From Psychroflexus longus (GTDB lineage: Bacteria; Bacteroidota; Bacteroidia; Flavobacteriales; Flavobacteriaceae): a stretch of 64,000 bases of DNA. Positions 1-64,000 of this stretch are shown piece after piece; position 1 is the stretch's first letter, and each line of letters begins with the position of its first letter. The notes beneath the pieces are model-generated. The model saw nothing but the letters and a program-made list of their open reading frames with translations. It had not been told where the DNA came from and did not search any database. The stretch spans positions 248,001 to 312,000 of the forward strand of contig NZ_JAIQZE010000001.1 in assembly GCF_020164595.1 (NCBI RefSeq), in the 5' to 3' direction. The translations under genes and the position numbers were made by a program.

Positions 1-70
1 TATCGAAACCCATTTTGGTCAATTCTTTAATCATCAGTGGATGATTACTGTCCAGATGTAATATCTTCAT
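1..70 (-). CDS. 2-hydroxyacid dehydrogenase, N-terminal fragment cut by window edge
   Basis: Reading leftwards from an ATG at 70 the frame is open to the window edge and gives 23 residues beginning MKILHLDSNHPLMIKEL. This beginning resembles the N-terminus of flavobacterial NAD-dependent D-2-hydroxyacid dehydrogenases (phosphoglycerate dehydrogenase superfamily), recalled from memory and not searched. No catalytic or NAD-binding residue is inside the window, so the substrate cannot be inferred. It lies 39 bp downstream of the thioesterase gene on the same strand and may be the last gene of that operon. Confidence 0.5.
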   Translation of the reverse strand, partial: MKILHLDSNHPLMIKELTKMGFD

Positions 71-109
71 AATCCTAAGGTTTAAGCTGAATATCGCTAA
101 GACATAAAG

Positions 110-520
110 CTAAGCAGATTCAAATTCAAAATAAGGTTTTACAAGCTCCTGAGTTATGCGTGCTGGTTTTTTTGTTTGCTGATCTATAAAGCACCAGTTA
201 GTTCTAGCTTCCACAATCGTTTTTCCATCGGCTTTGCGGGTGATGTGCACGCAGCGTTCTGATTTGACTGTGGAGTAATTTTCGATCCAAGTGGTCAGGA
301 TCAATTCCTCACCCAGAAAAGCTTGACGTTTGTATTGGATGTAGTGATCCAATACAAACCAGGCGTATTGTTCTCTGATGCTTAAAGGCGTTTTGGCCAC
401 CCAATGGGCTTCTGAAATGTCTAAAATCCACTTAATGTATTCCAGATTATTGACGTGGTTTTGCTCATCTAGGTATTCTTTCTTAACAATCAATTCTTTC
501 TGAAATGGAATAGGTGTCAT
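110..520 (-). CDS. acyl-CoA thioesterase, hotdog fold (4HBT family)
   Basis: A 136-residue single hotdog-fold protein, the usual length for 4-hydroxybenzoyl-CoA-type thioesterases. The motif near residues 18-25 (Asp18, then His22-Val-Asn-Asn) is the characteristic active-site stretch of this family, and the C-terminal half has the expected alternating beta-strands (residues 70-125). It should hydrolyse an acyl-CoA or acyl-ACP thioester in the cytoplasm; the substrate is not predictable from sequence. It starts 2 bp after the stop of mgtE, so it is very probably cotranscribed with it. There is no evident functional link between the two; the arrangement looks like a housekeeping run. Confidence 0.8.
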   Translation of the reverse strand: MTPIPFQKELIVKKEYLDEQNHVNNLEYIKWILDISEAHWVAKTPLSIREQYAWFVLDHYIQYKRQAFLGEELILTTWIENYSTVKSERCVHITRKADGKTIVEARTNWCFIDQQTKKPARITQELVKPYFEFESA

Positions 521-522
521 CG

Positions 523-1872
523 CTAAAAGTTCAAAATTAATTTGGCGATATAAAAATAAGCCAAGATACCAATGATGTCATTACTGGTAGTGATAAAAGG
601 GCCTGTGGCAATTGCTGGATCAATGCCCCTATTATTCAAAATAATCGGAACGAAGGTTCCAATTAAAGCTGCCATAATAATCACCGACAATATAGAAATA
701 GCGATTGTAATGCTTACCAAAAATGCCATGGAAGTGATAGCTCCGAAGCCTATTACCAGCAAGCCTAAAGCTGTTCCGTTGATGATGCTAAGCGTTACTT
801 CTTTGAGCAATCGCTTTGCTAAACTGTCTCTGACGGTATCGTTGGCCAAGCCTTGGACAATGATCGCTGAAGATTGAACCCCAACGTTACCGGCCATGGC
901 CGCAATTAATGGTGTGAAAAAGAATAGGATTTCGTAATTCTCCAGGGCGGAGTCGAAACCTTGCATGACATAAACTGCTCCCAATCCCCCAAAAAGTCCT
1001 AAAATAAGCCAGGGCAATCTCGCTCTCGTCAATTGCCAGATCGTAGAATCGGCTTCTACATCTTCGGAAATACCAGCTGCCATTTGGTAATCCTTTTCGG
1101 CTTCTTCTTTTATAAAATCGATGATGTCATCGACTGTGATTCGTCCTACCAGTCTTCCAAATTCATCCACCACAGGAATTGCTTCCAGATCATATTTTTG
1201 CATGATCCTAGCCACTTCATCTCCAGGGGTATGCACATCAACATAGTCTACATTGGTAATATAAACATCAGCGATTTCTGCTTTGCTTGGAGCAGTAATA
1301 AGATCTTTAAGCGAAAGTCTACCTTTTAATTTTCCTTTGTTATCGACCACATATATGGAATGCACACGAGTCACATTTTCTGCCTGGTTCCTCATTTCGG
1401 TCATGCAACCGGTGACACTCCAGTTTTCATTGACTTTTATCAACTCTTTCGCCATCAATCCCCCTGCAGAATCCTCATCGTACTTAAGGAGTTCTACAAT
1501 ATTTTCGGCGTGTTCCTTGTCCTTGATGTTAGAGATGACCTGAGACTTGATATCTTCTGATAATTCTGAAACTATATCCGCCGCATCATCGGTATCCATT
1601 TCTTCAATTTCCTCAGCAATTTCCTTAGCATTGAGGTTTCGGAGAATTTTTTCCCGATCGTCCTCATCCATTTCCATCAATACCTCAGAAGTTTGATCGC
1701 TACCTAAAAGCTTAATAATGTAGGTCGCATCATCCAAATTTAATTCGTCAAGAACCTCGGCAATATCCGCATGGTGATATTCTTCCAAGTGTGATTCTAA
1801 CTCATGGTCATTTTTTTCTTCGATGAGAGATTCTATCTTCTCAATTAATTCTTTGGTGAGTTCAAATGCCAT
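523..1872 (-). CDS. mgtE: magnesium transporter MgtE
   Basis: 449 residues, full family length. The order is the classic one: an acidic N-terminal MgtE_N helical superhelix (about 20-130, rich in Asp/Glu), two CBS domains (about 135-255), a connecting helix, then five membrane segments from about residue 285 to the end. The pore-region signature with AGNVGVQSS is present near residue 325. MgtE is a homodimeric Mg2+ channel of the inner membrane, closed when the cytoplasmic N and CBS domains bind Mg2+. It overlaps the end of rsmA by 11 bp, and the thioesterase follows after 2 bp, consistent with translational coupling in an operon read from about 4.85 kb. Confidence 0.95.
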
Positions 1873-2728
1873 CTTCGCTTATTTTAATTGTCAACTCAAT
1901 AAATTGCTCCACGCTCAATTGTTCAGGGCGTTGAGCAAAGATAGCGTCTTCTCTTAATTCTGGAGATAAGTTGAATTTTTTTAAGCTATTACGAAGCGTT
2001 TTTCTTCGCTGCTGAAAAGCGGTTTTTACCACATCTCTTAGTTTTTTTTCTTCGCAAGGCAACTCATAATTTTCTTTACGCTGTAACCTCAACACCCCAC
2101 TATTGATTTTGGGTGGTGGATCGAAAGCTTCTGGTGGAACAGTAAACAGATATTCTGCAGTGTAGTGAGCCTGAGTCAATACCGATAAAATCCCATAGGT
2201 TTTGCTGCCTTCCTTGGCGCAAATACGCTCTGCGACTTCCTTTTGAAACATGCCTGAAAATTCTGGAATTTGTTCTTTGTTTTCCAAAGTTTTAAACACG
2301 ATCTGAGTAGAAATGTTGTAAGGAAAGTTGCCAATAATAGCAAATTGTTCATCTCCAAGATATTCCTTCAAATCTGCTTTTAGAAAATCTGCTTCCACAA
2401 CATTCAACGCCTGAGGTTTATCCTGAATTTTATTTTCTACTTTGAAGGTAGAATTAAGATAAGCAATAGATTCCCTATCCAGATCCATAGCTATAAATCT
2501 ATCGTATTTCTCAAGCAGGTATTTGGTCAGGACTCCCATGCCTGGCCCTATTTCCAGTAAATTTTTATAGTTGTCTTTCAACAAAGTTTCAGCAATGCGC
2601 TTGGAGACGTCCTCGTCATTTAAGAAGTGTTGGCCTAAATGTTTTTTGGCTCTCACCTCACGAACTCCTTGTTCAAAATTGGCTTTGAAAACTTCGTCGT
2701 CTATAGTTGTTCGCTCTTTATTGCTCAT
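1862..2728 (-). CDS. rsmA: 16S rRNA (adenine1518/1519-N6)-dimethyltransferase
   Basis: RsmA/KsgA dimethylates the two adjacent adenines in the loop of 16S rRNA helix 45, using S-adenosylmethionine, late in 30S assembly. The diagnostic start motif KKHLGQHFL, the SAM-binding [11 protein letters not shown], and the catalytic [10 protein letters not shown] (NxPY/F type) are all present, followed by the helical C-terminal domain. The ATG chosen (2728) overlaps the DUF4286 stop by 11 bp. An alternative is GTG at 2656, two codons before the KKHLGQ motif; it has an AGGAG eight bases upstream, unusual in this AT-rich genome, and would give a protein closer to the core family length. Both starts are defensible. 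Confidence 0.93.
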
Positions 2729-3026
2729 GTACAATTTCCATTTCGGTTCTAAAACTTACAAATTTGCCTTCAAAAAGTTTGGTTTGCTTTTTCAGCTTTT
2801 CAGCATCCTCCTCAAAGTAACGTTCCAAGGTGGCTTTATTCTGAATTTTATACTGCACAGAATAAGTGATTCCACCCATAGATTCTACCACGTCCACACG
2901 ACTCATAGTTGCGCTTTCAAATTTCCCAGTTTGTAACATCGCTGGAATATGGATATTTTTCATCCATTCTACCCATTCGTCGTGGACATTTTCTTCAATA
3001 TTGGTCGTTACATTATAAATAAACAT
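2718..3026 (-). CDS. DUF4286 family protein
   Basis: A 102-residue protein beginning [12 protein letters not shown], typical of the DUF4286 family in Bacteroidota, which is a ferredoxin-like alpha/beta fold of unknown function. It is small, soluble and lacks a signal peptide. It starts 1 bp after the TPR gene stops, and its end overlaps rsmA by 11 bp. In flavobacteria this family is often found next to rsmA and a TPR protein (recollection), suggesting an operon rather than a shared pathway. No catalytic motif is visible, so no function is proposed. Confidence 0.85.
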
Positions 3027-3027
3027 A

Positions 3028-4842
3028 TTATTGAATTTGATCTCCTCTCAGCTTTCTGAAGCGCTGTCTAGCTTCTACAAAATAAATGCTATCGGGATGA
3101 TTAAAAATTAAAGTTTCGAAATATTTTTTGGCCTTTTCAGGCTCATTTAGTCGATCTGAAAAAAGTTTTCCTAAGATAAAGTTGGCATTATCAGCTAAGA
3201 TTTTATCACCATGCTCGTCTACGATACGCTGCAAAAATGGAATAGCTTTTTCAATTCTGTTATTTTCCAAATGCAAATTGGCAATCCTCAATAACACTTC
3301 ATCCACAATTGATGGCGATTTATAATCGGCAAGTACGTTTTCTAAAATGTTTTGGGCCTTATCCGGTTGATTCTGAAACTGAAGCAAGTCTGCTCTAGCC
3401 ACCAGCTTCAAATCGGTTCGTGTGCTGTCTTCCTGGCTGTTGTCTTTGATCAATAAGGACAATTCCAAAGCATCGTTGGATGTCAACTGTGAAGCAGAAG
3501 TCTTCAAAACTTTTAGCTGAGTCAACGCCCAATCAAAATCTCCTGTATAGTAGCTGGTTTTTGCCACTTTAAATTTTGCCTCTCGGGCAATATCACTATT
3601 AGGAATTAGTTTTTCAACCTGAGTGTAAAGCAATAAGGCCTGATTAAATTTAGATTGCTGCACATTTAAGTCCGCCTCCAGTAATTTCAATTCTCCAACT
3701 TGCTGCTGATATAAATTTTGTGAATTGATAAGTTCAATTTGATCCAAAGCTTTTTCAACATCGTTTTTTTGATAAGCGATAAATTCAGCTAGATCTTTTT
3801 GAACTAGAAAGCTATCTTTATTTCTTCCAATTTTGGCAAGAAAATTTTTATAAGTGGTTTCAATTTTAGCATAATCTTCAGGCGAAGCCAGCAACCTTTT
3901 AACGAGAAGTAATTGTCTTTCTGCTGATAGCAAATCGCGTTGGCTTGCTGCATTTTCAACAGCAAACTCAAGCATTTTTCTGGCACTAGTTAAGTCGTCA
4001 TTGTCTTTAGAAATCAAAGCCAAATCTATAAATCTATCTAAAGATTTGAACTGTGATCGTTGATAAAGTGCTTTCTCTTGTACAAAGGCTTTGGAATAGT
4101 CTTTCTGCTGAACAAACAACCAGCTGAGCATTTGGTTATAAATGACATTCGGTTCTTTCTGATTGCGTTGAAGTAGAACCTGCCTTAAAGCCTGATTGGC
4201 TTCATTACCCGAGTCTTCAGTGATGTATTGCGAGAAGTTTCGATTCAAAATTTGAAAGTAACTAGGGTTTTCAACAATTAGATCCATGTAGTTTTCAAAC
4301 ATGGATTTAAACTGACTCTGCTCACCATAAATTCTTGCAAGCTCAATAGTATTATTGCTACGTGGTTCGATGCGTTGAGCGGTTTCATAAGTTTCGACAG
4401 CAAGATCCAGCAAACCGTATTTTTGAAATGCATTACCAACGGAATAGGCAAAACCTGGTCTGGCTTCGACTTGAGAAATTGCTTTTTGATAATATTGATT
4501 AGCTTTGAGTGAATCCTGTTGCTTTTGGTATAAGTAACCGAGCTCTATCTGTATGTTTGGATATTCTCCAATTTTGATTAAATAGTTTTTCAATGTGGAT
4601 TCAGCTTCCTCTACCTTGTCAAGTGCCTGTAGGGTCTCCACGTAACCAAGTAACCAATTCTGATGACCTGGGTTGTTTTTATGAAGTTTTGCGTAAATCG
4701 CTTCCGCTTTTTCATACTCGCCTTGATCGAAATAATTCTCTGCCAGCTCCGCACTTTGACTATAGCCAAAAGTGAAAAAAAGTAGTGACAGAAATGTCAA
4801 AATAGATTTTGCTGTTAAAGATCCAGGTAATTCTAAACGCAT
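3028..4842 (-). CDS. tetratricopeptide-repeat protein with signal peptide
   Basis: About 604 residues. An N-terminal signal sequence (hydrophobic stretch near residues 12-27, ending around GYSQS) is followed by helical TPR repeats along the whole chain (for example ENYFDQGEYEKAEAIYAKL, and LENNRIEKAIPFLQRIVDEH near the C-terminus). It probably faces the periplasm and acts as a protein-interaction scaffold; a specific partner is not visible. I chose the ATG at 4842 instead of an upstream TTG at 4848, because the TTG lies inside a candidate -7 promoter box (TAAATTTG, 4846-4853). It is the first gene of the run TPR, DUF4286, rsmA, mgtE, thioesterase, all separated by 2 bp or less or overlapping. 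Confidence 0.8.
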   Translation of the reverse strand: MRLELPGSLTAKSILTFLSLLFFTFGYSQSAELAENYFDQGEYEKAEAIYAKLHKNNPGHQNWLLGYVETLQALDKVEEAESTLKNYLIKIGEYPNIQIELGYLYQKQQDSLKANQYYQKAISQVEARPGFAYSVGNAFQKYGLLDLAVETYETAQRIEPRSNNTIELARIYGEQSQFKSMFENYMDLIVENPSYFQILNRNFSQYITEDSGNEANQALRQVLLQRNQKEPNVIYNQMLSWLFVQQKDYSKAFVQEKALYQRSQFKSLDRFIDLALISKDNDDLTSARKMLEFAVENAASQRDLLSAERQLLLVKRLLASPEDYAKIETTYKNFLAKIGRNKDSFLVQKDLAEFIAYQKNDVEKALDQIELINSQNLYQQQVGELKLLEADLNVQQSKFNQALLLYTQVEKLIPNSDIAREAKFKVAKTSYYTGDFDWALTQLKVLKTSASQLTSNDALELSLLIKDNSQEDSTRTDLKLVARADLLQFQNQPDKAQNILENVLADYKSPSIVDEVLLRIANLHLENNRIEKAIPFLQRIVDEHGDKILADNANFILGKLFSDRLNEPEKAKKYFETLIFNHPDSIYFVEARQRFRKLRGDQIQ

Positions 4843-4845
4843 GCT

Positions 4846-4853
4846 CAAATTTA
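4846..4853 (-). promoter_or_regulatory. candidate Bacteroidota -7 box (TAAATTTG)
   Basis: On the minus strand TAAATTTG matches TAnnTTTG and is followed by only AGC before the ATG of the TPR gene at 4842. No clear TTG is seen 19 bp upstream, so this is a half-match. If used, the transcript would be nearly leaderless. Confidence 0.35.
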
Positions 4854-4929
4854 CCGAAATATTTTTCGGCGCTATACTATTTGAGAAATAATTGTAAATT
4901 CTAACTTATCAATTACTCAATTCCAATCC

Positions 4930-6201
4930 CTAAGAAATAATATCAAAACCAGTGTAAGGTCTTAAAACTTCTGGAATCATAATACCATCTTCAGTTTGAT
5001 AATTTTCCAGAATACCCGCCAAAACTCTAGGCAATGCTAAAGAGCTTCCATTCAAAGTATGCACCAAAGCTTTATTTTTATGGAAATCTTTATAACGGAT
5101 TTTTAATCGGTTAGCCTGAAAGGTTTCAAAGTTAGACACCGAAGAGATCTCCAGCCAGCGATCCTGAGCCGTGGAAAATAATTCGAAATCGAAGGTCAAA
5201 GCCGAAGTAAATCCTAAATCTCCACCACATAACCTCAAGACACGATAAGGCAATCTCAAATCTCTTAAAATCGATTTGACATGTTCTACCATCTTATCCA
5301 AAACCTGGTAAGACTCTTCCGGCTTTACAATGTTGACTAATTCCACTTTATCAAATTGGTGTAAGCGGTTAAGACCTCGAACGTGAGCACCATAACTCCC
5401 CGCTTCTCTTCTGAAGCAGGGCGTATATCCCGTCAACTGAATTGGAAGCTGGTTTTCAGTTAACAAATCATCCCTGTAAATATTGGTAATAGGCACCTCA
5501 GCCGTTGGAATTAAATACAAATCATCATTCCCCACATGGTACATTTGACCTTCTTTATCTGGCAACTGCCCGGTTCCATAGCCAGAAGCTTCATTGACCA
5601 AAAGTGGTACCTGCACTTCAGTGTAACCTGCTTCAACGTTTTTATCCAAAAAGTAAGCGATCAAAGCCCTTTGTAATCTTGCACCTTTGCCTTTGTAAAC
5701 AGGAAATCCAGCACCGGTAATTTTATTGCCCAATTCAAAATCGATGATGTCGTATTTTTTGGCCAACTCCCAGTGTGGAAGCGCATTTTGTGCCAACACA
5801 GGAATATCGCCTTCTTTAAAAATCTCTTCGTTGTCCTCTTCACTTTTTCCAGCTGGCACAGAAGGATGCGGAATATTTGGAACCTGGTATAGCAAAGCCT
5901 GTAATTCGGTCCCAACCTGACTCATAGTTTCACCAAGACGTTTGGAATCTTCCTTGAGCCCAGCTGTTTTTTCTTTGAGTGCGTTGGCTTTTTCTTTTTC
6001 ACCAGACTTGAAAAGCATTCCTATTTCTTTGGAAAGATTGTTGGATTCTGAAAGAATTTCGTCCAGTTGTTTTTGCGTAGCTTTTCTTTTATCGTCCAAT
6101 TTCAGGATAGACTCAAAAACAGCTTCAGCCTCAAAATTTCTTTTTTTAAGAGCCTGAGTGTATTCTTCCTGATGTGTCCGTATGTACTTAACTTCCAACA
6201 T
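4930..6201 (-). CDS. serS: seryl-tRNA synthetase
   Basis: 423 residues, the normal length of class II SerRS. The first 110 residues form the antiparallel coiled-coil arm (charged heptads such as LKEKTAGLKEDSKRLGE) that contacts the long variable arm of tRNA-Ser. The catalytic core follows, with motif 2 (FRREAGSYGAHVRGLNRLHQF) and motif 3 (ALPRVLAGILENYQ). It activates serine with ATP and charges tRNA-Ser and tRNA-Sec. The gene is preceded by a roughly 130-nt leader containing three perfect hairpins (see 6223-6325) and a good promoter at 6340-6369, so regulation at RNA level is possible. It is transcribed separately from the Gfo/Idh gene upstream. Confidence 0.97.
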   Translation of the reverse strand: MLEVKYIRTHQEEYTQALKKRNFEAEAVFESILKLDDKRKATQKQLDEILSESNNLSKEIGMLFKSGEKEKANALKEKTAGLKEDSKRLGETMSQVGTELQALLYQVPNIPHPSVPAGKSEEDNEEIFKEGDIPVLAQNALPHWELAKKYDIIDFELGNKITGAGFPVYKGKGARLQRALIAYFLDKNVEAGYTEVQVPLLVNEASGYGTGQLPDKEGQMYHVGNDDLYLIPTAEVPITNIYRDDLLTENQLPIQLTGYTPCFRREAGSYGAHVRGLNRLHQFDKVELVNIVKPEESYQVLDKMVEHVKSILRDLRLPYRVLRLCGGDLGFTSALTFDFELFSTAQDRWLEISSVSNFETFQANRLKIRYKDFHKNKALVHTLNGSSLALPRVLAGILENYQTEDGIMIPEVLRPYTGFDIIS

Positions 6202-6222
6202 AATGTCTCGTTTTATCTATTT

Positions 6223-6325
6223 GGGGGTTCCCTTGTTGAAAAGCAACAAGGTCGGACTTTCGGCAGTCGCTTTTCAAGATAAAAAACTTGAAAGAGCTCC
6301 AACAAAGCCTCTATCCCTAACCCGG
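6223..6325 (-). ncRNA. structured leader RNA of serS, Flavo-1-like
   Basis: Reading the minus strand from the predicted start site, the leader contains, in order: GGGATAGAGG; a hairpin TTTCAAG/CTTGAAA with an AT-rich loop; a hairpin GACT/AGTC around GCCGAA inside the segment GCGACTGCCGAAAGTCCG; and a perfect 8-bp hairpin CCTTGTTG/CAACAAGG (6231-6238 with 6244-6251, 5-nt loop). The segment with CTGCCGAAAG and flanking GGGAT resembles the recurrent intergenic element of Bacteroidota described as the Flavo-1 RNA motif. That family assignment is from memory; the hairpins are seen directly. It ends about 20 nt before the serS ATG. It could act as a cis-regulator or be a mobile-like intergenic element. 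Confidence 0.5.
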
Positions 6326-6339
6326 TTTACAACCATCGG

Positions 6340-6369
6340 CAAAGTTAGCAATTCGGAGGGCTTTCACAA
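6340..6369 (-). promoter_or_regulatory. promoter of serS (TTG-N19-TAACTTTG)
   Basis: The minus strand carries TTG (plus 6367-6369), 19 bp, then TAACTTTG (plus 6340-6347), the -33/-7 consensus of the Bacteroidota primary sigma factor with the same spacing as the phenylalanine hydroxylase promoter in this window. Transcription would begin near 6335 and run through the hairpin leader into serS. Confidence 0.7.
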
Positions 6370-6565
6370 TTTTTTTAAATAGATAATTAGTTGCAACTTT
6401 AGGTTATGGATAGAGGGGAGTAGGTCTTAAGTTTTAAACTTGTTGATCAATTATAATTATGAATTTTGAATTGAACACCATATGATTTCAAAATTAACTG
6501 TCAATTACTTTTACTTTAATAATATATTTCTACTAAACAACTTTAAGTGTAGTACTTTTTTCATT

Positions 6566-7552
6566 CTACTTCCAATCTTCAGAATACACCAAACCTAATT
6601 GTTCTCGTATTTTATCCAAAGTTTCTATCAACTCCAAAGAAGCAGCTAGTGGCATTTCCGGACTTTGAGTTAAGCCTTTGTCCAAACACTCCTGCACGTG
6701 TTCAATTTCAAACTGATAACCATGAGTTGGATAATGAAAATCAATGTGGTCTTTGCCTGAGTCAGTTGTAATCGATAATTTATCGGTTTGATGGAATCGC
6801 GAACCAAACTCCACCGTAGCTTTTTCAAAATAAATTTTAGCCTTTGAAGGGGTCGTTTTAGCAAAACTAGAAGATAATTTTGCTGTTGCTCCAGAGGCAT
6901 ATTTAAAGTTGATTTGATTGGAAATATCAATACCTGTTGAGGAAAATTCACAAGTCGCTTCCATTTCCTGAGGAGAACCAAGAAGCTTTAAAGCTAGAAA
7001 CACTGGATAAATCCCAATATCCAATAAAGCGCCTCCACCTAAATCTTTATTGAACAGTCGTTTTTCTGTATCAAATTTAGCTTTGAAGGAAAAATCAGCT
7101 TCCACTTTCAGGCATTTGCCATAAGTTTCATACTGATTGAGTTGATGAACTTTTTGAAGATGCGGCATGAAGTTAGTCCAAAGTCCTTCCATCAAAAACA
7201 AAGACTTTTCTTTTGAAGCCTGAATCATGGTCTTTAGTTGCTCTGCATTTATCGCCATTGGTTTTTCACATAACACAGCTTTCCCATGCTCGAGACACAT
7301 CATGGTATTTTCGTAATGAAACACATGTGGTGTGGCGATGTAAATGATATCTACTTTGGGATCTTTAGCCAGTGCTTCGTAAGAACCATAGGCGGTTTCC
7401 ACATCAAATTCGGATGCAAAATTTCGAGCTTTTTCTAAAGTTCTTGAAGCCACTGCGTAAAGCTGAGCACCTTCGACATCATTTAAGTCTGAAGCAAATT
7501 TATGAGCGATACCTCCTAAGCCTATTATTCCCCAGTTGTGATTTTTTTTCAT
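6566..7552 (-). CDS. Gfo/Idh/MocA family NAD(P)-dependent oxidoreductase
   Basis: 328 residues, normal for the family. Rossmann fold at the N-terminus with the glycine motif GIIGLGGIAHKF (residues 8-19), the sugar-dehydrogenase EKP motif in CEKPMAIN near residue 96, and a C-terminal alpha/beta domain with GGGALLDIGIYPV, which carries the conserved catalytic-region Asp and Tyr. No signal peptide, so cytoplasmic. It resembles trans-1,2-dihydrobenzene-1,2-diol dehydrogenase-like and glucose-fructose oxidoreductase-like members. Substrate is unknown, probably a sugar or polyol. It is a lone gene: serS downstream has its own promoter, and the phenylalanine hydroxylase leader lies divergently upstream. 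Confidence 0.88.
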   Translation of the reverse strand: MKKNHNWGIIGLGGIAHKFASDLNDVEGAQLYAVASRTLEKARNFASEFDVETAYGSYEALAKDPKVDIIYIATPHVFHYENTMMCLEHGKAVLCEKPMAINAEQLKTMIQASKEKSLFLMEGLWTNFMPHLQKVHQLNQYETYGKCLKVEADFSFKAKFDTEKRLFNKDLGGGALLDIGIYPVFLALKLLGSPQEMEATCEFSSTGIDISNQINFKYASGATAKLSSSFAKTTPSKAKIYFEKATVEFGSRFHQTDKLSITTDSGKDHIDFHYPTHGYQFEIEHVQECLDKGLTQSPEMPLAASLELIETLDKIREQLGLVYSEDWK

Positions 7553-7640
7553 ATATCGATGATTCTAAATGAATTTGATATTACTAATAATTTATGAGAA
7601 GTGACCAATTGAAGTATGTTTTAGTTTAACACTTGTTGAT

Positions 7641-7670
7641 TTGTGTAATTTTAGATATTATCTAATTTTG
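7641..7670 (+). promoter_or_regulatory. promoter of the tyrosine leader and phenylalanine hydroxylase
   Basis: TTG at 7641-7643, a 19-bp spacer, then TAATTTTG at 7663-7670, matching the Bacteroidota TTG/TAnnTTTG consensus. The leader-peptide ATG begins at 7675, only four bases after the -7 box, so the transcript would start at or a few bases before the ATG and the leader would be translated from a nearly leaderless end. Confidence 0.65.
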
Positions 7671-7674
7671 AAAC

Positions 7675-7734
7675 ATGACAAAGAAGAATCATTATTATTA
7701 CTATTATCCACTTCTAAACAATAGAATCGGTTAA
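7675..7734 (+). CDS. tyrosine-run leader peptide (attenuator), 19 aa
   Basis: ATG at 7675 to TAA at 7732-7734 encodes MTKKNHYYYYYPLLNNRIG. Five consecutive Tyr codons occupy 7693-7707. The stop lies 30 bp before an intrinsic terminator that itself precedes the phenylalanine 4-hydroxylase start, an enzyme whose product is tyrosine. The last codons overlap the antiterminator half-site GAATCGG (7724-7730). A ribosome stalled at the Tyr run would leave that site free, and a ribosome at the stop would cover it. This is the arrangement of trp, his and phe attenuation leaders. The peptide itself is presumably not functional. I know of no described example upstream of a phenylalanine hydroxylase; conservation in relatives would be the deciding evidence. 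Confidence 0.75.
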   Translation: MTKKNHYYYYYPLLNNRIG

Positions 7735-7774
7735 TGGTACAATTGAAATAATAAACCAAAATTAATCCCGATTC
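7724..7774 (+). promoter_or_regulatory. antiterminator pairing of the tyrosine attenuator
   Basis: GAATCGG at 7724-7730, within the last codons of the leader peptide, is perfectly complementary to CCGATTC at 7768-7774, the 5' arm of the terminator hairpin; flanking TTAA/TTAA can extend the helix past a short bulge. The two pairings are mutually exclusive, as attenuation requires. Confidence 0.65.
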
Positions 7775-7802
7775 AATTGAGAGTCGGGATTTTTATTTTT
7801 TA
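7765..7802 (+). terminator. intrinsic terminator / attenuator before phenylalanine hydroxylase
   Basis: ATCCCGATTC (7765-7774) pairs with GAGTCGGGAT (7781-7790) in a 10-bp stem with one G-T wobble and a 6-nt loop, followed by a T-rich tract (7791-7802). It stands between the leader peptide and the ATG at 7815, so it can only serve as a conditional terminator of that transcript. Confidence 0.8.
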
Positions 7803-7814
7803 AAAACACTTCTT

Positions 7815-8540
7815 ATGCAAGACATGTCTAAGTACAACGAAGAAGACTTATGGGTCTGGAAAACACTCTTTGATAGACAGAAGGAAAACATTTCTGGCAA
7901 AGCTTCTCAAGAATACATAGATGCATTGGAACATATGTCTCCCGTTTTGAATGCAAACGAAATTCCAAGTTTTAAAAAAATTAATATTTGGTTTGAGACT
8001 GAAACCAAATGGGAGCTTAAGGTAGTGCCTGGACTTATACCTGTAGAAGACTTTTTTCAATTACTTGCCGAACGTAAGTTTTGTTCTTCAACATGGTTGC
8101 GTTCCAAAGATAGCTTAGACTATCTGGAAGAGCCAGATATGTTTCACGATATTTTTGGCCATGTCCCTTTATTGAGCAATCCTATTTTTTCTGAATTTGT
8201 ATATGAGTTTGGCAAACTTGGCTGTCAATTTCTGGATGAGCCAGAAAAGCTCTTACAACTTCAGCGTCTTTACTGGTTTACAATTGAATTTGGTGTTATC
8301 GAAGAAAAAGGTAAAATTCAATCCTACGGTGCTGGTATTTTATCTTCTTATGGAGAAACTAATCAAATCCACGAAATGAAGGCTAATTTTCTGGATTACT
8401 CCATTGAAGCTATTATCAAAAAAGTTTTCAGAACTGATATCATGCAAGAAGATTATTACGTGATCTCATCCTTTGAGACCCTATTTGAATCACTCAAAAA
8501 ACTATCCAAAGTCTGGAACAAGGAACTAACTGAGGTTTAA
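7815..8540 (+). CDS. phhA: phenylalanine 4-monooxygenase (tetrahydropterin-dependent)
   Basis: 241 residues, a single catalytic domain without the regulatory ACT domain of animal enzymes. It converts L-phenylalanine to L-tyrosine using O2, non-haem iron and tetrahydrobiopterin. The iron ligands are visible: His111 and His116 in EEPDMFHDIFGHVPLL, and Glu158 in YWFTIEFG. The start at 7815 was chosen because it follows the leader terminator; Met4 at 7824 is an alternative. Expression is probably controlled by the tyrosine leader at 7675-7802, which fits its role as tyrosine producer. It is monocistronic as far as can be seen. A decayed copy of its 3' end lies at 11448-11570. Confidence 0.93.
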   Translation: MQDMSKYNEEDLWVWKTLFDRQKENISGKASQEYIDALEHMSPVLNANEIPSFKKINIWFETETKWELKVVPGLIPVEDFFQLLAERKFCSSTWLRSKDSLDYLEEPDMFHDIFGHVPLLSNPIFSEFVYEFGKLGCQFLDEPEKLLQLQRLYWFTIEFGVIEEKGKIQSYGAGILSSYGETNQIHEMKANFLDYSIEAIIKKVFRTDIMQEDYYVISSFETLFESLKKLSKVWNKELTEV

Positions 8541-8631
8541 ATTTTGAATTGCTTCAACTTAATTGTCATAAAGATGAACGATGATTAAAGTTTCTTCGTT
8601 TATGCTTTTATTACTTACTTTTTTTAAAGTC
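8418..8631 (+). repeat. direct repeat copy A: 3' end of phhA plus downstream flank
   Basis: The last 40 or so codons of phhA and about 90 bp after the stop recur at 11448-11662 in the same orientation. In the core (8481-8631 against 11511-11662) I count about 15 differences over about 151 bp by hand, including one indel. Confidence 0.85.
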
Positions 8632-8885
8632 CATTTTCTATTTGGTTATTGACCAATTATTGAAAACAATTCAATTATAATCTAAAACGAGTTTACTTTT
8701 TAAAATACTTTTTGAGGCTTTAATCTGAAGAATTTTAAACCTAATTTTGAAATTAATCTTAAAATATTTTTGACGTTATATTCCCCATTAGGAATATCTT
8801 GAATAAAAAGTCAATTTTATTTTTTATAAAAATTCTTTGTTTTGAGGAGAGTTTTCATAAATTTATCCAAAAATGAACTAAAAAC
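8541..8885. other. 345-bp intergenic stretch after phhA
   Basis: The first 90 bp belong to direct repeat copy A. The rest is AT-rich with no supported gene. No strong terminator follows phhA, and I see no full promoter consensus before the Tat oxidoreductase at 8886. Confidence 0.6.
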
Positions 8886-10376
8886 ATGGATAATTTCAAG
8901 TACAAAACTAGCTTATCTAGACGAAAGTTTATCAAAAACATAAGCATAGCAACCGCAGGAGCTACTATCTTACCAAGTCATGTAATTTCAGGCTTAGGAT
9001 ATACCGCGCCCAGCGATAAACTCAACATCGCCGGAATTGGTGTTGGTGGTATGGGAAGAAGCAATTTAAGAAACATGAATTCTCAAAACATAGTTGCGTT
9101 GGCAGATGTTGACTGGAGCTATGCCAAACGCTGTTTTGACGATTATCCTAAAGCGAAAAAGTATAAAGATTACCGTGTCATGCTGGACGAAATGGACAAA
9201 GACATAGATGCGGTAATGATAAGCACGCCAGACCACACGCATTATGTAAGTGCGAGAGATGCCATGCAGGCTGGAAAACATGTTTACCTTCAAAAACCCC
9301 TTACACATTCTGTGTATGAATCCAGGAAGTTGACTGAGTTGTCTAAGACCAGCGGCGTTGCCACCCAGATGGGAAACCAAGGTAACTCATCGGATGATAT
9401 GCGTAAAGTGTGCGAGTGGATTTGGAACGGTGAGATAGGCGAAGTCACCAAAGTAGATGCTTGGACAGACCGCCCTATCTGGCCTCAAGGCTTGGAACGA
9501 CCAAAAGATAAGCATGCTGTGCCAGACACCTTGGACTGGGATCTATTTTTAGGGCCAGCTGCAGAACGACCATATCATCCCTCCTACACTCCTTGGAATT
9601 GGAGAGCATGGTGGGACTTTGGTACAGGAGCCTTGGGTGATATGGCTTGCCATATAATGGATCCCGTTTATAAAGCGCTTGAGCTTGGCTTTCCTTATGC
9701 TTTCGAAGCAAGTTCTACACAAGTGAATACAGAAAGTGCTCCCGCAGCAGAAAAAGTAACATACTATTTTGGCGAGCGTCCCAAAAAAGGAAATATTAAC
9801 ATGCCAGCAGTAGAGTTTACCTGGTACGATGGAGGTTTGAAACCAGACCGCCCTGAAGGCTTGAAACCTGGAATGTATCCTGGTGACCAACAGGGATGGG
9901 GTGGTGCTATTTTTTATGGAACCAAAGGAACTTTGATATGTGGCACCTATGCTATGGATCCTTTCATAATAGGCAGAGAGGATAATCCCCCTGCTACTAC
10001 TGGTGAATTGAGAATAATTCCAGATGCATTGAGTGGAGGTCATGAAATGGACTGGATTAGAGCAGCCAAAGAAGATAAAAATAATAGAGTTGAAGCTAGC
10101 TCAAACTTTAGCTATGCTGGACCATTGAATGAGGTTGTTGTCGCTGGAAACCTAGCTGTAAGACTTCAAGATTTGAGAAGAAAACTAGAGTGGGATGCCG
10201 AAAAAATGGAAATCACAAATATTGGCGATAGTGAAGAGATAAGAGTGGTAAGTTCCGATAGTTTTACAGTGGTAGATGGAGATCCAAAATTTGATACTCA
10301 ATATGAAACCATTAATGCTAAAAACGCAGCTAAAGAATACATCAAGCGAACATATAGAAAAGGCTGGTCATATTAA
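8886..10376 (+). CDS. Gfo/Idh/MocA oxidoreductase with Tat signal peptide
   Basis: 496 residues. The N-terminus has a twin-arginine motif (SRRKFIKN, residues 10-17) and a hydrophobic segment ending near residue 35, so it is predicted to be exported folded with its cofactor. The Rossmann motif GIGVGGMGRSN (about 51-61), a QKP variant of the family's EKP motif (YLQKPLTHS), and a C-terminal domain with DMACHIMDP follow. The long form with WDLFLGPAAERPYHP belongs to the Bacteroidota/Planctomycetes Tat group, some of whose members oxidise the C3 hydroxyl of glycosides. The gene is 64 bp upstream of a DUF1080 lipoprotein, whose family includes 3-keto-glycoside hydrolases, so the pair could oxidise and then cleave a glycoside in the periplasm (inference). 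Confidence 0.88.
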   Translation: MDNFKYKTSLSRRKFIKNISIATAGATILPSHVISGLGYTAPSDKLNIAGIGVGGMGRSNLRNMNSQNIVALADVDWSYAKRCFDDYPKAKKYKDYRVMLDEMDKDIDAVMISTPDHTHYVSARDAMQAGKHVYLQKPLTHSVYESRKLTELSKTSGVATQMGNQGNSSDDMRKVCEWIWNGEIGEVTKVDAWTDRPIWPQGLERPKDKHAVPDTLDWDLFLGPAAERPYHPSYTPWNWRAWWDFGTGALGDMACHIMDPVYKALELGFPYAFEASSTQVNTESAPAAEKVTYYFGERPKKGNINMPAVEFTWYDGGLKPDRPEGLKPGMYPGDQQGWGGAIFYGTKGTLICGTYAMDPFIIGREDNPPATTGELRIIPDALSGGHEMDWIRAAKEDKNNRVEASSNFSYAGPLNEVVVAGNLAVRLQDLRRKLEWDAEKMEITNIGDSEEIRVVSSDSFTVVDGDPKFDTQYETINAKNAAKEYIKRTYRKGWSY

Positions 10377-10440
10377 TCAACAAAATCTCAAACTTAGTTA
10401 TAACTAAAATTAAAATCATAACAATATAACAACTAGACAC

Positions 10441-11247
10441 ATGAAAAAAATATTTTGGACCTTTTCAATTTTTGGATTACTTGCAGTTGGATGTGGCGAT
10501 GCAAACAAAAAAGAAGACAATAAAAAAAGTGAAACAACTCAAGCTAGCAGCGAAGAAGTGGCAAGCACTTCAAATTCTAACACGCTTACTGAAGAAGAAA
10601 AAAAAGACGGCTGGAAACTACTCTTTAATGGAGAAGATAGCGGAAATTGGAGAGGGTATAATATTGAAGAATTCCCATCTGATTGGAAAATTCAAGATGG
10701 AACTATACACATGTCGGCTTCTGGAAGAGGTGAAGCTGGTTCAGAAAATGGAGGGGACATTTTATACGACGAAACCTTTGAGAATTTTCATTTGAAACTG
10801 GAATGGAAAATTTCTGAAGGTGGCAATTCAGGAATCTTTTATTTAGGGCAAGAATCTGATGAACTTGACTACATATGGAAAACCGCTCCAGAGATGCAGG
10901 TACTCGACAATGAAAAGCATCCGGACGCAATGCTTGGTACTGATGGGAATAGAAAAGCTGGCTCGCTTTACGACTTATACCCTGCAGATCCGCAAAACGC
11001 TAGAGAAGTTGGAGAATGGAATGAAGTTGAGATCATAGTTTATGATGGCACTGTTGTTCATAAACAAAATGGAGAAACTGTCGTAGAATATCATTTATGG
11101 ACGCCTCAGTGGAAAGAAGATGTAGCCAACAGTAAATTTCCGAGCTTAAATGAAAATTGGGCCGACGTTGCAAAAGAAGGATACATTGGTCTCCAAGACC
11201 ATGGGGACGATGTCTGGTTTAGAAACATTAAAATTAAAGAAATGTAA
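10441..11247 (+). CDS. DUF1080 (3-keto-disaccharide hydrolase domain) lipoprotein
   Basis: 268 residues. A type II signal peptide with lipobox LLAVGC (Cys18) is followed by a low-complexity Lys/Ser/Glu linker to about residue 48, then one DUF1080 jelly-roll domain (GWKLLFNGEDSGNWRGY to the C-terminus), with the conserved GNSGIFYLGQE and the C-terminal GYIGLQDHG. Members of this family bind sugars, and some hydrolyse or eliminate 3-keto-glycosides. Together with the exported oxidoreductase 64 bp upstream it probably forms a two-gene unit acting at the periplasm or outer membrane. A strong terminator follows at 11333. Substrate unknown. Confidence 0.88.
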   Translation: MKKIFWTFSIFGLLAVGCGDANKKEDNKKSETTQASSEEVASTSNSNTLTEEEKKDGWKLLFNGEDSGNWRGYNIEEFPSDWKIQDGTIHMSASGRGEAGSENGGDILYDETFENFHLKLEWKISEGGNSGIFYLGQESDELDYIWKTAPEMQVLDNEKHPDAMLGTDGNRKAGSLYDLYPADPQNAREVGEWNEVEIIVYDGTVVHKQNGETVVEYHLWTPQWKEDVANSKFPSLNENWADVAKEGYIGLQDHGDDVWFRNIKIKEM

Positions 11248-11332
11248 TATTAGTCTGAAGAACTTAAGGTATTTAGTCAAGACAATGACGTCATGATTTT
11301 AGCTTAAGCTTTAATTTGAATTCACTTATCAA

Positions 11333-11363
11333 TGAACCCGATTCCTTTTTCGAATCGGGTTCA
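11333..11363 (+). terminator. intrinsic terminator after the DUF1080 gene
   Basis: A perfect 12-bp stem, TGAACCCGATTC (11333-11344) with GAATCGGGTTCA (11352-11363), 7-nt loop, followed by a moderately T-rich stretch. The core CCCGATTC/GAnTCGGG is the same as in the phhA attenuator. It is either coincidence or a relic of a second phhA leader. Confidence 0.65.
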
Positions 11364-11447
11364 CTGTTTATACTTCTTAGCTATAGAACTTTGCCAGGTT
11401 TTGTAAACGCCGAAAATTAATTGAATTAATCTTTTAAAGCCTAATTT

Positions 11448-11570
11448 AAAAGGTTTATCGGGTCTAGTCACAAGCAAAAAGATCGCATGGCTATATCTTC
11501 ATTTAAAATACTGTTTGAATCACTCAATAAACTATCCAGAGTCTGGAACAAGGAGCTAGCTGAGGTTTAA
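11448..11570 (+). pseudogene. decayed duplicate of the 3' end of phhA
   Basis: From 11487 (ATG) to the TAA at 11568-11570 an open stretch of 27 codons (ending SRVWNKELAEV) matches the C-terminus of phhA (SKVWNKELTEV) with the same stop codon. Similarity continues upstream in the same register to about 11448, but an in-frame TAG and indels break it. No iron ligand region is present, so it cannot encode an active enzyme. The match goes on about 90 bp past the stop, so this is a DNA duplication and not convergent protein sequence. Confidence 0.85.
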
Positions 11571-11662
11571 ATTTTGAATTACTTCAACTTAATTGTTATA
11601 AAAAATGAACGATAATTAAAGTTTCTTCGTTTATACTTATGTTCCTTACTTTTTATAAAGTC
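11448..11662 (+). repeat. direct repeat copy B
   Basis: Second copy of the sequence at 8418-8631, in direct orientation. Between the two copies lie exactly two genes, the Tat oxidoreductase and the DUF1080 lipoprotein. Confidence 0.85.
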
Positions 11663-11762
11663 TAGTTATTACGCGGCTTTAAGTCAGGGTATTTGGAATA
11701 TTTTAGTTAAAATTGTATTGTTAAAAAATACCAGCAATATTTTATAATATATTGCACTTTAA

Positions 11763-13013
11763 ATGAAGTTTAATTATCAGATGAAATTTAATTCAAAATT
11801 CGTTTTTAGGTTCTTATTATTTACCACACTGGCTGTGATAATCTCCTACACCATGTTTCAAAACTTTGCTTTTAGCAATTTTGAAACCTTTACTGAAGAT
11901 ACTTCGGAAGTAATGGAACCGGCACCTAAGCCTTCAACTCCAGATTACGCTTCATTATTTTCTACAGAACTTGAAGTTTTACAGGATCAAATTCAGAAGA
12001 GAGCAAAACGCAACAGGATAAATGGTTCTGTATTGGTAGCCTATAAAGATCAAATCCTTTATAAGGAAGATTTTGGTTTTGAAAATCCAATCCAAAAAAT
12101 CCCTATGCAACCAGGAAAATCTTATCAGTTAGCTTCTGTAAGTAAACAATATACGGCAGCTGCTATCCTAAAACTTCATGAAGAGAAAATGATTGATATA
12201 AATCACCAGGTCTCTACATATTTACCCAATTTTAAATTTGAAACTGTTACTATAAGGGATTTACTGAAGCACAGGTCTGGATTATGGAACTATATGTATC
12301 TTACAGAGCAATACTGGGATAATGAGGTTGCTCCAAATAATCTTGAAGTTGTTGACCTTATAAATGCACATGCAGCCAGATTGAATTTTCCTTCTGGCAG
12401 ATACTTTAGCTACAGCAATACAGGTTATGTAGTGCTAGGTGCTATTGTGGAACAAGTAAGCAAGTTAAGCCTCGGGGAATTTCTAAAACAAGAATTTCTG
12501 CTGCCACTTTGCTTAGATGAAACTTTTGTAGAGAAAAATGATTTAAACAAGTCTTCTATATTAAGTGGCTACCAAACCTATGGACGATCTTTTATAGAAT
12601 TACCAGCAGGATTTCACAACAATGCTGTGGGTGACAAGGGAATTTACGCTTCCCCTGAAGATTTACATGTGTGGTTTCGCGATCTCAAAAACGGTAAGAT
12701 TCTTAACCAAGAAAACGTTGACTTGATGTTTGGAAGGGATAAGGGTGGTAAAAATGAACGCTATGGGATGGGTTTCAGACTTGAAAAGAAAGCTAATGAA
12801 CCCGTTATTTTCCATAACGGTCTCTGGGATGGCTTCAGAAATGGTTTGGAATATCACCCAAATCAAGATCTTGTCATTATTGTAATGACCAATACTCAAA
12901 ATAAGCAGAAGCACTACTTCCAAAAGTACCTTGTTAATAAGGCAAAAAAACTCATTGATACTGCGGGAAATAGACTAAAACTGGAAAAACAGGAACCTGA
13001 GTTGAATTTATAA
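11763..13013 (+). CDS. serine hydrolase, class C beta-lactamase family
   Basis: 416 residues. An N-terminal membrane anchor or signal segment (residues 12-32) is followed by a linker, then the beta-lactamase/transpeptidase-like domain. The nucleophile motif SxxK is S125-V-S-K128, the tyrosine motif is Y217-S-N219, and the third motif appears as HNGLWDG near residue 346. The set is that of penicillin-binding-protein-like esterases and D-aminopeptidases and not of dedicated beta-lactamases; the substrate may be a peptide or ester. A second ATG six codons downstream (11781) is an alternative start. It stands alone, with the phhA relic upstream. Confidence 0.88.
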   Translation: MKFNYQMKFNSKFVFRFLLFTTLAVIISYTMFQNFAFSNFETFTEDTSEVMEPAPKPSTPDYASLFSTELEVLQDQIQKRAKRNRINGSVLVAYKDQILYKEDFGFENPIQKIPMQPGKSYQLASVSKQYTAAAILKLHEEKMIDINHQVSTYLPNFKFETVTIRDLLKHRSGLWNYMYLTEQYWDNEVAPNNLEVVDLINAHAARLNFPSGRYFSYSNTGYVVLGAIVEQVSKLSLGEFLKQEFLLPLCLDETFVEKNDLNKSSILSGYQTYGRSFIELPAGFHNNAVGDKGIYASPEDLHVWFRDLKNGKILNQENVDLMFGRDKGGKNERYGMGFRLEKKANEPVIFHNGLWDGFRNGLEYHPNQDLVIIVMTNTQNKQKHYFQKYLVNKAKKLIDTAGNRLKLEKQEPELNL

Positions 13014-13178
13014 CCAATCTTCACCAAGTGGCTTATAAAATTAATTTCAATCGAATTATTTAGAGTAATTCTGTGAATAGTTCAATTGTAATACAATTCA
13101 AGCATCTGATTATTAGTAGTTTATAAATCGTGGCACAGACTTTGGTTTTATAGTTATATAACATTAAAACCTTTAGCC

Positions 13179-14273
13179 ATGAAACGATTAGCAGTATTAC
13201 TCGCAGGGTTCATTTTTACAAGTATGTCTGGATGGGCAAATGATTGGAACTCGAACTCGAATCAAGCTTTCATTTTCACGGAAAATGGTATTGAGTTTTC
13301 TGTGTTTCAAGATGGTCAATTTGATTTTTTTATACCAAATTCCGGACCCAATGTATCAGCTGGATTTAGAACTTCAAATGTGAACTTTAGTTTTAACACG
13401 GGTTATAATTACAATCCTTACGTACAATACGATAGTTACGGAGCTGTTATACAAATTCAAAACACTCCAATTTTCTATGATAATTTTGGCCGTATACATC
13501 AGGTTGGAAGTATTTATATGGACTACACTTCTTTTGGGAGGCTGAATAGAATCGGTGGGTTACAATTATTTTATAGAAATAATATGCTATGGAGACAAAG
13601 CGGATTCATAAACCATATCAATAGAAGCTATGTATGGAGACCTTGGCATAACTATTATGCAATGCCTGCTGCACAATTTAATTTGATAGGTTACTATCCG
13701 TACAGACAATTCTATGTGCCAGTTAGACATATATATTATAGACCTTATATCAATAATAATCGTCATTTTACTTTTAACAGGCACCAAACCAACTATAGAC
13801 GAGGTGCTAATTCTACAAGGTCTCAAGCTTATGCGCAATCACCTAGAACCAGGGCTGAAAGAAACCTCAGATCAAATGTTCAAAGACGTCATAAGGAGAT
13901 TAATGCTAGTCGAAATTCAAGACTTTCAAGTGCAAACACTACAAGAAGGGAAAACTCCAGATCTATTTCTGAAGTCCATAGAAGCGCTAATAGAGATGCC
14001 TCTTCCCGAGTGAATAGAGCAGCAGCACCTCAAGAAGTAAAGCCAAATGTAAGAAGAAACCAGGTCTCTGGGAGATCTAGTGAGACTACAAGCCATAGAA
14101 GCATTTCCCAAAGGTCTACTAGGCCAGATCAGGCTAGAAGTAGCAACAGAAGAACAAGTGAAGTTTCTGGTAGAAATTCGGTTCAGACCAAACCTGCACC
14201 AGTTACTAGAACTAAACATAATTCTGAAAGAAGCTCAAGATCAAATAGTAGCAGGAGCTCCAGAAACCGATAA
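13179..14273 (+). CDS. secreted protein with basic Arg/Ser-rich tail
   Basis: 364 residues, function not recognised. A signal peptide (residues 1-20, ending near SGWAND) is followed by an aromatic and Asn/Tyr-rich domain (about 25-195) with short repeated phrases such as YDSYGAVIQIQN and YTSFGRLNRIGG. The C-terminal 165 residues are a disordered tail dominated by Arg, Ser and Asn (RSNVQRRHKEINASRNSR and similar). Such tails can bind polyanions such as nucleic acid or acidic polysaccharide (inference). There is no T9SS C-terminal domain. A strong terminator follows, so the gene is probably monocistronic. Confidence 0.8.
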   Translation: MKRLAVLLAGFIFTSMSGWANDWNSNSNQAFIFTENGIEFSVFQDGQFDFFIPNSGPNVSAGFRTSNVNFSFNTGYNYNPYVQYDSYGAVIQIQNTPIFYDNFGRIHQVGSIYMDYTSFGRLNRIGGLQLFYRNNMLWRQSGFINHINRSYVWRPWHNYYAMPAAQFNLIGYYPYRQFYVPVRHIYYRPYINNNRHFTFNRHQTNYRRGANSTRSQAYAQSPRTRAERNLRSNVQRRHKEINASRNSRLSSANTTRRENSRSISEVHRSANRDASSRVNRAAAPQEVKPNVRRNQVSGRSSETTSHRSISQRSTRPDQARSSNRRTSEVSGRNSVQTKPAPVTRTKHNSERSSRSNSSRSSRNR

Positions 14274-14292
14274 AAACTTTATTTCTAAGATT

Positions 14293-14329
14293 AAAGCCCC
14301 TCTTTTACTGAATTAAAAAGAGGGGCTTT
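14293..14329. terminator. bidirectional intrinsic terminator
   Basis: A 14-bp perfect stem, AAAGCCCCTCTTTT (14293-14306) with AAAAGAGGGGCTTT (14316-14329), with A- and T-tracts on either side. It sits between the convergent basic-tail protein gene (plus) and the lipoprotein gene (minus) and can serve both. Confidence 0.9.
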
Positions 14330-14365
14330 TTATATCTTTAATATAAAGGTCTCAAAAAAATCGAT

Positions 14366-14989
14366 TTACTCTACCACATAATTCTCCCAACCCCAGGAAG
14401 GCTGTGGTGTATCTATTGGCGATTCCAAATCAAATCCAATTGAAAATTTGACAGGAGAACCTATTCTCCTCAGGTTATAAGTGAATTGCTTTTCGTCTAC
14501 TGTGATCCACCATAAATTTGTTGCAAAATCTACAGTCTCCTGATCTGCTGGAAACATCGCTAAACCATCAAAACCAGTATTAGGTGTCACTCCACCGTAC
14601 ATGGTGACCTCATCCTCGCTTCCATCTACTTTACGGTGATCATGCTTCAACTGGATACCCTTATCAGTTTTAGTCAAAATCCAGGTTCTTGATAGGTTAT
14701 CGCCAACATTGAATGGAATATAGATGGTATCTTTCTTTACATCCAAAACGTGCATAACCAGTTTCTTTCCCCTAAAGTCATCTCCTTCTGGAGCTTCTAA
14801 AACTTCACCTTGAAAAGATTTTCCTTTCAGTTTTGCGAGTCTGTTCCAAAAATTAATGTTAATTCTTTCAGCTGAAGAGGATACTGCTTCAGTTTCAGGC
14901 TCTGCGGCCAGATTTTCTTTTTCTTTATCCGTAGAATTTTGACAGCTGAATAAGGTTAAAGCCAATAAAGTTATAAATATAAATTTCAT
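14366..14989 (-). CDS. hypothetical lipoprotein
   Basis: 207 residues; I do not recognise a family. A type II signal peptide with lipobox LFSC (Cys16) and a short Glu/Lys-rich linker lead to a predicted beta-rich domain (residues 45-200) with GSEDEVTMYGGVTPNTGFDGL and a conserved-looking tail PSWGWENYVVE. It should be anchored in the outer or inner membrane. Its promoter is not clear. It has its own terminator on the 3' side (14293-14329) and follows the metalloprotease gene after the terminator at 15033. Confidence 0.8.
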   Translation of the reverse strand: MKFIFITLLALTLFSCQNSTDKEKENLAAEPETEAVSSSAERININFWNRLAKLKGKSFQGEVLEAPEGDDFRGKKLVMHVLDVKKDTIYIPFNVGDNLSRTWILTKTDKGIQLKHDHRKVDGSEDEVTMYGGVTPNTGFDGLAMFPADQETVDFATNLWWITVDEKQFTYNLRRIGSPVKFSIGFDLESPIDTPQPSWGWENYVVE

Positions 14990-15032
14990 AAGTTTTAATT
15001 TGTTTTAAAAGTAAAGGTTTGGATGAATAAAA

Positions 15033-15058
15033 AAGCCACTTTCACGTGAAAGTGGCTT
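15033..15058 (-). terminator. terminator of the metalloprotease gene
   Basis: A near-continuous palindrome, AAGCCACTTTCA/TGAAAGTGGCTT, with a 2-nt centre. On the minus strand it is followed by a run of T residues, 23 bp after the stop of the 15081-17570 gene. Confidence 0.85.
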
Positions 15059-15080
15059 AAAAAATGAAAACACTCAGCGG

Positions 15081-17570
15081 CTAAGCATCGGGGTTAAGAA
15101 TTTTTTCAATTCTCTCTACACCGTCTTCTAAGTGATATCTAGACATAGTATCTCTAGTTCTATTGATAGCTCTTCTCATATCTCTTTGTAGAGTTTTCAA
15201 TTCTGCTCTCACAAGTGGTCTAATGTCACTTGTTTCTACATCAATATTACTTCTGCTAATGTACCTTCTGTACTGAGCAGGAATACTAGCTTGCTCTTCT
15301 GTCATCAAATGATGCAATCTAGAGATATAAGATCTTTGCAGGTTTCTTCTTATTCTGGAAATTTCCTGTCCAGTTCTCAATTCACTGAAAAGTCCAGTTC
15401 TCAAATCTTCCATCATTTCAACGATAGTATAAGCATCATCGTTGATTTCTTCATTTTCCATCATTCTAGCGAAACGACCAAAATCAAGGACGTTATTCAA
15501 AGCTCTTTCCTGGTAAGATTTGATTTTATCCAGATAGCCATCAAATTGAATTTTGTTGAAAATATCCTGATCAATTAGCCATTCGGGAGTTGTGAATAGC
15601 TGCTCCTGAAGAAATTCCATGGCTCTTACTTGCTTATCTCTAGGCGTATGAATATAAACAGCGCCTTCTTGTTCGTAAGTTTTATAAAACTCGTAAACCC
15701 CACCAATGTTGGCAGCAACGTGACCCATATATCTGTTATATTGACCATAGACCTGGTTATAAAGATCATCAAGATCGTCGTAGTTTTTACCATCTTCAGC
15801 AGTCCATTCAATCAAGTTTGGAACAATTCTTTTGAGATTAGCAATACCATAAGCACTGGCTTTCATTGAGTCATCTCCAAGATCTTCAGTTTGAGAACTA
15901 GGATCAATTACTCCACCGGATTGTTGTTTTCCAAATCTATAAACAGGATCTCCGGCTTTTTCCAGTATCCACTGATCTAAAATTTCTTTTTCCTCTTCAG
16001 GAGTTTTATCTAAAATCGGCTTATAACCCCAAGCGATAGAATATTTATCGTAAGGACCAACATTTGGCATTAGCGACACATCACCATCACCTGGTTGTGC
16101 AATGTAGTTGAATCTGGCATAGTCCATAATAGATGGAGCCGTACCGTTCTTTTTAGTAAACTCAGGATCTCTTAAATCTTCTACATCGTAAGCAACACTA
16201 CTTCCCATGTTATGTGGCAAACCAAGTGTATGGCCTACTTCATGTGAGGAAACAAAACGAATCAATCGTCCCATCACCTCATCTTTAAATTCTACTCCTC
16301 TTGCTTCTGGATTGATGGCTGCCGTTTGTACAAAATACCAGTTACGCAATAAGGTCATTACATTGTGATACCAGTTGATATCAGATTCTAGAATTTCTCC
16401 AGAACGTGGATCACTTACGTGAGGTCCATTGGCATTTGGAATTGGAGAAGCCAAATATCTAACTACAGAATATCTCACATCTTCAGGACTCCAATCTGGA
16501 TCTTCCTCTTCACTTGGAGGATCCATAGCTAGAATAGCATTTTTAAATCCGGCAGCTTCAAAAGCTACTTGCCAATCTTCAATTCCTTGCTTGATGTATT
16601 TTCTCCACTTTACAGGTGTAGCTCTATCGATATAATAAATAATTGGCTCCTTAGGCTCAACCAATTCACCATTTTTGAATTTCTCAATATCTTCATCTTT
16701 CACTTCTAGACGGTATCTGTCTAAATAAGTAACAGTTTCAGATTTTTGATTATCAAGACCATAATCAACTTGTCTACTAGTAAACCAGCCGACACGTTGA
16801 TCGAAATAACGTCTTCTCATAGGAACTTTAGGTAAAAGCACCATGGAATTACTAAATTTTAATGAGACAGATCCTGTACTAGAATTGGAAGGTGGCTCAC
16901 CAGCATTGAATGTTTTGACGTGTCTAATTTCGATATTTTCGGGATAACTTCTGATGGTGTCGATATAAGAACGACTGTCATCCAAACGGGAGATTTTATA
17001 AGGCTTTCTCCTTCTGCTTTGAAGGCCAATAGCTTCTACGTCTTTGTTGAATAAATCTGTAACATCGATTACCGTATTGTTGTTTATAGAATCTTTTTTG
17101 TATGCTTTTACATCAAAAGAATATAAAATAGGCTCAAAATTGGAATTAACAACAGCTTGATTTATCGGCAAGGAATCTGCTGCTGCAATGTCATAAGAAA
17201 CTACTCTTAAATAAACTTTGTCGCCTTTTTTCTGCCAGCGTAACACTTGTTCATTTTGTTTTCCACCACCAAAACCAATGCCTTGAGCAGTTTGAGCGAT
17301 TCTAGTCACCATCAACATTTCTCTGTTGAAAAGCGAATCTGGGATTTCGAAGAAGTAATCTTCTTCAACTTTATGAACGGCAAACAGACCTTCGTCTGAT
17401 TTGGCTTTGCTTGTTATAACTTTATTGTAAGGTTTTACACCATTTTTGGATTCCTTTTTTGGAGAACTTGCAGCTGATTTATCATCTTTCTTACCCTGCA
17501 GGATAGAACATGATGACATCGAAACTACCATCCCCGCGACGAACGTGTAGTAAAGTAACTTTTTGATCAT
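15081..17570 (-). CDS. zinc-dependent metalloprotease lipoprotein (DUF5117/DUF4953 type)
   Basis: 829 residues, the usual length of this Bacteroidota family. The lipobox ends at Cys21 (VVSMSSC), so it is a lipoprotein. An N-terminal beta-rich DUF5118/DUF5117 region (about 45-320) is followed by the metzincin-like zinc site HEVGHTLGLPHNMG with His443, Glu444, His447 and the third ligand His453, then the DUF4953-type C-terminal part. It probably degrades extracellular or periplasmic proteins. It is monocistronic: terminators lie on both sides. The family's natural substrate is not established to my knowledge. Confidence 0.9.
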   Translation of the reverse strand: MIKKLLYYTFVAGMVVSMSSCSILQGKKDDKSAASSPKKESKNGVKPYNKVITSKAKSDEGLFAVHKVEEDYFFEIPDSLFNREMLMVTRIAQTAQGIGFGGGKQNEQVLRWQKKGDKVYLRVVSYDIAAADSLPINQAVVNSNFEPILYSFDVKAYKKDSINNNTVIDVTDLFNKDVEAIGLQSRRRKPYKISRLDDSRSYIDTIRSYPENIEIRHVKTFNAGEPPSNSSTGSVSLKFSNSMVLLPKVPMRRRYFDQRVGWFTSRQVDYGLDNQKSETVTYLDRYRLEVKDEDIEKFKNGELVEPKEPIIYYIDRATPVKWRKYIKQGIEDWQVAFEAAGFKNAILAMDPPSEEEDPDWSPEDVRYSVVRYLASPIPNANGPHVSDPRSGEILESDINWYHNVMTLLRNWYFVQTAAINPEARGVEFKDEVMGRLIRFVSSHEVGHTLGLPHNMGSSVAYDVEDLRDPEFTKKNGTAPSIMDYARFNYIAQPGDGDVSLMPNVGPYDKYSIAWGYKPILDKTPEEEKEILDQWILEKAGDPVYRFGKQQSGGVIDPSSQTEDLGDDSMKASAYGIANLKRIVPNLIEWTAEDGKNYDDLDDLYNQVYGQYNRYMGHVAANIGGVYEFYKTYEQEGAVYIHTPRDKQVRAMEFLQEQLFTTPEWLIDQDIFNKIQFDGYLDKIKSYQERALNNVLDFGRFARMMENEEINDDAYTIVEMMEDLRTGLFSELRTGQEISRIRRNLQRSYISRLHHLMTEEQASIPAQYRRYISRSNIDVETSDIRPLVRAELKTLQRDMRRAINRTRDTMSRYHLEDGVERIEKILNPDA

Positions 17571-17660
17571 GATAAGTTTTAATTTTAAAACAATTGAGAA
17601 TTATCAATTGTGGTTTAAAGTAAGACTTATAAAGAGTTGAATGGTTTAATTTTAAGCATA

Positions 17661-17688
17661 AAAAAACTCTGCTACTACAGAGTTTTTT
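17661..17688 (-). terminator. terminator of the YeeE/YedE pair
   Basis: AAAAAACTCTG (17661-17671) pairs with CAGAGTTTTTT (17678-17688) around a 6-nt loop; the flanking A/T tracts make it a good intrinsic terminator for the minus-strand gene ending at 17709. Confidence 0.8.
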
Positions 17689-17708
17689 TTAATTATGTGT
17701 CTTTACTA

Positions 17709-18122
17709 TTAATGTGGTAACTTATTTTTTAGAATACCATAAACAAAAGTACCAAGAAGAGCTCCAAAAATTACAATCAAAATTGAACCGAACCCTGCTC
17801 CTGCAAGAACATACATTGGTCCAGGACAAGCTCCAGCGAGAGCCCATCCCAATCCAAATAAAATTCCTCCTATCAGGTAACGCGGAATACTCATCGTTTT
17901 GGGTTTCAATTCCATCTCTTTTCCTCCTATAGCTTTTAGATTATTTCCCTTTATAATTTGAGTCCCAATAACTCCAAGAGCCAAAGCAGATCCTATGATC
18001 CCATACATATGAAAAGATCCAAACTCGAACATCTCATAAATTCTAAACCAGGATGCTGCTTCAGATTTATACATCACAATCCCGAAGAAAGTGCCTATAA
18101 TTAAATATACTAGAGTTTTCAT
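17709..18122 (-). CDS. YeeE/YedE family sulfur-transport protein, half 2 (DUF6691-like)
   Basis: 137 residues with four membrane segments. The hallmark loop GACPGPMYVLAGAG near residues 100-113 is the conserved cysteine motif of the YeeE/YedE (TsuA-like) family, whose members move thiosulfate or related sulfur compounds across the inner membrane by passing them along cysteines. It is the short partner of a pair: the 184-residue protein upstream ends 3 bp before this start. Together the two halves would build one full-size transporter. In other flavobacteria such pairs sit near rhodanese or persulfide dioxygenase genes (recollection); none is next to it here. Confidence 0.85.
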   Translation of the reverse strand: MKTLVYLIIGTFFGIVMYKSEAASWFRIYEMFEFGSFHMYGIIGSALALGVIGTQIIKGNNLKAIGGKEMELKPKTMSIPRYLIGGILFGLGWALAGACPGPMYVLAGAGFGSILIVIFGALLGTFVYGILKNKLPH

Positions 18123-18125
18123 ATT

Positions 18126-18680
18126 TTAAAAGATTAAAGGGTATATAAAATTAATCATGATTAAACCTCCAATAAAAAAGCCAATGACTGCAATCAGTGA
18201 TGGTAATTGAAGGTTGCTCAATCCAGAAATGGCATGACCAGAAGTACAGCCGCCTGCGTATCTGGAACCAAAACCAACAAAGAAGCCACCGATGACAAGA
18301 ATAGCAAGAATCTTAGGATCGCTTAAGCTATCTGTACCAAAAATTTCGGTTGGCAAATAAGCATCGCCAGTACTCGTAATGCCGTAAGTTTCGAGTTTGT
18401 CAGCAACATCTGGATTGATCTCCACTGTGTTATCTGAAAGATAATTGGCTGACAAAAACCCACCTATCACTGCCCCTAAGACCACGATAAGATTCCAACG
18501 TTCTTTTTTCCAATCAAATTTAAAAAAGTCAGCAGCTTTACCCGCACCTCCAATGGAGCAGGCTGTTCTCAAATTGGACGACATTCCAAATTGTTTACCT
18601 ACAAAAAGCAAAGTAAACATAACCAACGCGATAAGCGGCCCCGAAACGTACCAAGGCCAAGGATCTGTAATCCATTCCAT
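18126..18680 (-). CDS. YeeE/YedE family sulfur-transport protein, half 1
   Basis: 184 residues with several membrane segments; the family motif is GGCTSGHAISGLSNL near residues 141-156, with Cys143 as the predicted relay residue, and a second conserved-looking Cys in RTACSIGGAG near residue 42. It probably pairs with the following 137-residue half to carry a small sulfur species through the cytoplasmic membrane. The upstream region has a GTAAC-N4-GTTAC palindrome (18727-18740) typical in shape of Crp/Fnr-family operators, so redox or sulfur-dependent control is possible (inference). Confidence 0.87.
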   Translation of the reverse strand: MEWITDPWPWYVSGPLIALVMFTLLFVGKQFGMSSNLRTACSIGGAGKAADFFKFDWKKERWNLIVVLGAVIGGFLSANYLSDNTVEINPDVADKLETYGITSTGDAYLPTEIFGTDSLSDPKILAILVIGGFFVGFGSRYAGGCTSGHAISGLSNLQLPSLIAVIGFFIGGLIMINFIYPLIF

Positions 18681-18726
18681 AATTTCAAATTTTATGCAAA
18701 TTAAAGCTTTATAACAATTACTTATT

Positions 18727-18740
18727 GTAACAATAGTTAC
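18727..18740. promoter_or_regulatory. Crp/Fnr-like palindromic operator candidate
   Basis: GTAACAATAGTTAC is a perfect 5-bp inverted repeat with a 4-bp centre, the geometry of Crp/Fnr-family sites. It is 47 bp upstream of the YeeE/YedE pair (minus) and 81 bp upstream of the beta-barrel gene (plus), so it could serve either. A second, weaker TTAC/GTAA repeat overlaps it. Confidence 0.35.
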
Positions 18741-18820
18741 TAATTAAATTCAAGGTTAAAATTGAATTAAGGCTACATTCAAACGTTGGAAAAAGTCTAT
18801 GTTTATATAAAAATTACAAC

Positions 18821-19474
18821 ATGAAACTTATCTATATAATATTTGCAACTCTTATACTTTTTTCAATAAGCACATTAACTGCTCAACAAGAATACTTTGA
18901 GTATGGTTTTAAAGGAGGTGTTAACCTTTCTACTATATCTGGTGATACCCCTTCGAGTTATGAAACTCGAACTTCCATGAATATTGGAGGATATGGTTTA
19001 TATAAAATTTTACCAAAACTAGGCATACAGGCTGAATTCCTTTATTCTGAACAAGGTTTTGAGGACAGATTTCCTTCAGATCAATTGAATGATGAAGGTT
19101 TGGAAATTGATGAGATAAAAAGCTTGACAAGATTGGAGTATGTCAATTTGCCTATACTAATGAGTTACAATTTAATTGAGCAACTATGGCTTGAAGGGGG
19201 GGGACAAATAGGATATCTAATTAATGCAGAAGAAGAACGAGAAACAAGATTTGTAAACACTTCACAACAGCTAATAAGTGATACAGAAACCATAGGCCAA
19301 ACCAGTAGATACGAAAGCTTAGATTTTGCACTTGTCGGAGGGGTTCGCTATAAACTAAATCAAAACTTCATGGTACAGGCCAGATATACCTACAGTATCA
19401 ATGATATTGACAATGAATTAGACGGTAGTCAATACAACAGCGTTTATAGCTTTTCCGTGGGTTTTGTGTTTTAA
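18821..19474 (+). CDS. outer-membrane beta-barrel protein, PorT-like
   Basis: 217 residues. A signal peptide (1-21, ending TLTAQQ) is followed by YGFKGGVNLSTISGD, the usual first strand of small Bacteroidota outer-membrane barrels (PorT/opacity-like family), and alternating amphipathic strands through to the terminal SVYSFSVGFVF, which ends in an aromatic residue as BAM substrates do. Eight strands would fit the length. No function can be assigned; PorT itself is a T9SS component, but similarity at this level does not show that. Its stop overlaps that of bioA by 4 bp on the opposite strand. Confidence 0.85.
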   Translation: MKLIYIIFATLILFSISTLTAQQEYFEYGFKGGVNLSTISGDTPSSYETRTSMNIGGYGLYKILPKLGIQAEFLYSEQGFEDRFPSDQLNDEGLEIDEIKSLTRLEYVNLPILMSYNLIEQLWLEGGGQIGYLINAEEERETRFVNTSQQLISDTETIGQTSRYESLDFALVGGVRYKLNQNFMVQARYTYSINDIDNELDGSQYNSVYSFSVGFVF

Positions 19475-20793
19475 GCTTGCTTCTTCTTTAAAACATCTAG
19501 GTAATCTTCAATTACTGTGTAAATTTTAGCCAATTGTGTTTCAGTAATGACATAAGGTGGTAAAATATAGACCGTCTTACCTAGTGGTCTTAAAAACACT
19601 CCTTTGCTCATAAAATAGCTAAACATCTCATCTCTCGCATTTCCGTAGCGTTCCATTTCGACGTTAAGGTCCAAGGCCAAAATCACTCCAATTTGTCTAA
19701 CCTCTTGTATCAATTCATGGTTGCGCATCTTGTCGGCAAACATCTGATTTAAACTCATGATATTCTTAATCGACTCTTGAATTTCTTGAGATTGTAGTAG
19801 TTCTAAACCAGCAATAGCAGCGGCACATGCGAGTGGATTTCCTGTGTAGGTGTGACCATGAAAAAGTCCTTTTGAAACTTCATCGGCATAAAAAGCTTTA
19901 TAAATCTTCTTGGTACAACTTGTTATTCCCATGCCAACCATTCCAGCGGATAAGGCTTTACTCAAACACATCACATCCGGCTTCTCCGATAAATAGTCTG
20001 ACGCAAAGTTTTTACCCGTTTTTCCAAAGCCAGTCATCACCTCATCGGCAATACAGATCACATCATTTGCTTTGCACAGCTTAAGCACTTCATTGAGGCC
20101 ATTGAGGTCATAAGTCTGCATCGCTGCAGCTCCTTGAACCAAAGGCTCATAAATAAATCCTGCAATAGCATTCTCCTTCAAGATGGATTTCAATTGAGTG
20201 ATGACTTCTGCATTATTTTGACCATCAGGTCTGGGGATTCTTTTAACTTCAATAAAATGATCTTCAAAAGCACCATTGTAAACGGATAGGCCCGAAACAG
20301 ACATCGCTCCAAACGTATCACCATGAAAACCATCTTCCAGTGCCAACATTACCTTCTTGTCGTTTCCGAGATTATGGTGGTATTGCAACGCCATTTTGAT
20401 TCCAATTTCGGTCGCCGTGGATCCGTTGTCGTTGAAGAATAATTTAGCCTGGTTTTTAGGTAAGATCTCCATCAGTTTTTCGGACAACTCTACTGCAGGC
20501 TCATGTGTAAATCCGCTGAAAACTATTTGATCCAAAGTTTCCATTTGTGCTTTCACTCTCTTTACGATATGCGGATGACAGTGCCCATACATGCTGGTGT
20601 ACCAGGATGCAATGGCATCAATGTAAGTTTTGCCAGATTCGTCCTTCAGCAAGGCTCCTTTTGCAGACTGGATCGCTAATAATTCAGAATTAAGTTTATG
20701 TTGTGTAAGCGGGTGCCAAATGTATTTTTGATCACGTTTTGAAATTGAGGGTGACGTAAAAGGTATAGAAATATGTTTGCCAAAAAGTTTCAT
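19471..20793 (-). CDS. bioA: adenosylmethionine-8-amino-7-oxononanoate aminotransferase
   Basis: 440 residues, class III PLP aminotransferase of normal size. It transfers the amino group of S-adenosylmethionine to KAPA, giving DAPA, in biotin synthesis. Visible landmarks are the substrate-side IWHPLTQHK near the start, YTSMYGHCHPHI, the PLP-binding ADEVMTGFGKTG, and the Schiff-base lysine in CLSKALSAGMVGMG. A -7 box (TAACTTTG, 20810-20817) lies 17 bp before the ATG, so it may have its own promoter in addition to being read from bioD, which ends 73 bp upstream. Confidence 0.95.
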   Translation of the reverse strand: MKLFGKHISIPFTSPSISKRDQKYIWHPLTQHKLNSELLAIQSAKGALLKDESGKTYIDAIASWYTSMYGHCHPHIVKRVKAQMETLDQIVFSGFTHEPAVELSEKLMEILPKNQAKLFFNDNGSTATEIGIKMALQYHHNLGNDKKVMLALEDGFHGDTFGAMSVSGLSVYNGAFEDHFIEVKRIPRPDGQNNAEVITQLKSILKENAIAGFIYEPLVQGAAAMQTYDLNGLNEVLKLCKANDVICIADEVMTGFGKTGKNFASDYLSEKPDVMCLSKALSAGMVGMGITSCTKKIYKAFYADEVSKGLFHGHTYTGNPLACAAAIAGLELLQSQEIQESIKNIMSLNQMFADKMRNHELIQEVRQIGVILALDLNVEMERYGNARDEMFSYFMSKGVFLRPLGKTVYILPPYVITETQLAKIYTVIEDYLDVLKKKQA

Positions 20794-20809
20794 GATCTTG
20801 TATTTGTTG

Positions 20810-20817
20810 CAAAGTTA
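20810..20817 (-). promoter_or_regulatory. candidate -7 box upstream of bioA (TAACTTTG)
   Basis: The minus strand reads TAACTTTGC, a full match to TAnnTTTG, within the bioD-bioA gap. No TTG is present at the expected distance, so it is a half-match. Confidence 0.45.
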
Positions 20818-20865
20818 AGCTTCTTAAAGCTAGTAAATATTTCTTCTGAATTTTATCTCGGCGAC

Positions 20866-21489
20866 TTAAAGCTTATCTAAATTCAACTTAAGTTTTTCAG
20901 CGTACTTTAGAACCACGTCTTTCGAAAAGTTTGCTTCTTCAGAAATTCTTCCAATAAAAGTTAATTGGGTTTTCTCCAAAATGATCTGCTCGGTGGTTGG
21001 GTGTTCATCTCCACTAAAAATAAGTCCGATATTAAAAAATCCACGACTTTTCAAAGCTTCTACAGATAATAAAGTATGGTTGATACTTCCCAAATAATGC
21101 CTGGAGACCAAAATGATTTTATCAGTCTTTTCTACTAAGTCAATGATACAGTCTTCTGCATTAAGCGGTACCAAAAGTCCTCCTGCACCTTCAATGACCA
21201 GATTATTATCGGTTTCTGGTCTTTTGATGTTTTCAAGTTTTATTTCAACATTATCAATATCTGCAGAAGCGTGTGGACTCATGGGTGTATTCAACGCATA
21301 AGCATTTTCGAAAAATCTCGACTTAGAGTTACTTACCAGTGCTTTGACTTTGTGTGTATCAGAATAGTCTAAATCGCCAGCTTGAACTGGCTTAAAATAA
21401 TCGGCTTGTAAAGCTTCTGTAACGATACCGGAAACCACGGTTTTACCAACGTCGGTTCCTATTCCTGTAATAAAGTAAGTACTAGTCAT
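20866..21489 (-). CDS. bioD: dethiobiotin synthetase
   Basis: 207 residues. ATP-dependent carboxylation of DAPA to dethiobiotin. The N-terminal P-loop GIGTDVGKTV (residues 9-18), VQAG with the DAPA-contact region, and EGAGGLLVPL (switch region near residue 100) are those of BioD. It overlaps the 3' end of the upstream CarboxypepD_reg-like gene by 8 bp and lies between bioF and bioA, so it is part of the biotin operon. Confidence 0.95.
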   Translation of the reverse strand: MTSTYFITGIGTDVGKTVVSGIVTEALQADYFKPVQAGDLDYSDTHKVKALVSNSKSRFFENAYALNTPMSPHASADIDNVEIKLENIKRPETDNNLVIEGAGGLLVPLNAEDCIIDLVEKTDKIILVSRHYLGSINHTLLSVEALKSRGFFNIGLIFSGDEHPTTEQIILEKTQLTFIGRISEEANFSKDVVLKYAEKLKLNLDKL

Positions 21490-22570
21490 TTGGTTGATAA
21501 TTTACAGGAAGCATTCCTCCCATTCTACCTTTGCTCATTTCTCCGTCAAAAAGAATTTCGTTAATGTTGGTATGATTACCAAAACTATCAACATAGAACT
21601 CTTTAGTTTTAAAAATTATATCAGAACGGTCTCCTTTGTAAAGCAGTGCTATGCTTTTTCGAAATTTATTAGCAGTTGATGAATTGTTTTTATTCAGCAC
21701 ATCTAAATCATTTCCAACTAAAGTTACAAGATAGCTATCCTCATAGGTTTGCACTTCAAGTGATCCTGGAATTCTTACTTTACGCTTCACCTTCTTAACT
21801 TCAAAAAAATCTGATGCATTCACTAAATTTGATTTATGAAACAACTGATATTGTTTTCTCTTTAAATCTCCGTCACATAAGCTCTTAAAAAAGTGCATCG
21901 ATGATCCATAATAAGCTTTTAGGCGCTTTCTTTGGACTCTTCTTGTTTCCTCAGCGCTGTTTTGAAAAAAAGATGTTCCTCCAAAATAGTTGGTCTTTTG
22001 GTAATCCGTATCTAAAGTCACTTTTGAAAATTCTGAAACAAAATCAACTAAATCAAACTCTACTTTATAGCCTAATTCTTTATTTAAAATTTGAATAGGT
22101 TGTCTTGAGGATGCGTACAGACTTTTCTCATTTTTGTCGTAAAAGAATTTAATCACTTCTTCGTTTTGGATTATTGCTTTTCTACCAGCTTTAGTTTTCC
22201 CTAAAAAGTCACGTTTGAAAGCTTCCAGCATTTCTTCTCTAGAGAAAAGAGAAGCATCTAGAACCACTTCATCCAATCGATTCTCTTCAGGTTTTAGAGT
22301 GATTTTATAATCTTCACCAGGTTTGGGATTGTCCAAATAATAAGTTTTATATCCAAGAAATCTTATAACAAGTGTTAGATTCAATTGCGGGTTATAATCA
22401 ATACTAAAGCTTCCATCTTTTTTGGAAAGCGTCCCAACAGTACTACCATCATAATAAACCGTAGCTTGTGAGAGTGGCTCACTATTATCATCTAAAATCA
22501 CACCTGTAACTTGTTGAGCCATAAGAATTGAACCTGAAATAAAAGCGAGAAGGAATAAAACTGATTTCAT
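21482..22570 (-). CDS. CarboxypepD_reg-like domain exported protein
   Basis: 362 residues. A signal peptide (1-18, SILMAQQ) is followed by a carboxypeptidase-regulatory-like beta-sandwich (about 20-105: VTGVILDDNSEPLSQATVYYDGS through KPGEDYKITL), the domain that also starts SusC/TonB-dependent receptors. The rest (105-362) is a beta-rich domain found in stand-alone flavobacterial proteins of unknown function. It is embedded in the biotin operon, 1 bp after bioF and overlapping bioD by 8 bp. A role in biotin acquisition is conceivable but there is no direct evidence; it is not a channel itself. Confidence 0.82.
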   Translation of the reverse strand: MKSVLFLLAFISGSILMAQQVTGVILDDNSEPLSQATVYYDGSTVGTLSKKDGSFSIDYNPQLNLTLVIRFLGYKTYYLDNPKPGEDYKITLKPEENRLDEVVLDASLFSREEMLEAFKRDFLGKTKAGRKAIIQNEEVIKFFYDKNEKSLYASSRQPIQILNKELGYKVEFDLVDFVSEFSKVTLDTDYQKTNYFGGTSFFQNSAEETRRVQRKRLKAYYGSSMHFFKSLCDGDLKRKQYQLFHKSNLVNASDFFEVKKVKRKVRIPGSLEVQTYEDSYLVTLVGNDLDVLNKNNSSTANKFRKSIALLYKGDRSDIIFKTKEFYVDSFGNHTNINEILFDGEMSKGRMGGMLPVNYQPND

Positions 22571-22571
22571 A

Positions 22572-23732
22572 TTAATTAATTAGTTCTGATAATTTAAACA
22601 AAGCTTTTGAAATTTCCTGTTTTGTATTAAAGCTATGCAAACAAAACCTCAACCTTTCTTTCCCTTTAGGCACTGTAGGTGACAAAATGGGTCTGACATC
22701 GTATCCATCCTGCTGAAGTTGATTTGAAATCGACTTTACCTTTTCATTTCCTCCTATGACGCAAGATTGAATCGCCGACTGACTGTCAATAAAAAAACCT
22801 GTCAGATTACTTATCCCTAACTGATCTCGAAAATGACTAATGTTTTGTCTTAAAGCATCAAAGTCTTTAAAACTGGATTCAAAATAAAGATGTCCGCCCC
22901 AATTTCTGGCTGTAGTTTCTACACTTGGTGCGGTAGTGTAAATAAAGCTTTTTGCATAATTAACGAGATAGGCTTTCAAGTCAGCAGATCCTAAAATGGC
23001 TGCGCCGTGTGAACCAAACGATTTTCCAAAGGTGATAATTCTAGCAAATATTTCCTGACTATAGGACACAAGACCTTTTTTAGAAATTGTGCCTATAGAA
23101 TGCGCTTCATCCAGTATCAGATATGCTGCATATTGATCACAAATCTCGATGAACTCTTCTACATCCGCACTATCACCATCCATCGAGAAGACATGCTCAG
23201 TAATGACGTAGATGGTATCAAATTGGTTTTGAAATTTGGCAAGTTTGCCTTCTAAATCCTCTAGATTGTTATGTTGAAATTTATAGGCTTTGGCTTTACT
23301 TAATGCAATGCCATCTCTAATAGATGCGTGGCTTAATTCATCATAAAGTATCAAATCTTGTCGCTGAGCGATAGAAGAAAGCAGACCCAGATTAGCATCG
23401 TACCCAGAATTGAAAACCGTGGAAGCTTCAGAATTGTAATACTGTGAAAGATGTGACTCAAAGTCTTCAATCATATCGTAATTTCCAGTGAGAAGTCTAG
23501 AGCCAGTTGCACCATGAAGCTCATTGGAATAGGCATTAAGCTTTTCTAGAACAAAATCAGAAATAAATTTATTTTTTGAAAATCCCAGATAATCATTGGA
23601 AGAGAAATCAATAAGATCTGAATTAGATTTTTTGAGTGACCTCAAAGATCCATCTGTGGCACGTTGAATTAATTTTTGCTTCAGTGTACTTGGAAACTCA
23701 GACTTAAGATTTTGGCTCAGATTCTTCTTCAT
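22572..23732 (-). CDS. bioF: 8-amino-7-oxononanoate synthase
   Basis: About 386 residues, alpha-oxoamine synthase family, PLP-dependent. It condenses pimeloyl-ACP or -CoA with L-alanine to KAPA, the first ring-building step of biotin synthesis. Landmarks are DFSSNDYLGF near the start, GATGSRLLTGN, DEAHSIGTI (PLP-pyridine Asp), and the Schiff-base lysine in FGKSFGSHGAAIL. The longer open frame begins inside mrpG at 23765, but ATG at 23732 (or 23738) starts the normal family N-terminus and overlaps mrpG by about 30 bp. A related CoA ligase or KBL function is less likely given bioD and bioA beside it. Confidence 0.93.
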   Translation of the reverse strand: MKKNLSQNLKSEFPSTLKQKLIQRATDGSLRSLKKSNSDLIDFSSNDYLGFSKNKFISDFVLEKLNAYSNELHGATGSRLLTGNYDMIEDFESHLSQYYNSEASTVFNSGYDANLGLLSSIAQRQDLILYDELSHASIRDGIALSKAKAYKFQHNNLEDLEGKLAKFQNQFDTIYVITEHVFSMDGDSADVEEFIEICDQYAAYLILDEAHSIGTISKKGLVSYSQEIFARIITFGKSFGSHGAAILGSADLKAYLVNYAKSFIYTTAPSVETTARNWGGHLYFESSFKDFDALRQNISHFRDQLGISNLTGFFIDSQSAIQSCVIGGNEKVKSISNQLQQDGYDVRPILSPTVPKGKERLRFCLHSFNTKQEISKALFKLSELIN

Positions 23733-24099
23733 TTTCATCCTTTTCTTCATGGCCCCTGAGCTCATGAGTAGATTTATTGTATTTATCTTTCAAATCATCT
23801 GTAATGGATTTTCCCCAAAGTTTGTTGCCAAGAAAATAAGAAGTCCTGCCTATAAGGTGCGCACCTACAGGTGCAGTGATAAGAATAAATATAATCACAG
23901 CCAATACTCGGGTGGTGACTGATGTTTCCAAGAAAAAGAATGCTGCTGAAATGAGTAGAAGACCTACTCCTAGGGTGGCTGCTTTGGTATTTACAGAAAT
24001 TCTTAGATACTGATCTGGCATTCTTAATGTACCAATGGCCGCTAATAAAACAAATAGAGCTCCTAAACTTGAAGTGATGTAAATTAAAATATCAATCAT
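23704..24099 (-). CDS. mrpG: Mrp Na+/H+ antiporter subunit G
   Basis: About 131 residues with three membrane segments (MIDILIYITSSLGALFVLLAAIG, then two more), and a charged C-terminal tail of some 35 residues rich in Glu and Lys. It is the PhaG/MnhG/YufB family. ATG at 24099 is preferred to the longer frame from 24135, because it restores the family N-terminus and gives an 8-bp overlap with mrpF. MrpG is a small structural subunit of the antiporter. It is the last gene of the mrp operon and runs directly into bioF. Confidence 0.92.
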   Translation of the reverse strand: MIDILIYITSSLGALFVLLAAIGTLRMPDQYLRISVNTKAATLGVGLLLISAAFFFLETSVTTRVLAVIIFILITAPVGAHLIGRTSYFLGNKLWGKSITDDLKDKYNKSTHELRGHEEKDENEEESEPKS

Positions 24100-24367
24100 T
24101 TTTGTTTCGTTTTTCCAAATAGTAAGCAAAGGCAACGGTGCCTAAAAAGGCAATAAGCGCCAGGACTAAAGAAATATCCAAAAACGTGGGCTTATCATTG
24201 AGTATACTATAAATAGCGATAATACCTATGCTGATCGTAATTAATAAATCTAAAGCCACAACTCTGTCCACAATACTTGGCCCTTTGAAAAATCTCACAA
24301 ATACAAGTAATGAGGAGATTGATAGTATGGGTAGTATGATGTAATATAAAAAATCGTGTACGTTCAT
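24092..24367 (-). CDS. mrpF: Mrp Na+/H+ antiporter subunit F
   Basis: 91 residues, three membrane helices, MrpF/PhaF family. The conserved GPSIVDRVVALDLL loop with its Asp/Arg pair lies after helix 1 (about residues 29-42). It overlaps mrpE by 4 bp (ATGA type) and mrpG by 8 bp, so the three are translationally coupled. It is required for complex assembly in studied Mrp systems. Confidence 0.93.
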   Translation of the reverse strand: MNVHDFLYYIILPILSISSLLVFVRFFKGPSIVDRVVALDLLITISIGIIAIYSILNDKPTFLDISLVLALIAFLGTVAFAYYLEKRNKND

Positions 24368-24846
24368 CGTAGTATTTCTAGTAAGCGTTTTTCGAAACCT
24401 TGTTTAATATCGGCTATAAATTCTTTCTTGTTCATAACATACATTCCGTGCACATACAGTACGCTGCGATCTGTCGATACGTCCAGCGCAAGAGTTCCCG
24501 GAGTCAATGTGATTAAATTGGCAAGCAATGTGATTTCAAGATCAGTTTTTGCATCCAGAGGCAGCGCTACTATACCAGGCTCCATATTGAAATTGGGAGT
24601 GATCACCTCATACGCTACCTGAATATTGGCTTTTGTAAGCTCCCAAATAAAAAAGAAGAAGAAACTCACTATTCTCGGCACTATCTTAAAGTACTTTTTG
24701 GAACCCTTGTCCTCAACACCGCTTAAAATCCATAAAATGATGAAACTAAGCACAAACCCAAACAGAAAATTATTGAAGTTGTACTCACCTGTCAAGAAGA
24801 TCCAGATCAGCGTCAACAATATATTTGAAAGAAATTTAGTTTTCAT
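24364..24846 (-). CDS. mrpE: Mrp Na+/H+ antiporter subunit E
   Basis: 160 residues with N-terminal membrane helices (about 5-35 and 55-80) and a cytoplasmic alpha/beta domain with the conserved ANLITLTPGTLALDVS motif (about 112-127) diagnostic of MrpE. It begins 6 bp after the mrpD stop and overlaps mrpF by 4 bp. It contributes to antiporter assembly; in Mrp structures it forms part of the membrane arm with F and G. Confidence 0.93.
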   Translation of the reverse strand: MKTKFLSNILLTLIWIFLTGEYNFNNFLFGFVLSFIILWILSGVEDKGSKKYFKIVPRIVSFFFFFIWELTKANIQVAYEVITPNFNMEPGIVALPLDAKTDLEITLLANLITLTPGTLALDVSTDRSVLYVHGMYVMNKKEFIADIKQGFEKRLLEILR

Positions 24847-24852
24847 CTAGTG

Positions 24853-26361
24853 TTATCGTTTTAAAACTGCGTTGATGTACATTTCGTTGTTCATTAGTTC
24901 AGTTGCAATTCTTTGTGACAACTGCTGAATGTGCTCTGCACCAAAACCTATATATAAAGTTACAAAAGTTAGAAACGCTACAGGAAAAACAAAAGTGAAC
25001 TTTTGTCCTAATCGCAATTGGTCGAAATAAATGAATTTCTTTGGAAAATTGATTTTCGGCTGATCTTTCCAAAACACTTCAGCCCATAATTTCGCAATGA
25101 CTATAAGAGTAATTAAACTTCCAAAAATTAAAGCTCCAAAGAGCCAGTATTCTTCAGCATTGAAACTCGCCAGGATAAGAGATATCTTAGGCCAGTAACC
25201 TGACAGTGGTGGTATTCCTACCAAAGAGAAAAGCGGGATTGCCATCAACAAACTCAGTTTTGGATAGTTGGCATATAATCCACCAAGCTTTTTCATGTTT
25301 GTAGTGGTTTTGATTCTGTAAATTAAACCACCCATCAGGAACAGATTGGTTTTAATGATGATATCATGGATTAAATAAAAGATAACACCAGCCATGGCCA
25401 CTTCAGTAAATAAAGCCAGTCCCCCTATCATAAAACCAATATGGCATATGATAAAGTACATGAAAACCTTCTTAATATTATTTTGAATAATAGCTCCAAC
25501 ACCTCCACTGAAGATGGTCATGATTGCCATAGTGAGCAATAAAACAGTTAAAAATGAATCCTCTGCATAAATCAAAGTAAAAACACGGATAAGTGCATAA
25601 ACACCCACTTTAGTAAGCAAACCTGCAAATATTGCTGAAACCGCCGAAGGGGGTGTATGGTAAGAGGCTGGAAGCCAAAAATAAAGAGGAAATATCGCTG
25701 ATTTAATACCGAATCCGACTAAAAACAAAACGGCACTTATTTCTACAAGGGTTGTATTTTCAACCTCAGCAATTTTAAGTGAAATATCGGCCATATTCAA
25801 TGTCCCTACCAATCCATAAAGCACACCCAAGGCTGTCAAAAATATCATGGAAGCAAAGAAATTGAGCGCAAAATACTTCACAGCACCTTCCAGCTGATTT
25901 CGCTCACCACCTATACTGATTAAAACAAAAGAGCTAATAATTATAATTTCGAACCAGACGTATAGATTGAAGATGTCACCAGTTAAAAAAGCACCGTTTA
26001 GTCCTAATAATAAAAAATGAAAAACGCTAAAATAGCCAAATCTTAATCTTGCCTTTATAACAGAAATAGCAGAAAATATCGATACTGCAAAGCCCGCAAT
26101 CGCTGTTAGAAGCACTAGTGTAACGGCTAACATATCACCGACAAATACTATCCCAAATGGCGCAGGCCAATTCCCTGACTCCACGACATGAGTACCATTG
26201 TTATAAACAAAAACAAATGCCCAGATGGCGACCACTAGTGCTACTGCATTACCGACAATACTTACTATTTTTTGGAGATTAATCTTATTCCAAAGAAACA
26301 TAAGTAGAATACTAAAAAACAAGTGAACTACAAGCGGTAGTATGATGATATCGTTTGTCAT
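24853..26361 (-). CDS. mrpD: Mrp Na+/H+ antiporter subunit D
   Basis: 502 residues, 14 membrane helices, complex-I NuoM/N-like ion-pump subunit. The conserved proton-channel region has a lysine-containing helix ([28 protein letters not shown], positions about 215-243 with Lys219 and the following HTPPS). It should carry H+ in the antiport cycle together with MrpA. The ATG overlaps the mrpC stop by 4 bp. Its sequence is of full length and intact. Confidence 0.95.
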
Positions 26362-26711
26362 GAATCTTCGTCTGTTGTGTTAAGTTGATCTAGATCGTCA
26401 GTTTTTAAAACTTTGTAAGTTCGCTTTACAAGGATAATTGCAAAAGCCTGTAAACCAAAACTTATAACTATCGCTGTCAAAATCAAAGCCTGAGGAATTG
26501 GATCGGCATAGACTCCTTCCAAAACTTTTTTTGCTGAATCTATTATAGGAGGTTCTCCTTTGGTAATTCTGCCAAGTAAGAAAATCAATAGATTTACTCC
26601 ATTACCTAGCAGGATAATGCCCAAAATGAGCTTTACCATACTTCTGCGCAAAATCATATAAATGCCAGAAGCATAAAGAACACCGGTAATAATTGCTAAT
26701 ATAATTTCCAT
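26358..26711 (-). CDS. mrpC: Mrp Na+/H+ antiporter subunit C
   Basis: 117 residues, three membrane helices, homologous to complex I subunit NuoK. The pattern [19 protein letters not shown] in helix 2 and [21 protein letters not shown] in helix 3 are typical of MrpC. It begins directly after the mrpB stop and overlaps mrpD by 4 bp. Confidence 0.94.
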
Positions 26712-27125
26712 TTAAACGGATTCTGATATTGTAAAAATAATAGTCAAAGATGCGCCTATTACAACAAGGTAAACACCAAGGTCAAAAAATAATGCAGATC
26801 CTATCGCTCCGATCACCGGAATTGGATCTTCTGCCCAAATACCTGTCATAAGGGGTAAATCTGAAAATAAAATAGGGGATATTCCACTCAAAAAAGCAAT
26901 AGCTAAACCAAACGGCATCAAAAAACCTGGATGGATTTTTAATACTGATTTTGTCTTGTCTAGTCCATTTGAAAAGGAATCCAATACAAAAGCGATGGAA
27001 GCTACTAAACCACCCACAAAGCCTCCACCTGGCAGATAGTGACCTCTTAACAGTATGAAAACTGAAAACAGCAATAATACTGGCAAAAGGTAGCTTGAAG
27101 CAGATTTTAAAATTATAGTTCTCAT
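26712..27125 (-). CDS. mrpB: Mrp Na+/H+ antiporter subunit B
   Basis: 137 residues, four membrane helices, MnhB family. The RGHYLPGGGFVGGLVAS motif (about 28-44) is the family signature. It is a separate gene here, 1 bp after mrpA, so the MrpA of this organism does not carry a fused copy of MrpB. It abuts mrpC without a gap. Confidence 0.94.
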   Translation of the reverse strand: MRTIILKSASSYLLPVLLLFSVFILLRGHYLPGGGFVGGLVASIAFVLDSFSNGLDKTKSVLKIHPGFLMPFGLAIAFLSGISPILFSDLPLMTGIWAEDPIPVIGAIGSALFFDLGVYLVVIGASLTIIFTISESV

Positions 27126-27126
27126 A

Positions 27127-29433
27127 TTATTTTTTATCTCTCGTTTTCAACCTAAGCTTTAAAAGTCCAAATACGCCCAATGCAGCAACTATAAGTACAG
27201 ATATCTCGATCATTGTATCTATTCCTCTGAAATCGACTAAAATGACATTGACAATATTTTTACCATGGGCCAATGTATAAGCATTTTCAGCGTAGAATTC
27301 AGAGATTTCAGTATTTTTAGGTTCGTTTAGAACCTTTAAAATCAGTAAGGTGATTAATATCCCAAAGCTGATAGATAAGACCCCATGTTTTATTCTCACC
27401 CCTGTATCGGAAAGTTTTAGATACTTTGGTAGTTTGTAAAGAACCAAAACAAACAAAATAACAGTAAGCGTATCTACAGAAAATTGAGTCATTGCCAAAT
27501 CCGGAGCACTATAAAACAAAAACAATAAACTAAAAGACAATCCAACTACACCTAACGCAGCAACAGCGGCCAGTCTTGATTTTGTAAATACAGTGTATAA
27601 AACTCCCATGAGTAGCATCAATAGAATAGATATTTCATACACTGTAAGCTCCGTAAGCGATGAATAATCAATACTTAAAGAGAAATCAGAGAAAATAAGA
27701 TATCCTAGGAGCAGAATTAAAAACAGAACAATTGTAGAAATATAATGTCTTAGGTATCCAGTCTGGAAAAAGTTGGTCCACAATCGGGAAAATTCTGCGA
27801 AGCCTTCAGATAATTTCAACGTCAAATCTTTGGGAGCAATTTTATCTAATTTGGCAATTGCGTTTTCTAGATTATGCTTTGGTTTCAATGTAAAGTAAAG
27901 AATAGCTCCTAGTGTGATGGTAATGGCACTAAGCCCTAAAACCGAATTGAAACCGTGCCATAGTTTTAAGTGAAACTCTTCAAACTCAATCACCTGTGTC
28001 ATTGCGATAGGCTTTGCAAAGGCTGTTTCAATAAGTCCTGGAAAAATACCAAACACAATTCCGGCTAGAGTCATGATAAGTGGAGGCATCCACATCAGTG
28101 GACTTGGTAGATGTAGTTTCTCAAATTTCTGCGGAAGCTTACCCATAAATGGTTTTACACCAGCAACAAAGCCTCCGTAAAACAATAAGATTTTGGTAAG
28201 TATAGCCAGAACTGTAAGAAATATTGCAGCGTCTTTAAAATGCAATGTCGCTTCATAAATCAAATCCTTTCCTACGAAGCCAAGTGTTGGTGGAACACCA
28301 CCACTTATAAGTGCAGCGATAAAACCAGCTATAGCTACAGGAAGTAAAACTTTTCTCAATCCTGATAACTGGGTCACATCTCGAGTCCCTGTTTCATGAT
28401 CAATAATTCCGGTAATAAGGAATAATGAAGCTTTATATAAGGCATGCACTACAATAAAAACGGCTGCAGCGACAAGGGCAGCCTGAGTACCAATTCCTAT
28501 CAAAAACACTAAAATTCCTAAAGCTGAAATCGTGGAATAGGCCAATATTCCTTTCAGGTCTGTTCTAAAAATAATGTGAATTGCAGAATATACCATGGTG
28601 ACGGCGCCAACAACAATCAAAATCGTATGCCAGATTTCGTCTCCATTCAAGATAGGAGTCATTCTAAAAAGAAGGTAAACTCCAGCCTTTACCATCGTTG
28701 CAGAGTGCAAATAAGTCGAAACTGGCGTTGGTGCTTTCATAGCTCCAGGCAACCAAAAATGAAATGGAAACTGAGCCGATTTTGTAAAAGCTGCCCCAAA
28801 GATCAAAAGTAAAATAAGCAAATAATGGGAGCTGTCCGTAATTACATCTCTCATCATGACCATTTCAGAAATACGGTAAGTTCCTGCAACCTCTCCGAGC
28901 AAGACAGCACCACCTAAAAGTAATAAACCGCCAATACCAGTAATACCCAGAGCTGTAAGTGCAGATTTCCTGGAGTCGGCTTTATCATTGTTGAAACCAA
29001 TTAAATAAAATGAAGAAATACTAGTTAACTCCCAGAAGATAAATAGTGACATAATGTTGTCCGAAAGGACTAATCCCAACATCGCCGCCATAAACATGCT
29101 CAAATAGCCGTAAAAACGATCCAAGTATTTATGGTCTTTTAGGTAAGCCGATGTGTAAAGAAATACCAGTGAACCTACACCGGTAATCATTAGAGCAAAT
29201 AGAAGTGCTAGACCATCTAGCGTAAAACTTAAGTTGACACCAAAACTTGGTATCCATTCATAGTTTTCATAGATAACCTTACCATCTGCAATCTCAGGTA
29301 GAAATGTAAGAAAATATATAAAAAGACTTAGTGGGACTAAAGATGATAGAACAGCAAGTTTACCCCTAAAATAAGATCCTGCGAAAACAAGAAATAAAGA
29401 AAATAAAAATCCTAAAAGTACTGCTCCAAGCAT
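27127..29433 (-). CDS. mrpA: Mrp Na+/H+ antiporter subunit A
   Basis: 768 residues, the largest subunit. N-terminal NuoL-like antiporter module (about 1-480) with the conserved SAQFPFHFWLPGAMKAPTPVSTYLHSATMVKAG stretch (Lys and His residues of the proton path, about 220-250), then C-terminal MrpA-specific helices (DUF4040 and MbhE-like, about 560-765). The sodium path is thought to lie at the MrpA C-terminus. It heads a seven-gene operon with B, C, D, E, F and G in the canonical order, all overlapping or separated by at most 6 bp. The complex exports Na+ in exchange for H+ and supports growth in salt or at high pH. Confidence 0.96.
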   Translation of the reverse strand: MLGAVLLGFLFSLFLVFAGSYFRGKLAVLSSLVPLSLFIYFLTFLPEIADGKVIYENYEWIPSFGVNLSFTLDGLALLFALMITGVGSLVFLYTSAYLKDHKYLDRFYGYLSMFMAAMLGLVLSDNIMSLFIFWELTSISSFYLIGFNNDKADSRKSALTALGITGIGGLLLLGGAVLLGEVAGTYRISEMVMMRDVITDSSHYLLILLLIFGAAFTKSAQFPFHFWLPGAMKAPTPVSTYLHSATMVKAGVYLLFRMTPILNGDEIWHTILIVVGAVTMVYSAIHIIFRTDLKGILAYSTISALGILVFLIGIGTQAALVAAAVFIVVHALYKASLFLITGIIDHETGTRDVTQLSGLRKVLLPVAIAGFIAALISGGVPPTLGFVGKDLIYEATLHFKDAAIFLTVLAILTKILLFYGGFVAGVKPFMGKLPQKFEKLHLPSPLMWMPPLIMTLAGIVFGIFPGLIETAFAKPIAMTQVIEFEEFHLKLWHGFNSVLGLSAITITLGAILYFTLKPKHNLENAIAKLDKIAPKDLTLKLSEGFAEFSRLWTNFFQTGYLRHYISTIVLFLILLLGYLIFSDFSLSIDYSSLTELTVYEISILLMLLMGVLYTVFTKSRLAAVAALGVVGLSFSLLFLFYSAPDLAMTQFSVDTLTVILFVLVLYKLPKYLKLSDTGVRIKHGVLSISFGILITLLILKVLNEPKNTEISEFYAENAYTLAHGKNIVNVILVDFRGIDTMIEISVLIVAALGVFGLLKLRLKTRDKK

Positions 29434-29452
29434 GCTTTAATTTATTTTTTTA

Positions 29453-29460
29453 CAAATATA
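29453..29460 (-). promoter_or_regulatory. candidate -7 box of the mrp operon (TATATTTG)
   Basis: The minus strand reads TATATTTG, matching TAnnTTTG, 19 bp before the mrpA ATG. No clear -33 TTG. Confidence 0.4.
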
Positions 29461-29541
29461 TTGATATTTCACTAAGGGAGCATTCGATTATATACTTTGG
29501 ACGAATGCCTGATATCTTTATGATAGTTTACAAATAAAAAT

Positions 29542-29561
29542 GCTGTTGAATATACAACAGC
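29542..29561 (-). terminator. terminator of the osmC gene
   Basis: GCTGTTG (29542-29548) pairs with CAACAGC (29555-29561) around 6 nt; on the minus strand it is followed by TTTTTATTTG. It lies 26 bp after the osmC stop. Confidence 0.7.
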
Positions 29562-29586
29562 TTACTTATGAATCTTATAACTTGAT

Positions 29587-29997
29587 TTAATTTAATGTGG
29601 ACTCTACAGATATTTCTGTGTCCAACAATTTTGAGATAGGGCAATTCTTTTTTGCTTTATCTACAAGCTCATCAAATTTACTTTGATCTATTTTATTAAT
29701 TTTAGCTTTCAAAATGAGGTGAGATTTCGTGACATTTCCGTTCTTCAAAGTTACTTCTCCTCTAGTCTCTAAACTTTCCGGCTGAAATCCCTCTTCAGTC
29801 AGAAAAGCAGATAATTGCATAGAAAAACAACCGGCGTGAGCAGCGGCAATCAACTCTTCTGGATTGGTGCCTTTTCCTTCTTCAAACCGAGATTTAAATG
29901 AATATGGAGTTTGATTCAATATTCCACTCTGCGATGAAATTGACCCCTCACCATCTTTTACATTTCCTTTCCAAACTGCCGTTGCATGTCTAATCAT
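29587..29997 (-). CDS. osmC: OsmC family peroxiredoxin
   Basis: 136 residues, normal for the OsmC/Ohr superfamily. The two redox cysteines are Cys57 (AAAHAGCFSM) and Cys119 (KKNCPISK), and the N-terminal WKGNVKDGEG is of the OsmC type and not Ohr. It reduces organic hydroperoxides with a thiol reductant in the cytoplasm. It is followed by a terminator and separated from the DUF2007 gene by 87 bp, so it may be independently expressed. Confidence 0.92.
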   Translation of the reverse strand: MIRHATAVWKGNVKDGEGSISSQSGILNQTPYSFKSRFEEGKGTNPEELIAAAHAGCFSMQLSAFLTEEGFQPESLETRGEVTLKNGNVTKSHLILKAKINKIDQSKFDELVDKAKKNCPISKLLDTEISVESTLN

Positions 29998-30084
29998 AAT
30001 TAATTTTTTCTAAATTTAGATATTATTCTCTGCATGCATTTGGTTTTCAAATAACATTAACCAATTTACATCATCTGAGAACTG

Positions 30085-30291
30085 CTAATTCTCAGATTGG
30101 AATTTACTGATAAATTCTTTTGCTTTTTTTTCATCACTCTCTTTCACTAAAAGTTCATAATGACCAAAAAGACCAGCATAAGAAGAATCAGAATTATCAA
30201 GTTCAAAACATTCAATTCCTTCAGAATCAAGAAGATTTTTAATTCCCATCAGTTGAACTTTAGATTTTGTAGAGTATACTTTTGTATTCAT
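30085..30291 (-). CDS. DUF2007 domain protein
   Basis: 68 residues. The pattern of a short ferredoxin-like fold with VYSTKSKVQLMGIKNLLDSEGIECF (residues 5-29) and GHYELLVKESDEKKAKEFI is that of the DUF2007 family (putative signal-transducing, PII-like fold). No signal peptide. It starts 15 bp after the thiL stop and is probably cotranscribed with it. Function unknown. Confidence 0.85.
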   Translation of the reverse strand: MNTKVYSTKSKVQLMGIKNLLDSEGIECFELDNSDSSYAGLFGHYELLVKESDEKKAKEFISKFQSEN

Positions 30292-30306
30292 AATAGCGAG
30301 TTTTGA

Positions 30307-31356
30307 TTAATCTTCCTCTTCCATACCATTCCAACCTCTGGCTTTGATAGGAATTTTTGTATTCATCCTTGAAATTAAATGAATGCCTTCACTCTGTTCT
30401 GCCATATGTCCAATGACAGTAAGATTGGGATTTGCTTTTATTTTTTCAAAGTCAGATTGATCGATTGTAAATAAAAGTTCATAGTCTTCACCTCCGTTCA
30501 AAACTACGGTGGTAGAGTCCAACTCAAACTCTTCACAAGTCGATATACACAATGGATCCAAAGGTAATTTATCTTCAAATAAATTGGCACCCACCTTAGA
30601 ATGCTTGCATAAATGCATCAATTCTGAAGATAATCCATCGCTGATATCGATCATTGACGTTGGTTTTACTTCCAAAGCCTTCAGCAATTCTACAATATCT
30701 TTTCTGGCTTCTGGTTTCAATTGGCGTTCTACAATGTAAGTGTATTTTTCGAGATCGGGTTGAGCATTAGGATTCACTTTAAAAACTTCATTTTCTCTCT
30801 GCAAGACTTTTAGACCCAAAAAAGCACCGCCCAAATCTCCTGAAACCACCAATAAATCATTTGGCTTGGCTCCACTTCTGTAAGTAATATCTTCAGATTT
30901 TGCCTGTCCTATCGCGGTTATGCTTATCGTTAAACCTTTAATTGCTGAAGTCGTGTCACCACCAACCACATCAACATTATATAAATCTGCTGCAGCTGTA
31001 ATTCCACTGTACAACTCTTCCAAAGCTTCCACCGTAAATCTGTTGGAGCAAGCGATGGATACTGTGATTTGCTGAGCTTCAGCATTCATAGCGTATACAT
31101 CAGACAAATTGACCATCACAGCCTTGTACCCTAAATGTTTTAGCGGCATATAGGCCAGATCGAAATGAACACCTTCTACCAAAAGATCTGTGGTGACAAC
31201 AGTATGTTCATCGTGATTCAATACTGCAGCATCATCACCTATGCTTTTTATAGTCGAGGTGTGTTTCACTTTAAAAAACTGAGTTAGGTGATCTATTAAA
31301 CCAAATTCTCCTAGCTCTGATAATTTAGTTTTGCTGTCTTTAGTATTTTGAAACAT
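30307..31356 (-). CDS. thiL: thiamine-monophosphate kinase
   Basis: 349 residues, normal for ThiL. It phosphorylates thiamine monophosphate to the active cofactor thiamine pyrophosphate. Landmarks are GEFGLIDHL at the start, SIGDDAAVL (Mg/ATP-binding Asp pair, about residues 40-48), TTDLLVEGVHFD, GGDTTSA (about 141-147) and the C-terminal GGEDYELLFT. A -7 box (TAACTTTG, 31376-31383) lies 20 bp upstream. No other thiamine genes are in the window. Confidence 0.95.
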   Translation of the reverse strand: MFQNTKDSKTKLSELGEFGLIDHLTQFFKVKHTSTIKSIGDDAAVLNHDEHTVVTTDLLVEGVHFDLAYMPLKHLGYKAVMVNLSDVYAMNAEAQQITVSIACSNRFTVEALEELYSGITAAADLYNVDVVGGDTTSAIKGLTISITAIGQAKSEDITYRSGAKPNDLLVVSGDLGGAFLGLKVLQRENEVFKVNPNAQPDLEKYTYIVERQLKPEARKDIVELLKALEVKPTSMIDISDGLSSELMHLCKHSKVGANLFEDKLPLDPLCISTCEEFELDSTTVVLNGGEDYELLFTIDQSDFEKIKANPNLTVIGHMAEQSEGIHLISRMNTKIPIKARGWNGMEEED

Positions 31357-31375
31357 GGATTTTATTTTAAAAATG

Positions 31376-31383
31376 CAAAGTTA
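31376..31383 (-). promoter_or_regulatory. candidate -7 box of thiL (TAACTTTG)
   Basis: The minus strand reads TAACTTTGC, 20 bp before the thiL ATG; there is no clear -33 element. Confidence 0.45.
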
Positions 31384-31494
31384 CTTAAAGGATTTTGAAA
31401 CATTGAAACTATTTGTTAAGAGTCAAATTCGAAACCTAATAACTCACAGGCCAAAAAAAATGATGACTTTTTTAAACCTCCTGTTTACAAGATT

Positions 31495-33264
31495 TTAGTT
31501 TGATTTAGACAAATTGATTGCCGTTTCTATTAAAGCCAAATGAGAATAAGCCTGTGGGAAGTTACCCAACAAGCGCTTGGTTTCAAAATCGATATCTTCA
31601 CTCATTAAGCCTAAATGATTGGAAAAACCAATCAATCGCTCAAATTGACTTCTCGCCTCTTCCACTTCCCCTATTTTGTTCAAACTGTTGATGTACCAGA
31701 AAGTACAGATCGTAAACGACGAACTTGGCAAACCAAAATCATCTTTATTTTTGTAGCGGTACAAAAGTCCGTCATTGGTCAAATCTTTGCCGATGGCTTT
31801 TACCGTGCTGATGAATTTAGGGTCTTTAGCATCAATAAAACCATAAGACTCCATCAATAATACGGAGGCGTCCAAGTCTTTGGAACCATAAGATTGAGTA
31901 AAAGCTTGCATTTCTTCATTCCAGGCGTTTTCTAAAATATCGTTTTTGATCGCTTGTTCCAAAGTTTTCCATCGCTCGAGCTTAGAAGTTTTATTGAATA
32001 ATTCTGAAATTTTTATAGCTCTATTAATAGCTACCCAACACAGTACTTTGGAAAAGGTAAAGTGACGATCTTCAGTCCTAAATTCCCAAATCCCTTTATC
32101 TGGTTCTTGCCAGTGCTTTCCAACTACCCAGGCGATACCTTTGGTTATGGTCCACAATTCTTCCTTATTATCGGTATCATTTTTAAATTTCACCAATTCC
32201 TGATGTATTACGTCCACCAGAATTCCATAAATATCATTTTGCTTTTGTGCATACGCCGCATTTCCAGTTCTCACCGGCTTTGAATCTTTGTATCCGGAAA
32301 GGTGAGTCAAAATCTTCTCAGTGAGTTCCTTCTCTTTATTGATCCCATACATGATTTGAAGCTTCTCATTTTTATCTGGAATCAAATCAATGATAAACTG
32401 AAGATAGCGCTTTGTCATTCTTGTATGACCGAGTTGAGAAATCACTCTCACCACCATTGAGGCGTCCCTTATCCAGCAAAATCTATAATCCCAATTCCTT
32501 ACTTCTCCAATAGTTTCTGGCAAGGAAGTGGTAGCAGCAGCTAGAATAGCACCTGTTTTATCATAACTCAATAATTTGAGTGTCATGGCACTTCTCAAAA
32601 TCATATCGTTATATTTTTCAAAACGTGGAGTATTATCCGTCCAGTTAATCCAATACGCCAATGTATTTTTAAAATCCATATGGATAGAATCCATACTTGG
32701 CAAATCAATCTTTTCGTTATAAGACATCAGAAAAAAAGCATCTTTCGTAAGTTTTATTTCTTCTGAATTTGCTACCGCTTCTTTTGAGAGTGACGTATAT
32801 AAAAATAAGGTATCAAATTCATCAGCTTCTGTGAGAGCAACAATGAAATCCTTTTTGATATAAATTTCTGTATTGCCTAAAGCATATTCCAATTTTGGAG
32901 AGTAATCTACTTTAAGTTTCGGTTCTCCCTTAGTAACTTTTAAATATCTTATGACTTCGGGAGGAGCGTGATAAGTTTTATCATTTTTTTTATACCTCGG
33001 CAAAAAATCATACACCTCAAAAGAGGCATCTTCAGAAGTAAATTCAGTTTTTAGAATACAGGTATTTTCAACGTAAGTCTGGGAAATTGTATAGGAATCC
33101 TCAACATTAAAGGCAAAGTGTCCCCCTTTTTCATCATCAAGCAATTTAGCGAATACTGAAGCTGAATCAAATTCTGGCAAACAACACCAATCCAATGAAC
33201 CTGTTTCAGAAACTAAAGCAGCCGTTCTACAATTTCCTATAATACCGTAATTAAAGTTATTCAT
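31495..33264 (-). CDS. GH15 family glycoside hydrolase (glucoamylase/trehalase type)
   Basis: 589 residues. An N-terminal beta-sandwich (about 1-220, starting YGIIGNCRTAALVSETGSLDWCCLPEFDS) precedes an (alpha/alpha)6 barrel with the GH15 hallmarks GEVRNWDYRFCWIRDAS (about 250-270) and IWEFRTEDRHFTFSKVLCWVAINRA (general acid region). No signal peptide, so it acts in the cytoplasm. GH15 enzymes of this bacterial type include trehalases. Its divergent neighbour is the trehalose-making OtsAB fusion, 174 bp away, so trehalose or a related alpha-glucan is the likely substrate (inference from context). Confidence 0.9.
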   Translation of the reverse strand: MNNFNYGIIGNCRTAALVSETGSLDWCCLPEFDSASVFAKLLDDEKGGHFAFNVEDSYTISQTYVENTCILKTEFTSEDASFEVYDFLPRYKKNDKTYHAPPEVIRYLKVTKGEPKLKVDYSPKLEYALGNTEIYIKKDFIVALTEADEFDTLFLYTSLSKEAVANSEEIKLTKDAFFLMSYNEKIDLPSMDSIHMDFKNTLAYWINWTDNTPRFEKYNDMILRSAMTLKLLSYDKTGAILAAATTSLPETIGEVRNWDYRFCWIRDASMVVRVISQLGHTRMTKRYLQFIIDLIPDKNEKLQIMYGINKEKELTEKILTHLSGYKDSKPVRTGNAAYAQKQNDIYGILVDVIHQELVKFKNDTDNKEELWTITKGIAWVVGKHWQEPDKGIWEFRTEDRHFTFSKVLCWVAINRAIKISELFNKTSKLERWKTLEQAIKNDILENAWNEEMQAFTQSYGSKDLDASVLLMESYGFIDAKDPKFISTVKAIGKDLTNDGLLYRYKNKDDFGLPSSSFTICTFWYINSLNKIGEVEEARSQFERLIGFSNHLGLMSEDIDFETKRLLGNFPQAYSHLALIETAINLSKSN

Positions 33265-33438
33265 ATATAAAGTTTATTAAAGCAAATTATCGATCTCCCC
33301 TTATTAAAATAAGGGGTTGATTTTATTGTCATCCTAAATTTAAGAGTAAGCCCCTTAAAATTAGCCCTTCTATGAGAGATTAAAATCTTATTTTTATAAA
33401 AATAAGTGAAATAATTCAACCAAAAGAACTTTTTTGAG

Positions 33439-35646
33439 ATGAATAAAACGATAATTGTTTCGAACCGACTACCACTGCAAGTAAGCATTAATGACGATGA
33501 GCTCGAAGTCACCCCCAGTGTTGGTGGACTGGCAACAGGGCTCAAAACCGTACACAAAGATGGAAATGGAATCTGGATCGGCTGGAGTGGATTAACCAGC
33601 GAAGAATTGAATCCAGAGCTGGAAGCCAAAGTCAATGATGCTGTCACCAAAGAACAATGTGTGGCTGTAAATTTGACGCAAAAGGATTTAGACTTATATT
33701 ATTATGGTTTTAGCAATCGTGCCTTATGGCCTTTATTTCACTACTTTATAGAATATACCGAATACAACACGGAATCCTGGGAAGTCTACAGAAGCGTTAA
33801 CCAAAAATTTGCAGATAAAGTCCTAGAACACGCGGTAGATGGTGACAAGGTTTGGGTTCAGGATTATCAATTATTACTGGTCCCGGCGATGGTCAAAGCC
33901 AAGAAACCAAATATTTCAATTGGTTTTTTTAATCACATTCCATTCCCTTCCTATGAGATTTTCAGAACCTTCCCCAAACGTAAAGAACTTCTGGAAGGCA
34001 TGCTTGGCGCAGATCTTATCGGTTTTCATACTTACGATTATGAACGTCACTTTTTAAGTTCGGTCAAACGGATTTTGAGTCTGGAGGTGAATTTCAATAA
34101 AGTCACTTACAACAATCGTATCATAAAAGTTGATTCTTTCCCCATGGGGATTGACTATGAAAAATTTGAGCAAGCCGCTCTAGATCATGACAAAATGAAT
34201 GAAGATGAAAAATCTGAAATTCAAAAACGTCTCGACCAGCACCTTCAGAAAGAAGACGGCGTCAAAATGATTCTTTCCATCGACAGGATGGATTACACCA
34301 AAGGAATTCCTAACCGGATCAAAGCCTTTGAATATTTTTTAAAAAAATATCCTCAATTTCAGGAAAAAATTCGATTAATCATGCTGGCTGTGCCTTCTCG
34401 ATCGCAGGTACCTCAGTATCAAAAATTGAAACAAGAAACCGACGAGCTTGTAGGACGCATCAATGGTGAATTTTCTACCGTGAGCTGGACGCCAATCTGG
34501 TATTTTTACAGAGCACTTCCATTTCAAAATCTAATTGATCTTTATACCTCGTCGGATGTAGCACTGATTACACCCGTAAGGGATGGTATGAACTTGGTCG
34601 CTAAAGAATATATCGCCACACGCACTCGTGAGGACGGCGTGTTGATCCTTAGTGAAATGACAGGTGCTTCCAAAGAATTGAATGAAGCTTTACTCATCAA
34701 CCCCTTCAATAACGAAGAAATTGCAGATAGCATCAAGCAGGCGCTAGAAATGCCTAAGCCTGAGCAGCAACAAAGAATGCAGGCTCTACAAAAGCGTGTT
34801 TCCAGATATAGCGTTAAAAAATGGGCCAATGAATTTATGAATTCACTCAACCAGGTTCATAAAGTTTATCAGATCATCGAAGCCAAAAAGGTGGAGAATT
34901 CAGATATTGATACTTTTAAAGCTAAAATCAAATCCAAGGAAAAGAAACTTTTGTTTTTAGACTACGATGGAACTTTAGTAAATTTTACCAAGCAGCCCGA
35001 AAACGCCAAACCAGATCAGGAATTGTATGCTATTCTGGAAAAGCTCAACGCGATTGACTCGCTTAAAATTGTGATCATCAGCGGTCGTGACAAGAAAACC
35101 CTAAATGAGTGGTTTGGACATACGCCATACACTTTGGTATCGGATCATGGCGTGTCGATGCGTCTTGAAAACGAAGATTGGAAGATGATAGAACGTCTCA
35201 AAACCGACTGGATGGAAGACGTCCTACCTGTTTTGGAAACCTTCGTAGATCGAACGCCGGGAACTCTTATTGAGAAGAAAAAATATTCTCTGGCCTGGCA
35301 TTACCGAAACACCGATTTGGAACTGGCTCAAAAACGATTGGTAGAGATCCGAACCGTACTCACCAGCTTTATTTCTAATACTGATTTGACTTTGCTTGAA
35401 GGCAACAAAGTGCTGGAGATCAAAAGCAGTAAAGTGAACAAGGGCCGAGCCGCTTCGAATCTAGCAGACCATTTTCCTGCGGAACACATTTTTGCCATCG
35501 GCGATGACTGGACCGATGAGTTTATGTTTGAAGAACTCCCGGAAAAAGCGCACACCATAAAAGTGGGAGTAAGGAAAACTAAGGCCAAATATTACGTTAA
35601 CAGCGTTGAAAATGTAAGGTCACTTTTAAAAACTCTAGCTGAATAA
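33439..35646 (+). CDS. otsA: bifunctional trehalose-6-phosphate synthase/phosphatase
   Basis: 735 residues, a fusion of two enzymes. Residues 1-465 are a GT20 trehalose-6-phosphate synthase (SNRLPLQ start, VGGLATGL, WVQDYQLLLVPAMV, HIPFPSYEIFR, RMDYTKGIPNRI, and the GMNLVAKEYIA donor site). From about 500 onward there is a HAD-type trehalose phosphatase, with the nucleophile motif LDYDGT near residue 508 and GDDWTDEFMF near the end. The pair turns UDP-glucose and glucose-6-phosphate into trehalose, a compatible solute. Separate otsB is not needed. An 81-residue protein follows after 15 bp; GH15 is divergent upstream. Confidence 0.95.
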   Translation: MNKTIIVSNRLPLQVSINDDELEVTPSVGGLATGLKTVHKDGNGIWIGWSGLTSEELNPELEAKVNDAVTKEQCVAVNLTQKDLDLYYYGFSNRALWPLFHYFIEYTEYNTESWEVYRSVNQKFADKVLEHAVDGDKVWVQDYQLLLVPAMVKAKKPNISIGFFNHIPFPSYEIFRTFPKRKELLEGMLGADLIGFHTYDYERHFLSSVKRILSLEVNFNKVTYNNRIIKVDSFPMGIDYEKFEQAALDHDKMNEDEKSEIQKRLDQHLQKEDGVKMILSIDRMDYTKGIPNRIKAFEYFLKKYPQFQEKIRLIMLAVPSRSQVPQYQKLKQETDELVGRINGEFSTVSWTPIWYFYRALPFQNLIDLYTSSDVALITPVRDGMNLVAKEYIATRTREDGVLILSEMTGASKELNEALLINPFNNEEIADSIKQALEMPKPEQQQRMQALQKRVSRYSVKKWANEFMNSLNQVHKVYQIIEAKKVENSDIDTFKAKIKSKEKKLLFLDYDGTLVNFTKQPENAKPDQELYAILEKLNAIDSLKIVIISGRDKKTLNEWFGHTPYTLVSDHGVSMRLENEDWKMIERLKTDWMEDVLPVLETFVDRTPGTLIEKKKYSLAWHYRNTDLELAQKRLVEIRTVLTSFISNTDLTLLEGNKVLEIKSSKVNKGRAASNLADHFPAEHIFAIGDDWTDEFMFEELPEKAHTIKVGVRKTKAKYYVNSVENVRSLLKTLAE

Positions 35647-35661
35647 ATTTATAATGTATTC

Positions 35662-35907
35662 ATGAACAGACAACTCAAACTGATTTGGGACTTTAAAGGC
35701 CCCAATGCCGAAAAAACCGCGGAACATCACGAAATCCATCTGAAGGATTTTATACAAATGAACCCTGAGTTTGATTATAAAACCGGCGTAGAAAAACTAG
35801 CAGACTTCCAGCACATCGCCTTTATGATTGTGGATGAAAAAGACATGAAAGCTATCCGCGACCGCCTTAAACCTCATCGGGGGCAGGTGTATACTTCAGG
35901 TGAATAG
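35662..35907 (+). CDS. conserved hypothetical protein, otsAB-linked
   Basis: 81 residues, no signal peptide, no motif that I recognise. The sequence is acidic/basic mixed, with KLIWDFKGPNAEKTAEHHEIHLKDF at the start. It lies 15 bp after the synthase/phosphatase and is most probably cotranscribed with it. Similar short proteins occur as stand-alone hypotheticals in flavobacteria (recollection). No function is suggested. Confidence 0.72.
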   Translation: MNRQLKLIWDFKGPNAEKTAEHHEIHLKDFIQMNPEFDYKTGVEKLADFQHIAFMIVDEKDMKAIRDRLKPHRGQVYTSGE

Positions 35908-35974
35908 AATTGATTTTATACCAAAAAGTTATCTATTTTTGAGGATATAAATTTTTGTGTATCATTTGATTAAT

Positions 35975-36463
35975 ATGACAATTAAAATATTTTTGTTTCT
36001 GTTTATTTTTTCTTTTTCAGGTTTTGCTCAAGAACCCTTAAAGAATGAATCAAATGATACAATTAACTTTTTTCTGAAAATAGAATTTGAATTGAATGGT
36101 ATCCCAACTAATGACAAATTTGAGTACGACAGATACATTGAGACTCTTGGAAAACCAGATATAGAAAAAATGGGTGGGCCTGAAATAATTGCAGAATTTG
36201 GATGCGATGATTTTAGGCTAATGTTTTCAGAGAATCAAATAATCGCCGGCTTATGCTATCTCTCAGATGCTTATATAACTGAGAAAGGAATTGACATCAA
36301 TGGACTTGAAATTAGAGATGATCGAGAAAAAGTAGAAAGCATTTTTAAAATAGAAACCAAAGACAAAAGGGAAGTTTGGATTTGGGGAAATTCTTTACTA
36401 ATAATCTATTTTGATTCTAATAATCATATTATTGAAATGCGCTTTTCTCAAAAAGTAACTTAA
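35975..36463 (+). CDS. hypothetical exported protein
   Basis: About 162 residues, starting at the ATG 35975 (an upstream GTG at 35957 would only add six residues before the signal). Signal peptide MTIKIFLFLFIFSFSGFAQ, then a domain of about 140 residues with the pattern EFDRYIETLGKPD, DDFRLMFSENQIIAGLCYL and DKREVWIWGNSLLIIYFDSNNHIIEMRF. I do not recognise the family; the layout resembles small periplasmic beta-sheet proteins. It is a separate gene after the otsAB unit. Confidence 0.65.
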   Translation: MTIKIFLFLFIFSFSGFAQEPLKNESNDTINFFLKIEFELNGIPTNDKFEYDRYIETLGKPDIEKMGGPEIIAEFGCDDFRLMFSENQIIAGLCYLSDAYITEKGIDINGLEIRDDREKVESIFKIETKDKREVWIWGNSLLIIYFDSNNHIIEMRFSQKVT

Positions 36464-36695
36464 AAAATAATGTGCAAAACATCCAGTATAGTAAATAGCG
36501 TTTAAAAGCTAAGTCGAAAACTTCTGAATGTTAAAAACGTAAAAGTTTAACTGAAAATTAAACTCATATCTAATATCTCGAGGCCATTTTAGATATAAAG
36601 ACTCCTTATAATTTTCCATAAGCCAACCAAATATTTTAGATCGCTTAAACGAGAAGCAAATAGATGAGATTGTAATAATGAATAAACTTTAGAGC

Positions 36696-37823
36696 CTATT
36701 CAAATAAATCTTCAACTTCTCCTTGTCTCAATTGAAGTAACCACTGGTTAAGTGAAGTACCATTTATGCTTTGTGAGAGGTTAGCATCTCCAAGAAATGT
36801 ATGGGACGTTCCTGTTTTATAGAAGACTTTCCAGTTGTCAAGATTGTCTAGCACCTCAGATTTCAAATCCAGCAAGCCACTTTTGAATGCTGCACCACTT
36901 ACAAGAGTTTGTGGTGGGTAATTACAATTTTGTTGTCCAAAGCTATAGAAAACTGTATTAGTGCCGTCTTCGTAATAGCTCAAGAAACCAAAATTATCTT
37001 CCGGATACTTTAGAGAGGAATATTCGTAAACTTTTTGGATATCGTAACTATAGGTTTGTTGAACAATTGTATTCAAATCTGCAGGCAAAGACGCTGATAT
37101 ATTCCATAGGGATTCCCACTGCTCCACCAAACATGGGGTCAGCAAGCTTTCATCCCTAAAAATTTGTCCGGCATCAATGATGGCTGTCGTAGGAACATTA
37201 TTAGCAAGACTGGTTTTAAGCTGAAAATAATTAGGCATCACCCCAAATCCACCTGCGCTTGATCCTGCAAAAACAACTTCTGAAAGACCTCCATTGCTAG
37301 TAAAATATTCGTTCAAGTCACTGAGTATAACACTGAAGTTGTTAGCGCCTACCATGGCTTGATCGCTTGGACCGTTATTGGGAACATCTGCAGAGGGATT
37401 TGTACCCACATGGACATCGCCAGTTGCGTAAGGCACAAAAATGACATTCCAGTCCTTAAATTGATTTTCATCGGACTCCCGATTGAGTAATAATGATTGT
37501 TCCGAAGCTAGCCTTTCGTAAAAATCCTCTTCAGAAAAGCGATCAAGGTTAAAATTGCAAGTAATTCCATTGAAGCAAGCTCCACCACCATCCAGAAATA
37601 TGAATAGTTTGTCAGAATTTGGATTTATAACTGCTCCATATCCCATGGATTCCATATTCCTGGAAGTTAAAGATTCCCTAGGAATCCAAACAGCAATATT
37701 GCTGCTATCGGTAGCCACTTTTTGCAAAGTTAATTCACCTCCTTCCTCTACAAAAACAGGATCATCATCGCTACAACCTAAAACTAAGATTGACAATACT
37801 ATTAATACCAGGTAGGTTTTCAT
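36696..37823 (-). CDS. pectinacetylesterase-family lipoprotein
   Basis: 375 residues. The lipobox ends at Cys17 (LVLGCSD). The alpha/beta-hydrolase body shows FLDGGGACFN (oxyanion, about 74-83), the nucleophile motif FAGSSAGGFG (about 185-194, Ser in SSAGG) and TGSHTFLGD-like sequence with the catalytic His near residue 345, all typical of the pectinacetylesterase (PAE/Notum, CE13) family. Notum-like members deacylate esters other than pectin, so the substrate is uncertain. It probably faces the periplasm or cell surface. No neighbouring polysaccharide-utilisation genes are seen, so a role in plant or algal polymer breakdown is not supported by context. Confidence 0.82.
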   Translation of the reverse strand: MKTYLVLIVLSILVLGCSDDDPVFVEEGGELTLQKVATDSSNIAVWIPRESLTSRNMESMGYGAVINPNSDKLFIFLDGGGACFNGITCNFNLDRFSEEDFYERLASEQSLLLNRESDENQFKDWNVIFVPYATGDVHVGTNPSADVPNNGPSDQAMVGANNFSVILSDLNEYFTSNGGLSEVVFAGSSAGGFGVMPNYFQLKTSLANNVPTTAIIDAGQIFRDESLLTPCLVEQWESLWNISASLPADLNTIVQQTYSYDIQKVYEYSSLKYPEDNFGFLSYYEDGTNTVFYSFGQQNCNYPPQTLVSGAAFKSGLLDLKSEVLDNLDNWKVFYKTGTSHTFLGDANLSQSINGTSLNQWLLQLRQGEVEDLFE

Positions 37824-37981
37824 AAGCTTCTTATTGGATAATAATTGAATGCTCTAATATAGTGACGTTAGTCTTGAAGTATACATTTAACGACAAAGAA
37901 ATTGATGAAGCTTATTTTTAAGAGTCGATTATTGTAGTGGTGGTGATCGAATAAGTAAATTAGTAAAATAATTAAACCACT

Positions 37982-38911
37982 ATGAAAATCATATCCACGC
38001 TCCTACTTTTCCTGCTGTTTGCATATACTTCAATAGCTCAAAACTTAGACATACAAACCTTTGGAGATCCCAAAGATCATGCTGTCATTTTTTTACACGG
38101 TGGACCTGGATATAACAGTGTCTCCTTTGAGCAAACGACGGCAGAGAAGCTTGCCAATAACGGTTTTTTTGTGATTTCCTACGACAGACGTGGCGAAGGA
38201 AGAAACGAAGAACTGGAAGCTGAATTTACCTTTGAACAGACGTTTAAAGATTTAAATGGAATTTACAGTGATTATAATCTTGAAAAGACCACTCTTGTAG
38301 GTCATAGCTTTGGAGGCATTGTGGCTACCTTCTTTGCTGAGGAATTTCCAGAGAAAATTGAATCTATAGTATTAGCGAGTGTGCCGATGTCGATGCAAAA
38401 CACCTTTAGAACTATCATTGAGTCGTCTAAAAAGATATACCAGGATAAAGAGGATAAAATTAACTTGAGCTACATTGATCAGCTGGAACAAATGGACACT
38501 TCAGCTTATGAATATGCTGCTTATAGCTTTATGCACGCCATATCCAATGGTTTCTATTCGCCAAGTCAACCAAATTCCAGAGCTAAAGAACTTTATCAAA
38601 CTATAAAATCGGATTCATTGATCTTGAAATATGCTTCAAAATACACGTATCTGGCTCCGATGAAATTCTGGGAGAATGAAGCTTATACTAGTATAAACTT
38701 AAAGAAAAACCTAAATCATCTGAAAGAGGAAGGTCTTGAAGTTTTTGGGATATATGGAAAAGAAGATGGATTGTATAGCAAAGAGCAAGTAAATGATCTG
38801 AAAACTATCTTGGGAGATCACAAAGTGGAATATTTAGAAAATTGCTCACACAGCGTTTTCATAGATCGCCAGCAAGAGTTCATCAATCTCCTTATCGGAT
38901 TGAAAAAATAA
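37982..38911 (+). CDS. exported alpha/beta hydrolase (proline iminopeptidase-like)
   Basis: 309 residues. Signal peptide 1-20 (ending TSIAQN). The fold landmarks are HGGPGYNS (oxyanion hole, about 37-44), YDRRGEGRN, the nucleophile elbow GHSFGG (about residue 107-112), and NCSHSVF with the catalytic His near the C-terminus. The HGGPG motif is that of the proline iminopeptidase and epoxide-hydrolase-like group, so an exopeptidase or esterase activity in the periplasm is plausible. It is monocistronic, with a structured element downstream at 38944-39030. Confidence 0.85.
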   Translation: MKIISTLLLFLLFAYTSIAQNLDIQTFGDPKDHAVIFLHGGPGYNSVSFEQTTAEKLANNGFFVISYDRRGEGRNEELEAEFTFEQTFKDLNGIYSDYNLEKTTLVGHSFGGIVATFFAEEFPEKIESIVLASVPMSMQNTFRTIIESSKKIYQDKEDKINLSYIDQLEQMDTSAYEYAAYSFMHAISNGFYSPSQPNSRAKELYQTIKSDSLILKYASKYTYLAPMKFWENEAYTSINLKKNLNHLKEEGLEVFGIYGKEDGLYSKEQVNDLKTILGDHKVEYLENCSHSVFIDRQQEFINLLIGLKK

Positions 38912-38943
38912 GTTGTTTGATAAAACTCAATTTTCAGTAAAAG

Positions 38944-39030
38944 CCCAACGCTCCTGGTAGTAGCGGAAACCCCAAAAGGAGTTTTTCTAGTGTTGTACTG
39001 CTAGAGCGTTGCAACGGATAGCAGTTTTAG
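38944..39030 (+). ncRNA. structured intergenic element, possibly Flavo-1-like
   Basis: Downstream of the alpha/beta hydrolase the plus strand carries CAACGCTC pairing with GAGCGTTG about 60 bases later, and overlapping it ACTGCTA pairing with TAGCAGT around the palindrome CGTTGCAACG. The segments TAGCGGAAACCCC and GCAACGGATAGCAG echo the repeated AGCGGAAAGC-type phrases of intergenic elements common in Bacteroidota. The hairpins are seen directly; the family name is from memory. It lies between convergent genes, so it could also help to terminate transcription. Confidence 0.4.
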
Positions 39031-39042
39031 GCAACCTAATCC

Positions 39043-39942
39043 TTAGAAATTATAATTGAATCCTACGCCTAATACTTCTCTTACCTGGAAGCCTCTTACA
39101 GCATTATCGTCATAAATAGCCTGAAAGGTAAAATTAGCTGAAATGTATTCGTTTACACTCATCACTAAGTTAAGTGTGTAATCGATATCGACATTTTGTG
39201 GGTCTTCCAGATAATTGGAATAAAGTCCTAATACGTTTCCAACAGTAATGTTCTCCATTAATTTAAATTTGACAAAAGCATTGATAGATGCACCAAACTC
39301 AGTCCGTATAGTTTCCCCTTCATCTAGACCAAAGAAATCGCCATCTACGTATCCAGGAGTGGTCGTAAATTTCGAATTGGCAGTAATGATTCGACCTGTA
39401 ACTGGAGAAATATTGACTCGTATATCATCACTTTGTTTCCATAAGGCACCAACACCCAGTTGTGTAAAGGCAGGTGACATGAATTGAGTCCTTAGGTCTC
39501 TGATTTGATTACCTTCTGCATCTTCACTAAAATCGTAACCTTTGTCAAACTGTGTCCTGAAATTCACAAAGCCTGAAGTGTACCATTTTGATTTATCAAT
39601 TTGCCTACCTACCGTAGAATTAATTTCTAATCGATCACTGGTTTTCCTGTAGAATTTCTGGTCTTTGGTTTTGTTGATACCATAGTCCCCTAAAATTTTG
39701 GTGTCCCACGTCCACTTTTCTTTGTTGTAGTTGATGTCATAATTGATTACAACATTGGCAGAATAATTACTTGTCCCACCACCTTGCCAGTCATTATTGA
39801 AAGCCGCCTGGTTTATTAAGAATTGAAAGCTACCTTCTGTAGTCCAGGTAGAATCCTTTGGAGTTGAAGTATCGTCATCGGATTGAGCTTGGGTGAAATA
39901 GCTCACAAAACAGGTCATAACTAAACTTAAGAAATATTTCAT
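39043..39942 (-). CDS. DUF3078 domain protein
   Basis: About 299 residues from the ATG at 39942, where a normal signal peptide begins (MKYFLSLVMTCFVSYFTQAQ); the longer open frame adds 42 residues without signal properties. The body is DUF3078, a Bacteroidota outer-membrane or periplasmic beta-rich family, with WTTEGSFQFLINQAAFNNDWQGGGTSNYSANV and the C-terminal EVLGVGFNYNF. The strand pattern and the terminal Phe suggest a beta barrel. A -7 box at 39963-39970 supports this start. It lies 76 bp after the SUF-linked DUF2480 gene on the same strand and may have its own transcript. Confidence 0.85.
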   Translation of the reverse strand: MKYFLSLVMTCFVSYFTQAQSDDDTSTPKDSTWTTEGSFQFLINQAAFNNDWQGGGTSNYSANVVINYDINYNKEKWTWDTKILGDYGINKTKDQKFYRKTSDRLEINSTVGRQIDKSKWYTSGFVNFRTQFDKGYDFSEDAEGNQIRDLRTQFMSPAFTQLGVGALWKQSDDIRVNISPVTGRIITANSKFTTTPGYVDGDFFGLDEGETIRTEFGASINAFVKFKLMENITVGNVLGLYSNYLEDPQNVDIDYTLNLVMSVNEYISANFTFQAIYDDNAVRGFQVREVLGVGFNYNF

Positions 39943-39962
39943 TTTTAGCTTTTTGTAAGCTA

Positions 39963-39970
39963 CAAATGTA
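39963..39970 (-). promoter_or_regulatory. candidate -7 box of the DUF3078 gene (TACATTTG)
   Basis: The minus strand reads TACATTTG, a full TAnnTTTG match, 21 bp before the ATG at 39942. It supports the internal start of the DUF3078 gene. Confidence 0.45.
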
Positions 39971-40018
39971 AATAATTTAATAAGAAAACTTTCCTCAGAT
40001 TTCTGGTGAAGTAAAACG

Positions 40019-40528
40019 CTATTTTTTGGGTTTCTTGTAAAGTGGAACTGCAGAGCAGGCTTCCCCATACATAATAGATTTGGCTACTGGCTGAAGTTTT
40101 TGCAAGGCCAGCAAATAAGCATTTTCTGGCACGGGCTTGTTTGAACAACCTTTGATGATCACAGGTTTATCTTCATATTGTGAAAAATCAACATTTTGAA
40201 GGGCTTCCTGATAAAGTAAAGAATTAAGAAATTCTAAATTTCCAAAAACTACTTTTTTAGAAAACTCATTCAAATAGGACGTAATAAGTAAATAAGCCCA
40301 GCCGGGAATTATTGCATCGCTAGAGCAATGTAAAGCCACATAAGCATCTTGGTATTGAGACCAGTCTTGATTTTTTAAAATTGTTCTGAAGTCTTTTTCT
40401 TTAAGGATTATGCCTTCGAACAACCAGTCTTTGATATCAATTTGCTTGCGTTCACCAGCAGGATAGTAATCTTCTAGGTTGAAAGTTTTAAGCGAACTTA
40501 AAGCTACTTTGTTGACGATTTCAGTCAT
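40019..40528 (-). CDS. DUF2480 family protein
   Basis: 169 residues, no signal peptide. The pattern VNKVALSSLKTFNLEDYYPAGER at the start, and ALHCSSDAIIPGWAYLL with a conserved Cys near residue 68, then IIKGCSNKPVPENAYLLAL, belong to DUF2480, a Bacteroidota-restricted family of unknown function that commonly sits at the end of the SUF operon (recollection). It starts 3 bp after the MIP18-like gene and is clearly cotranscribed with the SUF genes, so a part in iron-sulfur biology is a reasonable inference, unproven. The conserved Cys residues could bind metal. Confidence 0.88.
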   Translation of the reverse strand: MTEIVNKVALSSLKTFNLEDYYPAGERKQIDIKDWLFEGIILKEKDFRTILKNQDWSQYQDAYVALHCSSDAIIPGWAYLLITSYLNEFSKKVVFGNLEFLNSLLYQEALQNVDFSQYEDKPVIIKGCSNKPVPENAYLLALQKLQPVAKSIMYGEACSAVPLYKKPKK

Positions 40529-40531
40529 AAA

Positions 40532-40855
40532 CTACAACATTCCCAATTCCAACTTAGCTTCTTCGCTCATCAATTCTTGTGACCAGGCGGGGTCAAAGGT
40601 CAGTTCTACTTCACATTCATTCACCCAATCCAAAGACGCTGATTTTTCCTTAACCTCTTGTGGCAAAGATTCTGCTACTGGGCAATTTGGCGAGGTTAAG
40701 GTCATAAGTATTTTAACATCGTTGTCCTCGTTAACAAAGACGTCGTAGATAAGACCTAATTCGTAAATATCAACAGGTATTTCCGGATCGTAAATCGTTT
40801 TTAAAACTCTTACGATGTCTTCCCCTAATTCTTCTGTGTTTCTTTCTTCAGCCAT
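40532..40855 (-). CDS. SUF-linked MIP18/DUF59 protein (SufT-like)
   Basis: About 107 residues from the ATG at 40855 (an upstream Met would overlap sufE). It is the DUF59/MIP18 domain: DIVRVLKTIYDPEIPVDIYELGLIYDV with the conserved DPEIPV, and LTSPNCPVAESLP with the family Cys. Such proteins help mature iron-sulfur proteins, as SufT or as the Cia2 homolog does. It lies between sufE and DUF2480, 4 bp after sufE, and belongs to the SUF operon. Confidence 0.92.
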   Translation of the reverse strand: MAEERNTEELGEDIVRVLKTIYDPEIPVDIYELGLIYDVFVNEDNDVKILMTLTSPNCPVAESLPQEVKEKSASLDWVNECEVELTFDPAWSQELMSEEAKLELGML

Positions 40856-40859
40856 TTGT

Positions 40860-41294
40860 TTAAGCTTTATTTTGTTGTTGGCTATTGTAAGCAATAGCGT
40901 ACATTTTCATCTGTTTGATCATACTCACCAATCCATTTGCTCTGGTCGGTGATAAATGTTCTTTAAGTCCAATTTCATCGATAAAGCTGGTATCCGCATT
41001 CATCACATCTTCGGGTTTTTGACCTGAAAATACTCTTATAAGAATAGCAATAATTCCTTTGGTAATGATAGCGTCACTATCGGCAGTATAATTTACCTGA
41101 TCGTCATCCATTTCAGCATAGACCCAAACTTTACTTTGGCAACCCTTGATAATGTTTTCTTCGATCTTATGCTTTTCATCGATAAGCGGTAGAGACTTAC
41201 CAAGCTCTATCATGTATTCATATCTTTGCATCCAGTCTTCGAACATACTGAATTCTTCAATAATCTCTTCTTGTCTTTCCTGTATACTACTCAC
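40860..41294 (-). CDS. sufE: cysteine desulfuration protein SufE
   Basis: About 144 residues. SufE accepts the persulfide sulfur from SufS and hands it to the SufBCD scaffold. The acceptor is Cys52 (IIKGCQSKVW), and the family start SIQERQEEIIEEFSMFEDWMQRYEY is complete. I place the start at a GTG (41294), one base after the stop of the META-domain gene, because the ATG at 41333 would overlap that gene by 38 bp and adds a lysine-rich non-family stretch. The ATG remains possible. Confidence 0.93.
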   Translation of the reverse strand: MSSIQERQEEIIEEFSMFEDWMQRYEYMIELGKSLPLIDEKHKIEENIIKGCQSKVWVYAEMDDDQVNYTADSDAIITKGIIAILIRVFSGQKPEDVMNADTSFIDEIGLKEHLSPTRANGLVSMIKQMKMYAIAYNSQQQNKA

Positions 41295-41295
41295 G

Positions 41296-41727
41296 TTAAT
41301 CTTTCTTTTTTGCCTTGATGACGATTTCGCCATCTTTATTTTTAAAATTTAGTACCTGCTTTGAGTTTTCAAATTGGGTTACTGATGCTGCTTTTTGAAA
41401 AAATAAATTTTCAAACTCCATAGCATCCTCGCAGTACATCTTGGTAGCTGAAGCATAGCCTAAGTCAAGCTTTTCACCATCTAATTTGTAACTGAAATTA
41501 TAATTATTACAACCAGAATATCCTGATATAGTTGAATTTTCTGGATTCACTTTTAAAGTAAGCTCTGCATCTGAAACCTCTTTATCTCCAAGTTGGGTAA
41601 TTACATAACTTTGAGCTAGCAATTCATCTGATGTCATTTTACCTTGCGTTAATGCTTTACAGGAACCCAATAAAAAAACAGTTGATAATAAAATTATACT
41701 CACTTGGGACTTTAAAGTTTGTTTCAT
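41296..41727 (-). CDS. META (HslJ-like) domain lipoprotein
   Basis: 143 residues. A lipobox ends at Cys23 (FLLGSCKA) and is followed by one META domain (about 35-140): LAQSYVITQLGDKEVSDAELTLKV, SGYSGCNNYNFSYKLDGEKL and AMEFENLFFQKAASV. The domain occurs in HslJ, a heat-shock-induced protein. It is inserted in the SUF operon between sufS (4-bp overlap) and sufE (1-bp gap), so it is coexpressed with them. Whether it is functionally linked to iron-sulfur assembly, which is cytoplasmic, is unclear because it is an exported lipoprotein. Confidence 0.88.
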   Translation of the reverse strand: MKQTLKSQVSIILLSTVFLLGSCKALTQGKMTSDELLAQSYVITQLGDKEVSDAELTLKVNPENSTISGYSGCNNYNFSYKLDGEKLDLGYASATKMYCEDAMEFENLFFQKAASVTQFENSKQVLNFKNKDGEIVIKAKKKD

Positions 41728-42962
41728 AATAACATTGATTTTGCTTTCTTTAAAGCAGTTATAAAAGAGTCTATTTCTTCTTTGCTGTTGTAAAATGAAA
41801 AAGAAGCACGAACAGTACCAGGAATTTTATAAAATTCCATAATAGGTTGAGCACAATGGTGACCTGTTCTTACAGCAATTCCCATTTTATCTAAAAGAGT
41901 TCCTATATCATAAGGGTGAAGTCCTTCAATATTAAAGGATAATACGGCTGTTTTGCGATCTGGAGTTGTTCCATAAATTTCTACACCTTCAATTTTTTCA
42001 ATTTCTGAAGTTGCATATTTCAAGAGTTCCATTTCGTAAGCTGCAATCGCATCAAAACCAATTGCATTCATGTAATCTAAAGCAGCTCCAAAAGCAATAC
42101 CCCCAGAAATGTTCGGAGTTCCAGCTTCAAATTTATGAGGTAAGCCTGCATAAGTAGTCTTATCGAAAGTGACTTCAGAAATCATTTCTCCACCACCTTG
42201 GTAAGGCGGTAACATGTTCAGAAGGTCTTCTTTACCATATAGCATCCCTACTCCTGTAGGACCACAAATCTTATGAGCAGAAACCGTATAGTAATCAACG
42301 TCCAGAGCTTGAACATCTGCTTTGATGTGAGGTGCAGATTGCGCTCCGTCAATTAATACTCTTGCATCGACTCCATGTGCCAAATCAATAATTTCCTTCA
42401 CAGGGTTGATAGTTCCCAGAGCGTTAGACACATGATTGACAAAAACCAGCTTCGTATTTTCATTCAAAAGTTCCTTATAAGTGTCCATTTCCAATTCTCC
42501 TTTATGAGACATTGGAATGACTTTTAACTTTGAGCCAGTCTTTTGACATAACATTTGCCAAGGCACAATGTTGGAATGGTGCTCCATCGCAGAAACCAGA
42601 ATTTCGTCTTCTGGCTTTAAAATTGAAGCATATCCATTGGCCACCAAATTGATGCTGTGTGTTGTTCCTGCCGTTAAGATAATTTCGTGAGCAAATTCAG
42701 CATTGAAATGCGCTCTCACTTTTTCTCTTGCACCTTCATAAGCATCCGTTGCGATTTGAGACAAGGAATGTACACCTCTATGGATGTTTGCATTTTTATT
42801 TTCGTAGTAATCAACAATACAATCGATTACTTGGGTGGGCGTTTGTGAAGTCGCCGCATTATCAAAATACACGAGAGGTTTTCCATTAATTTCTCTACTT
42901 AGAATAGGAAAATCTTTACGTATTTTTTTTATATCTAAAATTTGTTCAGAAGTATTCGTCAT
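41724..42962 (-). CDS. sufS: cysteine desulfurase SufS
   Basis: About 412 residues from ATG 42962 (an upstream frame extends ten residues without family similarity). PLP-dependent removal of sulfur from cysteine, forming a persulfide. Landmarks are RKDFPILSREINGKPLVYFDNAATSQTP, NIHRGVHSLSQIATDAYEGAR, the Schiff-base lysine in SAHKICGPTGVGML, and the persulfide cysteine in VRTGHHCAQPIM. The last is the SufS-type arrangement. It lies in the SUF operon, 48 bp after sufD. Confidence 0.96.
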   Translation of the reverse strand: MTNTSEQILDIKKIRKDFPILSREINGKPLVYFDNAATSQTPTQVIDCIVDYYENKNANIHRGVHSLSQIATDAYEGAREKVRAHFNAEFAHEIILTAGTTHSINLVANGYASILKPEDEILVSAMEHHSNIVPWQMLCQKTGSKLKVIPMSHKGELEMDTYKELLNENTKLVFVNHVSNALGTINPVKEIIDLAHGVDARVLIDGAQSAPHIKADVQALDVDYYTVSAHKICGPTGVGMLYGKEDLLNMLPPYQGGGEMISEVTFDKTTYAGLPHKFEAGTPNISGGIAFGAALDYMNAIGFDAIAAYEMELLKYATSEIEKIEGVEIYGTTPDRKTAVLSFNIEGLHPYDIGTLLDKMGIAVRTGHHCAQPIMEFYKIPGTVRASFSFYNSKEEIDSFITALKKAKSMLL

Positions 42963-43010
42963 TTTCTTTTCGTTTATATCACTTCTAAACAAGTTGACTG
43001 AATTGAAATC

Positions 43011-44324
43011 TTAAAGATTGAACCCAAGTTCAACGCCTAGCTTCAATGCAATTTGTTTAGTTATTCTTTTTTTGATTTCTGGAATTTTTACGCTATCCAA
43101 CACGTTGTTAGCAAAGGCGAACATCAATAATGCTCTGGCTTCCTTTTTAGGAATACCACGAGATCTCATATAGTACAAAGCTTCATTATCTAATTGTCCA
43201 ATCGTACAACCATGACTACATTTCACATCGTCTGCAAAAATTTCAAGCTGTGGTTTTGAGTTACATGTCGCAGTATCATCAATGATGATATTGTTGTTAC
43301 TTTGGAAAGCGTTGGTTTTTTGAGCTATTCTATCTACCAAGACATTCCCGTTGAAAACGCCTACAGATTTTTCAGAAAAAATTCCTTTATAATCTTGGTG
43401 ACTTTCGCAATTGGGTTGTGTATGATGAACTAAAGTATTGTGATCCACATGCTGCTTACCTTCCAAAATGGTCACACCTTTTAAAATAGAATTACAATTC
43501 TCACCGTGCTGATAAAACTTTAGATTATTTCTTGTGATTTTACCACCTAAAGAAAATGTATGCATGGAGCAAACACTATCTCTTTCCTGTTTGATGAAAG
43601 TATTATCAATCAAGGAAGATGATGTTTTATCATTCTGAATTTTATAATAATCCACCTCAGCATTTTTACCCACATAGACCTCTGTTACAGAGTTAGTCAG
43701 CACAGGATTTTCAGTAAGGCTTTGATGTCTTTCTATAATTTGCACATGTGCACCTTCTTCAGCAATGATTAAATTTCTTGGCTGAATCATTAAAGCAGCT
43801 TCATTACTGGTGAAGAAATTCATCACCTGAATAGGTTTTTCAGCTACAACATTTTTGGGTATTCTGATGTAAGCCCCTTCTTTCGCAAAAGCGGTATTTA
43901 AAGAAGACATGCTTTCTTCGGGCACTATCTTATTAAAATACTTATCTATAACTGGCTTATACTTTTCTTTATCTAAAGCAGAAGACATCAGACAAGCATC
44001 AAGCTTATCGTGAGTCGTTCTCGACAAATGCGAAGAATAAATACCATCTACAAACACAATAGTGTAAGTGTCTATATCGTGAATCAGGTATTTTTTTATG
44101 TCTTTGTAATCTATGGCATCTTCCTTTTTAGGGAAAATGCTATAATCTTCTTTCAATATAGAATTGAGCGATGTATACTTCCATGCTTCTAGCTTTTTGG
44201 TAGGAAAACCAGTTTGCTCAAAGAATTTTATCGCTTTATTTCGTACTTGATGAATGTCGTTCTCCAGATCCACATGCTCTTCAAAAGCAAGATAGGAGGA
44301 CATTAATTTTTCTTTAAGTTCCAT
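43011..44324 (-). CDS. sufD: Fe-S cluster assembly protein SufD
   Basis: 437 residues, SufBD superfamily. It forms the scaffold with SufB and the ATPase SufC. The C-terminal right-handed parallel beta-helix and the conserved HGCTIGQLDNEALYYMRSRGIPKKEARALL (about 370-400) are visible, with an N-terminal alpha-helical part that includes KKLEAWKYTSL. It is 31 bp after sufC and 48 bp before sufS on the same strand. Confidence 0.95.
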   Translation of the reverse strand: MELKEKLMSSYLAFEEHVDLENDIHQVRNKAIKFFEQTGFPTKKLEAWKYTSLNSILKEDYSIFPKKEDAIDYKDIKKYLIHDIDTYTIVFVDGIYSSHLSRTTHDKLDACLMSSALDKEKYKPVIDKYFNKIVPEESMSSLNTAFAKEGAYIRIPKNVVAEKPIQVMNFFTSNEAALMIQPRNLIIAEEGAHVQIIERHQSLTENPVLTNSVTEVYVGKNAEVDYYKIQNDKTSSSLIDNTFIKQERDSVCSMHTFSLGGKITRNNLKFYQHGENCNSILKGVTILEGKQHVDHNTLVHHTQPNCESHQDYKGIFSEKSVGVFNGNVLVDRIAQKTNAFQSNNNIIIDDTATCNSKPQLEIFADDVKCSHGCTIGQLDNEALYYMRSRGIPKKEARALLMFAFANNVLDSVKIPEIKKRITKQIALKLGVELGFNL

Positions 44325-44355
44325 AATTTAAAATCGTTTTGGTTCTTATGAAGTG

Positions 44356-45117
44356 TTATGAGGTCATTTCTGCACGTTCCTCTTTCAGCCAATCGTAACC
44401 TCTTTCTTCAAGCTCTTTGGCTAACTCTTTACCTCCAGATTTTACTATTTTACCATCCATCAATACATGTACAACATCAGGAACTACGTAATCCAGCAAA
44501 CGCTGATAGTGAGTAATTACTAGTGTAGCGTTATCTTTAGTCTTAAGTCTGTTTACACCATCAGAAACAATACGTAAGGCATCAATATCAAGTCCAGAAT
44601 CCGTCTCATCAAGAATTGCCAATTTTGGTTCTAACATGGCCATTTGGAAAATCTCATTTCTTTTCTTTTCACCACCAGAAAACCCTTCATTAAGAGATCT
44701 GGAAAGAAATTTTCTATCCATCTCCAGTAAAGCAGATTTTTCTCTGATTTTTTTCAGCATCTCATTTGCTGGCATGTCCTTTTGACCTCTGGATTTTCTA
44801 ACTTGATTGATAGAAGTCTTAATGAAGTTTGTTACCGAAACCCCTGGAATTTCAACCGGATATTGAAAAGATAAAAAGATACCTTTATGTGCTCTTTCTT
44901 CTGGAGATAATTCGGAAATATTAGCTTTTTCAAAAAGAATATCCCCTTCTGTAACTTCAAAATCTTCATTTCCTGCGATAACAGAAGCTAATGTACTTTT
45001 ACCAGATCCGTTTGGACCCATAATAGCATGCACCTCTCCAGGATTAATTTCAAGGTTGATTCCCTTAAGTATTTTTTCACCTTCTACGCTGGCGTGTAAA
45101 TTTTTTATCTTTAACAT
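44356..45117 (-). CDS. sufC: Fe-S cluster assembly ATPase SufC
   Basis: 253 residues, ABC-type ATPase. Walker [12 protein letters not shown] (about 35-45), the signature [17 protein letters not shown] and Walker [17 protein letters not shown] are all present, followed by the H-loop [11 protein letters not shown]. It powers the SufBCD scaffold. Sits between a small lipoprotein gene and sufD, 9 bp after the former. Confidence 0.96.
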
Positions 45118-45126
45118 ATCTTATTC

Positions 45127-45522
45127 TTATTTATCTAATCTTAAACCATCATCATTCTGCGATGGCTTCACATTTATTATATTTTGAATATCTATAACTT
45201 GTGGCCAAGCATCTTTTACTGGATTTTCTCTGACATCAACTTTTAGTGTAACATCAAAAGAAGCAAATGGATCTGAATTGATTTCTTTTACCTGAGCAAT
45301 TAAATCTTTGGCTCTCGAATTCATGACCACACCATAAATAATCTCTTTCTTTTTAAACACTGCCACAGAATCACTGTAAATAAATTCTCCTAAAACAGTA
45401 TTCAATTCTGAAATAGATTTAGCTTCAACAAATTTTTGGTCTGAATCTGATGTTTTAGTATCAGATTTACAGGATCCTAAAATCAAAGAAAAAATTGAAA
45501 TTATAAAAAGATACTTTTTCAT
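45127..45522 (-). CDS. hypothetical lipoprotein between sufB and sufC
   Basis: 131 residues. The lipobox ends at Cys17 (LILGSCKS). After a Ser/Thr/Asp-rich linker the rest (about 30-131) is a compact alpha/beta or beta-rich domain with VVMNSRAKDLIAQVKEINSDPFASFDVTLKVDVRENPV and ends with a charged tail. I do not recognise a family. It is 6 bp after sufB and 9 bp before sufC, so it is embedded in the SUF operon, which otherwise encodes cytoplasmic proteins. The link to iron-sulfur assembly is unknown. Confidence 0.82.
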   Translation of the reverse strand: MKKYLFIISIFSLILGSCKSDTKTSDSDQKFVEAKSISELNTVLGEFIYSDSVAVFKKKEIIYGVVMNSRAKDLIAQVKEINSDPFASFDVTLKVDVRENPVKDAWPQVIDIQNIINVKPSQNDDGLRLDK

Positions 45523-45528
45523 AATCCT

Positions 45529-46974
45529 TTATCCAACTGAGCCTTCCAAGGAAATTTCAAGTAATTTTTGAGCTTCTACAGCAAACTCCATCGGTAACTT
45601 ATTCAACACTTCTTTGCTAAATCCATTGACAATCAAAGCAATTGCTTTTTCAGTATCAATCCCTCGTTGGTTACAATAGAAAATCTGGTCTTCACCAATT
45701 TTACTTGTCGTTGCTTCGTGCTCAACTTGGGCGGTTTTATTTTTGGCTTCAATGTATGGGAATGTATGTGCACCACATTTATTACCCATTAACAATGAAT
45801 CACACTGAGAGAAATTTCTTGCATTCTCAGCACGCTTGTTAATTTGCACTAAACCTCTGTAACTGTTTTGAGATTTTCCTGCAGAAATACCTTTTGATAT
45901 AATTGTACTTTTGGTGTTTTTACCAAGGTGAATCATTTTAGTACCTGTATCTGCTTGCTGGAAATTGTTAGTAACTGCGATTGAGTAAAACTCTCCGGTT
46001 GAATTATCTCCTTTTAAAACACAGCTAGGATATTTCCAAGTTACTGCAGATCCAGTTTCAACTTGTGTCCAGCTTATCTTCGCATTTTTCTCACAAAGAC
46101 CTCGCTTAGTTACAAAATTGTAGACTCCACCTTTACCTTCTTTATTTCCAGGATACCAGTTTTGAACTGTAGAATATTTAATTTCTGCGTTGTCTAAAGC
46201 GACAAGCTCTACAACAGCTGCATGTAATTGATTTTCATCACGAGATGGTGCTGTACAACCTTCAAGGTAACTCACATAACTTGAATCTTCTGCAATTACG
46301 AGCGTTCTTTCAAACTGACCTGTTCCTGCCTGATTAATTCTAAAGTATGTGGACAATTCCATAGGGCATCTTACACCTTTTGGAATGTAACAAAATGAAC
46401 CATCACTAAATACTGCAGAATTCAACGCAGCAAAGTAATTGTCGGTATGTGGAATTATACTTCCGATGTATTTTTTTACTAATTCAGGATGCTCTTTAAT
46501 TGCTTCAGAAATGGAACAAAAAATAATTCCCTTTTCTGCTAAGGTCTTTTTGAAAGTAGTAGTTACAGATACTGAATCCATAACGACATCCATAGCAACA
46601 CCAGCTAATTTCTTTTGCTCGTCAATGGAAATTCCCAACTTTTTAAAAGTCTCTAGCATTTCCGGATCAACTTCATCTAAGCTATCATACTTAGGTTTTG
46701 AACTTGGAGCTGAATAGTAAGAAAGAGCTTGATAATCTGGTTTTTCATAACCGATATTTGCCCAATTTGGTTCTTTCATAGTCAACCAGTGTCTGTAAGC
46801 TTCCAGCCTCCATTGTGTCATCCAATCTGGCTCTCCTTTCTTTTTGGAAATACCAATAACCACGTCTTCATTCAGTCCTGGAGGAAACGTATCCGATTCC
46901 ATTTCCGTATAAAAACCGTACTCGTATTCTTTATTTTGTAATTCCTTTTCTAATTCTTGTTCTGTATACGCCAT
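45529..46974 (-). CDS. sufB: Fe-S cluster assembly protein SufB
   Basis: 481 residues, normal length. The parallel beta-helix core and the conserved regions [91 protein letters not shown], and the C-terminal [22 protein letters not shown] are SufB-typical. It is the main scaffold on which clusters are built. A 109-bp gap separates it from iscA; the gap holds a 5-bp CCCTC/GAGGG hairpin (46991-47003). Confidence 0.96.
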
Positions 46975-46990
46975 AATCTTTTGTTTTAAT

Positions 46991-47003
46991 CCCTCACCGA
47001 GGG
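46991..47003 (-). promoter_or_regulatory. small hairpin in the iscA-sufB gap
   Basis: CCCTC (46991-46995) pairs with GAGGG (46999-47003) across a 3-nt loop, 17 nt before the sufB ATG. It is too short to be a terminator and lacks a T-tract on the minus strand. It may influence translation of sufB. Confidence 0.3.
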
Positions 47004-47083
47004 TTTCATTCTTTCAACCTCATAGATTGAAATTCTAAACCTTTTCATGCTCATAAGCTTTAAGCTTGCTCAAGACAATCGAT

Positions 47084-47413
47084 TTATAGTGAAAAACTTT
47101 CACCGCATCCACATGTTCTTTGTGCATTAGGATTATTAAATACAAATCCTTTCCCATTCAATCCTCCAGAGTATTCCAGAGTCGTACCTATTAAATATAA
47201 AAAACTACTTTTATTAATCACTATTTTAATGTCATTATCTTCAAATAGCTTGTCTTCCTCAAGCTGAGTCTGATCGAAATTTAATTCGTAAGACAAACCC
47301 GAACAACCACCACTTTTCACGCCAACTCTCACGAAGTGATCACTTGCATTAAAGCCGTCTTCACTCATCAGGTTAACGATCTTTCGTTTAGCTGTTTCAC
47401 TTACTTTGATCAT
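47084..47413 (-). CDS. iscA: IscA/SufA family Fe-S carrier
   Basis: 109 residues, HesB/IscA/SufA family. The three conserved cysteines are Cys37 (KSGGCSGLSYE) and Cys101 and Cys103 (RTCGCGESFSL at the C-terminus). It stores or transfers iron-sulfur clusters. It precedes sufB by 109 bp and has a -7 box (TATATTTG, 47442-47449) upstream, so it probably leads the SUF transcript. Calling it SufA or IscA is a matter of naming. Confidence 0.94.
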   Translation of the reverse strand: MIKVSETAKRKIVNLMSEDGFNASDHFVRVGVKSGGCSGLSYELNFDQTQLEEDKLFEDNDIKIVINKSSFLYLIGTTLEYSGGLNGKGFVFNNPNAQRTCGCGESFSL

Positions 47414-47441
47414 ATTATATGAATTTAATCTAAATTACAAA

Positions 47442-47449
47442 CAAATATA
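47442..47449 (-). promoter_or_regulatory. candidate -7 box of the SUF operon (TATATTTG)
   Basis: The minus strand reads TATATTTG, 28 bp before the iscA ATG; no strong -33 element is seen. Confidence 0.4.
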
Positions 47450-47552
47450 AGATTAATGAATTATTTTAGCCTCTCACTTAACATAATTATTTAGAATATT
47501 GACCATAAGTATATCTTATTCTAAGCGGGTTCTTCAACTTTTCATAAAATAA

Positions 47553-47578
47553 AAAAAGCCAGCAAGTGCCAGCTTTTT
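47553..47578 (-). terminator. terminator of the lipoprotein gene
   Basis: AAAAAGC (47553-47559) pairs with GCTTTTT (47572-47578) around a 12-nt loop, and the A-tract reads as T-tract on the minus strand, 20 bp after the gene at 47598. Confidence 0.55.
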
Positions 47579-47597
47579 ATATAAGAAAATCAAATCA

Positions 47598-48065
47598 CTA
47601 TTCAGACAAAAGTAATTGGGCATTCTCTATTGCAGTTGTGATAGCTTCTTGCATTTCTTCGGCAGAATTATACTGTGCTGATAACATTTCCTGCTTCGCT
47701 TTTATGCTGTCCTTATTTTTTGTGGCGAGTCCGCTATTGATTTCAGTTCTTGAAAATGAATTACTAAAGTTTTTCATCCAGGACATCATCAAATCATGTG
47801 CTTCTTTTAAGTCATTGATTGCTATTTCGTATTTTTCAACTTCTTCAGCCTCAAAATTATCTGAGGCTTCAATTTCCTCTTTTTCCTTTTCCAGTTTGGA
47901 AATCAAACTGTTGAGCTCCGTCATTTTCGGCATGACGTCATCATGAATCTGAACGGTCTCTTTCATCTGAGCATCAAAGGCTTTAGAATCTTCTGACTGT
48001 TCTTCTTTACATGAGAAAGAAAAGATCACTAGAGTAAGGAAAAGTACTTTAATTATTGTTTTCAT
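47598..48065 (-). CDS. hypothetical coiled-coil lipoprotein
   Basis: 155 residues. The lipobox ends at Cys19 (FSFSCKE). Most of the rest (about 30-155) is charged helix with heptad character (LNSLISKLEKEKEEIEASDNF, VEKYEIAINDLKEAHDLMMSWMKNFSNSF), probably a helical bundle or coiled coil. No family is recognised. It starts 16 bp after dprA and is probably cotranscribed with it and the antiporter upstream. Confidence 0.8.
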   Translation of the reverse strand: MKTIIKVLFLTLVIFSFSCKEEQSEDSKAFDAQMKETVQIHDDVMPKMTELNSLISKLEKEKEEIEASDNFEAEEVEKYEIAINDLKEAHDLMMSWMKNFSNSFSRTEINSGLATKNKDSIKAKQEMLSAQYNSAEEMQEAITTAIENAQLLLSE

Positions 48066-48081
48066 CGGTATTGTTTTAGGT

Positions 48082-49182
48082 TTAAATTATTTCAAATTGT
48101 TTGCCTGGAAGTGGCCTTACGTGCCCTGATAATTCCAAATTCATCAGGATGGAAGCCAATTTATAGGTTGGTAATTTTGTTTCCAAAGATAAGGCATCAA
48201 TTTCTGCTTTTCCAATTTCCTTAAGTTTTTCAAAAACTAGTTTTTCTTCACCCTCAAGGTTTATAAAAAGTTGTGTTTGCTTATTTTCTTTTTTGGCTTC
48301 TATATTCCAATTGAGAAAGTAAACTAGATCTGCTGCACTTGTAATCATTTGGGCTTTTTGCTGTTTGATGAGCATATTGCAGCCTTTACTGAATTTATCC
48401 TGCGGTCGGCCTGGAATTGCAAACACCTCTCTATCATAAGAATGAGCAATGTCTGCTGTTACAAGAGAACCCCCTTTCTCTGCGCTTTCAATAACTATGG
48501 TAGCTTCGCTAAGACCTGCAACAATTCTATTCCTGCTTAAAAAATTCTTCCTGTCAAATATAGCGGTGCTAAAAAAATCTGTAAAAAAACCACCGTTGTT
48601 TTCTATAGCTGCAGCATATTTCTGATGCACTTTGGGATAGATCTGATTTAACCCATGAGCAAGACAAGCTACAGTTTGCAAATTATGGTCAATTGCTGCT
48701 TTATGAGCGACTATATCTGCTCCATAAGCAAGGCCTGAGACGATTACTGGTTTAAGAGGTGCCAAATCACTTACAAGCTGCTCACAAAAAGCTACGCCGT
48801 GGCTTGTGATTTGGCGTGTACCTACAATGCTTAAAATCGGCTTATTTTTGAGGTTGATATTACCTCTCGAGAAAAGTAATATTGGACTATCTATACATTG
48901 CTTAAGACGCGAAGGATAATCTTCATCCTCATAGTAAAGGACATCAATTTTGTTGTCTATAATGAACTTCAACTCTTCTTCAGCTTCTTTAAGATTTGCA
49001 GAATCTTTAAGTGTTTGCAAACGCTTTTTACCAATTCCATCTATTTCTGACAATTGTTTTAAATCGGCCTGGAATAAATTGGTAGCGCTTCCAAAATATT
49101 GCAATAGTTTTTTGGCATTGATTTGACCAATACCTGAAAGATTCTGTAACATCAAAAGATTAAGAAGTTCCTGCTCTTTCAT
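48082..49182 (-). CDS. dprA: DNA-processing protein DprA
   Basis: 366 residues. N-terminal helix-hairpin-helix region (LLQYFGSATNLFQADLKQLSEIDGIGKKRL, about 25-55), central Rossmann fold with SIVGTRQIT and VIVSGLAYGADIVAHKAA (about 150-167), and a C-terminal winged-helix domain (from about 300). DprA loads RecA on incoming single-stranded DNA during natural transformation and recombination. It lies 10 bp after the antiporter gene and 16 bp before the lipoprotein gene. No other competence gene is in the window. Confidence 0.95.
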   Translation of the reverse strand: MKEQELLNLLMLQNLSGIGQINAKKLLQYFGSATNLFQADLKQLSEIDGIGKKRLQTLKDSANLKEAEEELKFIIDNKIDVLYYEDEDYPSRLKQCIDSPILLFSRGNINLKNKPILSIVGTRQITSHGVAFCEQLVSDLAPLKPVIVSGLAYGADIVAHKAAIDHNLQTVACLAHGLNQIYPKVHQKYAAAIENNGGFFTDFFSTAIFDRKNFLSRNRIVAGLSEATIVIESAEKGGSLVTADIAHSYDREVFAIPGRPQDKFSKGCNMLIKQQKAQMITSAADLVYFLNWNIEAKKENKQTQLFINLEGEEKLVFEKLKEIGKAEIDALSLETKLPTYKLASILMNLELSGHVRPLPGKQFEII

Positions 49183-49192
49183 TCAAAATGGA

Positions 49193-51142
49193 TTAGGACT
49201 CTCCAGTCTTTTTTGTTTTATCCTCTGTTTTGCTTTGAGCTTCACTCCTCCGTTTCTTTTCTTTTTCTGTCATCTTATCTTCTTCCTTGATGGAGGATTC
49301 TTCTACAACTTTTTCTGAAGGTTCTTTTTCAAAAGACTTACCTAGATAAACCAATTTAAATCCTTCCTCAACAGTAACGGATTTTGTATTATTTGGGAGG
49401 ATTTCAAGTTTTCCTTCATTAGTTTTCGTGAATAGAGGAATAATCTCTGATTCTATCTTGCTTATTTCAATTAAACCTTCGAAGTGTTCTTTGGAGTTTA
49501 GCGATATTTCATGAATTTCAGGATACTTTCTCGTAAGATTTACAAGCTTAATGTAGTCGTCGGTTTGAGAAAATAAACCATCGTCCGGATTGTTCTCTGG
49601 ATCTTCCATTTCTTCAGAAGAGATAACCCGATAAGTACCTTGCTCTCCAAATTGCTTTGCGAAATTCTCGATTGCTTTTTTATTTACGGCTGTATTTCCG
49701 GTTAAAGCCATCAGGTAACCAACATCACTTAATTCTACATTATCTATTAAGTTATCGGAATAGATATTCGCATTGATCGCATCCAATCCCATTTCTTTGG
49801 CCTTATCTATATTGCTTTTGTTATTATCAACAATTACCACATGCCTTTCGTTATCCATCAAATATTTAGCTATGAGTCTTGAAAAAGAGGATGAACCTAC
49901 AATAAGGATTCCTTGAGAATCTCTCAAAAATACACCTACTAGTTTTGCGAAGGGTCTCGCAGTTGTTGCATTAAGTAAAACGGTTCCCAAAACAATGATA
50001 AAAACCAATGGTGTTATCAATTCAGCATTGGGAACTTCCTGCTCTACCAGTTTGAGTCCAAAAAGTGAAGCCACACCCGCAGCAACAATACCACGAGGTC
50101 CTACCCAACTTATAAACAGTTTTTCATTGGTCGTTAAAGTCGAATTATAACTGCTCAAAAATACACCGAGCGGCCTAACAACAAAAACTACAACAGCAAA
50201 CAGAGTTAAAGTTTCCCAGTTGATCACCAACAACAAATTATCCAAATTGATATTGGCTGACAGCAAAATGAAAAGTATGGAAATAAGTAAAACACTTAAA
50301 GACTCTTTGAAATAAAGTAAATCCTTGAGGTTTGGTAAATTGGTATTTCCCATGATAATACCCATAATTACCACAGCAAGAAGTCCGCTTTCATGCGCAA
50401 AATGATCTGCTAAAACAAAAACGCCCAAAACTGCAGCTAGAGTGACTACGTTAAGTAAATAATGAGGAATAATTTTGGATTTGATTGAAAACGCCAAGGC
50501 TTTAGCAAATGTAAAACCAAACGTAAAACCGAATAGTACTATCTTACCAAACTCGATCAAAACAGTAGATGTAACAGCTTCTCCGCCGCCGGCAGAAATA
50601 AATTCAAACACCAATACCGCAACCAAAGCTCCGATAGGATCAATCAAAATTCCTTCCCATTTTAAAATCGTGGAAACATCTTTTTTAAGAGGAATATTTC
50701 TTAGAATCGGAGTAATAACTGTGGGTCCGGTAACTATAATCAAGCCAGAAAATAAAAGAGAAATTTGCCAGCTAAGCCCAAGAATCCAATGAGCAGCCAT
50801 TCCAGCTCCTATGAAAGTAATAACTACAGCAACTGTGATCAATTTTACAATGACAGGGCCTACATGAAGGATTTCTCCACGCCTTAAAGTAAGACCACCT
50901 TCAAATAGGATAATGCCTATGGCGAGAGATACAAAGTAAAACAAACTCTCGCCCGGAAACAAACCAGATTCCCCATTCCAAATGGGTTCTATAAGTTTGG
51001 AACCATCTTCAGTATATAAGGAAGCTATAGGGCCGACTAATAAACCAATAAGAATAAGAGGTAAAATTGCTGGAATTTTAAATCTCCATGCAAACCACTG
51101 AGCCAAAATCCCAAGTATTATTATTCCTGCTAGTTCTATCAT
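49193..51142 (-). CDS. CPA1-type sodium/proton antiporter with TrkA-N domain
   Basis: 649 residues. A Na+/H+ exchanger membrane domain of about 12 helices (1-395) with GPTVITPILRNIPL, ILIDPIGALVAVLVFEFISAG (ion-binding Asp region, near 165-180) and ISWVGPRGIVAAGVASLFGL, then a cytoplasmic RCK-like TrkA-N domain (about 405-520: ILIVGSSSFSRLIAKYLMDNERHVVIVDNN) and a charged C-terminal tail rich in Lys and Glu (about 590-649). The TrkA-N part suggests regulation by a nucleotide. It is a second Na+/H+ system in addition to Mrp. The divergent neighbour is the MBL-hydrolase operon. Confidence 0.9.
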   Translation of the reverse strand: MIELAGIIILGILAQWFAWRFKIPAILPLILIGLLVGPIASLYTEDGSKLIEPIWNGESGLFPGESLFYFVSLAIGIILFEGGLTLRRGEILHVGPVIVKLITVAVVITFIGAGMAAHWILGLSWQISLLFSGLIIVTGPTVITPILRNIPLKKDVSTILKWEGILIDPIGALVAVLVFEFISAGGGEAVTSTVLIEFGKIVLFGFTFGFTFAKALAFSIKSKIIPHYLLNVVTLAAVLGVFVLADHFAHESGLLAVVIMGIIMGNTNLPNLKDLLYFKESLSVLLISILFILLSANINLDNLLLVINWETLTLFAVVVFVVRPLGVFLSSYNSTLTTNEKLFISWVGPRGIVAAGVASLFGLKLVEQEVPNAELITPLVFIIVLGTVLLNATTARPFAKLVGVFLRDSQGILIVGSSSFSRLIAKYLMDNERHVVIVDNNKSNIDKAKEMGLDAINANIYSDNLIDNVELSDVGYLMALTGNTAVNKKAIENFAKQFGEQGTYRVISSEEMEDPENNPDDGLFSQTDDYIKLVNLTRKYPEIHEISLNSKEHFEGLIEISKIESEIIPLFTKTNEGKLEILPNNTKSVTVEEGFKLVYLGKSFEKEPSEKVVEESSIKEEDKMTEKEKKRRSEAQSKTEDKTKKTGES

Positions 51143-51241
51143 AAAAGCGTTAAATTTGAGTCGTTAAAAATAGTATAATCTAGAAGACTCGAAATTCAAA
51201 GTTAAGACTCTTTTAGTATTTTGCTTCAAAATATAACTTTT

Positions 51242-52102
51242 ATGACTTTATACCCTATTGAAACTGGCCATTTCAAACTCGATGGTGGTGCTATGTTTGG
51301 TGTTGTTCCAAAAACACTTTGGCAACGCTCCAATCCTGCAGACCAAAATAATATGATAGACATTGCAGCCACAAGTTTATTGATAGAAAATGGAAAACAA
51401 CTTATCCTTATAGATACAGGCTTAGGGAACAAACAAAGTGAGAAATTTTTCAGCCATTACCATAGGTGGGGAGACCATTCCATCGACAGTTCTCTCAAAA
51501 AATATGGCTTCCATAGAGACGATATTACAGATGTATTTATGACTCATCTTCATTTTGATCATTGCGGTGGAAGCATACAATGGAATAAAGATAAAACAGG
51601 ATACGAACCCGCATTCAAAAATGCTAAGTTCTGGACCAATCAAGAACACTGGGACTGGGCAACAAATCCCAACGATAGAGAAAAGGCTTCCTTCTTAAAA
51701 GAAAATTTGATTCCCATGCAGGAATCAGGACAACTCAACTTTTTGGAAAGATCAAAAAACAGACACTTTTACAAGAATATGGGGTTTGAAGTTCTTTTTG
51801 TAGATGGACATACGGACAAACAAATGATTCCAATTATTGATTACAAAGGCAAAAAACTCGTTTTTGCTGCGGACTTACTCCCAACAGCTGGCCACATTCC
51901 GCTGCCTTATGTTATGGGTTTTGACACAAGACCTTTAAAAACTTTAGATGAGAAAAAACTTTTTCTTGATGAGGCCGTTGCAAACGACTACTATCTTTTC
52001 CTTGAGCATGATGCTCATAATGAAGTAATCAATTTGCAACATACTGAAAAAGGAGCTAGATTAAATTCAACATTTAAGTTTTCAGAACTGTTTACCAACT
52101 AA
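51242..52102 (+). CDS. MBL-fold metallo-hydrolase
   Basis: About 286 residues from the ATG at 51242 (a TTG seven codons earlier is less likely). The zinc motif HxHxDH is FMTHLHFDHCGGS near residue 100, and further ligand regions are FVDGHTDKQMIP (about 190) and FLEHDAHNEV near the end. Such proteins hydrolyse lactones, thioesters or phosphoesters; there is no strong cue here. No signal peptide. It is the first of three plus-strand genes (13 bp to the subtilase, 2 bp from that to the M1 peptidase). Confidence 0.88.
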   Translation: MTLYPIETGHFKLDGGAMFGVVPKTLWQRSNPADQNNMIDIAATSLLIENGKQLILIDTGLGNKQSEKFFSHYHRWGDHSIDSSLKKYGFHRDDITDVFMTHLHFDHCGGSIQWNKDKTGYEPAFKNAKFWTNQEHWDWATNPNDREKASFLKENLIPMQESGQLNFLERSKNRHFYKNMGFEVLFVDGHTDKQMIPIIDYKGKKLVFAADLLPTAGHIPLPYVMGFDTRPLKTLDEKKLFLDEAVANDYYLFLEHDAHNEVINLQHTEKGARLNSTFKFSELFTN

Positions 52103-52115
52103 ATTAAATACAACC

Positions 52116-53795
52116 ATGAATAATAAATTTTTAAAAATTGGAGTCTTATGCTTTTTCGTATCTAGCTTTTTGCTCAGCTGTGCGAGTGGACCAAAAATAA
52201 ATTCACAGCCTATTCCCAATTTACAAAACGTAAGTGAAAAGACTGAAGCCTTGACAGATGATGAACTTCAATATTGGGGAAGTCAAGACTTATTATATGA
52301 CACCATACCAGGAATGAGCGTAGATAGGGCGTATAAAGAACTTATCAAAGATTACAACGGAAAAACTATTATCGTAGCTGTTCTAGATAGCGGAGTCGAT
52401 ATAGAGCATGAAGACCTGGAGGGAGTGGTGTGGACCAATATTGATGAAATCCCAGATAATGGAATTGATGATGACGACAATGGATTTGTAGATGACATCC
52501 ATGGCTGGAATTTTCTTGGCGATGTTACAAATGAAAATTTAGAATACACGAGAATAGTAAGGGATTACAAAGGTCAATTTGAAGATAAACTTGCAAGTGA
52601 TATAGATCCAGAAGATCTAGAAAAATTCAAAATGTATAGAGCTGCAAAAGCAAAATATGATGAAGAGCTGGCAAATACTGATAAGAGCATCAATAGATAT
52701 GTAATGATGAATAATCAATTACAAGAAGCTGAAGAAAGCCTGAAAATTGAACTTGAAGTGGATAAACTCACCATTGAAAATGTAACGGCTTTCAAACCAC
52801 AGGATGATACATCTTTAAATCAAAAAATGCTGTTGCTGAATGTAATGAATAACATTGATGAGGATATTCAGAATATTCAGGATCAACTCGCTGAAGCCAT
52901 GGAGTATTTTGGAGATAAAACGAAATACCACCTAAATCTGGACCTGAATGCAAGGGCAAAAAATCTAGGTGATGATGCTGATGATTTTTCGACCAAAATT
53001 TATGGAAATAATAAAGTAAGCGGACCAAATGAAGACAAAAAGGAAGCAAAGCATGGAACACATGTCGCTGGAATCATAGCCGCCAGTAGAAAAAACGATA
53101 AAGGGATAAAAGGTGTTGCAGATAATGTTTTAATTATGCCTATCAGAGCGGTTCCTGACGGAGATGAGTACGACAAAGACATCGCACTTGGAATTCGCTA
53201 TGCTGTTGACAATGGAGCAAGTATCATCAATACATCCTTCGGAAAATACTTTTCAACTCATCCTGAATGGGTGATGGATGCCATCAAATACGCTGAAAAA
53301 AATGATGTTCTCATTGTAAATGCTGCTGGAAACGAAGGAATTGATCTGGATGAAAAGCGCGTTTATCCTAATGATGAAACGCCTGAAAATCCAGCAAATT
53401 TTGTTGACAACTTCATAAATGTTGGTTCAATAACCTCTCAATACGGAGGGAACTTAGTCTCTGGATTTTCTAATTATGGCATAAACAGTGTAGATATATT
53501 TGCGCCTGGGTCGTCCATATATGCGACAACCCCTTTAAATACTTATGAATTTTTACAAGGAACTTCGATGGCAGCCCCAAATGTTGCTGGAGTAGCAGCC
53601 GTAATAAGATCTTTGTTCCCAAAACTTAGCGCTCCACAAGTCAAACAAATCTTGATGGAATCCGGATTGAGTACGAACCAGAAAGTGATTCTCGGCGGAG
53701 ACCCTCAAAACACAGAAGTCTTCAGTAAAATTTCAGTTTCTGGAAACATGGTAAATATGTATAACGCTATTATATTAGCTTCTAAAACCAAATAA
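52116..53795 (+). CDS. S8 family subtilisin-like lipoprotein peptidase
   Basis: 559 residues. The lipobox ends at Cys22 (SSFLLSCAS). The catalytic triad is Asp91 (VAVLDSGVD), His313 (KHGTHVAGI) and Ser484 (QGTSMAAPN), with oxyanion Asn406 (NAAGNEG). The 222 residues between Asp and His hold a highly charged insertion (about 140-300), absent from classic subtilisins, in which the spacing is about 32. This insertion is helical and may be a regulatory or substrate-binding region. It lies between an MBL hydrolase and an M1 peptidase in one operon, suggesting a shared role in periplasmic or surface proteolysis. No T9SS signal is present. Confidence 0.92.
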   Translation: MNNKFLKIGVLCFFVSSFLLSCASGPKINSQPIPNLQNVSEKTEALTDDELQYWGSQDLLYDTIPGMSVDRAYKELIKDYNGKTIIVAVLDSGVDIEHEDLEGVVWTNIDEIPDNGIDDDDNGFVDDIHGWNFLGDVTNENLEYTRIVRDYKGQFEDKLASDIDPEDLEKFKMYRAAKAKYDEELANTDKSINRYVMMNNQLQEAEESLKIELEVDKLTIENVTAFKPQDDTSLNQKMLLLNVMNNIDEDIQNIQDQLAEAMEYFGDKTKYHLNLDLNARAKNLGDDADDFSTKIYGNNKVSGPNEDKKEAKHGTHVAGIIAASRKNDKGIKGVADNVLIMPIRAVPDGDEYDKDIALGIRYAVDNGASIINTSFGKYFSTHPEWVMDAIKYAEKNDVLIVNAAGNEGIDLDEKRVYPNDETPENPANFVDNFINVGSITSQYGGNLVSGFSNYGINSVDIFAPGSSIYATTPLNTYEFLQGTSMAAPNVAGVAAVIRSLFPKLSAPQVKQILMESGLSTNQKVILGGDPQNTEVFSKISVSGNMVNMYNAIILASKTK

Positions 53796-53797
53796 AC

Positions 53798-55624
53798 ATG
53801 ATTAAAAACACTTTTACATTTATGATGTTGATTTCAATATCAACACTCTTTGCACAAAACAATACCGGCTATTGGCAACAACACGTTGACTATGAAATGC
53901 AGGTAGATTTTGATGATAAGAATTATCAATATGAAGGCGAGCAAAAACTGGTCTATACCAATAATTCACCGGACACCCTCAATAGAGTTTTTTATCACAT
54001 GTATTTCAACGCATTCCAGCCAGGGAGCGAAATGGATGTAAGATCCAGAACTATACAAGATCCAGATGGTAGAGTAAGAGATCGTATTTCTAAACTAAGT
54101 GATGAAGAAATAGGGTTTATGAGAGCAAAATCTTTGAAGCAAGATGGAAAAGACTTAAACTACGAACTCGTAGGGACAGTTTTGGAAGTTGAACTCGCTG
54201 ATCCTATTCTACCTGGAGATTCAACGACTTTTGAAATGGAATTTTTGGGCCAGGTTCCTGTGCAGATAAGAAGATCTGGAAGAAACAATGCTGAAGGTGT
54301 TGAATTGTCAATGACACAATGGTACCCTAAAATGGCTGAATATGACTTTGAAGGCTGGCATGCAGATCCTTACATAGCAAGAGAATTTCATGGAGTTTGG
54401 GGTGATTTTGATGTAAAAATCACCATAGACAAAGATTTTATTTTAGGTGGCTCTGGTTACATTCAAAATCCAAACGAAGTTGGCTATGGTTATGAAGATG
54501 AAGGTGTAAAAGTAAGACGCAGAGGAAAAAAATTAACCTGGCACTTCGTTGCTCCAAATGTTCATGATTTTACCTGGGCAGCAGACAAAAATTATATTCA
54601 TGACCAAATCATTGGGAATGATGGCACAACTCTTCATTTCTTATATAAAGACAATGAAGACATCAAAGAGAACTGGAAGAATTTACAATCTAAAACAGCT
54701 GAACTTTTAGATTATTTCAATGAGCACATTGGTCAGTATCCATACGATCAATATTCTGTGATTCAAGGTGGCGACGGAGGTATGGAATACGCCATGTGTA
54801 CGCTTATTACCGGTGAAAGAGAATTTGGAAGCCTTGTTGGCGTTACAGCTCACGAGATGGCGCATGCCTGGTTTCAGCATGTTTTAGCAACAGACGAAGC
54901 TCAGCACGAATGGATGGATGAAGGATTCACCTCATACATTTCTGGCCTAGCAATGAATGAAGTGATGGATCGGAATAGAGAAAATCCTACTGCTGGCAGT
55001 TACAGGGGTTATGTAAGTTTGGCAAATTCTGGATATGAGCAAGCTCAGACTACCCATGCAGACCGTTATGAATATAACCAAGCTTATGGAACTTCAGCTT
55101 ATTCTAAAGGTGCTGTATTCTTAGGTCAACTTGGTTATTTGATTGGTAAAGAAAATTTACAGAAAGTCTTAAACAGATATTTTGATGAGTGGAAATTTAA
55201 GCATCCTACACCAAATGATTTTATTCGTGTAGCTGAAAAAGTGAGCGGTGCAGAGCTTAGCTGGTATCTCAATGACTGGACTAGAACTACCAACACCATT
55301 GATTATGGTATTAAAGATGTGAGTGTAGATGAACAAAACACAATTGTAACTTTAGAACGCATAGGGCTCACGCCAATGCCGTTGGAAGTAAAAGTAGATT
55401 ACAAGGGAGGAAATTCCGAAACCTACTATATTCCTCTACGCATCATGAGATGGGAAAAACCTAATGCAGGTGAAATTGTGGACGACTGGGCCTGGGCTTA
55501 TCCAACTTATGACCTAGAAATACCTACTAATCAGTATGGAATTGAAAAAATTGAAATTGATCCCTCACAATATATGGCAGATGTCAATCGCGATAATAAC
55601 GTCGAGGTTCTGGAGGAAGAATAA
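53798..55624 (+). CDS. M1 family metallopeptidase
   Basis: 608 residues. A signal peptide (1-19, ending TLFAQN) precedes an N-terminal beta-domain and a gluzincin catalytic domain. The zinc site is H352-E353-M-A-H356 with the third ligand Glu375 (EWMDEGFTSY), and the exopeptidase motif appears as GGDGGMEYAM at about 324-333, a variant of GxMEN. It removes N-terminal residues from peptides in the periplasm or at the surface. The start follows the subtilase stop by 2 bp, so they are coupled. A strong terminator follows at 55643. Confidence 0.94.
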   Translation: MIKNTFTFMMLISISTLFAQNNTGYWQQHVDYEMQVDFDDKNYQYEGEQKLVYTNNSPDTLNRVFYHMYFNAFQPGSEMDVRSRTIQDPDGRVRDRISKLSDEEIGFMRAKSLKQDGKDLNYELVGTVLEVELADPILPGDSTTFEMEFLGQVPVQIRRSGRNNAEGVELSMTQWYPKMAEYDFEGWHADPYIAREFHGVWGDFDVKITIDKDFILGGSGYIQNPNEVGYGYEDEGVKVRRRGKKLTWHFVAPNVHDFTWAADKNYIHDQIIGNDGTTLHFLYKDNEDIKENWKNLQSKTAELLDYFNEHIGQYPYDQYSVIQGGDGGMEYAMCTLITGEREFGSLVGVTAHEMAHAWFQHVLATDEAQHEWMDEGFTSYISGLAMNEVMDRNRENPTAGSYRGYVSLANSGYEQAQTTHADRYEYNQAYGTSAYSKGAVFLGQLGYLIGKENLQKVLNRYFDEWKFKHPTPNDFIRVAEKVSGAELSWYLNDWTRTTNTIDYGIKDVSVDEQNTIVTLERIGLTPMPLEVKVDYKGGNSETYYIPLRIMRWEKPNAGEIVDDWAWAYPTYDLEIPTNQYGIEKIEIDPSQYMADVNRDNNVEVLEEE

Positions 55625-55642
55625 AAGGTGAGTCCAAATTTC

Positions 55643-55674
55643 AAAAGCGCATTCAACTCCTTGAATGCGCTTTT
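55643..55674. terminator. bidirectional intrinsic terminator
   Basis: A 14-bp stem, AAAAGCGCATTCAA (55643-55656) with TTGAATGCGCTTTT (55661-55674), and a 4-nt loop, followed by more T. It lies between the M1 peptidase gene (plus) and the T9SS protein gene (minus), 6 bp beyond the latter's stop, and serves both. Confidence 0.9.
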
Positions 55675-55679
55675 TTATT

Positions 55680-57734
55680 TTAGTTTTCTTTGATCAATTT
55701 AAAACTTTGCTCCTCATGATCAGAAGATAATTTCACAATATAAACTCCGTCTTCAACATTAAAATCTTCAACGCTGAATGTCGACGCAGCACCTATTTTT
55801 TTAGAATAGATTTGTTGCCCAATCATGTTAAAAATAGTGATTTCAGCATTGGTGATATTACTTAATCCATTTATACTAAAAGATCCTTTAGTCGGGTTTG
55901 GATATATTTTGACTTCAGAAAAAAGCGATTCTGAAGTTGATAAGCTGACCGGCTTAAGCTTTAGAGAGAATCGATTTTCATCTACAGAACCTGCAACTGA
56001 AGAATTGACATCAAATGAGTACGTCGAATTTGATTTGGACAAAAGTGTTTCGGTTTCCAAATAAAGATCTATTATATAGACATCAGCATAAAACGAATCT
56101 GAAAACTCAAAGTTAAAAGTATAATTTTCCCTTCTGTATTGATTGATATAAAGCGGTAAAACCTCTTCAGCATTCGGCATATTTCTTCTTTCCAAAGCTA
56201 CCAGATTTTGGTTTATAACTCTGGTAAGGTTTTCGTCCACATTTTTAAGCTTTGCGATATCATCATCAGCAGAATTCGAATATCTACTCCCAAAATTAAT
56301 TCTAAGAGCATCTGAAGGAGTACTACCCGCATTATAAGAAACTTCATTGAAAAGCTGAATATTTAGAAATTGCTCATTAGAATCAGAAAGAATTTCTGGC
56401 TGAGGGTTTAAATTTACTGCTTTATCGCTCTCCGAAAAGTTGACTTGAGTGACGGAATTATTATATATGGTTTGAACAAATACAGCCTGCATGGGTTGGA
56501 GGTATTGATTCGCTTCAGAATTGGAAGAATTGTTGCCTGAGGGTAATTCCACTACTACAAAGGCGCCTCTACCTCCAGGCTGTTCCAAGTCTTGAATACC
56601 GCCCAATTTTGGATCCCAAACATAGTATACGTCTTTTCTGATATTTTTAGACTTTGCTAAGACAGAATTCATATCTACCTGAGCGTGGTAAGGATTTCCA
56701 ATTAAACTAAATCCATCTTTAGTTTGAGATAAATCAGTGGTTGTATAATTCCCTGTCACTAGCTCACCTTTTGCTCTAAGTCGAGTTGCTGTCGGCTCTG
56801 CCGAATTTGAATAAATATTGATAGTTCTATCACCTCTTACAAGAATCATGTAAGGATTGCCTGCCATTAGTTGATTTACGTTAGTGTTATTTATGGGATT
56901 GAAATCACTCTGTTGATGATCATAGGTAAACAGGGATGCATTGCCGGAAGGGTTGAAGTCGAATCCATTTTCGCCATCCTGCTCCAGATAAGCTGGTCCA
57001 TTTCCTGGGTTAAGTCCTGTAATATGTGTTCCATATTCTTCATCTACATCCTCATCAAAATAACTGTCTGCATCTTCCTGCCAGTTCTTATGAATGGAAG
57101 TTGATGTATTCACAGATGGACTTATAAGGCGATTCGCCCTCCTTGCAGGATAACACTGTTCAGTTTGAACTTTTCCTGAAATTTCTCCACGAACCTCTCC
57201 TATCTGAGCTGTTTTATTGGTCTCGAAATCACACCTTAGATATAGATTCCCTTTAGTTTTAAGCTCACCTGCGTCTACATATAAATTGCCGGAAACTTCT
57301 ATCCCATCTTCTATGTGGACTGTTGAAGCATTCAAAATCCTCAAATTGCTGTAAACCCCTTTCTCTTTGATAAACTGAGCGGAATTTCCATTCAAAACTA
57401 AATCTCCTGCGCCAAAAATTCGGCCGCTATTTTCAATGTTTCTTGTGACAAACAACTGAAAAGACGGATTTATTGTAAGTGAAATATTTTCATCAATTTC
57501 AAGTGACTTTACCTGAACGGAAGCCTCCAAAACTGCATGGGCTTCAATAATTACTTTAGAAGTAGATGTTGGTAACTTATGATTTTTCCAGTTTTGCGAA
57601 TTGCTCCAGCTCCCACTGGAAACAAAAACAGCCTGCTCTTCACTTTTAGATTCATTTAGACCTGACTGTGAGAGGCAAGGCAAGTTTACATTTGCTAGAA
57701 TTGCAAAAAGAAGTATGGAAATTATTTTACTCAA
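55680..57734 (-). CDS. T9SS type A sorting-domain protein (paralogue 2)
   Basis: 684 residues. N-terminal signal sequence, then a beta-helix-like region with repeated NLYVDAGELKTKGNLYLRCD phrasing (about 70-190), a middle region shared with the protein at 58130 (CYPARRANRLISPSVNTSTS and NPYHAQVDMNSVLAKS with YYVWDPKLGG), and a C-terminal type A sorting domain (about 605-684: YPNPTKGSFSINGL through IFNMIGQQIYSKKI). So it is secreted across the outer membrane by the type IX system and probably anchored. It starts with TTG (57734), since no in-frame ATG lies near. A -7 box is at 57752-57759. Surface function unknown. Confidence 0.88.
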   Translation of the reverse strand: MSKIISILLFAILANVNLPCLSQSGLNESKSEEQAVFVSSGSWSNSQNWKNHKLPTSTSKVIIEAHAVLEASVQVKSLEIDENISLTINPSFQLFVTRNIENSGRIFGAGDLVLNGNSAQFIKEKGVYSNLRILNASTVHIEDGIEVSGNLYVDAGELKTKGNLYLRCDFETNKTAQIGEVRGEISGKVQTEQCYPARRANRLISPSVNTSTSIHKNWQEDADSYFDEDVDEEYGTHITGLNPGNGPAYLEQDGENGFDFNPSGNASLFTYDHQQSDFNPINNTNVNQLMAGNPYMILVRGDRTINIYSNSAEPTATRLRAKGELVTGNYTTTDLSQTKDGFSLIGNPYHAQVDMNSVLAKSKNIRKDVYYVWDPKLGGIQDLEQPGGRGAFVVVELPSGNNSSNSEANQYLQPMQAVFVQTIYNNSVTQVNFSESDKAVNLNPQPEILSDSNEQFLNIQLFNEVSYNAGSTPSDALRINFGSRYSNSADDDIAKLKNVDENLTRVINQNLVALERRNMPNAEEVLPLYINQYRRENYTFNFEFSDSFYADVYIIDLYLETETLLSKSNSTYSFDVNSSVAGSVDENRFSLKLKPVSLSTSESLFSEVKIYPNPTKGSFSINGLSNITNAEITIFNMIGQQIYSKKIGAASTFSVEDFNVEDGVYIVKLSSDHEEQSFKLIKEN

Positions 57735-57751
57735 AAAGCTTAGAATTTGAA

Positions 57752-57759
57752 CAAAAGTA
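57752..57759 (-). promoter_or_regulatory. candidate -7 box of the T9SS paralogue 2 gene (TACTTTTG)
   Basis: The minus strand reads TACTTTTG, matching TAnnTTTG, 17 bp before the TTG start; no clear -33 element. Confidence 0.4.
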
Positions 57760-57873
57760 TAGGCTAAGCTTGACGATTTATGTAGAATAAGTTCGAAATC
57801 AATGAGATAGAAATCTTTTTAAAACCATTGATAATTCTTACTATTTTAATTTTTGAAATTCAGTTTTTTAAAA

Positions 57874-57901
57874 AAACCCACTTGGTTGACCAAGTGGGTT
57901 T
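57874..57901 (-). terminator. terminator of the PID-CTERM gene
   Basis: AAACCCACTTGG (57874-57885) with CCAAGTGGGTTT (57890-57901), a 12-bp stem and TTGA loop, flanked by an A-tract that reads as T on the minus strand. It ends the 58130/57931 transcription unit. Confidence 0.9.
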
Positions 57902-57930
57902 GTGATTATTTGAAATGAAAACAAATTAAT

Positions 57931-58125
57931 TTACTTCCTTACTTTCTTTATTCCTAAATATCCACCAACAGCCAATCCTAAAGCGATAAGACCGTTGATT
58001 GGTGCTACTGGCTCATCCCTTACATCATCTTCAAAAATAGGAAGTTGAGCGTAACTCTGAGACGATATCAATAATAAAGCGATAATAATAACTAATGTTA
58101 TATAATGTGAATTTTGAAGTTTCAT
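57931..58125 (-). CDS. PID-CTERM protein-sorting domain mini-protein
   Basis: 64 residues. A signal-anchor (about 9-25), a short acidic stretch (LPIFEDDVRDEPVA), then PINGLIALGLAVGGYLGIKKVRK, a proline-plus-hydrophobic-helix-plus-basic tail matching the PID-CTERM sorting motif of Bacteroidota (family recalled from memory). Such domains probably anchor or sort small proteins at the membrane. It begins 4 bp after the stop of the 954-residue T9SS gene and is cotranscribed with it. Function unknown. Confidence 0.78.
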   Translation of the reverse strand: MKLQNSHYITLVIIIALLLISSQSYAQLPIFEDDVRDEPVAPINGLIALGLAVGGYLGIKKVRK

Positions 58126-58129
58126 AAGC

Positions 58130-60994
58130 TTATTGTTTTATCAATTTGAAAGTTCTTTCGCCTTGATTGGTTTTTAATTTAACTAGATACACGCCAGCGC
58201 TTCCGTTGAAATCTGTGATCTCAGTTGTAAGCTGGTTTTCAAGGTTTGTTTTATAAATCTGCTGACCTATCATGTTATAAATCTCAACTTCTGTTTCTTC
58301 TCCTAAATTCTCTCCACTTATGCTAAAGCTTCCTTTTGTCGGGTTTGGATATAAGCTGGCCTTCACCAGAGTCTCTTCCATTGTTGATAAACTGACTGGC
58401 TCAAACACTAATCTAAATCTATCTGAAGCTTTAGATTCTGGAATTGACTCATCTACAGTGAAAGAATAAGTGTCTTCCGTTTGTGTAACCTCTGTTACTT
58501 GATTTAAATACTTGTCTTCGATAAAAACTTGAGTATTTAAGTTATCGGTCAGGTCAAATTTCATCACATAAGCCTCTCTTCTGTATTGGTTGATGAACAA
58601 TTCTAAACGCTCTTCAGTTTCAGGGAATGGTCGTCTTTCAATAGCTGAGTACTTATTACCTTCTATTCTTGCCAGGTTCTCATCCAGATTACCAAGTTTT
58701 GGTGAATCATCTTCAGAAGTAATACTGTATGATTTATCAAATTTGATTCGTAACCCATCTGATGGGGTATTCCCTTCAGCATAAGAAGTAGCGTTAAATA
58801 ACTGAATGTTGATATATTCTGATTCTGATAAAGACTTAACATCAGTTTGCACTTGTTCTACAGCCTTCATTGATTCTTCAAAAGTTACAGAGGCCGGTCC
58901 GTCAGCTAGTGTCTCAACAAATGCTGCTTGCATCGGTTGCAAGAACTCATTAGCCGAAGAGCCAACTGAATTTGAACCAGGTGTATTTGTTAAATCTACA
59001 GTCACATAAGCTCCTCTCCCCCCTTCTTGGCCCACTGTTGGAGCTCCACCTAATGTAGGATCCCAAACATAATATTCCGTTGTAGATACATTTGTAGCAC
59101 TTGCAAGCAGAGTACTAACATCCACTTGGGCATGGTATGGATTAGCTATAAAACTGAATTCATTGGCAATAGGTGATAAGCTTGAATTAGAAATATCTCC
59201 AATGGATAAAGCTCCCGTCGCTCTTAAGCGAGTGTCTGATATAGAGGCATTATTAATTGTTACATTTATATCTCTACCACCTCTAATAAATAAGCGATAT
59301 GCCTGATTGACATCGAGTGTATTTACATCTGTATTAGCTACAGGACTCCATAGCTGGGTTGAATTATTAAAGGTGAATAAAGAAGGGTTTCCACTACCAG
59401 TCGCATCAAAACCATCATCCCCTATTGTTGAACCTGTGATATGTGTACCATAACCTGGGTTAGGGTTTTCGTTATCTGTTGAGAAATTAAGCCCCATATT
59501 ATTGACTCCTTCCTGCCAGTTAGCATTGATAGAGCTAGAGGTGGTTACGGATGGAGAAACAAACCTAAACGCTCTTCTGCCTGGATAGCACTGTTCTACC
59601 GTGACATTGCCATTGATGCTTGATCCAGAAGCAACCTGACCTACCTGTGCAGTTTTTGGAGGGATTCCAAAAGCACAACGTAAGCTTAGATTTCCGTTTG
59701 TATTTAGAGTTCCCTGGTCTACATATAAGACACCAGATAAATCGGATGGATCATTCAGGTCTACTGAAGTCGCATTGTCAAGTCTTAAATTTTCAAAAGA
59801 ACCACCACCTGATATAGTCTGTGCGGAAGTGCCGTTAAGAACTACTTCGCCTTCGCCGGTCAAGCTACCTGCATGATTTAAATCACCATTTACGCTTAAA
59901 GCGATACCATCTAAAATATCTATATCAACATATGATAATGATTCTAAATTACCAACACTTTTATTTGTAGAAATATTCGGATTTGCTATTATTATTACAT
60001 CATCTCCGGCAGAAGGTGTATTACTATTTAACCAGTTGGCAGCAGTATCCCAATCCCCATTGCTATTAAAAACAAAATCAGTTGACTCAAAATTTCTATA
60101 CCTTATCAAAACAATACCTGAGCCACCAGCAGCTCCTGCGTGTACAGAACTACCACCACCACCTCCTCCACCGGTGTTTGGCATACCAGAAGTAGGTGCT
60201 ATTAAATCTCTTGCACTTGAACCATTTCCACCACCACCAGGACCTCCAAGACCTAAAGCACCATCTCTTCCACCGCCGCCGCCGCCACCAGCAAAGAAAC
60301 CATTATCACCAACAGAAGTACCGAAAAAAGGACTATAATCTAATCCGTCTCCACCATTTCCACCATCTTGCCCTGTTATGTTAGCAGGTTGTGAACCAGC
60401 GCCGCCGCCGCCGCCGCCGCCATTATCTGTACTATTTCTTGCACCATCATTACCAAATCCTCCGTCAGCACTATCTGGTTGTAATCCAAGTCCTGCTGGA
60501 TTTTGCCTTCCTCCACCACCAGAACCACCATTAGCAGCTGGTGAGTCAGTAGTTTCACCTCCTGGTGTAATATTACCACCTCCACCACCTAAGGCTACTA
60601 ATCCGTCAAATACTGAATTTTCTCCATTATCTGCTGGCGTATTAACTCCATCTCGTCCATTACCTCCATTACCAACAGAAAGAGGTATTGCAGATCCAGA
60701 TGTTACAGCAACCCCTTCTCGAAATATAAGTCCTCCGGCGCCACCAGCCCCGCCACCAGCATTATTATAAGAAGTATTACCTGCACCTCCACCTCCACCT
60801 CCAACAATCAAGATATCAACTCTTGTAACTCCAGATGGAGGAGTAAATTCTGCAGGACCTGTTGTCGTGTATTTATGTATGGTATACTCTATACCATCAA
60901 TGACTTCAATTGAAGTTTGATCTCCATTTTGTGATTGAACTGCCCCAAATAGGAAAATGAAGCACGAAAATAAAAGGAAAGTAATTTTATTCAT
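58130..60994 (-). CDS. glycine-rich T9SS type A sorting-domain protein (paralogue 1)
   Basis: 954 residues. Signal peptide (1-21), a beta-strand segment (IEVIDGIEYTIHKY), then a very Gly-rich domain (about 60-295) with many runs of 5-6 Gly and Asn/Asp spacers, encoded partly by GCC-type repeats (reverse strand). The rest (about 310-860) resembles the 55680 protein, including CYPGRRAFRFVSPSVTTSSS and YYVWDPTLGG. The C-terminal 85 residues are a type A T9SS sorting domain (SLYPNPTKGSFSI through QIYKTNLENQLTT). It is secreted through the type IX system to the surface; the Gly-rich part may be an adhesive or structural fibre (inference). Confidence 0.9.
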   Translation of the reverse strand: MNKITFLLFSCFIFLFGAVQSQNGDQTSIEVIDGIEYTIHKYTTTGPAEFTPPSGVTRVDILIVGGGGGGAGNTSYNNAGGGAGGAGGLIFREGVAVTSGSAIPLSVGNGGNGRDGVNTPADNGENSVFDGLVALGGGGGNITPGGETTDSPAANGGSGGGGRQNPAGLGLQPDSADGGFGNDGARNSTDNGGGGGGGAGSQPANITGQDGGNGGDGLDYSPFFGTSVGDNGFFAGGGGGGGRDGALGLGGPGGGGNGSSARDLIAPTSGMPNTGGGGGGGSSVHAGAAGGSGIVLIRYRNFESTDFVFNSNGDWDTAANWLNSNTPSAGDDVIIIANPNISTNKSVGNLESLSYVDIDILDGIALSVNGDLNHAGSLTGEGEVVLNGTSAQTISGGGSFENLRLDNATSVDLNDPSDLSGVLYVDQGTLNTNGNLSLRCAFGIPPKTAQVGQVASGSSINGNVTVEQCYPGRRAFRFVSPSVTTSSSINANWQEGVNNMGLNFSTDNENPNPGYGTHITGSTIGDDGFDATGSGNPSLFTFNNSTQLWSPVANTDVNTLDVNQAYRLFIRGGRDINVTINNASISDTRLRATGALSIGDISNSSLSPIANEFSFIANPYHAQVDVSTLLASATNVSTTEYYVWDPTLGGAPTVGQEGGRGAYVTVDLTNTPGSNSVGSSANEFLQPMQAAFVETLADGPASVTFEESMKAVEQVQTDVKSLSESEYINIQLFNATSYAEGNTPSDGLRIKFDKSYSITSEDDSPKLGNLDENLARIEGNKYSAIERRPFPETEERLELFINQYRREAYVMKFDLTDNLNTQVFIEDKYLNQVTEVTQTEDTYSFTVDESIPESKASDRFRLVFEPVSLSTMEETLVKASLYPNPTKGSFSISGENLGEETEVEIYNMIGQQIYKTNLENQLTTEITDFNGSAGVYLVKLKTNQGERTFKLIKQ
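60271..60290 (+). repeat. short GCC-type tract in the Gly-rich coding region
   Basis: Near-perfect GCC repeats (CCACCGCCGCCGCCGCC-type, about five units) encode Gly on the minus strand. Lower repeat number than the tract at 60401. Confidence 0.6.
60401..60421 (+). repeat. (GCC)7 microsatellite encoding a Gly run
   Basis: Seven perfect GCC units on the plus strand, read as GGC (Gly) on the coding minus strand. Because the unit is 3 bp, slippage changes only the number of glycines and does not shift the frame. Confidence 0.9.
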
Positions 60995-61108
60995 AACAAA
61001 TTGTTTTGAACAAAATTGGCTTTGTTATTCTTAATTTTTTGTAGAATTAGTTCGAAATTTCTTTACAACGCACTTTATTTAAGCAACTTAAGATAACTAA
61101 GGAAAATA

Positions 61109-62305
61109 TTAGTGAAGTGAGTGTTTAACGCTTTGAGAAGAAATATAGGAGGCCAAAAAACCTAAGCCTGAAATCGTTATGAAAACAATCAAAATATTAA
61201 CGAATTCAAGTTTTACCGGATAGGCTAAACTTGGGGTAATCATAATCCATTCAAAATAGAGTTGAGAAATCACCATTATTATTCCAAGGACAAGTCCCAT
61301 GATGCCTCCTGCAACACTCATCAGTCCACCTTGAAAGAAAAATATACGCTGGATTTCAGTTTTAGTCAGCCCCAAATTCAGAAGTGTTTTTGAATTTTGT
61401 TGCTTTTCCAATACAGCCATAATAATAGAACCTATCACATTGAACAAAGCAATAATAATCACCAAAGTAAAAATCAAATACACCGCAAGATTTTCAGTAT
61501 TTAGCATTTTATAGAGACTGTTGTTAAGCTGGATTCTGTCTTTTACTTCAACTTGCTGATGAAATATATCTTTTAAGTCTTTTCGAACTATATTTAGATC
61601 TGCAGAAGAAGTCACTTTTACTTCCAGAGCAGAAACCTCATCTTCGTTGAGTTGCAACAAGCTTCTTGCAAAGCCAATATCTGTAAACGCAAACTTTTTA
61701 TCCAATTCCTCATTGATGGAATAAATACCTACTACCGTGGCACTCCCAGTTCTAAAGGCATCTTTAACATCTAAAATCTGTCCTTTACCAGGCTTTGGAA
61801 CATACAAACTCAGCAATCCCGAATAATCTCTAACTCCTGAAGAAAGTTTTCTGGAAAGATCATTACCAAGCACGACCTGACTTGCATTTTCTTCAAGCCA
61901 TTGTCCAAGGAAGACCGCATTCTTAATATCACTTATAGCCTGAAAACTAGTATCTACGCCTTTAATAAAAGCCGGTGTATTTTTGGATTTAAAGCTTAAC
62001 AACACCCGCTCTTCAATCACTTCAGAATAGGCTACAATGTCTTTGTGATTTTGAATTTGGGAATTTTGAAGAGAGTCCACTTCAAAAAACTTTCCTGTGG
62101 AAGGCAACACCTTAAGATCCGGGTCAAATTTATTGGTAAAGGAAAGGCTGAATTCTTTGAGTCCGGCAAATGCCGATAAAACCACAAAAAGGGATAAAGC
62201 GCCGGCTATTATGCCAATAGAAGCAATCCAGGTGATAATGTTGATCGCCGTATTGGAACTTTTGGAAAAGAAATAACGCCTGGCGATGTAAAAGGATACA
62301 TTCAA
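61109..62305 (-). CDS. ABC transporter permease, LolC/E-like (FtsX family)
   Basis: 398 residues with one N-terminal helix (about 20-45), a large periplasmic domain (45-270) and three C-terminal helices (about 275-300, 325-350, 365-390), the FtsX/LolC layout. The start IARRYFFSKSSNTAINIITWIASIGIIAGALSLFVVLSAFAGLKEFSLSF is typical of LolC/LolE-type lipoprotein-releasing permeases in Bacteroidota. It probably extracts lipoproteins from the inner membrane together with an ATPase that is not in this window. It overlaps rbfA by 4 bp (downstream of it). Confidence 0.9.
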   Translation of the reverse strand: MNVSFYIARRYFFSKSSNTAINIITWIASIGIIAGALSLFVVLSAFAGLKEFSLSFTNKFDPDLKVLPSTGKFFEVDSLQNSQIQNHKDIVAYSEVIEERVLLSFKSKNTPAFIKGVDTSFQAISDIKNAVFLGQWLEENASQVVLGNDLSRKLSSGVRDYSGLLSLYVPKPGKGQILDVKDAFRTGSATVVGIYSINEELDKKFAFTDIGFARSLLQLNEDEVSALEVKVTSSADLNIVRKDLKDIFHQQVEVKDRIQLNNSLYKMLNTENLAVYLIFTLVIIIALFNVIGSIIMAVLEKQQNSKTLLNLGLTKTEIQRIFFFQGGLMSVAGGIMGLVLGIIMVISQLYFEWIMITPSLAYPVKLEFVNILIVFITISGLGFLASYISSQSVKHSLH

Positions 62306-62694
62306 TTTTTCTTACGCTTGTCTAATAGGTCAGGGTTTTTGATTGGGTCATTTTTACCTTTGAAGGCTTGCTCCAAATCATTGATGTACTCAATAGAATC
62401 ATCGTTAAAAAAAGCCAGCTCCGGCATGCGTCGCAATTGGTTTTTGGTGCGTTGCGCGACTTCATGTTTTATTTTTGACTTCTTCGTTCTTATTTCTTCT
62501 ACGATTTCCTCAGATTTCTCTGAAGGAAAAATGCTTAAATGTGCCTTGGCCTGTAGCAGGTCTGGCGTCACTTTCACTTTGGTGACCGATATGATTAAGT
62601 TTTGAGTTCCTGCAGCTTTCAATTCCAGCTGAATGACTTCAGCTAAATCTTTCTGAAGGATTCCAGCAATTTTCTTTTGTCTATTTGATTCCAT
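62302..62694 (-). CDS. rbfA: 30S ribosome-binding factor RbfA
   Basis: 130 residues. KH-like fold, with RQKKIAGILQKDLAEVIQLEL, VTKVKVTPDLLQAKAHLSIFP and RRMPELAFFNDDSIEYINDLEQAF as family landmarks. RbfA binds the 16S 5' end during 30S maturation and cold adaptation. The ATG is preceded by TAACTTTGCAAA, a -7 box only 4 bp away, so the transcript may be leaderless. It is transcribed with the LolC-like permease gene, which it overlaps by 4 bp. Confidence 0.94.
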   Translation of the reverse strand: MESNRQKKIAGILQKDLAEVIQLELKAAGTQNLIISVTKVKVTPDLLQAKAHLSIFPSEKSEEIVEEIRTKKSKIKHEVAQRTKNQLRRMPELAFFNDDSIEYINDLEQAFKGKNDPIKNPDLLDKRKKN

Positions 62695-62698
62695 TTTG

Positions 62699-62706
62699 CA
62701 AAGTTA
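62699..62706 (-). promoter_or_regulatory. candidate -7 box of rbfA (TAACTTTG)
   Basis: The minus strand reads TAACTTTG, then CAAA and the rbfA ATG. Full match to TAnnTTTG; -33 TTG not seen at 19 bp. Transcription would start at or next to the ATG. Confidence 0.45.
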
Positions 62707-62757
62707 GGATAAATATATAAATGCTAGTTTTGTTATATAACTTTCTGAAAATATCTT

Positions 62758-63162
62758 ATGATAAAAAAAATTGAACATTTAGGCATTGCGGTGAGTAATA
62801 TAGAAGAGGCTACTAAAACTTATGAAGCTTTACTAAACACGCCTCCCTACAAAACTGAAATTGTTGAACGGGAAGGCGTGAAAACTGTTTTTTTTGAATG
62901 TGGCGAAAGTAAAATTGAATTGCTTGGTGCCACGCGTGAGGATAGTCCCGTTGGAAAATATTTGAGCAAACAAAAAGAAGGCATTCATCATATCGCTTTT
63001 TTTGTAGATGATCTCAAATCTGAAATGAAAAGACTACAAAGCGAAGGCTTCCAATTACTTAGCGAAGAACCTAAAGCAGGGGCCGATGGAAAATCCATAG
63101 TCTTTTTGCATCCTAAAAGCAATCACGGTGTGCTCGTAGAATTGTGTGAAGACCAAAGTTGA
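62758..63162 (+). CDS. mce: methylmalonyl-CoA epimerase
   Basis: 134 residues, vicinal-oxygen-chelate fold, normal family size. It interconverts (R)- and (S)-methylmalonyl-CoA in propionate metabolism. The metal ligands are in HLGIAVSNIEEA (His7), EGIHHIAFFVDD (His near residue 76) and the C-terminal GVLVELCED (Glu). The gene is divergent from rbfA with a 63-bp gap. The partner mutase is not in the window. Confidence 0.93.
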   Translation: MIKKIEHLGIAVSNIEEATKTYEALLNTPPYKTEIVEREGVKTVFFECGESKIELLGATREDSPVGKYLSKQKEGIHHIAFFVDDLKSEMKRLQSEGFQLLSEEPKAGADGKSIVFLHPKSNHGVLVELCEDQS

Positions 63163-63180
63163 TTTTAAATTAAAAAATGT

Positions 63181-63212
63181 TTTGGCTGATAATAAACTTA
63201 TACTTATTTTTG
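63181..63212 (+). promoter_or_regulatory. promoter of the tRNA (TTTG-N20-TATTTTTG)
   Basis: TTTG at 63181-63184, a 20-bp spacer, TATTTTTG at 63205-63212, and a start expected a few bases later, about 15 bp before the mature tRNA 5' end. Confidence 0.6.
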
Positions 63213-63233
63213 CCGTCCTTAATAATCAGTATC

Positions 63234-63307
63234 GGTCCCATAGCTCAGCTGGTTAGAGCACCTGACTCATAATCAGGTGGCCCTTGGTTCGAGTCCAAGT
63301 GGGACCA
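63234..63307 (+). tRNA. tRNA with CAT anticodon (Met or Ile2)
   Basis: A 74-nt cloverleaf: acceptor GGTCCCA/TGGGACC, D arm GCTC/GAGC, anticodon stem CCTGA/TCAGG with loop CTCATAA (anticodon CAT), T arm CTTGG/CCAAG with TTCGAGT, discriminator A. It is not an initiator because the 1-72 pair is G-C. No CCA is encoded. The acceptor positions C4-G69 and C5-G68 match those favoured in tRNA-Ile2 by the lysidine synthetase TilS, whereas many elongator tRNA-Met differ there. So the identity could be Ile (with lysidine at 34) and not Met. Confidence 0.9.
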
Positions 63308-63318
63308 CTAGTAAAATC

Positions 63319-63344
63319 AAAGCCTTACAGAAATGTAGGGCTTT
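63319..63344 (+). terminator. terminator after the tRNA
   Basis: AAAGCCTTACA (63319-63329) pairs with TGTAGGGCTTT (63334-63344), one T-G pair, 4-nt loop, followed by more T residues. It ends the tRNA transcript 11 bp after the tRNA. Confidence 0.85.
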
Positions 63345-63393
63345 TTTATTTTTGTATTTATACGATTTCAGTTCAGTAGGTTTGTTTTAAAAA

Positions 63394-63420
63394 AAAGACT
63401 GCCTTATAAAGACAGTCTTT
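63394..63420 (-). terminator. terminator of the DUF4136 gene
   Basis: AAAGACTG (63394-63401) pairs with CAGTCTTT (63413-63420); the A-tract to its left reads as T-tract on the minus strand. It is 21 bp after the DUF4136 stop. Confidence 0.75.
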
Positions 63421-63441
63421 AAAAATTGAGATTAAAAATAA

Positions 63442-64000
63442 TTACTTATTATTTAGAGGATACTTTTGAAATATATCTCTGATCGACTCTTGAACTGCTT
63501 CCGTTTCAGATTGATCCATTATTGGCTCTGAAGTAATTCCTTTCCAAACTGATTGTTTAGTCTCTCTATCAACCAAATCAACTACCACTGTACCTTTTTT
63601 ATATGAATAGGTATCTGTTGTATAACCAATGACTCCACCTGGATAGTACCAGTCGTACCATCCTCTGTAATAAAAAGGCTGATAAAATGGACTTACTGGC
63701 ATACCTGCAACAGAGTTATTATATGGGTAGCTAGCATACACAGGCTCTTCTTGTCGTTTAGTTTTTAAGTCTGTTGTAATACTTATAAGCACTAAAAGAT
63801 CTGGATTATCTCTATCTAATGTATAACCTGTCGCTTTCATTTGTTCATTGATTGTTTCAATAATAAATGAATTTAAAAAATCGGTCTGAACTGCTGAATT
63901 TCGAATCTCTATAGATGCATTGGGCAAGTAAGCGAATGTCTCATATTTGCTTAAATCTGCTTTGTTAGGTCTAACTGTTTGAACGTCGGATGCCCCACAC
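63442..64000 (-). CDS. DUF4136 domain lipoprotein, 5' end outside the window
   Basis: The frame is open from the window edge, which cuts the gene at its 5' end, to the stop at 63442. The first visible residues, CGASDVQTVRPNKADLSKY, begin with a cysteine that suits a lipobox +1 position, followed by DUF4136-type sequence (TFAYLPNASIEI, then YSYKKGTVVVDLVDRETKQSVWKGI and QESIRDIFQKYP at the C-terminus). A TTG near 63927 could be called as a start but would lose the lipoprotein N-terminus. The signal peptide lies beyond 64000. Members are small cell-envelope lipoproteins of unknown function. Confidence 0.85.
   Translation of the reverse strand, partial: CGASDVQTVRPNKADLSKYETFAYLPNASIEIRNSAVQTDFLNSFIIETINEQMKATGYTLDRDNPDLLVLISITTDLKTKRQEEPVYASYPYNNSVAGMPVSPFYQPFYYRGWYDWYYPGGVIGYTTDTYSYKKGTVVVDLVDRETKQSVWKGITSEPIMDQSETEAVQESIRDIFQKYPLNNK

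Follow-up and report, generated by a model that had tools for sequence, protein, structure and literature searches.

A tyrosine-rich leader peptide and predicted transcription attenuator upstream of the phenylalanine 4-hydroxylase gene in Psychroflexus longus and other Bacteroidota

Many Bacteroidota appear to control the enzyme that converts phenylalanine to tyrosine through a Tyr-rich leader peptide that would sense a shortage of tyrosine itself. Analysis of a 64,000 nt stretch of Psychroflexus longus DNA (NZ_JAIQZE010000001.1 positions 248,001-312,000; hereafter the window, whose own positions are used for all coordinates below) and of related loci indicates that phhA, encoding a short phenylalanine 4-hydroxylase, is very probably controlled by ribosome-mediated transcription attenuation in response to tyrosine. 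Such attenuation of phhA by a Tyr leader was the original prediction for this DNA, and at the level of sequence it is now supported by conservation of the element, by co-variation of its pairing partners and by a fixed spacing. The leader ORF, its Tyr codons, three RNA pairings, their geometry, their conservation and a promoter box are established in the sequence.

The phhA leader region of P. longus

The presumed controlled gene, phhA, occupies 7815-8540 on the forward strand and encodes a product of 241 amino acids that matches Pfam Biopterin_H with 147 bits. The best NCBIfam models for this product are prokaryotic phenylalanine 4-monooxygenases, with scores that fall below the respective cut-offs (243 vs 247 and 238.8 vs 264.75). 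The leader region is situated between phhA and a divergent upstream gene of the Gfo/Idh type (6566-7552, reverse strand). As predicted, reading of the ORFs and a codon scan place ahead of phhA a forward-strand leader ORF of 19 codons plus a stop (7675-7734) that encodes MTKKNHYYYYYPLLNNRIG, has comparable ORFs in relatives and contains five consecutive Tyr codons at 7693-7707, which are the presumed sensor.

This run of five TAY codons is the only one in the window, and none occurred in 100 shuffles. The whole genome holds three such runs, and the leader's is the only one with a terminator within 200 nt downstream; the other two were considered as similar leaders and rejected for want of a terminator over that distance. 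One of these two lies inside a short ORF with a TTG start and the other in no ORF that we found. At L165 in this genome (G000:C2:33875-33889), the 15-nt run of Tyr codons is present in a short ORF upstream of a gene that by eye resembles a prolyl-tRNA synthetase gene, with no terminator within 200 nt.

The leader ORF is followed by an intrinsic terminator, also part of the original prediction, with a stem formed by 7764-7774 and 7781-7791 and a subsequent U tract. In the numbering of classic attenuators, the 5' arm of this stem is segment 3 (7764-7774) and the 3' arm with its U tract is segment 4 (7781-7801), both on the forward strand. Segment 3 has an alternative partner in segment 2 (7722-7739, forward strand, located by folding), as GAATCGG at 7724-7730 is complementary to CCGATTC at 7768-7774; the predicted exact complementarity of the two is thereby borne out. 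The leader stop codon (7732-7734) lies within segment 2 and was said to abut GAATCGG directly; it is indeed close by, with one base in between.

The minimum-energy fold of 7655-7802 reveals a third element, missing from a prediction whose 2:3 and 3:4 pairings both stand. This is a hairpin in which the Tyr codons and the bases that follow (segment 1, 7699-7716, forward strand; also evident in the alignment of relatives) pair with segment 2, such that the Tyr codons (UACUAUUA) face UAAUGGUA around and downstream of the stop codon, and UUCUA is matched by UAGAA. This hairpin of Tyr codons is the segment 1:2 of a classic attenuator. Folding of the leader, a check that had been named beforehand, gave -30.4 kcal/mol (z -4.1), better than all 200 shuffles, and the antiterminator piece folded better than all but 3 of 200 (z -2.6).

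Elsewhere in the window, 11493-11667 is a partial second copy of 8463-8636, which spans the 3' end of phhA together with the adjoining downstream sequence. The copy is 87% identical and lies 3.03 kb away, and its matching frame contains stops. A terminator at about 11334-11361 beside it was first read as a leader remnant; since L070 in the genus genome G015 has a similar terminator after a coding end resembling, by eye, the gene that precedes it here, it is probably that gene's own terminator.

A predicted promoter at the leader start codon

The sigma-A box of F. psychrophilum, TAnnTTTG, is reported at -12 to -5 (PMC9723704). A predicted -7 box of this kind, TAATTTTG, is present at 7663-7670 on the forward strand, as judged from its sequence and from spacing in relatives. 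Its 4-nt gap to the leader ATG would make the A of the AUG (7675, forward strand) the +1 nucleotide, which leads to the prediction of a leaderless or almost leaderless mRNA. Among 47 loci that carry the element by a strict test given below, 27 have an exact box whose end lies 3-10 nt upstream of an in-frame leader start, as compared with 9 of 940 shuffles, and the most common gap is 4 nt (11 of the 47); the remaining 20 have no exact box close to the leader start. Twelve of the 18 close relatives have a gap of 4 or 5 nt (two of these being near-matches to the box); it measures 6-8 nt in four others, and 15 and 19 nt in L023 and L024. Leaderless mRNAs are reported to make up just 5.5% in F. psychrophilum, and flavobacterial mRNAs are described as having no Shine-Dalgarno sequences (PMC9723704). 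The phhA element would be a compact and probably leaderless attenuator in bacteria whose mRNAs, for flavobacteria according to that same source, lack such sequences.

Conservation in the genus and family

The genus was represented by 27 genomes, that of the window and 26 others, in which a short phhA was scored at 60% identity or more. Seventeen of these genomes contain a short phhA, eight have no match, and two (G021 and G024) match phhA solely by way of an open frame about 590 codons long. A Tyr leader with a terminator precedes 16 of the 17 short genes, and its cluster holds three to five Tyr codons; the exception, in draft genome G015, has no leader and an upstream region that looks rearranged by eye. 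A search of 299 genomes of the family, with the window's genome and one more of the genus included, located leader and terminator at two loci, both in one other genus; five more loci with a short phhA (L025-L029) have no leader. One of these five, L027, left out of the positive count, combines a terminator with a loosely Tyr-containing ORF. For long-form hydroxylases, a Tyr-cluster ORF is present upstream in 2 of 21 (L030-L050), as judged by the ORF alone.

When the 18 positive leaders were folded, the 2:3 and 3:4 pairings were obtained in all 18 and the 1:2 pairing in all except L024, where it is weak. In an alignment of these sequences 92.9% of cells pair, as compared with 90.1% in shuffles and at most 50% when the partners are slid; both the paired cells and the covariation score lie above all 500 shuffles, and the count of double-change pairs does not exceed that of shuffles, 147 of 500 of which reach it. 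The inner 1:2 stem closes with A-U in nine sequences, U-A in four, G-C in two and no pair in three. The R1 search of the 27 genus genomes gave phhA leaders as its 16 top matches. Across 397 family genomes, 57 had a match at E<=2e-4; the best four are phhA leaders, and the next eight (L170-L177) include three leaders of the His or Phe type, the remaining five being plain terminators or something else.

A wider distribution in the Bacteroidota

A wider scan of named genome contigs returned at least 591 stretches, from which the nearest 80 phhA loci, mostly from Bacteroidota and not a random sample, were kept; 77 of them have at least 150 nt of upstream sequence. To pass a strict test, a locus had to have a terminator no more than 90 nt downstream of an ORF that is 6-45 codons long and places three Tyr within five residues. 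This combination is present at 47 of the 77 loci and at none of 385 shuffled regions, in which a Tyr-cluster ORF without a terminator occurred 15 times. Eight of the 47 loci were already in the close set (six from the genus itself, two from the other one) and 39 are new. A degenerate Tyr-containing leader with a terminator was seen by eye at nine more (L095, L104, L112, L113, L120, L124, L133, L142 and L155). The other 21 loci have no leader, the G015 locus (L011, which is L088 of this set) included; for several of them, absence of the Tyr element is accounted for by a phhA gene that sits closely behind another gene. Comparison with relatives had been set in advance as a test of the prediction, and its outcome is that Tyr cluster and terminator are kept at 16 of 17 loci in the genus and 47 of 77 in the wider set.

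Carriers include records named Planktosalinus, Flavobacterium gelidilacus, Fluviicola, Crocinitomix, Lewinella, Saprospiraceae and Chitinophagales. On a tree of PhhA proteins the strict leader label is clustered, needing 15 changes (shuffled mean 23.9; none of 500 shuffles as low), a pattern compatible with more than one origin. Two records, L112 and L123, are titled Actinomyces viscosus and Glaciecola amylolytica, and their PhhA sequences branch among those of Fluviicola and other Crocinitomicaceae-type sequences; L123 also has a near-identical leader. These two records are perhaps mislabelled or contaminated.

Within the 47 wider-set leaders Tyr accounts for 189 of 864 residues (21.9%), followed by Asn with 10.5%, while Phe contributes 2.9%. 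This composition fits a sensor of the product of the enzyme rather than its substrate. Outside the Tyr cluster the peptides are unlike one another, and the clusters themselves are in places interrupted by H, C, A or I.

Partner-specific pairing and spacing

At each of the 47 loci the pairings were compared with shuffles. The 2:3 duplex is better than shuffles at p<0.05 in 27 loci and the 1:2 pairing in 25, with combined Fisher values of 4e-24 and 3e-20 that treat the loci as independent; these p values are nominal since related loci are not independent. Taken singly, 2:3 is not significant in 20 loci and 1:2 in 22, and L144 and L156 are poor in both. Segments 2 and 3 differ from locus to locus and do so together: examples of the 2:3 pairing are CGUUCCCG with CGGGAAC in L099, ACCUCUG with CAGAGG in L093 and AUUCUACU with AGUAGAAU in L089. 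When partners were swapped between loci, own partners summed to -541 kcal/mol and permuted ones to -434 on average (z -7.5); no permutation out of 5000 did as well, and in 42 of the 47 loci the own partner is better than the median of the others. Thus, the mutually exclusive antiterminator that had been predicted is backed by partners that co-vary between loci.

A stalled ribosome has its leading edge about 12-15 nt past the codon on which it rests. In 85% of the 47 loci, as compared with 17% of shuffles, 11-17 nt separate the last Tyr codon from the first paired base that follows, and the median distance of 14 nt agrees with the room that a stalled ribosome needs. The geometry from stall site to antiterminator, held to be workable in the window, is in this way maintained near 14 nt across loci. 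The end of the stop codon ranges from -11 to +24 nt relative to the end of segment 2.

These results bear on the simplest alternative, namely that a plain constitutive terminator or 5' UTR hairpin stands by chance next to an ORF and regulates nothing. Terminator-like matches are common, with 0.8 expected by chance in the 1.6 kb scanned, and several of the weaker R1 matches inspected are indeed plain terminators. However, chance or a plain terminator is rejected by the recurrence of Tyr-cluster ORF and terminator at 47 of 77 loci when none of 385 shuffled regions shows the combination, and pairing is partner-specific and spacing fixed, which leaves this explanation extremely improbable.

Proposed mechanism

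The features found are those by which attenuators are recognized: a leader ORF with clustered codons, an intrinsic terminator before the gene, a co-varying 2:3 pairing, a sequestering 1:2 pairing, and positions such that a stalled ribosome would free segment 2 and a ribosome at the stop codon would cover it. We propose that transcription begins at or beside the leader AUG. An undelayed ribosome would reach the stop codon and cover segment 2, upon which the 3:4 terminator would form and phhA would be off. When charged tRNA-Tyr is short, the ribosome would stall on the Tyr codons and block the 1:2 hairpin, leaving segment 2 free from about 14 nt downstream to pair with segment 3. Pairing of 2:3 would prevent the terminator, phhA would be transcribed and tyrosine would be made from phenylalanine. 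If there is no translation, the 1:2 hairpin would form and termination would occur by default. The start site, translation of the leader, stalling and the response to tyrosine are steps that we infer.

A different trigger would leave the same downstream anatomy. The nascent Tyr-rich peptide might itself arrest the ribosome, perhaps by sensing free tyrosine or another ligand, instead of the ribosome responding to a shortage of charged tRNA-Tyr, and multi-Tyr runs could conceivably act as such a peptide. Yet leader peptides that are unlike outside the Tyr residues, and clusters interrupted by other residues, are what is expected for codon sensing, and stalling at high tyrosine would be an inverted logic for a biosynthetic gene. 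We regard arrest by the peptide as highly improbable and retain stalling at Tyr codons for want of charged tRNA-Tyr as the preferred reading.

Tyrosine supply and prephenate dehydrogenase

The distribution of prephenate dehydrogenase (tyrA) was scored with PF02153, where absence denotes no match over the cut-off. This enzyme is present in 21 of the 27 genus genomes; five of the six without it carry the leader and phhA, and 11 of the 16 leader carriers in the genus keep tyrA, the window genome among them. Since that genome has tyrA, its phhA probably provides a second, tyrosine-controlled route. Outside the genus, genomes with a leader (strict or by eye) have PF02153 over the cut-off in 2 of 50 cases (one partial, 27.7 bits), as compared with 13 of 20 genomes without a leader, three with too little upstream sequence having been left out. 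A plain-count Fisher test, which takes no account of genome completeness, gives 1e-7 for this difference; a tree-based comparison has two to four informative independent pairs, all in the expected direction, with p 0.125 at best. That carriers outside the genus frequently lack tyrA is in keeping with the biosynthetic logic of a Tyr leader. In one genus genome, G008, neither phhA nor prephenate dehydrogenase was found; this organism is possibly a tyrosine auxotroph, or its assembly has gaps.

A link between phhA and tyrosine catabolism was also considered. 4-Hydroxyphenylpyruvate dioxygenase is over the cut-off in 25 of the 27 genus genomes and, as it is present with or without phhA, is uninformative. 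A biosynthetic role for phenylalanine hydroxylase (PAH) has been proposed from GapMind fitness data in Dyella japonica and, beside a dehydrogenase, in the Bacteroidetes member Echinicola vietnamensis (PMC7311316). The role is shared with that suggested here, and the account given of those cases in that source does not describe regulation of the PAH. The Tyr leader would offer a regulatory explanation for a biosynthetic phenylalanine hydroxylase, an enzyme often viewed as catabolic, and may predict which Bacteroidota make tyrosine solely from phenylalanine and oxygen. We lean towards a broader scenario in which a leaderless attenuator specific for tyrosine, ancient and widespread among Bacteroidota, made an oxygen-dependent hydroxylase into a feedback-controlled biosynthetic enzyme and accompanied loss of tyrA, with tyrosine supply then dependent on phenylalanine, oxygen and ribosome stalling.

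Relation to known attenuators

A search of the whole window against Rfam at gathering score gave one tRNA alone and no amino acid leader, T-box or riboswitch. Within 7550-7860 at E up to 5 there were eight weak matches, none a T-box or riboswitch, and the best leader match of the element was Thr_leader with 19.8 bits against a cut-off of 55.

In the enterobacterial trpL, hisL and pheL systems, stalling of the ribosome on codons for the pathway product selects between antiterminator and terminator. Judged on the tested sequence features, which it shares, the phhA leader would work like these and other ribosome-mediated attenuators; its codons, gene and phylum differ from the enterobacterial ones. 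Attenuation by trpL and pheL is likewise described in PMC11802643. The mechanism type is therefore known from trp, his and phe leaders, and what would be new is the tyrosine specificity, the target gene and the probable leaderless start. No earlier description of a Tyr leader on phhA was found in the literature searched, though broader attenuator surveys might mention one.

The nearest published leader bearing Tyr codons that we found is aroR of Corynebacterium glutamicum, a Phe-Tyr-Phe leader before the aroF operon at which stalling raises transcription (PMC11802643). It is reported to respond to Phe limitation, with Tyr availability having no effect, and it belongs to a different gene in a different phylum. 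Attenuators have also been predicted before tyrA operons, including pheA > hisHb > aroA-aroQ > tyrA of Bacteroides thetaiotaomicron (PMC1173090, Table 7). Tyrosine biosynthesis operons are the shared theme; those predictions concern tyrA rather than phhA, and no Tyr leader peptide is named for them.

A leaderless start has a reported counterpart in trpL of Sinorhizobium meliloti, in which transcription of the leader begins at the ATG of its ORF (PMC7298713); the start is predicted for phhA, and that system has Trp codons, controls trpE(G) and is alphaproteobacterial. The same trpL provides, as rnTrpL and peTrpL, a precedent for a terminated leader RNA or leader peptide that also acts in trans (PMC7298713). 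A short, terminator-ended transcript is predicted for phhA as well, but the leader peptide is unlike between species outside its Tyr residues, and we consider an additional trans role unlikely; it would be compatible with attenuation, not exclusive of it.

Closer relatives of the layout occur in the Flavobacteriaceae. For F. psychrophilum, PMC9723704 gives clues that operons for amino-acid biosynthesis are preceded by leader-peptide attenuators and, as a separate matter, counts pheA and hisG among the conserved 5' elements; neither tyrosine nor phenylalanine occurs as a word in its main text. Those attenuators have the same layout as the phhA leader, which would differ in sensing Tyr rather than His or Phe and in controlling phhA. 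Additionally, the P. longus genome itself contains a His leader, MKTLNLHHHLSISLNAVVM, with a terminator upstream of hisG (L167, G000:C40). Similar His leaders precede hisG at two family loci (L175 and L176) and, by eye, a hisG-like gene at L069, and a Phe-rich leader, MSNKTLHTAFYFWYFFFLK, stands before a prephenate dehydratase gene at the family locus L171.
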